This document shows positions 1 through 35,205 of a DNA stretch of 35,205 nt, piece by piece. The notes below the pieces were generated by a model. The model was not told the DNA's origin. It was given only the letters and a program-made list of their open reading frames with translations, and did no database searches. The stretch comes from a candidate division FCPU426 bacterium. Lineage in GTDB: Bacteria; Oederibacteriota; Muellerivitia; Muellerivitales; Muellerivitaceae. Numbering within the stretch: position 1 is the first letter of the stretch; each line of letters starts with the position of its first letter. Both the position numbers and the translations under genes were made by a program. The stretch spans positions 1-35,205 of the forward strand of contig JASHNQ010000098.1 in the NCBI GenBank assembly GCA_030041545.1, given 5' to 3'.

Positions 1-112
1 CGTTTACCCTCACCGCCGCGTAAATACTGCGCTTGTGGACGTCCAAACCAACGTACACAAGGTCTTTCTTTCCAATTCCAACCTTCCTGTTTTTCGTGCT
101 ACGCTTTTCCAT
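1..112 (-). CDS. IS110-family transposase, N-terminal fragment (runs off the window)
   Basis: Read leftwards from an ATG at 112-110, this frame gives 37 codons before the window edge, including the motif YVGLDVHKRSIYAAV. A GLDVHK-type sequence near the N-terminus carries the first acidic residue of the DEDD RuvC-like catalytic core of IS110-family transposases (family knowledge). A strong ribosome binding site, GGAGGAA, lies at 118-123 on the minus strand, 6-7 nt before the ATG. Only the 5' end is present, so intactness cannot be judged. IS110 elements lack classical terminal inverted repeats and use a structured non-coding RNA from the element end to choose donor and target DNA. The 5' non-coding side of this gene lies inside the window and is strongly structured (see 114-174). 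The family call is fairly secure despite the short fragment. Confidence 0.8.
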   Translation of the reverse strand, partial: MEKRSTKNRKVGIGKKDLVYVGLDVHKRSIYAAVRVN

Positions 113-113
113 A

Positions 114-174
114 CCGTTCCTCCTGTGAGTGGGCTACTCACGCCGGGGCTTACTTTACCCCGGCGGAGGAACGG
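114..174 (-). promoter_or_regulatory. Three-way-junction RNA fold enclosing the transposase ribosome binding site
   Basis: A perfect 10-bp outer stem joins 114-123 (CCGTTCCTCC) with 165-174 (GGAGGAACGG). Inside it are two perfect hairpins, 125-130 with 136-141 (GTGAGT/ACTCAC) and 142-148 with 158-164 (GCCGGGG/CCCCGGC). On the transposase mRNA the GGAGGAA ribosome binding site is the 3' strand of the outer stem, so it would be hidden when folded. The fold could be a translational lock on the transposase, part of an IS110-type guide (bridge) RNA, or both. The pairings are seen directly; the functions are inferred. Confidence 0.6.
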
Positions 175-185
175 CCTGCATACTA

Positions 186-393
186 CCTAACAAAAATACA
201 AACTCTTACCACAAAGTTCACGAAGGACACAAAGTGAAGCATGGAAACCTCGGGAAAACATAAGGTTTTTAACTTCGTGTCCTTTGTGCCGATTCACCTT
301 AAAGGAGTTAATGAAATCGGTACTATACCGACCTCTTTAACAGCTTTATGGAAGGTCGGCATGTGTACTTCGTGGTGAGCGTTTTTTGTTAGG
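186..393. repeat. 208-bp nested palindromic element with 11-bp terminal inverted repeats
   Basis: CCTAACAAAAA at 186-196 is exactly complementary to TTTTTGTTAGG at 383-393. Inside lie further pairs: ACCACAAAGTTCAC-type sequence near 208-221 against GTGTACTTCGTGGTGAG near 364-378, CACGAAGGACACAAAG against its near-complement around 270-290, and CCGACCT/AGGTCGG in the right half. The inner words belong to the CACGAAG family seen elsewhere in this window. No convincing target duplication is visible. It holds no open reading frame of note, so it looks MITE- or REP-like. Confidence 0.55.
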
Positions 394-404
394 GACTCTT
401 AGAC

Positions 405-495
405 TGCCCTCATTCACATTGTTTAATTCGGGCTCCGCCCGATGAAGGTAATGAGGGCAATACAGTTTTCTTTATGGGACCGAAGGTCCCATTTA
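405..495 (+). repeat. Dispersed hairpin repeat A, copy 1
   Basis: This block begins TGCCCTCATT (405-414), which pairs perfectly with AATGAGGGCA at 450-459. Between them sits the hairpin TCGGGC-TCC-GCCCGA (428-442). A second hairpin, ATGGGACC-GAA-GGTCCCAT, spans 474-492. The block aligns with the reverse complement of 33041-33135 over its whole length, including both hairpins and the shared word GTTTTCTTT. It is therefore a dispersed repeat rather than local low complexity. Confidence 0.65.
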
Positions 496-504
496 ACCTT
501 GAAA

Positions 505-568
505 AACCGCATGGGGTTGCCGCGTCGTAAACGCCTCGCTATTCGCGGGGCACTCCTCGCAATGACAG
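505..568 (-). repeat. TCATTGCGAGGAG-type dispersed repeat
   Basis: Read on the minus strand the block contains GTCATTGCGAGGAG (566-553) and, further on, CGACGCGGCAACCCCAT (527-511). This combination is a familiar intergenic repeat word in many bacterial genomes (from memory, not searched). It abuts repeat A and fills the space before pyrD. Confidence 0.5.
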
Positions 569-625
569 CCTCAAATTTTCTTCACGGTGGATTTTTAGGT
601 TTTTCGGAATTATCCTGAACCCACC

Positions 626-1699
626 TTGTACCGAATCCTCAAACCCATCCTCTTTTTCCTGGACCCGGAATGGGCACACCACGCGGCCCTGGCGTCCCTG
701 AAGCTCTCCAAACCCCTCCTCTCCCTGTTCTCCCCCCGGCTGGCCGTCAAGGATGCGCGGCTGATCCGGATGGTTTTCGGCCTCAAGTTCCCCAACCCCG
801 TGGGCCTCGCCGCCGGGTTGGACAAGGAAGGGGAACTGGCCGACGTGTGGGGAAAGCTGGGGTTCGGCTTCGCCGAGCTGGGCACCTTCACCGCCCATCC
901 CCAGGAAGGGAACCCCCGCCCGAGGGTTTTCCGGCTGCCCGCCCAACAGGCCCTCATCAACCGGATGGGGTTCCCCAATTCCGGCGCCATGGCCGCCGCT
1001 CAAAGGCTTTCGGCCCTGCGGCAATCGGGCCGCTGGCCTTCCATCCCCATCGGCATCAACATCGGAAAGAGCAAGCTGGTCCCCTTGGAAGAGGCCGTGG
1101 AGGATTACCTGGAGTCGCTTCAGCACCTGCTGCCCTATGCCGATTACGTGACGGTGAACGTCAGCTCCCCCAACACGCCCAGCTTGAGGAAACTGCAGGA
1201 AGCCAAGCCCCTGAAAAAACTGCTCAACGCCATGGTGAAGGCCGCCTCGGGCAAGCCCGTGTTGGCCAAGCTGGCCCCGGACTTGGAGGAAAAACCCCTG
1301 CAACAGGCGGCGGATATCGCGCTATCCACCGGCTGCGCGGGGTTGGTCGCGGTCAATACCACCCTTTCCCGGGAGGGTTTGCCGCCGGGCGTATATCCGG
1401 ACGGGGGGCTTTCGGGCGCCCCGCTGGGGGAAAAGGCCTTGAGGACCCTGGAATCCCTTGCGCGGTTTACGAAGGGAGGGGTGCCCCTGGTCTCGGTGGG
1501 GGGCATCTTCACCCCCGGGGACGCGCGGCAAAGGCTGGAGGCCGGGGCCAAACTGGTGCAGGTTTACACGGCTTATATATATGAAGGACCCCGCCTGCCG
1601 GCGCGTTTATGCCGAGGATTATTGGAAAAACCAACATTCAACACGACTCGTTGGCCTTTGGCCAAGGGCAGTAAAAACCACGAGCCACTAAGAAAATAA
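626..1699 (+). CDS. pyrD: Dihydroorotate dehydrogenase, class 2 (quinone-dependent)
   Basis: PyrD oxidises dihydroorotate to orotate in pyrimidine synthesis, and class 2 enzymes pass electrons to membrane quinones. The 357-aa product has the class 2 layout. An N-terminal amphipathic membrane-associating region (YRILKPILFFLDPEWAHHAA) is followed by the FMN barrel with GLAAGLDKEGE, NRMGFPNSG, VNVSSPNTPSLRKLQ (containing the catalytic serine of class 2), KLAPDLE, VAVNTT and VSVGGIFTPGDA. The start is TTG at 626: the frame is closed by a stop at 596-598 and the N-terminal motif begins right here. No clear ribosome binding site is visible. After the usual ending (VQVYTAYIYEGP plus a helix) there is an extra tail of roughly 20 residues whose last codons lie in a CACGAAG-type repeat, suggesting the original stop was lost to repeat sequence. 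rlpA follows 8 bp later; pyrF and pyrE are nearby. Confidence 0.95.
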   Translation: MYRILKPILFFLDPEWAHHAALASLKLSKPLLSLFSPRLAVKDARLIRMVFGLKFPNPVGLAAGLDKEGELADVWGKLGFGFAELGTFTAHPQEGNPRPRVFRLPAQQALINRMGFPNSGAMAAAQRLSALRQSGRWPSIPIGINIGKSKLVPLEEAVEDYLESLQHLLPYADYVTVNVSSPNTPSLRKLQEAKPLKKLLNAMVKAASGKPVLAKLAPDLEEKPLQQAADIALSTGCAGLVAVNTTLSREGLPPGVYPDGGLSGAPLGEKALRTLESLARFTKGGVPLVSVGGIFTPGDARQRLEAGAKLVQVYTAYIYEGPRLPARLCRGLLEKPTFNTTRWPLAKGSKNHEPLRK

Positions 1700-1767
1700 G
1701 GTAGAGCATGACTCATCCAAACCTAAAAAAAAACAAACGCTGTTCTTTGTGGCTTTGTGCCTTCGTG
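1677..1767. repeat. CACGAAG-family inverted repeat spanning the pyrD end and rlpA start
   Basis: AACCACGAGCCACTAAGAAA near 1677-1696 pairs imperfectly with TTCTTTGTGGC at 1743-1753, and the right side continues as TTTGTGCCTTCGTG to 1767. The same word order recurs at 3476-3568, 13777-13874 and 16639-16719. Here the left arm encodes the end of PyrD and the right arm encodes the hydrophobic signal peptide of RlpA. Confidence 0.55.
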
Positions 1768-2208
1768 TTGGCCTTGGGGGGATGCGTGCCCATACGGCAA
1801 TACGTGCCCGCCCGACTGGCCTCGCCCGGCTCCCCGGCCCCGTCCGGCGGGCCGGTACAATACGAAAGCCCCGACGACTTCAAGCACCTGGACAAGGACG
1901 CGTGGAAAAGTGAAATGGAAGGCATCGCCTCCTGGTACGGGGAGGAGTTCAACGGACGTCTCACGGCCAGCGGCGAGGTTTACGACATGTACAAAATGAC
2001 CGCGGCCCACAAGACCCTGCCCCTGGGCACGGTGGTCAAGGTGACCAATGAGGAGAACGGGAAGGCGGTGGAAGTGACGATCAACGACCGGGGACCCTAC
2101 GTGAAGGGCCGCATCATCGACCTGTCCAAGACGGCCGGGCGCGCCATCGGCATGCGGGAAGCGGGAACGGCCAGGGTGAGGCTGGAGATCGTGAGCTGGC
2201 CGAAGTAA
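1708..2208 (+). CDS. rlpA: RlpA-like septal ring lipoprotein (DPBB peptidoglycan-binding/lytic enzyme)
   Basis: RlpA proteins are outer-membrane lipoproteins acting on denuded peptidoglycan at septa, and some are lytic transglycosylases. The 166-aa product has a lipoprotein signal with lipobox LALGGC (Cys26), a short Pro/Ser/Gly-rich spacer, then a double-psi beta-barrel at about residues 72-165. That domain has the family signatures [30 protein letters not shown] and INDRGPY...[15 protein letters not shown]. There is no C-terminal SPOR domain, so it is a short form. The ATG at 1708 follows AAGGTAG closely. Notably, the codons of the signal peptide core ([11 protein letters not shown]) coincide with one arm of a CACGAAG-type repeat. 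It is probably co-transcribed with pyrD. Confidence 0.9.
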
Positions 2209-2224
2209 GGCAGGGATCACGTGT

Positions 2225-2297
2225 CGGGTATCAGGTTTCAGCAAGGCGTCTGGAACACGGATGAATATCTTTTGCTGATACCCGAGACCTGAAACCT
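2225..2297. repeat. CAGGTATCAGG-family palindromic repeat
   Basis: CGGGTATCAG (2225-2234) and CTGATACCCG (2275-2284) are perfect inverted repeats. A second pair, AGGTTTCAG (2233-2241) and CCTGAAACC (2288-2296), is offset from the first. The same words recur at 5421-5475 and 14676-14745. The element fills the gap between the convergent ends of rlpA and the zinc-ribbon gene. Confidence 0.6.
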
Positions 2298-2302
2298 TGG
2301 CT

Positions 2303-2476
2303 TTAGCCGGAGACTTTCATCTCTTGACGCTTCTTCATCTCGTGCTCGGTTTCCAAAAGGCAGGGCCTGCAGAAATACCATCCGTCCTGGTTCACGATGC
2401 TCTTGCCCAGGACGCCCTGGAGCTTGCAGAAATCGCACTCTTGGAAAATGGACTCAGCGGCGGCCGGCGCGTTCAT
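2303..2476 (-). CDS. 57-aa zinc-ribbon protein
   Basis: On the minus strand an ATG at 2476-2474 is preceded by GGGAGG and opens a 57-codon frame ending at 2303. The product has two knuckles, ECDFCK (Cys14, Cys17) and FCRPCL (Cys36, Cys39), followed by a charged helix-like tail rich in Glu and Lys. Two CxxC pairs 19-22 residues apart are the classic layout of a structural zinc ribbon. It stands alone on the minus strand between rlpA and pyrF, so context gives no function. It might be a small regulator or an accessory subunit. The ribosome binding site, GC-rich codon use and spaced cysteine pairs argue it is real. Confidence 0.7.
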   Translation of the reverse strand: MNAPAAAESIFQECDFCKLQGVLGKSIVNQDGWYFCRPCLLETEHEMKKRQEMKVSG

Positions 2477-2601
2477 GGGGGACCTCCCGGTTCATTCAAT
2501 GTCGGCGCAAGGATACCGCCGGGCCATTAAATACCTGTAACGCTCGCTGGAACCTTTCGTTACAATGACGGGAAATTAACCGGCAAAAAGGCGCCGGCGA
2601 G

Positions 2602-2629
2602 TTAAGACCAGGCGGGCAATCAATATAAT
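2602..2629 (+). promoter_or_regulatory. Probable sigma-70-type promoter for pyrF
   Basis: TTAAGA (2602-2607), a 16-nt spacer, then a perfect TATAAT (2624-2629). The predicted start lies about 25 nt upstream of the pyrF ATG, leaving a short leader containing GGAG. Confidence 0.5.
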
Positions 2630-2659
2630 TTTTCCGGCAAGGGCGGAGCGGACGGAATC

Positions 2660-3478
2660 ATGGCGACTTTTTCCGAGCGGCTTCGGAAGGCGATCCAACG
2701 CACGGGCGGTTGCCTCTGCGTGGGTTTGGACGTGGAACCGTCCAAGATGCCCAAAAACGTTCCCAGGGACGGCGAGGGCGTGCTGCGGTTTTGCCGCTCC
2801 ATCATCGATTCCACTCGGGATTTGGCCGCGGCCTACAAGCCCAACATGGCCTTCTTCGAATCCATGGGCGTGCGGGGCCTGGAAACCCTGGAGCTGCTGC
2901 GCCAGTCCGTGCCGCAGGACGCGCTGTTCGTCATGGATGCCAAACGGGGGGATATCGGAAATACTTCCCAAGCCTACGCCAGGGCTTTTTTCGGCCTTTT
3001 CAAGTCCGACGCGGTCACCCTTTCGCCCTACATGGGCAGGGATTCGGTCGACCCCTTCCTGGAGTATGAGGGAACCTGCTCGTTCGTTTTGTGCCTCACC
3101 TCCAATCCCTCGGCAGCCGATTTCCAGACCCAGGCGCTGCAAAGCGGCGAGAAGCTTTATGAAAAAGTGGCCAAGGCCGCCTTGGAATGGGGCCGGGGCA
3201 AAAAGGGGGAGGCCGGCTTGGTGGTGGGGGCCACGCAGGCCCAATGCCTTTCGGACCTGCGGAAGCTGGCGCCGGAAGCCCCCTTCCTGGTGCCGGGCGT
3301 GGGAGCCCAAGGGGGCGACCTGGGGGCCTCCTTGAAGGCGGGGCGGGCGGGGGACGGCTATGGGATCCTGGTGAACGTGTCCCGGCAGGTATTGTATGCT
3401 TCGCCCGACAACGATTTCGCCAACGCGGCCCGCGAACAGGCGCAAAAGATCGTAAACGAGATGAAAACATATTTCTAA
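2660..3478 (+). CDS. pyrF: Orotidine 5'-phosphate decarboxylase (subfamily 2)
   Basis: PyrF decarboxylates OMP to UMP, the last step of de novo pyrimidine synthesis. The 272-aa length fits the longer OMPDC subfamily 2 rather than the roughly 230-aa E. coli type. Key residues are visible: CVGLDVEP (Asp23), the Lys60 region AYKPNMAFFE, and the charged catalytic array MDAKRGDIGNT (Asp93, Lys95, Asp98). The C-terminal phosphate-gripping region includes LVPGVGAQGGD and YGILVNVSRQVLYAS. The start ATG 2660 has GGAG about 13 nt upstream and a promoter-like sequence before that. The stop codon TAA forms the first bases of the inverted repeat that separates pyrF from pyrE. Confidence 0.96.
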   Translation: MATFSERLRKAIQRTGGCLCVGLDVEPSKMPKNVPRDGEGVLRFCRSIIDSTRDLAAAYKPNMAFFESMGVRGLETLELLRQSVPQDALFVMDAKRGDIGNTSQAYARAFFGLFKSDAVTLSPYMGRDSVDPFLEYEGTCSFVLCLTSNPSAADFQTQALQSGEKLYEKVAKAALEWGRGKKGEAGLVVGATQAQCLSDLRKLAPEAPFLVPGVGAQGGDLGASLKAGRAGDGYGILVNVSRQVLYASPDNDFANAAREQAQKIVNEMKTYF

Positions 3479-3568
3479 CACGAAGCCACGAAGACTCGAA
3501 GAACGGCGAAGAATTTAGGTTTTTTGAAAAATATAAGCAGTCCTTCGTGGTTTAGTGGCTTTGTGTTA
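3476..3568. repeat. CACGAAG-family inverted repeat between pyrF and pyrE
   Basis: TAACACGAAGCCAC (3476-3489) pairs with GTGGCTTTGTGTTA (3555-3568) with one mismatch. Flanking words GAAGACTCGAAG and CTTCGTGG continue the arms inward. The 103-bp pyrF-pyrE spacer is almost entirely this element, so a pyrF-pyrE transcript would carry the hairpin. Its outer edge begins on the pyrF stop codon. Confidence 0.65.
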
Positions 3569-3581
3569 GATGGGGGTATAA

Positions 3582-4169
3582 GTGACGAACGAAGAAGTGC
3601 TGGAAATATTCAAGGAATGTAAGGCCCTTTTAAAAGGCCATTTTCTGCTTTCCTCCGGAAAACATAGCGACAGCTATCTGCAAAAATCCATGGTCCTGCA
3701 GTATCCTTGGCACGCCGAAAAGCTTTGCCACGCCCTTGCTGAAAAGACCCGGCTCTTAGGCGCCCAAACTGTCGCCGCGCCGGCCATCGGTGCCTTGATC
3801 ATCGGCCATGAGGTGGCCCGGGCCTTGGGGATGAGATCCATCTTCACCGAGCGCAATAAGGAGACGGACGCGATGGAACTACGTCGGGGATTCACCTTGG
3901 AAAAAGGGGAGAAAGTTCTGGCCGTAGAGGACATTGTTACGACAGGGAAATCCATTAAAGAGTGCATTGGCGTTTTAAGGAACTATGGCGCCAACGTGGT
4001 AGGTGTGGGATGTTTGGTGGACCGCACCGGTGGGGAAGCGGCCAAGTTGTTTGATATTCCCTTACTGCCCCTGGCTTCCCTGAAAGTGGAAAGCTGGGAG
4101 GAGAAGGACTGTCCGCTTTGTAAGCAAGGGATACCGGTCGTCAAACCCGGTTCCCGCGCGAAGTTTTAA
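3582..4169 (+). CDS. pyrE: Orotate phosphoribosyltransferase
   Basis: PyrE joins orotate to PRPP to give OMP, the substrate of PyrF. The 195-aa product has the type I phosphoribosyltransferase fold signatures: an N-terminal FLLSSGKHSDSYLQK hood region, PAIGALIIGHEVARALG, TERNKETDAMELRRGF, and the PRPP-binding loop VLAVEDIVTTGKSI at about residues 112-125. The start is GTG at 3582, preceded by GGGGG at a suitable distance. It is close to typical length. The C-terminal segment CPLCKQG has a CxxC pair, found in some PyrE proteins of this length class. Together with pyrD and pyrF it gives the last three steps of UMP synthesis in this window. Confidence 0.95.
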   Translation: MTNEEVLEIFKECKALLKGHFLLSSGKHSDSYLQKSMVLQYPWHAEKLCHALAEKTRLLGAQTVAAPAIGALIIGHEVARALGMRSIFTERNKETDAMELRRGFTLEKGEKVLAVEDIVTTGKSIKECIGVLRNYGANVVGVGCLVDRTGGEAAKLFDIPLLPLASLKVESWEEKDCPLCKQGIPVVKPGSRAKF

Positions 4170-4195
4170 AGAAGGTTAGGAATTCGGAGTTGAAC

Positions 4196-4465
4196 ATGGC
4201 TGATAGCAAACAAAACCTAAAGATCCCCGAAAAGCGGTTCTCGAAGGCGCAGGAGTACTTGTACGCGAATTTGCTCTGGTGGGCTTTCCTGGCGGTCTTG
4301 GCCGTCATCTCCTTTTTCACTTGCGGGGGTGCATGGGACGACGTGACCTCCGGCGTCATGGAATTCATTTTCGTCATCATGGGCGGCGGTTTTACGATGG
4401 TTTCAATATTGGACTACCTCTATGAGGAACATTTCCTCCGGCTGCCCACGGAAGGGAAAAAATGA
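4196..4465 (+). CDS. Small two-TM inner-membrane protein
   Basis: An 89-aa product that I do not recognise as a family. A charged N-terminus of about 22 residues precedes two hydrophobic stretches: LLWWAFLAVLAVISFFTCGG, then FIFVIMGGGFTMVSILDYL. The last 15 residues are charged (YEEHFLRLPTEGKK). ATG 4196 is chosen over an upstream in-frame TTG at 4190 because GGAG at 4186-4189 is correctly spaced for it. The stop overlaps the start of the coiled-coil gene by 4 nt (ATGA), so the two are translationally coupled and probably work together at the membrane. Confidence 0.75.
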   Translation: MADSKQNLKIPEKRFSKAQEYLYANLLWWAFLAVLAVISFFTCGGAWDDVTSGVMEFIFVIMGGGFTMVSILDYLYEEHFLRLPTEGKK

Positions 4466-5415
4466 AACGGATCCTCCGAAAGACCCTTGTCCTTTTCCTG
4501 GCCTTGACCCTCATCCTCGCCCCCCGTATGGTCCAAATGGCCCTGGCCCAGGATCCGGAGGATTCGGCTTCGGCCGATGAGGTCAGCCTCATGCAACAGC
4601 TGGCCAAGGACGGCTTCCTGGAGGATCAAAAGGATTTTTACCTCTCCGCCCAAAGCCTCACCGAGGACCAGGTGACGGACGGCTTGTTGAAGGCCTATGA
4701 CTACCTTAAGCAGGTGGACCTGAAAACCCTCCAGCCGGGCGCGACCCGTTACCCCCTGGACGACCTCAAGGCCCTTTTGGGGCTGGCGCAGGAAAAGGCG
4801 GACGAAATCCGGGACCGGAAGGTGTCGGCCTGGAAGTTCGAGTATCGCCTCAAGAAAATGATCGCGGCCCTGGCCCCGGCGCAAGGCGCGGCCCCCGCCA
4901 CCCCCCTTCCGACGGCCACCGCCACGCCGGTTCCGGGCCCCAGCCGGGCGGAATGGGATGAACTCAAGGGGGAGTTGAAGGACCTGGAGAAGAAAACCGC
5001 CGACCTGCAGGACACCTATGACAAAAAAATGGACGCCTTCCAGAAAAGCAACGACCAGTTGTCGGCCTCCGACGCCGACACCCAGGAACAGTTGAAACTG
5101 GTGAAAAAGCTCTTGGACGAGGTGCAGGCCGACCTGGACAAGACCGGGCAGCGGCTGGACCAAGTGGCCCAGGAGGCCACGCAAAAGTCCGTCTCCGACA
5201 CGGAACTGGAGCAGGAGCTAACCGTCATGCACAAGGACCTCAGGGACGACACCCAGGACGTGGGCATCCTGAAGGAGGAAGTGGCCAAGCTCAGCAAGGC
5301 GGACGAGCAGGCGGGCCAAAGCCCCCTGGACCAGTTCCTGAACTCCAAGTGGCTGGCGGGCGGCGCCCTCGTTGTGGGTTTGACCGCCCTTGTGGTATCG
5401 TTGACGCGAAAATAA
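4462..5415 (+). CDS. Exported, C-terminally anchored coiled-coil protein
   Basis: This 317-aa protein starts with a signal peptide (KRILRKTLVLFLALTLILAP...ALA-Q, cleavage near residue 29). An acidic helical N-terminal region follows (residues 30-135), containing DEVSLMQQLAKDGFL and YPLDDLKALLGLAQ. Then comes a Pro/Thr/Ala linker (about 138-158, TPLPTATATPVPGPS), a long coiled coil with heptad-like Leu/Lys/Glu/Asp (about 160-285), and a terminal TM helix (WLAGGALVVGLTALVVSLTRK). Such a layout suggests a periplasmic rod attached to the inner membrane, possibly spacing or tethering envelope layers. No named family is recognised. It overlaps the preceding gene by 4 nt. Confidence 0.8.
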   Translation: MKRILRKTLVLFLALTLILAPRMVQMALAQDPEDSASADEVSLMQQLAKDGFLEDQKDFYLSAQSLTEDQVTDGLLKAYDYLKQVDLKTLQPGATRYPLDDLKALLGLAQEKADEIRDRKVSAWKFEYRLKKMIAALAPAQGAAPATPLPTATATPVPGPSRAEWDELKGELKDLEKKTADLQDTYDKKMDAFQKSNDQLSASDADTQEQLKLVKKLLDEVQADLDKTGQRLDQVAQEATQKSVSDTELEQELTVMHKDLRDDTQDVGILKEEVAKLSKADEQAGQSPLDQFLNSKWLAGGALVVGLTALVVSLTRK

Positions 5416-5420
5416 GACAA

Positions 5421-5475
5421 CAGGTGTCAGGTGTTAGTCGTCAGCTGAAACCTGAGGCCTGAAACCTGACAACTG
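5421..5475. repeat. CAGGTATCAGG-family palindromic repeat
   Basis: CAGGTGTCAGGT (5421-5432) and ACCTGACAACTG (5464-5475) form an 11-of-12 inverted repeat, with AACCTGAGG/CCTGAAACC words between. It occupies most of the gap before the YdjM-like gene. Confidence 0.6.
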
Positions 5476-5491
5476 CTTTTGGGAGGTTGAA

Positions 5492-6166
5492 ATGTTCATC
5501 GGTCATTACGCCGTGGGCTTGGCCGCCAAAAAGGCGGCGCCGAAGGTCTCATTGGGGACCCTGGTGGCCGCCGCCATCGGTTTGGACCTTCTCTGGTCGC
5601 TTTTCCTTTTACTGGGCCTGGAAAGTTTCAGGATATCGCCGGGAATCACCCGGCTGGTGCCCATCGATTTTAACGACTATCCCTTGAGCCACAGCCTGGT
5701 CATGGCCCTCTGCTGGGCCGTCTTGGCGGTCTTGGTCTATCTCATGGCCGGAAATAGGGACGAACGAGCGGCTTGGGTGATCGGCGCGGTGGTGATCAGC
5801 AATTGGGTCCTGGATTTCCTCGTCCACCGCCCGGACCTTCCCATTTTGCCCGCGGAGCCCAATTGGGGCATGAATCATAAATACGGTTTGGGCCTTTGGA
5901 ACCACCCGGCGGCGGCCGTATTGTTGGAGGCGGCCTTTTTTGTGGCCGGGTTTTGGATCTATCTCATTTCGACCAAGGCCCGAGATGGGGCAGGGAAGGT
6001 CTCCCTTTGGGCTTTCGGCGTGGTCCTGGCGGGTCTTTATGCCGCCGTCCTGCTGAGCCCGCCTCCCGCCAACGCCGGCCTGGTGCCCCTGGCGGTGATC
6101 TTCCAGCTTTTGTTCGTGGCCTGGGCTTATTGGATCGACGATCACCGGAAGATGACAGCCAGGTAA
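5492..6166 (+). CDS. YdjM/DUF457-like multi-TM membrane protein
   Basis: This 224-aa integral membrane protein begins MFIGHYAVGLAAKKAAPKVSLGTL, followed by a DLLW segment, YPLSHSLVMALCW, then a loop with PILPAEPNWGMNHKYGLGLWNHP and further TM helices. The N-terminal His, the D-x-x-W segment and the SHS motif resemble membrane-bound metal-dependent hydrolases of the YdjM (DUF457) family, but the substrate of that family is unknown. There are about six TM helices. GGGAGG upstream of ATG 5492 supports the start. It follows a palindromic repeat, so it may be in a separate unit from the coiled-coil gene. Confidence 0.7.
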   Translation: MFIGHYAVGLAAKKAAPKVSLGTLVAAAIGLDLLWSLFLLLGLESFRISPGITRLVPIDFNDYPLSHSLVMALCWAVLAVLVYLMAGNRDERAAWVIGAVVISNWVLDFLVHRPDLPILPAEPNWGMNHKYGLGLWNHPAAAVLLEAAFFVAGFWIYLISTKARDGAGKVSLWAFGVVLAGLYAAVLLSPPPANAGLVPLAVIFQLLFVAWAYWIDDHRKMTAR

Positions 6167-6238
6167 TGCCCGTGGCTTTGGTTGTACAAAATTTTTGTCA
6201 AACGCTAAATATTTAACTTTAAGGGCCTGGAGAAGTAT

Positions 6239-6320
6239 CCGGTGCCTTACCGGCGGGCTATAAAATAAGGCTTTTCCGTGGCATGGGAAATGCCACTACG
6301 TATCCTGACTGTGAGGATAC
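6239..6320 (+). promoter_or_regulatory. Structured leader: hairpin/pseudoknot plus two stem-loops hiding the start of a lipoprotein gene
   Basis: CCGGT-GCCTT-ACCGG (6239-6253) is a hairpin whose loop region (GCCTTA, 6244-6249) is complementary to TAAGGC at 6266-6271, a possible H-type pseudoknot. Two perfect 7-bp hairpins follow: GTGGCAT/ATGCCAC (6278-6284, 6290-6296) and GTATCCT/AGGATAC (6300-6306, 6314-6320). The 3' arm of the last, AGGATAC, contains the likely ribosome binding site and ends 1 nt before the TTG start. It does not match the riboswitch consensus sequences I remember, so it is an unassigned regulatory RNA candidate. Confidence 0.45.
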
Positions 6321-6321
6321 T

Positions 6322-6483
6322 TTGAAGACGATACTTACCCTTTTGGCCATCTTGGTTTTATCCGTGATTCAATTGGCCTGCGACAACCGCACCCTCGACC
6401 AGCCGGTGAATCCCGCTTTTGCGCCGACGCCGACCCCCACCTTGGTTTCCCTCTCCGCCTCCACGCCCACGCCGACGCCTTAA
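6322..6483 (+). CDS. Mini-lipoprotein with Pro/Thr tail
   Basis: A 53-aa product starting at TTG 6322: a basic start, a hydrophobic stretch (ILTLLAILVLSVIQLAC) ending in a lipobox-like IQLAC, then a short mature part of about 34 residues ending in repeated Thr-Pro (PTPTPT, STPTPTP). The ribosome binding site GAGG sits in a stem right before the TTG. An upstream in-frame ATG at 6283 lies inside the structured leader and lacks a ribosome binding site. The gene ends in a 3-nt tail-to-tail overlap with the NFACT gene. The mature part is too short for a fold, so the function is unknown. The signal and leader argue it is expressed, but it could be a decayed gene. Confidence 0.5.
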   Translation: MKTILTLLAILVLSVIQLACDNRTLDQPVNPAFAPTPTPTLVSLSASTPTPTP

Positions 6484-8186
6484 CCGGCCGCCCGGACGTC
6501 ATCCTTTCCTGGAAAGCTTCCTGGGGAATCTTTAGCCTCCACCACCACGCTTTTTTCCTTGGTCATGGTCACCATGCCTAGCGGGGCCCCGGGGATTTTC
6601 TTGACGTTCTTCTTCTCCGTGTAGCTGACCGTGACCTTGGCGCCGGGCTTGGCCTTGCTGCGGAAAGCGGCCAGTTGGGCGGCCTTCAGGATCAGTTCGT
6701 CAGTCACCACGGCATTCCTATGCAGCCGCCGCAGGATGACATGCGACCCCGGCAGGTCCCTCACGTGGAACCACAGGTCCCCGGGCTGGGCCAGCTGGAA
6801 AGTGACGTAATCGTTGGCGGCCGCCGAAGCGCCGGCGCAAAGCTCGAATCCATTGCCCAGTTTGGCGCGAAGGATATTGGGCGTGGGCACCTTTTCCGGC
6901 CGGGTCCCGGCGGGCCTGGGGGCCTGCTCCCGCTTGCGCGGGAAAAGGTCCTGGAACGCTTTTGTGATTTCCCCCGGGTCCTTCAGCGCGGGCAGGCTGC
7001 GCTGGGCGGCCTTGAGCTGGTCCAGCCGCCCCTGGATTTCCCCTTCCCGCCTTTCCACCAGGGCCAGGCCCCGCGACCCCTTTTGGGCTTTCTTGAAGAA
7101 CCGCTGGGCGTTCTGGAGCGGGGTGATTTCCGGGTCCAGGGGGATGGTGACAAGGCCGGGCGTTCCCCGAACCAAGTCTTCCAGGACGGTTTCCTTTAAG
7201 TGAAGCTTCACCTTGTGGAGTTGGGCCATCAGCAGTTCGCCCCACCACTGGTATTGGTCGGATTTCTCGGCCTCGGCCCGGTCCTTCTTCAATTTCTCCA
7301 AAATCCGCTTTTCATGCTTGAGGGCCTTGTTGATCTCGGCCTCCAACTTCGACTTTTGAAGGGATTGAACGCGGTTTTGGAACTCCCATCGGAACAGGTT
7401 TTCCAGGGCCTGGCTGGCGGAAGGGAAGGCCCGGGTTTCCCCGCCCGAAGGCGGCGCGGGGAAAAGCCGCAGGGACGGCGGCGGGCCGGGGAAAAGGAGG
7501 TAGTGGTTCCAATCCTTTTCCAGCGCGTCCGTTTTAAGGTGGTCCCATTCCTGGAAGGCCCGCTCCCCGAAGCTTTCCAGGTAGGAGGCCAATTCGCCGT
7601 CCGCGCCCCGGAATTCGTTCTTAAGCCAGTTGCCCAAAAGGGGTTTGCCGGCCTTTTCCCACCTTTGTTCCAAGCCAGCGCCCGCCAGTTTCCAGAGGTT
7701 CGGCTTGTCCAGGGGCTGGGGCGGGGCATGGTAGGGCGCCTGGGGCAGCACCGGTCTTTCCACCTCGTTCTTATACCGCAAGGCGCTGATGATTTGCCCG
7801 TCCGGGCCCACTAGGATGAGGTTGGGGTATTTGGGGATGCCCTCAAAGACGAGGCGGAACAGGCCTTCCGGGGTTTTCAAATCGAGGATCACCAGGCGTT
7901 CGCCGGGTTCGTTTTGGACGCCGGCCAATTGGGCGTATTCCAGGTTTTTCCTCAAGGACCTGCAGAAATTCGGGGGTTTGGGAAGGGACGGCCGTTTTTC
8001 CGCAGCGAGGAAAAGGAACGGCTTCAAGGGGAGGATGGCCGCCACCAGGGTGCGGTTGGGGCGGTCGGGGTGGTAGAAGGAAAGCTCCACGATTTCAGGG
8101 GCGGATTGGGAGATATGGGAGATCCTTCCAGAGACTAGGAGCTGCCTTAACTCGCGGGCCAGGAGTTGGGCTAAAAACGGGGTCAA
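6480..8186 (-). CDS. rqcH: NFACT-family ribosome quality-control protein (RqcH/FbpA-like)
   Basis: RqcH binds 50S subunits blocked by peptidyl-tRNA and directs untemplated alanine tailing; older annotations call the family fibronectin-binding protein. The 568-aa product has the expected order: NFACT-N (about 1-180, with PNFCRSLRKNLE and FRLVFEGIPKYPNLILVGPDG), a helical/HhH part, a long coiled coil (about 280-335, KLEAEINKALKHEKRILEKL), and a C-terminal NFACT-R domain (about 455-540) with GDLWFHVRDLPGSHVILR. In B. subtilis RqcH an Asp-Arg pair near residues 97-98 is needed for tailing; here the equivalent is Glu96-Arg97 (PGERLVILDL). The start is TTG 8186 with GAGGAA at good spacing on the minus strand. 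It converges with the mini-lipoprotein gene and diverges from the acyl-CoA ligase. Confidence 0.88.
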   Translation of the reverse strand: MTPFLAQLLARELRQLLVSGRISHISQSAPEIVELSFYHPDRPNRTLVAAILPLKPFLFLAAEKRPSLPKPPNFCRSLRKNLEYAQLAGVQNEPGERLVILDLKTPEGLFRLVFEGIPKYPNLILVGPDGQIISALRYKNEVERPVLPQAPYHAPPQPLDKPNLWKLAGAGLEQRWEKAGKPLLGNWLKNEFRGADGELASYLESFGERAFQEWDHLKTDALEKDWNHYLLFPGPPPSLRLFPAPPSGGETRAFPSASQALENLFRWEFQNRVQSLQKSKLEAEINKALKHEKRILEKLKKDRAEAEKSDQYQWWGELLMAQLHKVKLHLKETVLEDLVRGTPGLVTIPLDPEITPLQNAQRFFKKAQKGSRGLALVERREGEIQGRLDQLKAAQRSLPALKDPGEITKAFQDLFPRKREQAPRPAGTRPEKVPTPNILRAKLGNGFELCAGASAAANDYVTFQLAQPGDLWFHVRDLPGSHVILRRLHRNAVVTDELILKAAQLAAFRSKAKPGAKVTVSYTEKKNVKKIPGAPLGMVTMTKEKSVVVEAKDSPGSFPGKDDVRAAG

Positions 8187-8290
8187 TCCGTATTCCTCGT
8201 TGAATGAAGGTGGTATAGCCGAGTCCTGATTATTTTAATCCCGGGGACGGCTCAGAATCAGCGGCTGGGTTGATTTTACCGGCTCTTGGT

Positions 8291-8319
8291 TTGACACCCG
8301 TTGGGGCGGGCCCTACACT
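8291..8319 (+). promoter_or_regulatory. Strong sigma-70-type promoter of the acyl-CoA ligase gene
   Basis: A perfect -35 TTGACA (8291-8296), a 17-nt spacer, and -10 TACACT (8314-8319). Transcription would begin near 8326, giving a leader of about 35 nt before the ATG at 8360. Confidence 0.7.
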
Positions 8320-8359
8320 GTGGGAAAGCAGCCACCTTTCCGACACATTGAGGGCATCG

Positions 8360-10036
8360 ATGTCCGACCGGCCTTGGCTATCCTCCTACGACGAAGGTGT
8401 GCCTAAAACCCTCGAATATCCCGAAAAAACCCTCTCCGAAACCCTGGAAACCATGGCCGGGCGGTTCCCGGACCGTCCCTTTATCCATTATTACGGGACC
8501 ACCCTGACCTATCGCCAGGTCAACGGGCTGGTCAACCGTTTTGTTTCCCTCCTGCAAAAAGAGGGGATTGAGCCCGGCGACCGGGTGGCCCTTTACCTGC
8601 CGAATTGCCCCCCTTGTGTGATCGCCTTTTTCGGGGTCCTTCGGGCTGGGGCCATCCTGACCCAGCTCAACCCCCTTTATTCGGCCAGTGAAACTTCCCA
8701 CCAATTGAAGGATTCGGGAGCCCAATACGTGGTTTCGCTGGACCGCTTTGTTCCCATCTTGGAGCAGGTAGCTCCGGATTGCGGCCTGAAAAAGGTCTGG
8801 GTGACCCGCATCAACGATTATTTCCCCATCCCGCTCAAATGGCTTTTTGTGCTGAAGGCCAAGAAAGAAAAAAGCTGGGTTCCCTGGCCGACCGGGCCGC
8901 TTTTCGCGGGTTTCAAGGAAGAGCTCATGAAAGCCCCGGAAGGGCCCGCGGGCGCGAAGACCCCGATGGATGAAACCGCCCTCCTTCAATACACCGGCGG
9001 CACGACCGGCGTGGCCAAGGGCGTCATCCTGACCCACCGCAACCTGACGGCCAACGCCTACCAGTGCAAATACTGGTTCCCCAAGCTGGAGGAAGGCAAG
9101 GAAGTGTTCATGCTGGCCATCCCCATCTTCCACTGTTACGGCATGACCGCGGGCATGACCTTCGCCCTGGTCATCGGCGCTTCCATGGTGCTGATGCCCC
9201 GCTTCGAGGTGGTGCCGGTCCTGAAGGCCGTGGACAAGCACCGCGTGGGCATCTTCCCGGGGGTGCAGGCCATTTACGTGGCCGTCAACAACTGCCCGGA
9301 GGTGGGGAAGTACAACGTGCGCAGCATCAAGGCCTGCATCTCCGGCGCCGGGCCCCTGCACCAGGAAGTGCAGAAAAAATTCGAGGAGCTTACCGGAGGG
9401 AAATTGGTGGAAGGTTACGGGCTGACCGAGGCCTCGCCCGTCACCCATTGCAATCCCGTTTACGGCAAGCGCAAGATGGGCATGATCGGCCTTCCCTTCG
9501 TGGGAACCGACGCCAAGATCGTGGACGTGGAAACGGGGAAGAAGGACCTGAAACCAAAGGAGATCGGGGAACTGGCCATCAAGGGCCCCCAAGTGATGTG
9601 GGGCTACTGGAACCACCCGGCGGAGACCGCCATGGTGCTCAAGGACGGCTGGCTCTACACCGGCGACATCGGCTACATGGACGAGGACGGATTTTTCGCC
9701 ATCGTGGACCGCAAGAAGGACATGGTGAAGGTGGGCGGCGAGAACGTCTATCCGCGGGACGTGGAGGAAGTCTTGTTCCAAAACGAGAAGGTCCTGGATT
9801 GCGTGGTGGCCGGAGTGCCGGACGATAAACTGGTGGACAAGATCAAGGCCTACATCGTGCTGAAGCCGGGATGCGCGGCCAAGCCGGAAGAAATCATCGA
9901 GTTCTGCAAGGGCCGCATGGCCAAGTACAAGGTGCCCAAGGAAGTGGAGTTCCGGGAAGCCCTGCCCAAGAACATGGTGGGGAAAATGCTGCGACGTTTG
10001 CTAGTGGAGGAAGAAAAGCAAAAACTGAAAAAATAG
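8360..10036 (+). CDS. fadD: Long-chain fatty acid-CoA ligase (FadD-like)
   Basis: The enzyme activates fatty acids to acyl-CoA using ATP through an acyl-adenylate. The 558-aa product (start ATG 8360, GAGGG ahead and a promoter at 8291-8319) carries the ANL-superfamily motifs: LLQYTGGTTGVAKGVILTHRNL (P-loop-like phosphate binding), GYGLTEASPVTHCNP (adenine/acyl region), YTGDIGYMDEDGFFAIVDRKKD (hinge and A8 motif), GENVYPRDVEEVL, and a C-terminal lysine region (LPKNMVGKMLRRLL). Length and motifs fit medium/long-chain ligases. It heads the acyl-CoA gene cluster but is separated from the thiolase gene by an AT-rich island. Chain-length preference cannot be read from sequence alone. Confidence 0.93.
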   Translation: MSDRPWLSSYDEGVPKTLEYPEKTLSETLETMAGRFPDRPFIHYYGTTLTYRQVNGLVNRFVSLLQKEGIEPGDRVALYLPNCPPCVIAFFGVLRAGAILTQLNPLYSASETSHQLKDSGAQYVVSLDRFVPILEQVAPDCGLKKVWVTRINDYFPIPLKWLFVLKAKKEKSWVPWPTGPLFAGFKEELMKAPEGPAGAKTPMDETALLQYTGGTTGVAKGVILTHRNLTANAYQCKYWFPKLEEGKEVFMLAIPIFHCYGMTAGMTFALVIGASMVLMPRFEVVPVLKAVDKHRVGIFPGVQAIYVAVNNCPEVGKYNVRSIKACISGAGPLHQEVQKKFEELTGGKLVEGYGLTEASPVTHCNPVYGKRKMGMIGLPFVGTDAKIVDVETGKKDLKPKEIGELAIKGPQVMWGYWNHPAETAMVLKDGWLYTGDIGYMDEDGFFAIVDRKKDMVKVGGENVYPRDVEEVLFQNEKVLDCVVAGVPDDKLVDKIKAYIVLKPGCAAKPEEIIEFCKGRMAKYKVPKEVEFREALPKNMVGKMLRRLLVEEEKQKLKK

Positions 10037-10059
10037 CTTTCGAAGATTGAAAGAGCGGT

Positions 10060-10254
10060 ATGGGCATGCGAAAAAATGTTTTTCTTTTTTGTTTTTTTAT
10101 TCTTCTGCCACAGTTTTCCTTAGCTGAAAATGTAATGCAAACTCCGGTTTCTATTGAAAACACCAAAATCAATGACGTGAAAATTTTCCCATTTTATTTT
10201 TGGAGTATGAAATACCAGGTCACACAAGAAGAGAATTATAGATCCTATTTATAA
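10060..10254 (+). CDS. Small AT-rich secreted peptide or remnant
   Basis: A 64-codon frame with a good Sec-type signal (MRKNVFLFCFFILLPQFSLA, cleavage before ENV) and a short mature part of about 42 residues with no recognised motif. Codons are AT-rich, unlike the neighbouring GC-rich genes, and the upstream ribosome binding site is weak (AGAGCGG). The last 10 bases overlap the end of the convergent toxin gene. It could be a truncated exported protein left by a transfer event together with the toxin-antitoxin pair. ATG codons at 10060 and 10066 are both possible starts. Confidence 0.4.
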   Translation: MGMRKNVFLFCFFILLPQFSLAENVMQTPVSIENTKINDVKIFPFYFWSMKYQVTQEENYRSYL

Positions 10255-10556
10255 GAACCTTTTTCGAAATGATCTGTTTGTAGGAGTTTGGCACCATGAT
10301 AGACAGTCAATATTTCTACGAACTGTCCTTTGAGACGATAGACGATACGGTAATTGCCCAAAATAACCTCTCGGATTGCGGGGTTCTTTAGTTCTGGGAC
10401 GATGCGGCCGGATTTAGGAAAAGAGGACAGGCGTTCTACGGACACCATAATATCCATGGCGAAAAGGCGAGCGTAATGAGTGGAATCCCGGGAAATAAAA
10501 TCAGTAATGGCTTCCAGGTCGTCAAAGGCCTGGGGCATCCATCTTATTTCAGCCAT
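10245..10556 (-). CDS. ParE/RelE-superfamily toxin
   Basis: A 103-aa product of typical length for the ParE branch of the RelE/ParE fold: an N-terminal helix pair (FDDLEAITDFISRDSTHYARLF), then VERLSSFPKSGRIVPEL, IREVILGNYRIVYRL and EILTVYHGAKLL. These blocks match the common plasmid-stabilisation/ParE pattern (family knowledge). ParE toxins poison DNA gyrase, whereas RelE members cleave mRNA on the ribosome; which applies is not decidable here. Its start lies 13 nt inside the upstream antitoxin gene, the usual coupled toxin-antitoxin layout. Base composition is lower in GC than neighbours, fitting horizontal arrival. Confidence 0.85.
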   Translation of the reverse strand: MAEIRWMPQAFDDLEAITDFISRDSTHYARLFAMDIMVSVERLSSFPKSGRIVPELKNPAIREVILGNYRIVYRLKGQFVEILTVYHGAKLLQTDHFEKGSYK

Positions 10557-10726
10557 TTCGCCATTTTTTGTTTAACTTGATCGTGGGAAAGGAATTGGCC
10601 GGAATCAGCTTGGTTCAAACCCTTTTCGATTTTGGCCAAAAACAAAAGCCGCTCCATGGCATCTTCGATGGAGGCGTTGCTGGGAAGGGCTTGGACGGCT
10701 TTGATTACTTTTTGTTTTGTCGTCAT
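10544..10726 (-). CDS. Antitoxin partner of the ParE-type toxin
   Basis: A 60-aa product (ATG at 10726-10724) encoded immediately upstream of, and overlapping by 13 nt, the toxin gene. It starts MTTKQKVIKAVQALPSNASIEDAMERLLFLAKIEKGL and ends with a short basic tail (DQVKQKMAKWLK). This helix-rich pattern with an ALPxxASIEDAMERL block resembles the small antitoxins commonly paired with ParE-like toxins. The C-terminal tail would wrap the toxin. Like most such antitoxins it probably also represses the pair, but no operator is obvious. Confidence 0.75.
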   Translation of the reverse strand: MTTKQKVIKAVQALPSNASIEDAMERLLFLAKIEKGLNQADSGQFLSHDQVKQKMAKWLK

Positions 10727-10773
10727 AATTGAAGAATAGCAGTAACGACAGTTGTGTTCAATATTTTGATTTT

Positions 10774-10797
10774 CTTCGCGGGCTTCGCGCCTTCGCG
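10774..10797. repeat. CTTCGCG word cluster (CACGAAG-family arm)
   Basis: CTTCGCG occurs three times (10774-10780, 10783-10789, 10791-10797) just before the thiolase ribosome binding site. It resembles a single arm of the CTTCGTG/CACGAAG palindromes without its partner. Confidence 0.35.
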
Positions 10798-10817
10798 GTG
10801 AAAGCTGGAGGTGTGGT

Positions 10818-12008
10818 ATGAAAGAAGTGGTCATCGTGGACGGGGCGAGGACGCCCATCGGCAACCTGGGCGGGGCCCTGAAGGACGTGACGCCCCAGGA
10901 CCTAGCCTCCACCGTCATGAAGGAAATCATTAAGCGCAACAACCTCAAGCCCTCGGAAATCGACGAGGTCATCCTGGGCTGCGTGGGGCAGTTCTCCGAC
11001 GCGCCCAACGTGGCCCGCGTGGCGGCCCTGAACGCCGGGATCCCCAAGGAGACCACGGCCTATACCGTGCAGCGCAACTGCTCATCGGGCATGCAGGCGG
11101 TGGTGAACGCCTACCAGAACATCCAGTGCGGCGACGCTGATTTACAGTTAGCCGGGGGCACGGAATCCATGAGCCAGGCGCCCTATGTAAGCCGGGACCT
11201 CCGGTTCGGCAAGCGCATGCGGGACTCCAAGATGATCGACAGCCTCATGGAAGGGCTCACGGACCCGGTCTGCCACTTGGTGATGGGCGCCACCGCCGAG
11301 GTGTTGGTAGATGAGTTCAAGATTTCCCGCAAGGAACAGGATGAATTCGCGGTCCAGAGCCACAAAAAGGCCTTCCGGGCCCAGCGGGAGAACAAGTTCA
11401 AGGACGAGATCGTGCCGGTCCTTGTCCCCAAAAAGGTCATGGGAAAACCCATGCCGCCCGAGCCCGTGACCCAGGACGAGGGCATCAACGCGGCCTTGAA
11501 CGAACAGACCCTGGCTTCCTATCCGGCCATCTTTAAGGAAGGCGGGTCCGTAACTCCCGGCAACGCTTGCGGCATTAATGACGGGGCCTGTGTGACCCTG
11601 GTCATGTCCAAGGAAAAGGCGGATGCCTTAGGCTATAAGCCGATGGGCACTATCCGCGCCTATGCTTTTTCGGGTGTGGAGCCCGAGCGGATGGGAATCG
11701 GGCCCGCCCACGCCATCCCCAAGGCCCTGAAAAAGGCCGGGTTGGAATTAAAGGACATGGGGGTTATTGAAATCAACGAAGCCTTCGCGGGCCAGGTTTT
11801 GGCAGTGGACCGCGTTTTGAAGATGAACCGGGAAATCCTGAACGTCAACGGCGGGGCCATTGCCTTGGGGCATCCCGTGGGCATGACCGGCGCGCGGCTC
11901 ATCCTGACCGCCCTCAAGGAAATGGCCCGCCGCAACCTGCCTTTGGGCATCATTTCCATGTGCATCGGCGGAGGCTTGGGCGGGGCCATGGTGCTCGAGC
12001 GTAAATAG
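10818..12008 (+). CDS. Acetyl-CoA C-acyltransferase (thiolase)
   Basis: Thiolases cleave 3-ketoacyl-CoA to acetyl-CoA plus a shortened acyl-CoA, or run in reverse to make acetoacetyl-CoA. The 396-aa product is full length with all catalytic elements: nucleophilic Cys88 (QRNCSSGMQAV), the NEAFAGQ block, His352 (GGAIALGHPVGMTGARL) and Cys382 (MCIGGGLGGAM). The GGAGGTG ribosome binding site lies just upstream of ATG 10818. Downstream are the 3-hydroxyacyl-CoA dehydrogenase and enoyl-CoA hydratase genes, so a beta-oxidation or reverse-oxidation role is likely. Degradative versus biosynthetic type is not decidable from motifs alone. Confidence 0.93.
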   Translation: MKEVVIVDGARTPIGNLGGALKDVTPQDLASTVMKEIIKRNNLKPSEIDEVILGCVGQFSDAPNVARVAALNAGIPKETTAYTVQRNCSSGMQAVVNAYQNIQCGDADLQLAGGTESMSQAPYVSRDLRFGKRMRDSKMIDSLMEGLTDPVCHLVMGATAEVLVDEFKISRKEQDEFAVQSHKKAFRAQRENKFKDEIVPVLVPKKVMGKPMPPEPVTQDEGINAALNEQTLASYPAIFKEGGSVTPGNACGINDGACVTLVMSKEKADALGYKPMGTIRAYAFSGVEPERMGIGPAHAIPKALKKAGLELKDMGVIEINEAFAGQVLAVDRVLKMNREILNVNGGAIALGHPVGMTGARLILTALKEMARRNLPLGIISMCIGGGLGGAMVLERK

Positions 12009-12018
12009 GCGGGTTCTA

Positions 12019-12061
12019 GGCACTAGGGCCAAGGTTTAAGTTGAACCTAGAACCTAGTGCC
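12019..12061. repeat. CTAGGCACTAGG-family palindrome
   Basis: GGCACTAGG (12019-12027) and CCTAGTGCC (12053-12061) are perfect inverted repeats. The word TTCTAGG is also mirrored (CCTAGAA, 12046-12052), so the two 16-nt arms contain the same words in swapped order. The element lies between the thiolase and SnoaL-like genes. Confidence 0.55.
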
Positions 12062-12095
12062 CAATACCTTGAACCTTTTGTTGAGAGGAGAAGCC

Positions 12096-12467
12096 ATGGG
12101 CTGGAACAGGGACGCGGCGGTCGATTTCCTCAAAATGGTGGTGGCCGGCCAGATCGACCAAGCTTACGCCAAATACGTGGACATGAAGGGAAAACACCAC
12201 AACGTTTTTACTCCCGCGGGGATGCCGGCACTCAAAAAAGGAATGATGGAAAATGAAACGCAGTTCCCGGGTAAAAAACTGGAAGTCCTTCGGGTCTTGG
12301 AAGATGGGAACCTGGTCTCGGTCTATTCAAGGCTGTCCTTGAAGAATGGTGCGATGGTGTTGGCCGTGAATCATTCGATGCGCTTCGACGGTGGGAAAAT
12401 AGTGGAGCTTTGGGATTACGCGCAACCCGTCACGAAAGAATTGGTCAACCAAGACGGCCTGTTCTAA
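12096..12467 (+). CDS. SnoaL/NTF2-like protein
   Basis: This 123-aa product (ATG 12096, GAGGAG at 12085-12090) fits the SnoaL-like branch of the NTF2 fold: an N-terminal helix (DAAVDFLKMVVAGQIDQAYAKYV), HHNVFTPAGMPALKKGM, a strand pair with VLEDGNLVSVYSRLSL, and the closing MRFDGGKIVELWDYAQPV. The family has a hydrophobic cavity used by cyclases, isomerases and ligand binders. It sits between the thiolase and the dehydrogenase genes, which hints at a role near acyl-CoA metabolism. The substrate is unknown. Confidence 0.78.
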   Translation: MGWNRDAAVDFLKMVVAGQIDQAYAKYVDMKGKHHNVFTPAGMPALKKGMMENETQFPGKKLEVLRVLEDGNLVSVYSRLSLKNGAMVLAVNHSMRFDGGKIVELWDYAQPVTKELVNQDGLF

Positions 12468-12541
12468 CGAGCGGGAAGAAAAGGTCCGCTCGAATTATGA
12501 ATTTTCGATTTTTAATTAAACATTAAGAATTAAAAATTCCC
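12468..12541. repeat. Hairpin followed by AT-rich word repeat
   Basis: CGAGCGG (12468-12474) pairs with CCGCTCG (12486-12492) right after the SnoaL-like stop codon. It is followed by AT-rich words (GAATTATGAATTTTCG) and a second inverted pair ATTTTTAATT/AATTAAAAAT within 12509-12538. The same AT-rich words recur in the pseudopilin leaders and at 34124-34160. The first hairpin is not followed by a clean T-run, so a terminator role is uncertain. Confidence 0.5.
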
Positions 12542-12561
12542 GGAGTGAAAAGGAGGGCTTA

Positions 12562-13773
12562 ATGTTCATCTACAAAGCAGGCGTCGTTGGGGCGGGCGCC
12601 ATGGGGGCGGGGATCGCCCAAGTCATTTCCTTTTCCGGGCTGCCGGTGGTCCTCAAGGACACCGATGAGGAACGCGTGAAAAAGGGCATTGAAATGCTCC
12701 GCAAGGTCTACCAAGGCCGCGTGGACAAGGGCAAGATGACCGCCTCCGAAATGGACCAGAAGATGAACCTGGTGGCCGGCACCACCTCCTACGACGATTT
12801 CAAGGACTGCGACCTGGTGGTCGAGGCGGTTTTTGAGAACATGAAGGTCAAACAACAAGTCTTCCAGGACCTGGAAAAAGTACTGCCCGAATCCTCCATC
12901 ATGGCCACCAACACCTCGGCTCTTTCCATCACCCAGGTCGCCTCGGCGGTCAAGCGGTCCGAGAAGGTGGTGGGTCTGCACTTCTTCAACCCGGCTCCGG
13001 TCATGAAGCTAGTGGAGGTCATTCCGGGCCTCCAGACCTCGCCCGAGACCGTGGACGACACGGTGGCTTTCGCCGAATCCCTGCGCAAACTGCCGGTGCG
13101 GGTCAAGGAATGCGCGGGCTTCCTGGTGAACCGACTTCTTTTGCCCTACCTGAACGAGGCGGCCTACGCCCTGCAGGAAGGTTCGGCGCCGCCGGAAGAA
13201 ATGGACAAGGCCATGCGGGCCTTCGGCATGCCCATGGGGCCCTTCGCCCTGCTGGATATGCTGGGCCTGGACGTCTGCGCCGAGGTTTCCCTCATTCTTT
13301 ACGATTCCTTCGGGCCCCGCATGAAGGCCGCGGAGATCCTGGGCGAGATGCACAAGGCCAATCGCTTGGGCACCAAGAACGGCATCGGATTTTACGTTTA
13401 CGACGAATCAAAAAAATCGGATTTAAAGCCCATCATCGACGGCATCCAAGCCAAAACCGGGGTGAAGGGAACACCCTTCTCGCCGGAACGGTTGGTGTTC
13501 CAGATGATCAACGAGGCGGCTTATTGCCTGGAAGAAAACGTGGCCTCGCCGGGCGACATCGACTTGGCCATGCTGTCGGGGACGGGTTTCCCCCAGGACA
13601 AGGGAGGGCCGCTTCACTTAGCCGACGGCATCGGAGTGGACGTGGTCCTGGCCAAATTGCAGGAATTCTCGAAGACCTTGGGGCCGCGGTTCTGGCCCGC
13701 GCCGATCTTGAAGCGGATGGTCTCGGCCAACTATTTGGGCCAAAAGACGAAGAAAGGTTTTTTCAACTACTAA
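12562..13773 (+). CDS. 3-hydroxyacyl-CoA dehydrogenase (double C-terminal domain form)
   Basis: The enzyme oxidises 3-hydroxyacyl-CoA to 3-ketoacyl-CoA with NAD. The 403-aa product has the Rossmann motif GVVGAGAMGAGIAQ at residues 7-20, catalytic His140 in VVGLHFFNPAPVMKLVEVI with partner Glu152, then two consecutive C-terminal 3HCDH domains (about 185-280 and 300-400; repeated pattern NEAAYALQEG / NEAAYCLEEN). It is longer than single-domain butyryl-CoA dehydrogenases (about 280 aa) and matches the dehydrogenase half of FadB/FadJ, with the hydratase half encoded separately downstream. AAGGAGG precedes ATG 12562. Confidence 0.93.
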   Translation: MFIYKAGVVGAGAMGAGIAQVISFSGLPVVLKDTDEERVKKGIEMLRKVYQGRVDKGKMTASEMDQKMNLVAGTTSYDDFKDCDLVVEAVFENMKVKQQVFQDLEKVLPESSIMATNTSALSITQVASAVKRSEKVVGLHFFNPAPVMKLVEVIPGLQTSPETVDDTVAFAESLRKLPVRVKECAGFLVNRLLLPYLNEAAYALQEGSAPPEEMDKAMRAFGMPMGPFALLDMLGLDVCAEVSLILYDSFGPRMKAAEILGEMHKANRLGTKNGIGFYVYDESKKSDLKPIIDGIQAKTGVKGTPFSPERLVFQMINEAAYCLEENVASPGDIDLAMLSGTGFPQDKGGPLHLADGIGVDVVLAKLQEFSKTLGPRFWPAPILKRMVSANYLGQKTKKGFFNY

Positions 13774-13776
13774 AAC

Positions 13777-13874
13777 TCTTACCACGAAGGTCACAAAGTT
13801 CACGAAGTTTAAAATATTTGAACGTTGAATCCTGTGTTCACTTTGTGAACTTTGCGTACTTTGTGGTGAGAGAT
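13777..13874. repeat. CACGAAG-family inverted repeat between dehydrogenase and hydratase genes
   Basis: TCTTACCACGAAGGTCAC (from 13777) and TTGTGGTGAGAGA (to 13874) form the outer arms. CACAAAGTTCACGAAG (13792-13807) faces CACTTTGTGAACTTTG (13839-13854) inside. It occupies almost the whole 117-bp spacer and ends shortly before the hydratase ribosome binding site. Confidence 0.65.
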
Positions 13875-13890
13875 TCACTTGGAGGTATTT

Positions 13891-14670
13891 ATGGGCCAGT
13901 ACTTGAACGTGGCGGTGGACGCAAAAGTGGCGACGGTGACGATCAACAACCCCCCGGTGAACGCCCTGGGGCCCGATGTGCTCAAGAACCTGGAAGCCAC
14001 CCTCGACGAGCTGGCGGGCCGCAAGGACGTCAAGGTGATCGTGCTAACGGGCACGGGCTCGGTTTTCGTGGCGGGCGCGGACATCAAGGCCATGGCCCAG
14101 ATCCAATCGGTGGCCGACGGCAAGAAAGCCGCCGGCGAGGGCCAGCGCATTTTCCTCAAGATCGCCCGCATGGAAAAACCCGTGATCGCGGCCATCAACG
14201 GCGTCTGCCTTGGCGGCGGCATGGAGCTGGCCATGGCCTGCCATATCCGCATGTGCTCCGACCGGGCCCGGCTGGGCCAGCCCGAGATCAACCTGGGAAT
14301 CATTCCCGGCTTCGGCGGCACCCAGCGCATGTCCCGCCTGGTGGGAAGGGGCAAGGCCACGGAATGGATGTTGACCGGGGACAACATCGCCCCCCAGGAC
14401 GCGAAGGCTGCGGGACTGGTGAACCACGTTTTGCCCGAATCCGAAGTGTTGCGGCAGGCCCAGGGCATGGCCAAAAAGATCGCCATGAAACCGGCCGTGG
14501 CCATCGCCCAAGCCTTGAAAGCCATCAACAACGGATTGGAACAACCCACCATGGATGCCGCCATGGGGGCGGAATTGGAGGGTTTCGGAAAGTGCTGCGA
14601 ATCGCCCGACATGCGGGAAGGCATCAAGGCCTTCGTGGAAAAACGGCAGCCGCAATTCACGGACCAGTGA
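13891..14670 (+). CDS. Enoyl-CoA hydratase (crotonase family)
   Basis: It hydrates trans-2-enoyl-CoA to 3-hydroxyacyl-CoA. The 259-aa product is the usual crotonase size. The oxyanion-hole segments are FVAGADIKAM (about residues 59-68) and GVCLGGGMELAMACH. Both hydratase glutamates are present, Glu112 and Glu132 (GQPEINLGIIPGFGGTQR), supporting hydratase rather than another crotonase reaction. ATG 13891 is chosen because GGAGG at 13881-13885 is ideally spaced; an in-frame TTG at 13879 would place that site inside the gene. Together with the dehydrogenase it reconstitutes the two activities of FadB from separate genes. Confidence 0.92.
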   Translation: MGQYLNVAVDAKVATVTINNPPVNALGPDVLKNLEATLDELAGRKDVKVIVLTGTGSVFVAGADIKAMAQIQSVADGKKAAGEGQRIFLKIARMEKPVIAAINGVCLGGGMELAMACHIRMCSDRARLGQPEINLGIIPGFGGTQRMSRLVGRGKATEWMLTGDNIAPQDAKAAGLVNHVLPESEVLRQAQGMAKKIAMKPAVAIAQALKAINNGLEQPTMDAAMGAELEGFGKCCESPDMREGIKAFVEKRQPQFTDQ

Positions 14671-14675
14671 ACGAT

Positions 14676-14745
14676 AGGTATCAGGTCGCAGGTGTCAGGA
14701 TTCAGCTTTTCGCCTTGCCGGAACCTGACGCCTGATACCTGACAA
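14676..14745. repeat. CAGGTATCAGG-family palindromic repeat
   Basis: AGGTATCAGG (14676-14685) pairs perfectly with CCTGATACCT (14731-14740). Inner words CAGGTGTCAGG (14690-14699) and CCTGACGCCTG (14724-14734) are near-complements. It fills the hydratase-patatin gap. Confidence 0.65.
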
Positions 14746-14766
14746 TTGATGCCTAGAGGAACTTCC

Positions 14767-15636
14767 ATGGCTAAGAAAACAACCAAACAAAATCCAAACT
14801 TTGTCACCCTGCGTGAACTCAAAAAATCAGCGGAGGAAGGCAAGTACCGGGTCGGCCTGGCGCTTTGCGGGGGCATCGCCTACGGGGTGGCCCAAATCGG
14901 GGTCTTGAAGGCGCTGGAGGAAGCGGGCATCAAGGTGGACTGCCTGGCCGGCACCAGCGCGGGGGCCATCATCGCGGCGGCCTATGCCTCCGGGCTTCCC
15001 GTTTCCCGCATCGAGGAAATCGGCATCAACACCAACTGGGGCGAGCTTTTTTCCTTCCGCCCCTCCCGCAAGGGCCTGGTTTCCTCGGGGCCCATCGAGA
15101 CCTACATCCAAAAATACCTGAAAGTGGACAACTTCGAACAGCTGAAGAAGCCCCTGGCGGTGGTGGCCACGGACATTTGCTCGGGCGACGAGGTCATCTT
15201 CACGCGCGGCGCCCTGGATAAGGCCGTGCGCGCCTCCTGCTCCATCCCCGGCATTTACAGCCCGGTGGAACTGGAGGGCCGACAGCTGGTGGACGGCGGC
15301 ATGGCCGAGAACGTCCCGGTCAGGGCCCTCAAGAGCCTGGGAGCGGACGTGGTGATCGCGGTCAACCTTTTCGGGCACCACCAAGTCTTCCCGCCGGCCT
15401 CCAATGTGTTCCAAATCCTCATGCGGGTCTGGTATTTTTTCGTGCGGGAGGAATCGGCCTGGCGGGAGCAAAGCGACATCGTGATCGAACCGGACCTGCG
15501 GCTTTTTGACCTCTTTGATTTCAGCGCGGGCAGGGAAATCATCGCCGCCGGCAAAAAGGAAGCCGAACGCCAGATGCCGAAGATCAAGCAGGTTATCCAA
15601 AGAAGGTTCTTCTTCCGCCCCGAAATCTACCGCTGA
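14767..15636 (+). CDS. Patatin-like phospholipase (RssA-type)
   Basis: Patatins are Ser-Asp dyad acyl hydrolases acting on lipids. The 289-aa product has the glycine-rich oxyanion segment LALCGGIAYGVAQIGVL (about residues 31-47), nucleophile Ser64 in GTSAG, and Asp176 in VDGGMAENVPV. No signal peptide is present, so it is cytoplasmic or membrane-associated. ATG 14767 follows AGAGGAAC and is preferred to an ATG at 14746 with no ribosome binding site. Lying next to beta-oxidation-type genes, it could release fatty acids for them, which is inference. The segment after 200 has an aromatic stretch (LMRVWYFFVREE) that may contact membranes. Confidence 0.88.
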   Translation: MAKKTTKQNPNFVTLRELKKSAEEGKYRVGLALCGGIAYGVAQIGVLKALEEAGIKVDCLAGTSAGAIIAAAYASGLPVSRIEEIGINTNWGELFSFRPSRKGLVSSGPIETYIQKYLKVDNFEQLKKPLAVVATDICSGDEVIFTRGALDKAVRASCSIPGIYSPVELEGRQLVDGGMAENVPVRALKSLGADVVIAVNLFGHHQVFPPASNVFQILMRVWYFFVREESAWREQSDIVIEPDLRLFDLFDFSAGREIIAAGKKEAERQMPKIKQVIQRRFFFRPEIYR

Positions 15637-15754
15637 ACCCCCAAAGGCTTTGGGCTCCCACCAACGCAAATGAGCGTCAAGTCACCCTCCTCTTGACCAC
15701 GAAAATCCGGGTTCATTGTTCGCGGGAAATCTTGGGGGCGATCCAGCTTTTTTC

Positions 15755-15783
15755 TTGCCGCAATCCTTGTTCCGGGGCATAAT
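15755..15783 (+). promoter_or_regulatory. Promoter of the HU gene
   Basis: TTGCCG (15755-15760), a 17-nt spacer, and CATAAT (15778-15783). It leaves a leader of about 40 nt before the HU start. The rest of the 15637-15827 spacer shows no gene. Confidence 0.5.
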
Positions 15784-15827
15784 TGTTACAAAATTTATTC
15801 TATCCGACAGCGGGCGGAGGTGGGGGA

Positions 15828-16100
15828 ATGACCAAAGACGAGTTGGTGGCCAAAGTCGCGGAGTCGACCGGAATCAAGAAAATCGATATCCATAAAGCTT
15901 TGGACGCAGTGATCAACACCATCATTCAAACCATCAAGGCCGGCGAGAAGGTGAATATCACGGGCCTGGGCATCTTCAAATTGAAGGACAAAAAGGCCCG
16001 CCTGGCCCGAAACCCCAAGACGGGCGAGTCCGTCCAGGTCCCGGCCAAAAGGGCGCCGAAGTTCCTAGCCTCCAAGAACTTCAAGGAAACCGTGAAGTAA
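15828..16100 (+). CDS. HU-family DNA-binding protein
   Basis: HU/IHF proteins bend and package DNA as dimers. The 90-aa product has the family layout: N-terminal helices (MTKDELVAKVAESTGIKKIDIHKALDAVINTI), the GEKVNITGLGIFKLKDKKARLARNP core and the DNA-inserting arm tip ARNPKTGE, ending in APKFLASKNFKETVK. ATG 15828 is chosen because the GGAGG at 15816-15820 fits it; an in-frame upstream ATA/TTG-type extension would cover the promoter. It has its own promoter and a terminator downstream, so it is a monocistronic unit. Confidence 0.94.
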   Translation: MTKDELVAKVAESTGIKKIDIHKALDAVINTIIQTIKAGEKVNITGLGIFKLKDKKARLARNPKTGESVQVPAKRAPKFLASKNFKETVK

Positions 16101-16130
16101 CCCCTTCCTTTCAAACGATTTAAGTTTCCA

Positions 16131-16159
16131 AACCGCTCCTCCCCGGGGGCGGTTTTTTT
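16131..16159 (+). terminator. Rho-independent terminator of the HU gene
   Basis: AACCGC (16131-16136) pairs with GCGGTT (16149-16154) around a C/G-rich inner part, and the arm runs straight into seven T residues (16153-16159). Confidence 0.75.
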
Positions 16160-16170
16160 GTTTCCAGCCC

Positions 16171-16199
16171 TTGACCCTTTCGGGAGGCTTTTTTATATT
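16171..16199 (+). promoter_or_regulatory. groESL promoter
   Basis: TTGACC (16171-16176), a 17-nt spacer, and TATATT (16194-16199). The CIRCE operator begins 8 nt downstream, covering the expected transcription start, so HrcA binding would block initiation. Confidence 0.75.
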
Positions 16200-16206
16200 A
16201 CCACCC

Positions 16207-16233
16207 CTAGCACTCAGCTTTTCGGAGTGCTAA
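16207..16233 (+). promoter_or_regulatory. CIRCE operator (HrcA binding site)
   Basis: CTAGCACTC, a 9-nt spacer, then GAGTGCTAA. This matches the CIRCE consensus TTAGCACTC-N9-GAGTGCTAA at 17 of 18 positions. HrcA represses chaperonin genes through this site in many bacteria (established knowledge); hrcA itself is not in this window. Confidence 0.93.
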
Positions 16234-16330
16234 AGTCACGCGGCATTCCGCCGCAAAGCCGAACCGATTTTGATTTTTTAACTTTTGGGACGGCACCAGC
16301 CGGCCCAAACAATTTTCAGGAGGTCGTTCC

Positions 16331-16621
16331 ATGAAATTTCGTCCGTTGCACGACCGCGTGTTGATCGAGCGGGTGGAGGAAGAAGAAAAGACCAAGACGG
16401 GCATCATCATCCCCGACGCGGCCCGCGAGAAGCAGCAAAAGGGAAAGATCATCGCCGTGGGCAAGGGCCGGGTGAACGAAAAGGGCGAGGTCCTCAAGCT
16501 GGACGTGAAGGAAGGGGACGTGGTCCTTTTCGAGAAGTATGGTGGCGAGGACATCAAGATGGACGGCAAGGAATACGTCATCTTGAAGGAAGAAAGCGTC
16601 ATCGGGGTCGTGGAGGGATGA
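16331..16621 (+). CDS. groES: Co-chaperonin GroES
   Basis: GroES caps the GroEL folding chamber as a heptamer. The 96-aa product is standard: MKFRPLHDRVLIERVEEEEKT at the start, the mobile loop TKTGIIIPDAAREK (about 20-33) with its hydrophobic GIII contact to GroEL, then GKVxxVGKG-like GKIIAVGKGR and the closing VILKEESVIGVVEG. AGGAGG precedes ATG 16331. It is the first gene of the CIRCE-controlled operon. The gap to groEL is unusually long (132 bp) and holds a palindromic repeat. Confidence 0.97.
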   Translation: MKFRPLHDRVLIERVEEEEKTKTGIIIPDAAREKQQKGKIIAVGKGRVNEKGEVLKLDVKEGDVVLFEKYGGEDIKMDGKEYVILKEESVIGVVEG

Positions 16622-16638
16622 TATCCAAACACAATCTA

Positions 16639-16719
16639 ACCACAAGCGCCTTCGGCGCCACGAAGTGAAATCACGATTTTTCTTCGTGCCCTTTGCGCGG
16701 CGCGAAACGCCATTGTGGT
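16639..16719. repeat. CACGAAG-family inverted repeat inside the groES-groEL operon
   Basis: ACCACAA (16639-16645) and TTGTGGT (16713-16719) are the outer arms; CACGAAG and CTTCGTG (near 16659-16688) are inner arms. A small hairpin GCGCC-TTC-GGCGC sits in the left arm, with a trinucleotide loop like the GAA/TTC hairpins elsewhere. The element lies in the transcribed spacer of a heat-shock operon. Confidence 0.65.
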
Positions 16720-16732
16720 GAAATCCTACTAA

Positions 16733-18391
<1,659 letters not shown>

Positions 18392-18437
18392 AAGCAGTCC
18401 ACGGCTCACGGCTGACAGTTTTCAGCAAGAATTTGGG

Positions 18438-18470
18438 AAGCCTCCGGCGGGAAACCGCCGGAGGCTTTTT
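18438..18470 (+). terminator. Rho-independent terminator after groEL
   Basis: A perfect 13-bp stem (AAGCCTCCGGCGG, 18438-18450, with CCGCCGGAGGCTT, 18455-18467), a GAAA tetraloop, and five T residues (18466-18470). Confidence 0.9.
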
Positions 18471-18509
18471 CGTTTTTAACAAAACTTTTTTGGGGGGGTG
18501 TTATGGGCT

Positions 18510-19700
18510 CTAAAGGTCACGGTTGCAGGTGGGGCTGGAATAAAGCGCCCCCGCGGCCTCGTAGGAATCCTTAACCTGGCCAGCGGGAAGTACCCGGATG
18601 AAGGTCATCAAGCCCCCCATGTTGGCCGGGGTGGTTTCGTTGCCCTCGCCCTGGGGACCGGGGTTGATCATGTGGTCCAGGATATGGCAGTGGAACATCC
18701 AGCAGCCGGGGTTATTGGCCGTAAAGGCGACGTCGGCGGTCTGGGAAGGCTCCAAGTCGATCGTATTGGCCTTGTAGGGATGCTCCAGGGGGTTCCCGTC
18801 CAAGGCCACCACCTGGAAGGTGTAGCCATGCAGGTGCATGACGTGCTGGTTCTCGGCGCTGGCGTTCACCAGCCGTAAAAGGACGCGGGCGCCCTTTGGA
18901 ACTCTCAACACCGGCGCCTCGGGAAAGGCCTTGCCATCCAGGGTGAAGACGTTCTCCTGGTCCACCCCGGCGATCTTGAAGGCCCCCATTTCGTAAATGG
19001 CCTCCACGTCATAGGGACGTGCCGTTTTTTCCGCCGGCTCCACGATCAGGATGCCGTGAAGGCCCATGTCCATTTGGAAACTATCGTTGAAATGGGTGTG
19101 GTAAAGATGGGTCCCCACCATCTGGGACGTGACCCTAAAGGCATAGGTGTGGCTGCCTCCCGGCGGAATGGGCTTCTGGGTGATGTCGGGCACCCCGTCC
19201 TCCGAGTTGGGGACCGCCAAGCCGTGCCAATGAACCGTTGTTTCCTGGGGGAGCTCGTTTTTGACGACGAACTTCACCTTGTCACCCACCTTGAGCCGGA
19301 TGATGGGGCCGGGGACTTGTTGGTTATAACCCCAGACCGTCATGCGGGCGGTGTTGTAGAGCTGCCAGATGAAGGTCGAGGCCGTCAGGTCAAATTCCTT
19401 GGTACCGTCCGGCAGTATCCGGGGTTGCATAGCCTTGCCGTGGAGGATGTCGTTGCAGGCCAGGTCCTGCCGGTTGATTTCCTTGCGGGGGATGAAGGGG
19501 TTGTCCAACTGGGAGTAAAGGACGACTTCGTCCGCGTCGGCACGATGGGGAATGGTGACCGCTGGTGTATTCGCAGGCGCAGCGGGGGACTGGGAGTGGA
19601 CCGCCCGGCCGATCAGGAAAGACGAGACCAAGCCAGCCGTGAACAGGGTTGGAAGGATCCAGCTTTTTATTTTTGAAAATTTTTTTTTGGAAGATTTCAT
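18510..19700 (-). CDS. Exported multicopper oxidase (laccase-like)
   Basis: Multicopper oxidases oxidise phenols or metal ions and reduce oxygen to water. The 396-aa product starts with a basic N-terminus and one hydrophobic signal/anchor (IKSWILPTLFTAGLVSSFLIG, about 11-31). All four copper-ligand blocks are present: HWHG (157-160), HTHF (201-204), HLHGYTF (289-295) and HCHILDHM (337-344), containing the type 1 ligands Cys338 and His343 plus the trinuclear-centre histidines. It is short for three-domain laccases and could be a two-domain type. ATG 19700 is preferred to an upstream GTG at 19751. Substrate (phenolics, Cu, Mn or Fe) is not decidable. It lies in a block of three exported enzymes beside the secretion operon. 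Confidence 0.9.
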   Translation of the reverse strand: MKSSKKKFSKIKSWILPTLFTAGLVSSFLIGRAVHSQSPAAPANTPAVTIPHRADADEVVLYSQLDNPFIPRKEINRQDLACNDILHGKAMQPRILPDGTKEFDLTASTFIWQLYNTARMTVWGYNQQVPGPIIRLKVGDKVKFVVKNELPQETTVHWHGLAVPNSEDGVPDITQKPIPPGGSHTYAFRVTSQMVGTHLYHTHFNDSFQMDMGLHGILIVEPAEKTARPYDVEAIYEMGAFKIAGVDQENVFTLDGKAFPEAPVLRVPKGARVLLRLVNASAENQHVMHLHGYTFQVVALDGNPLEHPYKANTIDLEPSQTADVAFTANNPGCWMFHCHILDHMINPGPQGEGNETTPANMGGLMTFIRVLPAGQVKDSYEAAGALYSSPTCNRDL

Positions 19701-19843
19701 CCCACTTTTCCGGCGCAGAGAGTCGGCGGCTAAAGGGAAGTTAAATAGCACTTATCCGATGGATTGGCCACGGGTTGGAAGTATCATCCGTGTTAAATTT
19801 GAACCTTCCCCCGGATGTCCAGGCCATCCGCAATATCCAAAAC

Positions 19844-19877
19844 AAAAAAAGCCCGCCTGGGAGGGCGGGCTTTTTTT
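19844..19877. terminator. Bidirectional-type terminator between the oxidase and phosphoesterase 1 genes
   Basis: Seven A residues, GCCCGCC (19851-19857), a 6-nt loop, GGCGGGC (19864-19870) and seven T residues. It can terminate on either strand. On the minus strand it would end the phosphoesterase 1 transcript before the oxidase gene, implying the oxidase has its own promoter. Confidence 0.85.
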
Positions 19878-19895
19878 GTAAAGGTCAAGCTTCGA

Positions 19896-21389
19896 TTAGA
19901 TAGGGTTGGCAACGGGGCGCCCCGTATTGGGGTCCAGGAACAAGGGGCTGGCGGGCTGGGCAGCGCTGAAATTGAACATTCCTTCCAGCGACCCGGCCAG
20001 GGCGTCGAAGGAATAATTCCCGATCCTTCCCAGGCTCCAGTTGTCCTCCACAAAGCGGAGGATGGAGGTTTGGTCCGTGATGTGGTGATCCACATAATTA
20101 TTCCGGGAATAGGGTGAAATCACCAGCAAGGGCAGCCGGGGCCCGTAACCAGCCCGGGACTCATACCCCCCCATGGGGTTGGCGGTGGATTCCCGGGTGA
20201 AGGAAGGGTCGACCGAGCTGCTGGACGTGTTGACCACCGGCGGGGCCTGATGGTCGTACCAGCCGTCCGAATCGTCATAGGTGACGAAGATGGCCATGTC
20301 CTTCCACTCGGGCGATTGCTCCAGGCGGTTGATGGTGTCCACCAAAAAGGCCTGTTCGCAGGCCGGGCTGGAATCGCCGGGATGCGCGGTCTGGGTGGGG
20401 TTGCCCTTCACGTAGCAGACGGCGGGCAGGTTGTGGGCGGCCAAGGCGGCCCACAGGTAGCTCAGGTCGTACTCGTGGTTGGCTTGGTCGGTTTTGCCGA
20501 TCATGGCCACGCTGGAAGGCGGCAGGTGGGCCGGGTTGGAGGTGGAAGCGTAGTATTGGAAGGGAGCGTAGTGGGGGTTGTACTGCAGCGTGGTCCCGGC
20601 GTTGCAGACGAAATTTTGGGTGGGATTGGCGAAGCCACCCACGAAAGAACCCCAGGTGATGTTCTTGGCGTTCAAGAGGTCCCCCATGTTCTTGCCCGTC
20701 ATGGCCACCGTGGCGCCGCTGGAATAATTGTCGAAGGCCGGGTCGATGTTGGCGATGACCGTGCCATTCAAAACCATGCCGGAAACGTTGGCCGGTACAG
20801 CCCCGTTGGTTTGGCCCGACACCAGGTTCAGGTGGCCCAGGCAGGTGGCCCCGAAGGTGGTGCCGAAATAATCGTCGCTCATGGCGAAGTTCTGGGCGTA
20901 ATTCCAGAGGGCGGTCACGATGCCGCCGTCATAATAGCCCATCACCTCGTAGGGGACGGTGCAGCCCGACCCCTCGGTATACTCGACGAACTCGTCCGCC
21001 GCGCCCTGGTCGTAAGCCTCCTGCTCGGACTTGTAGGCGTTGCTTTGGTTGCAGGTGTCCTCCTCGGTCAAGAGGAAAGGTTGGGCCGAGTTCTGGTTGT
21101 CGGTCAATAGGTCGTGGGTGAGGCCGTTGATCCTCGGGGTGCCTTCCTTGGGCCGGAAGACCACGTTCCCCGCCGAATCCTTGATGGCGCTGGGATAGGT
21201 CCCGAAGTAATGGTCGAAGGAGACATTCTCTTGGAATAGGATCACCACGTGCTTGATGGGCGTGGCGGTCTCCCCCGACGGGTCGGAATCGGCCACCGCC
21301 TGAACGGCGACCACGGTGAGGATGAAAAGGCCCGAAAACAGGAACGGCAGCCAATAGCGGGAAAAACCGGATTTCTCGTTTGCGTTCAT
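19896..21389 (-). CDS. Exported phosphoesterase 1 (PF04185, phospholipase C/acid phosphatase-like)
   Basis: The PF04185 family includes bacterial phospholipases C and AcpA-type acid phosphatases. The 497-aa product has an N-terminal signal/TM (YWLPFLFSGLFILTVVAVQAVA), then the hallmark TPIKHVVILFQENVSFDHYFGTYP with the E-N-x-S nucleophile/metal motif. Further on come DQGAADEFVEY, the H-x-Y-D-type block DQANHEYDLSYLWAAL, the metal-binding VTYDDSDGWYDHQAPP, and the closing GPRLPLLVISPYSRNNYVDHHITDQTSILRFVEDNW. The start ATG 21389 has AAGGAGG upstream. It is paralogous over its whole length to the gene upstream. Phospholipid or phosphate-monoester substrates cannot be told apart here. Even cysteines suggest disulfides outside the cytoplasm. 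Confidence 0.9.
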   Translation of the reverse strand: MNANEKSGFSRYWLPFLFSGLFILTVVAVQAVADSDPSGETATPIKHVVILFQENVSFDHYFGTYPSAIKDSAGNVVFRPKEGTPRINGLTHDLLTDNQNSAQPFLLTEEDTCNQSNAYKSEQEAYDQGAADEFVEYTEGSGCTVPYEVMGYYDGGIVTALWNYAQNFAMSDDYFGTTFGATCLGHLNLVSGQTNGAVPANVSGMVLNGTVIANIDPAFDNYSSGATVAMTGKNMGDLLNAKNITWGSFVGGFANPTQNFVCNAGTTLQYNPHYAPFQYYASTSNPAHLPPSSVAMIGKTDQANHEYDLSYLWAALAAHNLPAVCYVKGNPTQTAHPGDSSPACEQAFLVDTINRLEQSPEWKDMAIFVTYDDSDGWYDHQAPPVVNTSSSSVDPSFTRESTANPMGGYESRAGYGPRLPLLVISPYSRNNYVDHHITDQTSILRFVEDNWSLGRIGNYSFDALAGSLEGMFNFSAAQPASPLFLDPNTGRPVANPI

Positions 21390-21454
21390 GAAAGCCTCCT
21401 TCAAGGGCGCGGCTTGGGGTTGAGTGAAAATGAGGTTGGTTGAAAGATGAATTT

Positions 21455-21486
21455 TAAAAAAGGCCCGCTCTGGGGAGCGGGCCTTT
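21455..21486 (-). terminator. Terminator of phosphoesterase 2
   Basis: A perfect 12-bp stem: AAAGGCCCGCTC (21459-21470) with GAGCGGGCCTTT (21475-21486) around a 4-nt loop. On the minus strand it is followed by a T-run, so the two paralogues are probably separate transcription units. Confidence 0.8.
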
Positions 21487-21524
21487 CCCGACAAACAGGC
21501 TTTAAGACCCCAACTTCTTATTGG

Positions 21525-23033
21525 TTAAAGGGGACGGCCCGTATCCGGATTCAGGATCAACGTATCCATACGGGGTCCGTTCTCAAAGTCGAACATCCCG
21601 TTGAGGGATCCGGCAATGGCGTCATAGGAACCGTTGCCGATGCGGCCCAGGTCCCAGTTGTCCTCGATGAAACGCAGGACCGAGGTTTGATCCGTGATCC
21701 TGTGGTCCACATAGTTGTCCTTGGAATAGGGCGAAATAACCAGCAGGGGCAGGCGCGGCCCATAGCCCATGCGGCCCTGGAGCCCAGCCAGGGATGGAGG
21801 CGTGTCGGACTCGTAGGTGAAGGGATCGGCCGAGGTATGGGAGAAGTTCGCGACCGGCGGGGCCTGGTGGTCGTACCAGCCGTCCGAGTCGTCATAGCAA
21901 ATGATGATGGCCATGTCCTTCCATTCGGGCGACTGTTCCAGCTTGTTGATGGTGTCCACCACGAATTCCTGCTCGCAGGAGGGGCCCGAATAGCCGGCGT
22001 GGCCGTCCTGGTAGCCCGGGGCCTTCAGGTAGGAAACGGCCGGCAGGTTGTTGGCCGCCAGGGCGTTCCAGAAGTCCGTCAGGTCGTATTGGTGGTTGGC
22101 CTGGTCGGTATGGCCGATCATGGCCACGCTGGTGGGCAGCAGGTGGCTCAGGTTTTGAGTGGAGGAGAAATACTGGAACGGCTCGTGGTGGGGAATGTAG
22201 TCGGTTTCGGCCCCCTCGGGAGCGGTCGGACAGGTGTGGCTCTGGTTGACGTTGTCGAAGCCGCCCTGGAACCAGCCCCAGGTGATGTTTTTCTTGTTCA
22301 GCAGGTCCCCGACGTTGATCCCGAAGGTAACATAGCCGTTCTTCGTGGTGCTGGCGCCCAAATCGCCAGCGGGGTCGGCGTCATTGATCTGGGTACCGTT
22401 CACGTTGGAGCTCCCCAAGCCCACCCCCGCGATATAGGCGGTTTGGCCGCAGATCAAGTTCAAGGCGCCGGGGGTCGAAGGCCCGTAGCAGGTGTCGTAG
22501 GAATTGTCGTTCAAGGCGTAATTCTGGGCATAGTTCCACATGGCGGTGACGAGGCTAGCGTCGTAGTAGCCCATGACCTCATAAGGCACCGCGCATCCGG
22601 AACCTTCGGTGTATTCCACGAATTCATCGGCCGCCCCCTTGTCGTAGGCCTGCTGCTCCGGGGTGTAATTGTGGTCCTGGTCGCAAGTCGTGGAATCCGT
22701 GATGAGGAAAGGCTGGGCCGAATTCTGGTTATTGGTCAAAAGATCGTGCGTCAAACCGTTCACCTGCGGGGTGCCAGGCTTGGGTTTGAAAATCACCTGG
22801 CCGCTGGCATCCTTGATGACGCTGGGATAGGTCCCGAAGTAGTGGTCGAAGGAGATGTTCTCGTCAAAAATAACCACCACGTGCTTAATGGGCGTCGTCG
22901 TGTCGCCAAAGGGGCTTGAGGCGAAAACGCTCCCGACGGCCATGCCCATGAGCACAATCAATGACATGAACAAAAAAGGCATTAGTGGATTAAGACTGGT
23001 TTTCTTTTTTCTTTTTCTCGCCAAAACTTTCAT
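21525..23033 (-). CDS. Exported phosphoesterase 2 (PF04185), paralogue of the adjacent gene
   Basis: A 502-aa protein with a basic signal start (MKVLARKRKKKTSLNP) and hydrophobic core (FLFMSLIVLMGMAVGSVFA). It is followed by the same domain as phosphoesterase 1: TPIKHVVVIFDENISFDHYFGTYP, DKGAADEFVEYTEGSGC, DQANHQYDLTDFWNALAANNLPAV, CYDDSDGWYDHQAPP and YGPRLPLLVISPYSKDNYVDHRITDQTSVLRFIEDNWDLGRIG. The two paralogues differ mostly in the middle (about residues 200-290), which likely lines the substrate side, and in QEN versus DEN at the nucleophile motif. ATG 23033 has GGAGAAA about 9 nt upstream. The pair probably arose by tandem duplication with divergence in specificity. Confidence 0.9.
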   Translation of the reverse strand: MKVLARKRKKKTSLNPLMPFLFMSLIVLMGMAVGSVFASSPFGDTTTPIKHVVVIFDENISFDHYFGTYPSVIKDASGQVIFKPKPGTPQVNGLTHDLLTNNQNSAQPFLITDSTTCDQDHNYTPEQQAYDKGAADEFVEYTEGSGCAVPYEVMGYYDASLVTAMWNYAQNYALNDNSYDTCYGPSTPGALNLICGQTAYIAGVGLGSSNVNGTQINDADPAGDLGASTTKNGYVTFGINVGDLLNKKNITWGWFQGGFDNVNQSHTCPTAPEGAETDYIPHHEPFQYFSSTQNLSHLLPTSVAMIGHTDQANHQYDLTDFWNALAANNLPAVSYLKAPGYQDGHAGYSGPSCEQEFVVDTINKLEQSPEWKDMAIIICYDDSDGWYDHQAPPVANFSHTSADPFTYESDTPPSLAGLQGRMGYGPRLPLLVISPYSKDNYVDHRITDQTSVLRFIEDNWDLGRIGNGSYDAIAGSLNGMFDFENGPRMDTLILNPDTGRPL

Positions 23034-23478
23034 AATTTTGTTTCTCCTTTATCCATTGGTTGCAGCCACTTCAAAAGGTGAGTAAGGCGGAAAATCCAAT
23101 CCGCCGGGTGGGTGGAGGCCTCCTTTCGAATAGATTTACGTCACGCAGGACTATAGCGGCGCGCAAATTTTTTTTTGAAGTAGCCGGAATGGATTTAACG
23201 GAGGTTTTACTGCGGCGAGGGAAGGTCGGAAAAAATTTTTCACGGATGTAATCCGCCAAAAAATTATCAAATCGAAATTTAAAAAACGTTTTCGGTTAAG
23301 GCGCGGTTAACTTTTTTCTTACGGTAACTTTCCACAAAACCTAATCTTAAAAATGCTTATGGTTTTCACGGTTGTTACACGCTTTTGACATGAATCCAAC
23401 CAACAACCGATTAATCTTGGGAAGCTGAATACAACTCCGCCGCAACACTTGGCGGCATTTCAAATCCCAAGGATGATG
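23034..23478. other. 445-bp divergent regulatory region between phosphoesterase 2 and the secretion operon
   Basis: No supported gene lies here. The sequence is AT-rich compared with its flanks. It holds a possible minus-strand promoter (TTCAAA, 18 nt, TATAGT; -10 at 23155-23150) for phosphoesterase 2 and a plus-strand TTGACA at 23385-23390. There are three loosely repeated CGGTTAA/CGGTAAC words at about 23294-23327, an inverted repeat CGGTTGTT/AACAACCG (23369-23376, 23402-23409), and a small hairpin CCGCC/GGCGG (23437-23441, 23451-23455) just before gspF. A shared regulator of both directions is possible but unproven. Confidence 0.5.
23385..23414 (+). promoter_or_regulatory. Possible promoter of the secretion operon
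   Basis: A perfect -35 TTGACA (23385-23390) is followed after 18 nt by GATTAA (23409-23414), a weak -10. The -35 element lies between the arms of the CGGTTGTT/AACAACCG inverted repeat, where a repressor or activator could act. Confidence 0.35.
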
Positions 23479-24678
23479 ATGCCTGTTTTCACTTTTAAAA
23501 CAGTCTTAATGGATGGAAGGGAAGCGGACAGGGAAGCCACCGCCGCCAGCGAGGAGGAGTTGCGCCGGGAACTGGGCGACCAAGGGATCCTGGTGAGGGG
23601 AATCCGGTTAAAACGCGCCACCTGGCTTTCCCTGGGCGGCCAAACCGTCAACCCGGCCGATTTCCTTAGGACAAACCAGGAAATGTCCACCCTTTTGAGG
23701 GCCGGCTTGACCCTTCCGGAAGTCCTCGAACTGGCGGCTGAACGACCTGAAAGCCCGGCCCTGGCTTCCCTTCTGCGGCGGATATTGGAAGAGGTCGAAA
23801 CCGGCACGACTTTCTCGGCCGCCTGCGCCAAATATCCCCGCGTTTTCGACGGCCTTTACCTTTCCTCCCTTAAAACGGGGGAACGGACCGGCGACCTGGC
23901 CCAGCCCCTCGCCCGTTACCAGGATTACCTGCGACAGAGGCTGGCCTTACGGACCAAGGTCAGCCAGGCGCTGATTTACCCGGCTTTTCTACTTCTTGTA
24001 TTGGCCCTGGTTTTGGGACTTCTTTTTACCTTTGTCATGCCGCGTTTCGCCGCCCTTTACAACGATTTCAACGCTCCCCTTCCCCTGGCCACCCGCATCC
24101 TGGTGGCCTTGGTTCACCACTTGCCATGGGTGATAGGCCTGGTGGCAGGCGGGGTGCTGGTGGTCGGAACCGCCTTCAAGGCCTGGAATTCAACGAAATC
24201 CGGGCGCCTTTGGATGGATGGAGCCCTCCAAAAATTCACCCCGGCCGGAAAATTCGTCAATCCCTTTCTGGCCTCCCAATTGGCGCGAACCCTTTCGACC
24301 CTTCTTTCGGGGGGAACCCCCCTGGCCGAAGCCCTTCAGGTGGCCCTGGAATCCCAATCCAACCAGGCCTTCGCGCTGCGATTGGAGCGGGTCCGTCGCA
24401 GGGTTTTAGAGGGGGAAGCCCTTTCCAAGGCGCTAGCCGGGGAAAGCCTCCTTGCACGAACCGCCGTCAAGCTGGTGCAGGTGGGGGAAGCCTCGGGCCA
24501 ATTGGAGGCCATGTTCCTGGAAATCGCCAATGCCTGCGAAGGAGAATTGGAAAACCGCATTCAGCGGGCCTTGGCCCTGGTCGAGCCAGTTTTCATACTT
24601 TTAACAGGGCTCCTCATTGGAACGGTCATCGTGGTCATGTATCTTCCCATTATCCATTTATCCGACGTCGTCCGATGA
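23479..24678 (+). CDS. gspF: Type II secretion/type IV pilus inner-membrane platform protein GspF/PilC
   Basis: GspF is the polytopic platform that the ATPase drives to assemble pseudopili. The product (399 aa from ATG 23479) has the two repeated T2SSF domains (about 65-185 and 265-385), each with a LRAGLTLPEVLELAAE / LLSGGTPLAEALQVALE signature and a GERTGDLAQPL / GEASGQLEAMF motif. There are three TM helices (LIYPAFLLLVLALVLGLLFTF, WVIGLVAGGVLVVGTAF, VFILLTGLLIGTVIVVMYLPI). Three consecutive ATGs occur at 23473-23481; the third is best spaced from AAGGA. It opens the operon and is joined to gspE by a TGATG stop-start overlap. Confidence 0.93.
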   Translation: MPVFTFKTVLMDGREADREATAASEEELRRELGDQGILVRGIRLKRATWLSLGGQTVNPADFLRTNQEMSTLLRAGLTLPEVLELAAERPESPALASLLRRILEEVETGTTFSAACAKYPRVFDGLYLSSLKTGERTGDLAQPLARYQDYLRQRLALRTKVSQALIYPAFLLLVLALVLGLLFTFVMPRFAALYNDFNAPLPLATRILVALVHHLPWVIGLVAGGVLVVGTAFKAWNSTKSGRLWMDGALQKFTPAGKFVNPFLASQLARTLSTLLSGGTPLAEALQVALESQSNQAFALRLERVRRRVLEGEALSKALAGESLLARTAVKLVQVGEASGQLEAMFLEIANACEGELENRIQRALALVEPVFILLTGLLIGTVIVVMYLPIIHLSDVVR

Positions 24679-26462
24679 TGTCCCACAGGGTAAGGGCCAT
24701 GAATCCACCGATGGAAGTTCAAATCAAGGAAGCTCCGGGGAAAGCACCCGACGTGAACCATCCCTTTGCCCCGAGGCGTATTGGGGAAATCCTGGTGGCC
24801 CGGCAATGGCTTTCGATATCCCGATTGGAGGAGGCGATTCGACAGCCCCAAAGGCCCCTTGGCCGGTGGCTGTTGGAAAGAGGCTATCTGACCGAGGCCC
24901 AGCTGGCCCAGGCGCTCTCCGAACAGTTCCGGTTGCCCTATGTGGATTTGAAGGGTTTTACGGTCACGCCCGAATTGTTCGAACATTTCCCGGCGGCGGA
25001 GGCCTACCGCCACACGGCCTTGCCCTACGGCCGCGAGAACGGCACCTTGCGGATCGTGGTTTCCAACCCCCTGGAAAGCCACAAGCTGGCCGACCAGTTG
25101 GAGGCGCGAACCGGCCTTAAGGTGGAGCTTCTCCTGGCCGGGCCCTCGGCGGTCCAGGAAACGCTGGAACGCAGCCAGGCCACCTCGGCCCTTTTGAGGG
25201 ACTTTTCCGGCGGTTTCAAGGCGCAGGAAGGAGCCGACGAGACCAAGGGTTCGGTTTCCCCGGCCACCTTGGACGGCCCGGAAAGCGGGGTGGTGAGGCT
25301 CATCAACACCATTCTCCTGGCGGCCCTCCAAAAGCGGGCCAGCGACATCCATTTTGAAACCTATGAGACGGGCACCTTCGTGAAATACCGGGTGGACGGC
25401 CTGCTTTACCCGGCCACCGAGAGGCTGGACGCCCGGCACAACAAGGCCTTCGTGTCCCGCATCAAGGTCATGGCCGAGTTGGACATTGCCGAGACCCGGG
25501 TGCCCCAAGACGGCCGGTTCCAGCTGCGGTTGAACGGCCGGGACATTGATTTCCGCGTTTCCGTCATGCCCAGCGCCCTGGGGGAAGATGTGGTGATCCG
25601 CGTGCTGGATAAGGCCTCCTTGAGCGAGGAGTTCAGCCACCTAAAACTGCAAGCCCTGGGGCTTTCGGAAGACACCTTGAAGAAATTCCGGCGCAGCATC
25701 CGGGAGCCCTACGGCATGGTGCTCATCACGGGCCCCACCGGAAGCGGCAAAACCACCACCCTTTACAGCGCCCTGGGCGAAATCCACACGGGGGAGGAAA
25801 AACTCATCACCATCGAGGATCCGGTGGAATACCAGTTGAACGGCGTGGTGCAGGTGCCGGTGAACGAGAAAAAAGGCCTCACCTTCGCCCGGGGCCTCCG
25901 GTCCATCCTGCGGCATGACCCGGACAAGATCATGGTGGGCGAAATCCGGGACACGGAGACCGCCCAGATCGCGGTGCAGTCGGCCCTCACGGGGCACCTG
26001 GTCTTCACCACGGTGCACGCCAACAACGCCTGCGACGTCATCGGCCGTTTCAGCCACATGGGGGTCAACCTCTACGGCTTCGTGTCGGCTTTGAACTGCG
26101 TCATGGCCCAGAGGCTGGTAAGGGTGATCTGCCCCCAATGCCGCAGGCGGGAGAAACCGGGCCGGGAGGTTTTGGCCGCCTCCGGATTGGATCCGGGAAA
26201 ATACGACGGCCACGCCTTCTTCGCCGGGGAAGGCTGCGCCCATTGCGGCGGCACGGGCTACCGGGGGCGGCGGGCCGTGGCCGAATTCCTGGCCCTGACG
26301 CCCTCCATCCGAAAGCTGATCGTGGACCAGGCGCCCGTGGACGAACTGAAGAAGGCCGCCGGGGCCGAGGGCATGGTGACCCTGCGCCAGGCCGCGCTGG
26401 AGAAGGCCTTGGCCGGGGAGACGACGCTGAAGGAAATCAACCGGGTCACCTTCGTGGATTAG
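24678..26462 (+). CDS. gspE: Type II secretion/type IV pilus assembly ATPase GspE/PilB
   Basis: This hexameric ATPase powers pseudopilus extension. The 594-aa product has an N-terminal MshEN-type domain (about 33-175, RRIGEILVARQWLS and LGRWLLERGYLTEAQLAQALSE) and the ATPase core with SDIHFETYETGTFVKYRVDG. The core carries Walker A GPTGSGKTTT (about 352-361), the Asp box ITIEDPVEYQL, Walker B KIMVGEIRD (about 417-425) and the His box TGHLVFTTVHANNA. A zinc tetracysteine follows (CPQC...CAHC, about 485-530). ATG 24678 overlaps the gspF stop; an alternative ATG at 24699 has AAGGG, but only 2 nt away. All catalytic motifs are intact. Confidence 0.94.
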   Translation: MSHRVRAMNPPMEVQIKEAPGKAPDVNHPFAPRRIGEILVARQWLSISRLEEAIRQPQRPLGRWLLERGYLTEAQLAQALSEQFRLPYVDLKGFTVTPELFEHFPAAEAYRHTALPYGRENGTLRIVVSNPLESHKLADQLEARTGLKVELLLAGPSAVQETLERSQATSALLRDFSGGFKAQEGADETKGSVSPATLDGPESGVVRLINTILLAALQKRASDIHFETYETGTFVKYRVDGLLYPATERLDARHNKAFVSRIKVMAELDIAETRVPQDGRFQLRLNGRDIDFRVSVMPSALGEDVVIRVLDKASLSEEFSHLKLQALGLSEDTLKKFRRSIREPYGMVLITGPTGSGKTTTLYSALGEIHTGEEKLITIEDPVEYQLNGVVQVPVNEKKGLTFARGLRSILRHDPDKIMVGEIRDTETAQIAVQSALTGHLVFTTVHANNACDVIGRFSHMGVNLYGFVSALNCVMAQRLVRVICPQCRRREKPGREVLAASGLDPGKYDGHAFFAGEGCAHCGGTGYRGRRAVAEFLALTPSIRKLIVDQAPVDELKKAAGAEGMVTLRQAALEKALAGETTLKEINRVTFVD

Positions 26463-26464
26463 AA

Positions 26465-26488
26465 CGCCGGTTCCCGCAAGAACCGGCG
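26465..26488. repeat. 9-bp hairpin in the gspE-pilM spacer
   Basis: CGCCGGTTC (26465-26473) pairs perfectly with GAACCGGCG (26480-26488), loop of 6 nt. It begins 3 nt after the gspE stop, has no T-run, and could tune downstream expression or mRNA stability. Confidence 0.5.
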
Positions 26489-26513
26489 AAAGAATGGAGC
26501 GGAAGCACAAAAT

Positions 26514-27476
26514 ATGGGGATCCTGCAAAATCCAACCCTTCAAAAAGCCACGGACTTTTTCCGTCCACTGCCGGAGGAAACCCCTTGCCTGGGTTTGGCC
26601 CTGGGCCGGCAGGAAGTGGGTTTGATGGAAAGCCTGGCGATGGGGGGGAAAACCCGGGTTTTGAGTTTTGAAGCCCATTCCCTCGCCGAACCCCTTTGGT
26701 CCGGCAAACCCCGGACGGAATCCCTCGCGGCCCTGGTGGCCGTGTTAGCCCCCTTTTTCAAGGAACGGAAAGGTTACCGGACCCTCCAGGTATCCCTGCC
26801 GGATGCCGCGGCGCATTGGGAAGTTTTTGAGTTGGAGAAAATCCCCGCCGCCGGGCCGTCCTTAGACCAGTTCCTGAGGTGGAGATTCAGTCCGCATGGC
26901 TTGGAGAAGGCCCCCCTTGTTTTTGCCCGCCAAGGCCTAGGCGAGGAAAAGGGGAAGAAACTGCTCCTTGGCGTGGCTTTGGAAAAAAACTGGCTGGAAT
27001 GGCTACAACGGACCTTGGAAGAGGCCGGGGCAAGGGTGTCGTTCCTGGACATGGCCTCCCGCTTCCGCTTCAACTTGTTCCACGAAACCTTTCTTTCCCA
27101 AGGACCCGGGGGCCTGGTCAGCTTGGAGAAGGATTACTGGACTTTGCTGGTTTGGGACGGACAGGCCCGGCCCCGGTTCCAAAGGTCCAAGTGGTGGAGG
27201 ACCCCGGTGGAAGGGCCCGAGGATTTGCCCCTGGAGGAGTTGGCCCTGGAGGTGGAAAGAACCGTCCGTTCCTACGTTCACGCGGGTCCGGACCGTTCCG
27301 TGGAAACCCTCAGCCTGCTGGCGCCGGAGGCCTGGATGGGGCCGGCCCTGGAGGCCTTCCAAAAACCAACCGAAGGCAGGGTGGCGGGTTTAGCGTGGGA
27401 AGACCCCTTTGAATGGGGCGGCCCGGTTCCCGCGCTCCTTTCGCCCACCCTCTCGGCTACGGCGGTGCGCCAATGA
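26514..27476 (+). CDS. PilM/GspL-like actin-fold assembly protein (divergent)
   Basis: This 320-aa protein lies where pilM or the gspL cytoplasmic domain is found: after gspE, before two single-TM proteins. It has CLGLALGRQEVGLMES near residue 25, a strand-rich layout, LQVSLPDAAAHWEVFELEKIPA, KLLLGVALEKNWLEWLQRTLEEAGARVSFLDM and GGLVSLEKDYWTLLVWDG, consistent with an actin-like PilM fold. No TM segment is seen. Sequence identity to any named PilM is not obvious by eye, so the call rests on pattern and context. ATG 26514 follows GGAAG. It overlaps the next gene by 4 nt (ATGA). Confidence 0.65.
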   Translation: MGILQNPTLQKATDFFRPLPEETPCLGLALGRQEVGLMESLAMGGKTRVLSFEAHSLAEPLWSGKPRTESLAALVAVLAPFFKERKGYRTLQVSLPDAAAHWEVFELEKIPAAGPSLDQFLRWRFSPHGLEKAPLVFARQGLGEEKGKKLLLGVALEKNWLEWLQRTLEEAGARVSFLDMASRFRFNLFHETFLSQGPGGLVSLEKDYWTLLVWDGQARPRFQRSKWWRTPVEGPEDLPLEELALEVERTVRSYVHAGPDRSVETLSLLAPEAWMGPALEAFQKPTEGRVAGLAWEDPFEWGGPVPALLSPTLSATAVRQ

Positions 27477-28018
27477 GGCTCGAGACGAATTTTTCCCATT
27501 CCTTTGACCGGGGGTTGCCGTGGCTGGCCGGCCTGGGATGGGGAACAGCCTTTTTAGGACTGGCGCTGGCCGTGGTTTTGGCCCTGAACGGCCTTCGGAT
27601 CCTGCGCGAAAACCCAACGCTCCAAAAAAAACTTTCCGAACTTCAACGGCAACCATTGCCGGCCCTTGCCCAGGCGGACCTTCCCTCCGAAGGCGAGCTG
27701 TCCGGCCTAAGGCGGCGACTGGGGGAATTGAACCGGCTGGAGGCCGGTCGGGGGCTTTCCACGGCCGGGCTCTTGGCCCAAATGGAGCGGATGACGCCGC
27801 CGGGGGTGAGATTGAGCAGCTTTCAAAACGACCGGGAGAACGGCGGCGTCCAACTGGTGGCGGAAGCCCCGGACTTGGACAACTTGTCGCGTTTCCTGGC
27901 GATCCTCGAAAAGTCGGACGATTTTTCCAGCGTAAACTTGTCCAAACAAACCCAGGCCCAGGACGGTTCGGGCCGTTGGATCCAATTCACGGTGGATTTG
28001 ACGGAGAATATCGAATGA
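27473..28018 (+). CDS. PilN-like single-TM assembly protein
   Basis: PilN-type proteins link PilM to PilO in the inner-membrane alignment complex. The 181-aa product has a short cytoplasmic N-terminus, one TM helix (WGTAFLGLALAVVLALNGLRIL, about 22-43), a helical periplasmic segment (about 45-85) and a ferredoxin-like domain with LLAQMERMTPPGVRLSSFQNDRENGGVQLVAEAPDLDNLSRFLAILEKS. That last pattern (MTPPGVRL...F....L.G.A) is characteristic of PilN. Stop and start codons overlap by 4 nt on both sides, indicating tight translational coupling within the operon. Confidence 0.78.
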   Translation: MRLETNFSHSFDRGLPWLAGLGWGTAFLGLALAVVLALNGLRILRENPTLQKKLSELQRQPLPALAQADLPSEGELSGLRRRLGELNRLEAGRGLSTAGLLAQMERMTPPGVRLSSFQNDRENGGVQLVAEAPDLDNLSRFLAILEKSDDFSSVNLSKQTQAQDGSGRWIQFTVDLTENIE

Positions 28019-28590
28019 TCCCCCTCGAGCTCCTGGTGGGTTTCCTCGGGGATTCCTGGAAGCACCCCAAAATCCGCCGGGCGGGCTGGGCCGCCTTGAC
28101 CGCAGCCCTCGCGGATTTCGCGATCCTGGCCGCCTTTTGGGCGCCTGCGGCCTGGAGCCGCCACCAACTGGAAAAAGCCATCGACGCCAACCGTTCCGCC
28201 CGGCTGGAAGCGGCCCGGACCCTTCAAACCGCCGAAGCTTATTCCCGGCTTTCCCGTTTGGCCGGGGTCCTGGAGGCCAAATGGAATACGCCCGCCACCC
28301 AAGCCGGCTTGGTGGAATCGGTCACCCGTTCCGCCTCCCGGCACCGCCTGAAAGTCCTCTCCCAGGACTTCGACGTGAAAAGCCTGCCGGAAGGCGGCAC
28401 GGCCTTTGAGCAAAACCTGTCCCTGTCCGGGGATTATCCCTGCCTCCGGGAATTCCTCGATGGCTTGGAGGACCTGCCGACCCTGACCCTGGTGCGCCAG
28501 GCAAGGCTGGAACGGGAGGGGACGGGGGCCATCCAGGTCCGGGCCGTGCTTGAGCTTTGGACCTACCAAAAGACGCCGGGTGGGGCCTGA
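28015..28590 (+). CDS. PilO-like single-TM assembly protein
   Basis: A 191-aa protein with one TM helix (AALTAALADFAILAAFWAPAAW, about 26-47), a coiled-coil-like stretch (about 50-95) and a C-terminal ferredoxin-like domain with FEQNLSLSGDYPCLREFLDGLEDLPTLTLVRQARLER. That pattern (L.L.G.Y..L..FL..LE.LP.......L) is typical of PilO. PilO pairs with PilN around the platform. The ATG at 28015 overlaps the upstream stop (ATGA). Confidence 0.78.
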   Translation: MIPLELLVGFLGDSWKHPKIRRAGWAALTAALADFAILAAFWAPAAWSRHQLEKAIDANRSARLEAARTLQTAEAYSRLSRLAGVLEAKWNTPATQAGLVESVTRSASRHRLKVLSQDFDVKSLPEGGTAFEQNLSLSGDYPCLREFLDGLEDLPTLTLVRQARLEREGTGAIQVRAVLELWTYQKTPGGA

Positions 28591-28592
28591 GC

Positions 28593-29162
28593 ATGCTACG
28601 GAAAAACCCCGTCCCTTGGATATCGGCGGTTGGGCTGCTGGCCCTGTTGAACCTGATCCGCTGGGCACCCGTGATATGGAAAGGGACTGGCATGGACAAC
28701 CGGGAAAATTCCGGGTGGATGCGGCTGGACTTTCCCGCGCCGCTTGACGCCGAGGACCAAAAAATCCGGAGGAATTTATTCGCCTTGGGGCCTTCCGAAT
28801 CCCCTTCCCATCCCAACCGAATAATGAAAGCGGCGTCCATCCCCGCGCCCCAGGCCAGCCCGACCCCTTCTTTCCCGGATGGGTCGGTGATGGAAGCGGC
28901 CGGAGGCTATCGGCTGATGGGGGTGGTTTCCCGAGGAAGTTCCAGCCAGGCCTTGATCGGGAGGGGCAACCAGTTGTTCCAGGTGGGTCCGGGGGATAGC
29001 CTGGAGGACCGCTATCAGGTGCAGTCGATCGGAGAAAACGAGGTGACGTTGACGGAAAAACCAGCGGGCAGCGCCGTAAAGCTCCGGATTTGGGACCCAT
29101 CCGCCGCCATTCCGGGCCCCCAGGCCAACAACGGAGGAATGACCCAACATGACCCGGATTAA
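28593..29162 (+). CDS. GspC/PilP-like inner-membrane coupling protein
   Basis: This 189-aa protein has an N-terminal TM helix (VPWISAVGLLALLNLIRWAPVIW), a Pro/Ser-rich stretch (about 70-105) and a compact beta domain (about 108-170: YRLMGVVSRGSSSQALIGRGNQLFQVGPGDSLEDRYQVQSIGENEVTL). This matches the homology region shared by GspC and PilP, which touches the secretin N0 domain and links the inner and outer membrane parts. Its C-terminus overlaps gspD by 14 nt. GspC versus PilP identity is uncertain: PilP is usually a lipoprotein, whereas this has a plain TM, closer to GspC. Confidence 0.72.
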   Translation: MLRKNPVPWISAVGLLALLNLIRWAPVIWKGTGMDNRENSGWMRLDFPAPLDAEDQKIRRNLFALGPSESPSHPNRIMKAASIPAPQASPTPSFPDGSVMEAAGGYRLMGVVSRGSSSQALIGRGNQLFQVGPGDSLEDRYQVQSIGENEVTLTEKPAGSAVKLRIWDPSAAIPGPQANNGGMTQHDPD

Positions 29163-31461
29163 CCTAGAACGGAACGAAAATTCACCAGCCACCGCCGGAA
29201 GGATTTACCTTTTTCCGCGCTGGGGCGCGGTGATGTTGGGGTTGGCCGTGGTGGCGGGATGCGCCTCCCTGCCCAAACCGGAAAACTATGCCAGCAAAAG
29301 CGAATGGATGAAGGCCGTCCAGGAATACCGCAGGCAGTACCTGGAACACCCGGCCGACTATGAGATCAAGATGAAGCTGGAAGAGGCGGAATTGAACGCC
29401 GCGGAGGCCTTTTACGAGGACGGCATGGCCCTGGAAAAACAAGGGTCGCTGGACGATGCCATTTACCAGTTCCGGGAGGGGCTCTCGGCCATGCCCGACA
29501 ACGAGAAGATCGCCAATACCCTGCAAAAGGTCCTCGCCTTAAAAGAGGCCAGTACTTTTTACCAACAGGCGGTGGATTTGGACAAGGCGGGCAAGGAGGA
29601 CGACGCCAAGAACCTGCTCACCCAGGCCCTGGACGCGGACCCGGAGCACGAAGGCGCCAGGGCCCTGCTGGAAAAGATCAAGGCCCAGGCGCCCGAGTCC
29701 ACCGGCGGCCTGGTGTTCTCTTCCCGGGAGCCGGTCTCCCTCCACTTCAACCATACCGACCTCAAGGCCGCCTTCGACTTCATCGGCCGCAGCTTCGGCA
29801 TCAACGTGCTCTTCGACGGGGAACTGAAGGAGCAAAACGTGACTCTCTCGGTGGAGGACGTGACCTTCGAGCAGGCCCTGGACCTGATCCTCCATACCAC
29901 CCAGACCTTCTCCAAGACCGTCGGGCCCAACACCATCCTGGTGGCGGACGACACGCCGGACAAGCACGCCCAATACGACGACCTTCTCATCAAGGACATC
30001 CAGCTCAACTCGGTCCGGGCCTCGGACATGGCCAACCTCTTGAAAAGCGTCGTCGACCTCAAACACGTGGTGGTGAACGACCAGTTGAACACCCTGACGA
30101 TCCGGGACACGGCGGACAAGCTGAAACTGGCCCAGGAAATCATCGAGGCCAACGACCGGCCCCCCGCCGAGGTGCTCTTGGACGTGGAAATCCTGGAAGT
30201 CGACCGCACCAAGGCCGAACAACTGGGAATGGATTACGGCCAATCCCTCCAGCTGGGTTTCCCGCCCCAAACCAGCATCTCAGGCCTCAACGCCGACAAC
30301 ATCATCAACACGCTGGGCCAGGTCAACTTCACCTTGCCCACGCTCACCCTCAACTACTTCAAGCAGGACGTGGACGCCAAAACCCTGGCCCATCCCCAGA
30401 TCCGCACCCTGGACAGCAAGGAGGCCAAGATCCACATCGGCGACCGGGTGCCCCTGGCCTCGGCCAACATCCAGCCCACCAACGGCGGGGTGCTGCAGAC
30501 CACCTACACTTACAGCGATATCGGGGTGCTCTTGGACATCCTTCCCGTCATCAACCTGGACCGCACCGTGCAGGTGAAACTTTCCCTGGAGGTCAGCTCG
30601 CTGGGCCCCAACATCGGATCCAGCGGAAACCCCGCCTACGAGATCCTCACGCGGGACGCGGATTCCACCATGCTGCTGCACGACGGGGAGTCGGCGGTGC
30701 TGGGGGGGCTCATCCAGGACGACGACTCCAAGACCAATAACCACCTTCCCATCATCGGGGACTTCCCCATCCTGGGGGATTACCTGGCGGGAAACGTGGA
30801 CAACTCGGACAGCCGGACGGACATCCTTTTGACCATCACCCCCCACATCGTGCGGGATTGGAGTTTTCCCCATAAGGAGCTGCAGGAAGTCTATTCGGGT
30901 ACCCAGGACAACCTTTCCAGCAAGCCCCTTTTCAGCCTTTTTGACCAGAAGGCCGCGGGAAATAGGGAACCCAAGATCGCGTTGGGGCCCGAGACCGGAG
31001 CCGCCGGCCCCACCACCTCGGACGCGATGCCCGCCGCCCTGTTTTCGGGCGCGCAGGACAACAGCGGCGTGGTCTTTGCCTTCGACCAGCCCCAATATGA
31101 GGCCGAACTAGGCCAAAGCGTGGAGCTGAAGCTTTACGGGGAAAACATCGGGAAACTAAAAACCTTCCCCCTGGCGGTGGCCTTCAACGCCAGCTACTTG
31201 AAATTCGCCTCCGCCTCGCCGGGCTCCCCGGCCGTGGAAAAGGTGGAGGCGGACTCGGACGATAAACACGGGATGGTCCGGATGACCTTGACCCTGCAAC
31301 CCGGCCAGGCCGCGACGGGCCCCGTTGAACTGGCCGACCTCAAGCTCGACGGTTATACGCCGGGCATTTCCTACCTGATGTTCCTCAACCCCACCTTTAA
31401 GGACGAAAACGGCAACGACGTCCAGGCCCAAGCCCACGCTTCCCGCATCGTGGTCAAATGA
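29149..31461 (+). CDS. gspD: Secretin GspD with N-terminal TPRs and a C-terminal cohesin-like domain
   Basis: Secretins form the outer-membrane exit channel. The 770-aa product carries a lipoprotein signal (GAVMLGLAVVAGCAS, Cys38) and TPR-like repeats (about 85-180: ALEKQGSLDDAIYQFREGLSAMPDNEKIANTLQ, AVDLDKAGKEDDAKNLLTQALDADPEHEGARALL). N0/STN (about 190-265) and N1-type (DIQLNSVRASDMANLLKSVV) domains precede the secretin core (about 340-600) with GDRVPLASANI and GESAVLGGLIQDDD...LPIIGDFPILGDYLAG. The last 130 residues (AFDQPQYEAELGQSVELKLYGENIG...FNASYLKFAS) look like a cohesin fold. GGAGG lies upstream of ATG 29149, 14 nt inside gspC. Secretins fused to cohesin-like domains occur elsewhere, but function there is unclear to me. 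Confidence 0.92.
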   Translation: MTRINLERNENSPATAGRIYLFPRWGAVMLGLAVVAGCASLPKPENYASKSEWMKAVQEYRRQYLEHPADYEIKMKLEEAELNAAEAFYEDGMALEKQGSLDDAIYQFREGLSAMPDNEKIANTLQKVLALKEASTFYQQAVDLDKAGKEDDAKNLLTQALDADPEHEGARALLEKIKAQAPESTGGLVFSSREPVSLHFNHTDLKAAFDFIGRSFGINVLFDGELKEQNVTLSVEDVTFEQALDLILHTTQTFSKTVGPNTILVADDTPDKHAQYDDLLIKDIQLNSVRASDMANLLKSVVDLKHVVVNDQLNTLTIRDTADKLKLAQEIIEANDRPPAEVLLDVEILEVDRTKAEQLGMDYGQSLQLGFPPQTSISGLNADNIINTLGQVNFTLPTLTLNYFKQDVDAKTLAHPQIRTLDSKEAKIHIGDRVPLASANIQPTNGGVLQTTYTYSDIGVLLDILPVINLDRTVQVKLSLEVSSLGPNIGSSGNPAYEILTRDADSTMLLHDGESAVLGGLIQDDDSKTNNHLPIIGDFPILGDYLAGNVDNSDSRTDILLTITPHIVRDWSFPHKELQEVYSGTQDNLSSKPLFSLFDQKAAGNREPKIALGPETGAAGPTTSDAMPAALFSGAQDNSGVVFAFDQPQYEAELGQSVELKLYGENIGKLKTFPLAVAFNASYLKFASASPGSPAVEKVEADSDDKHGMVRMTLTLQPGQAATGPVELADLKLDGYTPGISYLMFLNPTFKDENGNDVQAQAHASRIVVK

Positions 31462-32066
31462 GAACCTTGAAGACAAGTGAGGAGTTAGGAGTTCGAAGTC
31501 CGAGGTTTTGGAAATTTTTCCGTTTGGGTTCCCAAACGGAAAAAATCCTTAATTCAAAATTGAGAATTCAAGATTCGGAATTCCAGCATCTCCACGAGGA
31601 CGGTTTTACCCTCGTGGAGATGCTGGTGGTGATCGCCATCCTGGCCATTTTGGCCGCGGTGACCATGCCCTACGCCGAAACCACGGTCCGACGGGACAAG
31701 GAACTGGAGCTGCGCCGGGACTTGAGGCAGATGAGAAGCGCCATCGACCGGTTCCACGACGACTGGCAGAACGGCGTCATCCCCAAGCTGGGGACCGGCA
31801 CCAGCGACGACGGCTTTCCCAAAACCATGGACGTCCTGGTGGAAGGCGTGGAACTCAGCGGGCCCAAGCCGTCCAAGCAAAAATACATGAGGCGCATTCC
31901 CGAGAACCCCTTCGGGGGCAAAGGCCTTCCCCCGGAGGAACAATGGGCCTTTCACAGTTACGCCGATTCGCCGGGCTCCGCCTTCTGGGGCGGGCAGGAC
32001 GTCTACGATGTTTACTGCCCGGGGGATGAAAGGGCCCTGGATGGGAGCTACTACCATGACTGGTAA
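31458..32066 (+). CDS. Type II secretion pseudopilin a (long repeat-encoded leader)
   Basis: Pseudopilins are processed by prepilin peptidase and polymerise into the piston. This 202-aa protein has the cleavage motif EDG-FTLVEMLVVIAILAILAA with Glu at mature +5. The mature part resembles small GspG-like subunits (RRDKELELRRDLRQMRSAIDRFHDDW, YMRRIPENPFGG) and ends DGSYYHDW. Start ATG 31458 overlaps the gspD stop by 4 nt, which implies a 49-residue leader, far longer than usual. Part of the leader is encoded by AT-rich repeat words and two strong hairpins (31510-31548, 31583-31626). An internal start closer to the cleavage site cannot be excluded. Confidence 0.82.
   Translation: MRTLKTSEELGVRSPRFWKFFRLGSQTEKILNSKLRIQDSEFQHLHEDGFTLVEMLVVIAILAILAAVTMPYAETTVRRDKELELRRDLRQMRSAIDRFHDDWQNGVIPKLGTGTSDDGFPKTMDVLVEGVELSGPKPSKQKYMRRIPENPFGGKGLPPEEQWAFHSYADSPGSAFWGGQDVYDVYCPGDERALDGSYYHDW
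31510..31548. repeat. Long hairpin in the pseudopilin a leader
   Basis: The left arm 31510-31528 and right arm 31531-31548 (core CCGTTTGGG/CCCAAACGG) pair over about 17 positions with one bulge and a 2-nt loop. It lies in the codons for the leader peptide, and AT-rich words follow at once. Confidence 0.65.
31583..31626. repeat. Perfect 17-bp inverted repeat around the pseudopilin a cleavage-site codons
   Basis: CCAGCATCTCCACGAGG (31583-31599) is the exact reverse complement of 31610-31626. In codon terms Gln-His-Leu-His-Glu [Asp] Gly mirrors Thr-Leu-Val-Glu-Met-Leu, with the Phe(+1) codon TTT at the centre and the GAC codon unpaired. Confidence 0.8.
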
Positions 32067-32487
32067 CAACAAATATTCAAAATATAAAATTAAAAACTTA
32101 AAATTCCATCAACTCAATGAAAGGGGTTTTACCTTCATTGAGTTGATGGTTGTGCTGGCCATCATGGCGCTTTTGTCGGGACTGGTGGCCGCGGTCTCGG
32201 TGGGGAAAATACGGCAGTCCAAGGAATCGGCCCTGAAGGAAGATCTTCATAACATGCGCAAGGCCCTGGACGACTATTACGCGGACAAGGGGAAATACCC
32301 CGTGAAGCTCCAGGACTTGGTGGACCAGCGTTACCTGCGCTCGATCCCCGAAGACCCCTTGACCGACAGCCAGGACACCTGGCAGGCGGTGGTTTCGCAG
32401 GACCCCGACCCAAAGGGCGGAATCGTCGATATCCATAGCGGATCGGATGAAAAAACCGCCGATGGGAAGAATTACAGTGACTGGTAA
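32056..32487 (+). CDS. Type II secretion pseudopilin b
   Basis: This 143-aa prepilin has the cleavage motif NERG-FTFIELMVVLAIMALLSG (Glu at +5). Its mature part is a small GspG-like domain: KESALKEDLHNMRKALDDYYADKGKYPVKLQDLVDQRYLRSIPEDPLTDSQDTWQ, ending GIVDIHSGSDEKTADGKNYSDW. ATG 32056 lies 11 nt inside gene a with GGGAG 8-9 nt upstream, giving a 24-residue leader starting MTGNN. The leader is rich in Lys, Asn and Ile because it is encoded by AT-rich repeat words. A near-perfect palindrome surrounds the cleavage-site codons. The start-stop arrangement is identical to that between b and c. Confidence 0.85.
   Translation: MTGNNKYSKYKIKNLKFHQLNERGFTFIELMVVLAIMALLSGLVAAVSVGKIRQSKESALKEDLHNMRKALDDYYADKGKYPVKLQDLVDQRYLRSIPEDPLTDSQDTWQAVVSQDPDPKGGIVDIHSGSDEKTADGKNYSDW
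32106..32149. repeat. 16-bp inverted repeat around the pseudopilin b cleavage-site codons
   Basis: CCATCAACTCAATGAA (32106-32121) is the exact complement of 32134-32149. The intervening AGG GGT TTT ACC leaves AGG (Arg -2) unpaired and lets GGT pair with ACC around a TTT loop, the Phe(+1) codon. The architecture equals that of pseudopilin a although the arm sequences differ. Confidence 0.8.
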
Positions 32488-32968
32488 CCGAAGGGCCATT
32501 TTGAATTTTAAGTTTTTAATTCATGAGGGCAAAACTCAGAACTTAAAACTCGGCGAAGCCGGGTTTACACTCATTGAATTGCTCGTCGTTCTCGTCATCC
32601 TGTCCCTTTTGGCCGCGTTGGTGGGACCCACCCTCGTCGAGCGCCTGAAGCCGGCCAAGCGGACGGCCGCCCAGACCCAAATCGAGGAATTCGTGGCCGC
32701 CTTGGACAATTATTATGTGGATGTCGGGCGCTACCCCACCACGGCCGAGGGCTTACAGGCCCTGCTGGAAAAACCCGCCTCGGCCAAAAAGTGGAACGGG
32801 CCTTACCTGAAAAAGGAGATTCCCCTGGACCCCTGGGGAAACCCCTTTGTCTACCGCTGCCCGGGCCAGCACGGCGCCTATGACCTCCTTTCCTACGGCG
32901 CCGACGGCAAGGAGGGAGGGGAAGGGGAGAACGCCGATGTCACCAGCTGGGAAAGCAACAAGAAATAA
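32477..32968 (+). CDS. gspG: Major pseudopilin GspG
   Basis: GspG is the main pilus-like subunit of type II secretion. The 163-aa precursor has GEAG-FTLIELLVVLVILSLLAALVGP (Glu at +5) and the classic GspG body: DNYYVDVGRYPTTAEGLQALLEKP, WNGPYLKKEIPLDPWGNPFVYRCPGQHGAYDLLSYGADGKEGGEGENADVTSW. The C-terminal loop matches the calcium-binding region of GspG (family knowledge). The start GTG 32477 lies 11 nt inside gene b in the same sequence context (GTGACTGGTAAC) as the ATG of b, with GGGAAG upstream, and gives a 29-residue leader. The leader contains EGKTQNLKLGEAG, nearly repeated in the pseudopilin d leader and encoded by a dispersed word. Confidence 0.93.
   Translation: MTGNRRAILNFKFLIHEGKTQNLKLGEAGFTLIELLVVLVILSLLAALVGPTLVERLKPAKRTAAQTQIEEFVAALDNYYVDVGRYPTTAEGLQALLEKPASAKKWNGPYLKKEIPLDPWGNPFVYRCPGQHGAYDLLSYGADGKEGGEGENADVTSWESNKK
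32518..32580. repeat. Disrupted palindrome with inserted GAA-loop hairpin in the gspG leader
   Basis: AATTCATGAG (32518-32527) pairs with CTCATTGAATT (32570-32580) if one A is bulged, the same position (codons +3 to +6) used by the arms in a and b. Between the arms lies repeat sequence beginning GGCAAAACTCAG and the hairpin CGGC-GAA-GCCG (32551-32561). Confidence 0.6.
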
Positions 32969-33040
32969 AAAACATTTTTTATTAAATCGAAGATTTAAGA
33001 AAAATTTACTTAACTCAACACTCACGCAGGTTCCCCGTTC

Positions 33041-33135
33041 TAAATGGGGCCGAAGGCCCCACAAAGAAAACCGTGTAGCCCCCATTTCTTCTATCATCGG
33101 GCGAAGCCCGATTTTAAGTAATGTGAACGAGGGCA
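33041..33135 (-). repeat. Dispersed hairpin repeat A, copy 2
   Basis: It aligns in reverse orientation with 405-495: TGCCCTCGTTCACATTACTTAA, then the ATCGGGC-GAA-GCCCGAT hairpin (33096-33112), the shared GTTTTCTTT word, and the TGGGGCC-GAA-GGCCCCA hairpin (33045-33061). It fills the gspG-pseudopilin d spacer and supplies the GTG start codon and first leader codons of pseudopilin d. Confidence 0.65.
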
Positions 33136-33653
33136 AAACCCAACACTCAAAACTACGCGTAACCGGCGAAGCCGGTTACGCGTATGTCATGGTCATCGTG
33201 GCGGTGGCGGTGTTGGCCATCCTGGCCGCTGCCGTTTCCGCGCTGGTTTCCTACGAGGTGCGCCACGACAAGGAGGAGGAACTCCTCTTCCGGGGGCAAG
33301 CCTACGCCCGGGCCATCGGGGACTATTACATGGCCGGTCCGGCCGGGAAAACCCACAGCTATCCCCGCCAACTGGAAGACCTCCTTTCCGACCCGCGCCT
33401 TCCCAACCGACGCTACTTGAGGGCCCTTTACCCGGATCCTTTCGGCGCGGAATGGGCCTTCGTCAAGAATCCCAATGGCGGCATCATGGGGGTGGCCAGT
33501 CAGTGCCATGATCAACCGTTGAGGCAGAACGGTTTTCCGCCGGAGTTCCAGGCTTTCGCCGGGGCGAAGCATTACTCCGATTGGGTTTTTGTTTACCAAC
33601 CCAATGGAACGGCACCCGGTTCCCAAGGAACGGGTGCCGTTCCGGGGGATTAA
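33123..33653 (+). CDS. Minor pseudopilin d (lacks Glu+5)
   Basis: This 176-aa protein has a leader VNEGKTQHSKLRVTGEAG and a mature start YAYVMVIVAVAVLAILAAAVSALV. Mature +1 is Tyr and +5 is Met, so the conserved Glu is missing, as in tip-type minor pseudopilins. The body is GspG-like (HDKEEELLFRGQAYARAIGDYY, YPRQLEDLLSDPRLPNRRYLRALYPDPFGAEWAF) and includes GAKHYSDW like the ends of a and b. It then continues 22 residues encoded partly by a hairpin repeat. The start GTG 33123 lies within repeat A with no good ribosome binding site; a longer frame upstream through gspG seems unlikely. A perfect 14-bp hairpin spans the cleavage-site codons. Confidence 0.72.
   Translation: MNEGKTQHSKLRVTGEAGYAYVMVIVAVAVLAILAAAVSALVSYEVRHDKEEELLFRGQAYARAIGDYYMAGPAGKTHSYPRQLEDLLSDPRLPNRRYLRALYPDPFGAEWAFVKNPNGGIMGVASQCHDQPLRQNGFPPEFQAFAGAKHYSDWVFVYQPNGTAPGSQGTGAVPGD
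33154..33184. repeat. Perfect 14-bp GAA-loop hairpin on the pseudopilin d cleavage-site codons
   Basis: TACGCGTAACCGGC (33154-33167), loop GAA, then the exact complement 33171-33184. Codons Arg-Val-Thr-Gly [Glu] Ala-Gly-Tyr-Ala mirror each other in register, centred on the Glu codon at -3. Confidence 0.8.
33606..33643. repeat. 17-bp hairpin at the 3' end of pseudopilin d
   Basis: GGAACGGCACCCGGTTCC (33606-33623) pairs with 33627-33643 with one bulged G and a CAA loop. It encodes the C-terminal tail beyond the YSDW motif. No T-run follows, so it is not a standard terminator. Confidence 0.65.
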
Positions 33654-33721
33654 AGGGCGCGACGGGCGGCGTTGACACTCCACTGTCCGAACCCTATCAT
33701 GATGGCGCGGAGGGCGTAAAA

Positions 33722-34120
33722 ATGCCGACTTATGAATATTCCTGCGAAAAATGTGGGCGTTTTGAGGTGTGGCAATCTATTAAGGATAACGCGCTGGCGG
33801 CGTGCCCCGCCTGCGGGTCCAAGGTCCAGCGCCTCATTTCGGCGAACGTGGGTTTTGTTCTCAAGGGCGCCGGGTTTTACCAAAACGATTATAAAAATCC
33901 GGCTCCGTCCCCGGAAAGGAAAGCAAAAGGCGTGGAATCCTCGGACCCGGCCCCTTCGGCGGGTTCGGCCTATTCGACAAACTCAGGGCAGGCAGGTTCA
34001 CCGCAGGCAACTTCCCCCTCCGCGCAAGGCTCCGGGGGACAGGCAGGGCAGGCCCCTTCGACAGGCTCAGGGCAGGGTTGCGGCACCTGCGGCAGTCCGG
34101 ACCCATGCCCGAACAACTAA
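33722..34120 (+). CDS. FmdB-family zinc-ribbon protein
   Basis: This 132-aa product starts MPTYEYSCEKCGRFEVWQSI with Cys8-Cys11 and Cys28-Cys31 (ACPACGSKVQRLIS), the signature of the FmdB zinc-ribbon family (PF09723), whose name comes from a putative formamidase/amidase regulator but whose role is mostly unknown. After about residue 55 the protein is low-complexity (Ser/Gly/Gln/Pro) and ends in CGTCGSPDPCPNN, an extra Cys-rich tail. Two stretches of that tail are encoded by a TTCGACAGGCTCAGG-type repeat. ATG 33722 follows GAGGG. Confidence 0.85.
   Translation: MPTYEYSCEKCGRFEVWQSIKDNALAACPACGSKVQRLISANVGFVLKGAGFYQNDYKNPAPSPERKAKGVESSDPAPSAGSAYSTNSGQAGSPQATSPSAQGSGGQAGQAPSTGSGQGCGTCGSPDPCPNN
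33973..34076. repeat. Two TTCGACAGGCTCAGG-type repeat words inside fmdB
   Basis: TTCGACAAACTCAGGGCAGG at 33973-33992 and TTCGACAGGCTCAGGGCAGG at 34057-34076 differ at two positions. Both are in the same frame and code for S-x-S-G-Q-type residues. The word resembles a repeat I remember from many bacterial genomes. Confidence 0.55.
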
Positions 34121-34123
34121 GAT

Positions 34124-34230
34124 TCAATTTTGAATTATGAATTTTGAATTTTAAATTGAAGAAGTTTTTTGAACCAAAGGTTCAAAAAACGAGCATTAAC
34201 TTGCAACTTAAAACTTGGAACTCAACACTG
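34124..34230. repeat. AT-rich word repeat with a 12-bp AAA-loop hairpin
   Basis: Words such as TTTTGAATTATGAATTTTG and AACTTAAAACTTGG flank the hairpin GTTTTTTGAACC (34164-34175), loop AAA, and GGTTCAAAAAAC (34179-34190). The order (AT words, trinucleotide-loop hairpin, AACTTAAAACT words) is the same as in the pseudopilin leaders, here in an intergenic gap. Confidence 0.6.
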
Positions 34231-34245
34231 GAACGGAGTGACAAA

Positions 34246-34428
34246 ATGGCCCCAGGATGGATTGTCGGTATCGTCGCTGGATATGTCCTTTTCAACCTGG
34301 GTCTCTGGAAATCCGATTCCACCCCCAAGCCCCAAGACGCCATGTGGGCGCTGGTCATGCTGGGGGGCACCCTTCTGATGTTCCTTTCCGTCCTGTTATG
34401 GGCTGTGCCGGGGTTTTTCAATCCCTGA
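34246..34428 (+). CDS. 60-aa two-TM membrane protein
   Basis: A small protein starting MAPGWIVGIVAGYVLFNLGLW (TM1, about 4-21), with a polar KSDSTPKPQDAM loop and a second TM (WALVMLGGTLLMFLSVLLWAVPGFF). ATG 34246 has GGAG about 8 nt upstream. An in-frame ATG at 34144 would add 34 residues encoded by AT-rich repeat words, so it is rejected. Family unknown. Confidence 0.65.
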   Translation: MAPGWIVGIVAGYVLFNLGLWKSDSTPKPQDAMWALVMLGGTLLMFLSVLLWAVPGFFNP

Positions 34429-34504
34429 AGCCAGCTTTTGGCGGGTGGCTATTGACTGTTTAGCTAAAGGCTCAAATCCAAAGCTGAATTTTGGAGACTC
34501 GTTC

Positions 34505-34852
34505 ATGAAAGAATTGATCACTGAGGAGCAGGCCGGCCAGATCGTCCTCCTTCTTTCCATCGTCGTCACGCTCGCCGGCCTGGGCCATGGTTTTTACCGG
34601 AATTCCCGCGCCGTGAAATCCGAAAAGAAACGGTTATGGGTCCACGCGGGCCTTTTCGCCTTGATGGGACCAGCCATTTGGGTTTTTTGGCAAGTCTATA
34701 ATTCCATTGAAAACTACTACGGGTTGGATTCCTTGAAGGCGCTGGGCATCAATCTTTTGATCGCCCTAGGCCTGGGCGCGTTTTTTTTCGGCCTGTTTTA
34801 TTTCGTGCCGCGCTGGGTTCCGGATAAAAAAGTTTCACCCTCGCGGAAGTAA
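34505..34852 (+). CDS. 115-aa three-TM membrane protein
   Basis: The start ATG 34505 follows GGAG. Three hydrophobic stretches are visible: QIVLLLSIVVTLAGLGHGFY, LWVHAGLFALMGPAIWVFWQVY and LGINLLIALGLGAFFFGLFYFV. A basic linker (RNSRAVKSEKKR) joins the first two and a basic tail (PDKKVSPSRK) ends the protein. Family unknown. It precedes the DUF58 gene by 54 bp and may belong to that unit. Confidence 0.7.
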   Translation: MKELITEEQAGQIVLLLSIVVTLAGLGHGFYRNSRAVKSEKKRLWVHAGLFALMGPAIWVFWQVYNSIENYYGLDSLKALGINLLIALGLGAFFFGLFYFVPRWVPDKKVSPSRK

Positions 34853-34906
34853 TCCCTCCTTTTCGCGGAAAAAAACAAGGAAAGCTCCTCAGGCGTCTAT
34901 ACTTAG

Positions 34907-35205
34907 ATGAATACCACCGATCCCTTATCCATTTTGAGCGAAGTCCGCCGCCTGGAAATCGCCACGCGGGGCGCGGTGGACACCCTCCTCAAGGGCTCCT
35001 ACAAAAGCACCTTCCGCGGCCGGGGCCTGGAATTCCACCAAGTGCGGGAGTACAGCCCGGAGGACGATTTCCGGTCCATCGATTGGAACGTCACCGCCCG
35101 CTTGAATTCCCCCTTCGTCAAAACCTACGTCGAGGAGCGGGAACTGCAGATGGTACTGGCCGTGGACCTGTCGGCCTCCCTTTGGCACGGCACCGGCCCC
35201 ATGAG
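34907..35205 (+). CDS. DUF58 protein, N-terminal part (runs off the window)
   Basis: Ninety-nine codons are present: LRRLEIATR-like SEVRRLEIATRGAVDTLL, then GSYKSTFRGRGLEFHQVREY, SPEDDFRSIDWNVTARLNSP, VKTYVEERELQMVLAVDLSASL. This is the DUF58 core that leads into a vWA-like domain, with the D-x-S-x-S metal motif (VDLSASL) just visible. DUF58 genes usually sit with MoxR-type ATPase and BatA-like vWA genes (family knowledge); those would lie to the right of the window. ATG 34907 lacks a clear ribosome binding site. Confidence 0.88.
   Translation, partial: MNTTDPLSILSEVRRLEIATRGAVDTLLKGSYKSTFRGRGLEFHQVREYSPEDDFRSIDWNVTARLNSPFVKTYVEERELQMVLAVDLSASLWHGTGPM

What the first reader, a model, noticed from the sequence alone, without database searches (positions are those of the whole stretch)
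114..174. IS110-type transposase start hidden in a perfect three-way junction; possible guide-RNA segment
A 10-bp outer stem encloses two perfect hairpins, and its 3' strand (on the mRNA) is the GGAGGAA ribosome binding site itself. IS110-family elements encode a structured guide RNA in a non-coding end (established knowledge), and for one subgroup that end lies upstream of the transposase gene, as here. The fold may combine translational control with part of that RNA.
Basis: partly seen in the sequence, partly recalled or inferred. Interest (0 to 1): 0.55.

Follow-up and report, generated by a model that had tools for sequence, protein, structure and literature searches.

The report
Transposase start hidden by element's end
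The folded segment is the left end of a jumping gene of the RNA-guided IS110 family: one arm of the fold is the element's own end repeat and the other is the ribosome-binding site of its transposase gene, so it probably keeps the transposase switched down, while the guide RNA appears to lie at the opposite end of the element.

Summary
The fold is real (window 114-174; z -5.8 as read, -7.8 on the mRNA strand). It is the left end (LE) of an insertion sequence whose only complete copy found is on contig C64. In all seven left junctions found the segment lies inside the element. The 5' non-coding part is 74 nt; the 3' part is about 224 nt and holds a predicted bridge/seek RNA. Its target loop has 8-nt matches to both sides of the insertion site, in the IS1111 order (0 of 20,000 shuffles); its donor loop resembles the element's own junction. 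The guide-RNA idea is therefore not supported for this segment. In 6 of 7 left junctions the element sits at the end of a MITE-like repeat.

The fold's 5' arm overlaps the LE subterminal inverted repeat (sTIR); its 3' arm is the Shine-Dalgarno (SD) sequence. Two relatives (56% and 38% identical transposase) keep a three-way junction over the start, the second with unrelated sequence. Start-region fold-back exceeds chance (p<=0.05) in 17 of 33 hand-picked IS110-family loci. Most likely function: keeping transposase translation low, as shown for ISPpu9. Nothing was tested experimentally. Verdict: new variant of a known kind.

The parts
1..186 (-). left end (LE) of the IS110-family element; first element base is 186; the rest of the element is lost at the contig start
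   Evidence: Comparison of 7 left junctions; 100% identical to contig C64 over window 1-190
1..112 (-). first 37 codons of the transposase gene (356 aa in the complete copy)
113..186 (-). 74-nt 5' non-coding leader
114..174 (-). three-way junction of the leader RNA: outer stem 165-174 with 114-123, two inner hairpins
168..177 (-). LE subterminal inverted repeat AGGCCGTTCC; overlaps the 5' arm of the outer stem
   Evidence: 10-bp inverted copy GGAACGGCCT at the right end of L008, 208 nt after the stop; 4 of 100 shuffles as long
114..123 (-). Shine-Dalgarno arm GGAGGAACGG, 3' arm of the outer stem
   Evidence: sequence; folds
180..185 (-). putative -10 box TAGTAT of the circle-junction promoter (partner TTGCGG in the right end, 17-bp spacer)
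   Evidence: junction printed; boxes and spacing judged by eye, no promoter scan was run on the junction
187..188 (-). inferred core dinucleotide AG at the left junction
187..402 (.). MITE-like repeat whose terminal inverted repeat (here TTTTTGTTAG) is the insertion target; many copies in the genome

Best explanation
The segment is the left end of an RNA-guided insertion sequence of the IS110 family with IS1111-type layout: short 5' and long 3' non-coding ends, a 10-bp subterminal inverted repeat, and target guides in IS1111 order. In the transposase mRNA the sTIR at the 5' end folds back onto the Shine-Dalgarno sequence and, with two hairpins between them, forms a three-way junction that hides the ribosome binding site and keeps transposase translation low, both in read-through transcripts and probably in transcripts from the circle-junction promoter. 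The guide (bridge/seek) RNA is encoded at the other end, after the gene, and directs insertion to the ends of a MITE-like repeat. Shown by sequence: layout, boundaries, sTIR, predicted fold, guide matches, target. Inferred: the sTIR's role in recombination, promoter activity, RNA processing, translational repression.
For: Boundaries: 7 left and 8 right junctions in the genome. A genome of the same genus (G005) lacks both repeat and element at the orthologous place, and there the sequence continues into the flank seen beside the right end on contig C13. Layout: 5' NCR 74 nt, 3' NCR about 224 nt. sTIR of 10 bp here and 12 bp in L042. Target guides: 8 nt on each side; joint order and spacing in 0 of 20,000 shuffles. 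Donor guides in L042: 8 and 8 nt, 0 of 20,000. Fold: z -7.75, -6.91 and -5.53 in L008, L042 and L051, each a three-way junction over the start region; the three transposases form a clade with 98/98 support. Occlusion: mean unpaired probability of GGAGGA is 0.001 for 5' ends at element bases 1-15, 0.17 at base 18 and 0.84 at base 20. Breadth: pairing of the start region with upstream sequence at p<=0.05 in 17 of 33 loci and at p<=0.01 in 13 of 33, against 3 of 19 and 0 of 19 long open frames of the window (Fisher 0.017 and 0.0018). Precedent: mutations weakening the 5' UTR fold of ISPpu9 raised reporter activity 26-fold (PMC8450116, passages).
Against: No expression data. Only one relative close enough to align was found (L042), and its outer stem is almost the same sequence as ours, so change of sequence with the stem kept rests on L051, L070 and L043. 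For L051 the duplex test is just short of 5% (16 of 300; 26 of 500). 16 of 33 loci show no significant pairing, among them L072-L075. The 33 were hand-picked (23 plasmid loci out of 4143 matching records), their start codons were judged from annotation or by eye, and several of the 17 are related to one another, so the Fisher values are optimistic; control starts were chosen by a simple SD score. Singly, our donor matches are weak (7 nt in 15 of 300 and 5 nt in 115 of 300 shuffles), and the left target guide of L042 does not match its flank beyond TTAG. The sTIR of L008 is reached in 4 of 100 shuffles. The motif GL-P----SG, given for IS1111 in PMC11187229, is present but also in L044, L031 and L032, so it does not discriminate here. 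The junction promoter boxes fit the consensus only in part (TTGCGG, TAGTAT).
Confidence: 0.75

Rival explanations
1. The three-way junction is itself (part of) the guide RNA.
For: It is strongly folded and lies in a non-coding end of an IS110-family element.
Against: The 5' NCR is 74 nt; its two hairpin loops (AAAGUAA and AGCCC) show by eye no match to target or donor flanks (not tested against shuffles); the 3' NCR holds matches to both.
Confidence: 0.05
2. The fold acts as DNA or as a protein-binding site: the SD arm is a third, internal copy of the sTIR that the transposase binds, giving autoregulation or end recognition rather than ribosome occlusion.
For: The SD arm and the right-end sTIR share the sequence GGAACGG on the same strand.
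Against: In L051, where no sTIR was recognised (right end not defined), a stem over the start codon is present with other sequence. In L059, L060, L064, L065 and L066 the longest inverted repeat between the two flanks lies upstream of the arm that pairs with the start (in L065 it is reached in 22 of 100 shuffles), so there the pairing does not use that repeat.
Confidence: 0.15
3. Chance: sTIR and SD are complementary only because both are short and G+C-rich.
For: Short complementarities are common; 16 of 33 loci show none beyond chance.
Against: 0 of 200 shuffles fold as well in each of three elements; the same topology recurs with unrelated sequence in L051.
Confidence: 0.05

Closest known systems
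IS1111-group insertion sequences with seekRNA/bridge RNA (ISEc11, ISPa11, ISKpn4)
   Same: sTIR, long 3' NCR, target matches with the top-strand-complementary guide 5' of the other (PMC11187229: abstract, sections 6, 9 and 12 and passages seen; PMC11208160: passages)
   Different: Its transposase clade (L008, L042, L051) is separate in the tree from the clade holding L070 and L072-L075; whether that clade is the classical IS1111 cluster was not established. The parts of the two papers that I saw do not mention a leader fold built from the sTIR.
ISPpu9 (Pseudomonas putida; named an IS110 family member in PMC11208160)
   Same: Structured 5' UTR that likely buries the transposase RBS; inserted into repeated sequences (PMC8450116, abstract and passages)
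   Different: ISPpu9 has a long 5' UTR (translation start at +245) and an antisense RNA, Asr9; here the leader is 74 nt and the masking arm overlaps the sTIR
[quoted passage not shown]
   Same: IS1111 family members that target the ends of another mobile element (title seen as a reference; paper itself not read)
IS10/IS50 fold-back protection from read-through transcripts
   Same: Read-through mRNA hides the transposase start (recalled, no call)
   Different: Different transposase type; here transcripts from the predicted junction promoter would also be closed

Membership tests
IS110 family (DEDD transposases) | DEDD_Tnp_IS110 and Transposase_20 domains | tested here: met
   PF01548 57.3 bits (cut-off 29), PF02371 91.5 bits (cut-off 21.3); NF033542 'IS110 family RNA-guided transposase' 240 bits (cut-off 140)
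IS1111 group | subterminal inverted repeats of 7-17 bp | tested here: met
   10 bp exact here (4 of 100 shuffles as long), 12 bp in L042 (2 of 100); length range from PMC11208160
IS1111 group | long non-coding region downstream of tnp | tested here: met
   74 nt upstream, about 224 nt downstream
IS1111 group | guide order: match to the top strand 5' of match to the bottom strand | tested here: met
   the reverse (IS110) order with 8+8 nt was not found
IS1111 group | GL-P----S(t)G motif | tested here: inconclusive
   Present (GLAPRVRQSG), but also in L044, L031 and L032, so not discriminating in this set
IS1111 group | transposase in the IS1111 cluster of the family tree | tested here: inconclusive
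   Tree of 26 rows: own clade with L042 and L051; deepest forks weak. A curated IS1111 reference was not obtained (one search failed).
IS110 group (upstream NCR, IS621-like) | long 5' non-coding end carrying the guide RNA | tested here: not met
   5' NCR 74 nt
Bridge/seek RNA | loops complementary to both strands of target and donor | tested here: met
   Target loop met here; donor loop strong in L042, weak singly in ours
Bridge/seek RNA | RNA bound by the transposase | not testable with these tools
   needs RNA sequencing of the complex
Leader that occludes the transposase RBS (ISPpu9-like) | RBS paired in the predicted leader fold | tested here: met
   mean unpaired probability of GGAGGA 0.001
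Leader that occludes the transposase RBS (ISPpu9-like) | weakening the fold raises translation | not testable with these tools
   needs a reporter

The most novel reading that the evidence does not exclude
The sTIR is a dual-use sequence and the leader is an RNA switch: LE arm, SD arm and right-end sTIR form a three-partner set in which the LE arm can pair either with the SD (translation off) or with the right-end sTIR of a full-length transcript (SD freed), so that transposase would be made mainly from transcripts that also carry the complete guide RNA. The calculated LE:RE duplex is stronger than LE:SD in the three elements compared, L008, L042 and L070 (-27.0 vs -23.7, -33.0 vs -25.4, -33.8 vs -28.2 kcal/mol, on hand-cut segments; L051 could not be compared). 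Fold-back of the transposase start would then be a common design of IS1111-type elements that I did not find described.
Probability: 0.15. Interest if true: 0.7.

Novelty: new variant of a known kind. Interest (0 to 1): 0.45.

Why it matters
IS110/IS1111 elements are being developed as programmable recombinases (abstracts of PMC11208160 and PMC11187229), and of the papers I saw only the ISPpu9 one studies how such an element keeps its transposase low. A leader in which the recombination end doubles as the arm that masks the ribosome binding site would tie end identity to expression. The distance in sequence between L008/L042 and L051, with the topology kept, makes it directly testable. The element also gives a natural target and guide pair, and L042 a possible natural retargeting case.

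Tried and rejected
Guide RNA in the 5' leader: rejected (see rivals). Known RNA family: no Rfam match with E<=1 in window 1-3000 nor in L008; L042 gave three matches at E 0.28-0.81, all far below their families' gathering scores, none in L008. Close relatives: the genome-contig scan gave two at 27-30%, the viral scan with the L042 protein none, phages 24 records, all under 60% identity, plasmids 4143 records, best 38%; 45 genomes of the phylum gave one at 56%, the other matches outside the own genome at 22-29%. Right end of L051: not defined. A covariance model was not built, because only two leaders can be aligned. Universal claim for IS1111: rejected, 16 of 33 loci negative, L072-L075 clearly so. 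Rows left out of the 33: L034 (truncated), L046 (start of the protein nearly that of L045), L049 and L050 (nearly that of L047). Rows not in the tree: besides these, L054, L056, L057, L059, L060, L064 and L065. Literature: in the listings I saw no title or abstract start that reports an sTIR-SD leader; of four papers I saw abstracts, sections or passages only (PMC11187229, PMC11208160, PMC8450116, PMC2104537); most subscription papers are not in that library.

Full report
What was reported is there. Window 114-123 and 165-174 form a perfect 10-bp stem around two hairpins. On the coding (minus) strand the 75 nt of window 186-112 fold at -44.8 kcal/mol, z -7.75, 0 of 200 shuffles as good. The 3' arm, GGAGGAACGG, is the ribosome binding site of a gene whose ATG is at 112.

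The element. The contig begins inside the gene. The only complete copy found is L008 on contig C64, with a transposase of 356 aa that matches PF01548, PF02371 and NF033542. Seven left junctions (contigs C31, C19, C96, C81, C21, C87, C64) and eight right junctions (C64, C113, C20, C24, C14, C13, C95, C97) were compared. All seven left ends begin GTAGTATGCAGGCC and carry the whole fold. Six of the seven follow a MITE-like repeat, which ends TTTTTGTTAG in four and TTTTGTTAG in two; the C64 copy follows other sequence ending ACTTAG. The eight right ends stop at CATAGCAG and continue AGGYTCTWA in 7 of 8 and AGTCTCTAA in the C64 copy. Of 15 distinct empty repeat ends in the loci held, 3 read AGGYTCT directly after TTTTGTTAG (L009, L011, L017); the other 12 are variants such as TGGTTCTAAG and GGACTCTTAG. 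The element therefore sits at a core that I read as AG, with 74 nt before the gene and about 224 nt after it.

An orthologous place without the element. In genome G005 of the same genus the locus lacks repeat and element; its sequence runs on into AAATAAGCCTCTTCCC and beyond, which is the flank of the right junction on contig C13. C31 and C13 are thus probably the two sides of one insertion; the window also holds about 110 bases between the shared stretch and the repeat that G005 lacks. No close copy of the transposase was found in the other seven genomes of the family; one gave a 29% match.

The guide RNA. Read on the coding strand, the 3' NCR contains ACCAC-GAAGAGCCTCC-GTGCCCAAAAGCAC-GTTTGTTAGGT-GGT. 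The first internal segment is complementary to the right target (8 nt, AGAGCCTC; 3 of 300 shuffles singly) and the second has the sequence of the left target (8 nt, TTTGTTAG; 11 of 300). Both in this order with 8-30 nt between them occurred in 0 of 20,000 shuffles, and 7+7 nt in 9 of 20,000. This is the order given for IS1111 seekRNAs and the reverse of that of the IS110-family ISEc21 (PMC11187229 sections 9 and 12). A second loop, CTATCT-TGTGCCTTGAGCAC-GAATAGCAG, resembles the donor junction CATAGCAG|GTAG, but singly its two matches are weak (7 nt in 15 of 300, 5 nt in 115 of 300).

The relative L042 (G029, 56% identical transposase) strengthens the donor loop: it has TGCTACCT and CATAGCAG, 8 nt each to its own junction, jointly in 0 of 20,000 shuffles. 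Its target loop has other letters; the right guide fits its right flank (7 paired letters, 39 of 300 shuffles) and the left guide does not convincingly fit. The 3' segment is thus the likely guide RNA; the 5' fold is not. Rfam holds no match to either end of L008.

The fold's arms. The 5' arm overlaps AGGCCGTTCC, whose inverted copy GGAACGGCCT lies at the right end (10 bp, 4 of 100 shuffles; 12 bp in L042, 2 of 100). So the element's sTIR provides the arm that covers the ribosome binding site. L042 and L051 (Tritonibacter plasmid, 38%) fold into the same kind of three-way junction (z -6.91 and -5.53). In L051 the sequence is unrelated, the outer stem covers the start codon, and no sTIR was recognised, its right end being undefined. 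The three transposases group together with support 98/98.

How general. I tested pairing between the start region (-22 to +4) and upstream sequence (-130 to -22) against shuffles in 33 loci: 17 at p<=0.05, 13 at p<=0.01. By source: 12 of 23 plasmid loci (fetched by hand from the listings, out of 4143 matching records), 5 of 8 loci from the phylum including the own genome, 0 of 2 from genome contigs. Start codons were taken from annotation or judged by eye. Four rows (L034, L046, L049, L050) were left out as truncated or near-duplicates. The negatives include L021 and L044, which by eye have the longer non-coding region upstream, and L072-L075. The control, 19 long open frames of the window with starts picked by an SD score, gave 3 and 0; Fisher 0.017 and 0.0018, without correction for relatedness. 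Folds of the 33 leaders are printed; two inner branches, as here, are seen in several, one branch in most of the others. By the coordinates the pairing arm overlaps the longest inverted repeat between the flanks in L008, L042, L070 and L043 (and in L055, where that repeat is not significant), whereas in L059, L060, L064, L065 and L066 that repeat lies further out.

Mechanism. The ends joined in a circle would bring TTGCGG in the right end 17 bp from TAGTAT in the left end (sequence, judged by eye; only partial fits to the consensus); L042 has TTGAGG and TAGCAT with the same spacing. A start 6-8 nt after the -10 box would be at element bases 13-15, at the first bases of the outer stem, and there the SD remains closed (0.001 unpaired); it opens (0.84) when the RNA begins at base 20. 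I therefore favour constitutive damping of translation, as supported by mutation in ISPpu9 (PMC8450116, abstract and passages), over protection from read-through only. A bolder reading is competition between the right-end sTIR and the SD arm for the LE arm; energies allow it, nothing shows it.

What is shown and not shown. Shown by sequence: predicted fold, boundaries, layout, sTIR, target, guide matches, recurrence of the topology in two relatives. Inferred: promoter activity, RNA processing and binding, repression, any switch. Membership: IS110 family yes; IS1111 layout yes; place in the IS1111 cluster open, and the GL-P----SG motif does not discriminate in this set.

Noticed in passing
window 187-402: A MITE-like repeat of about 216 bp with terminal inverted repeats (CTAAGAG..CCTAACAAAA) and many partial or whole copies in the own genome and in G004 and G005; the source of its mobility was not sought.
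   Followed up: partly
window 512-569: A repeat of about 57 bp (CATGGGGTTGCCGCGTCGTAAACGCC...GCAATGACAG) with similar copies in each of the eight genomes of the family; looks like a REP-type dispersed repeat.
   Followed up: no
L021 (G000 contig C69): A second, different IS110-family gene in the same genome, with by eye a longer upstream non-coding region and no start-region pairing.
   Followed up: partly
L057, L059, L060, L064, L065, L066: Two further groups of relatives in plasmids in which an arm 80-102 nt upstream pairs with the transposase start region; in five of them (not L057) the longest inverted repeat between the flanks lies further out.
   Followed up: partly
L042 right flank and 3' NCR: Target guide letters differ from ours while donor guides are kept, suggesting natural retargeting.
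   Followed up: partly
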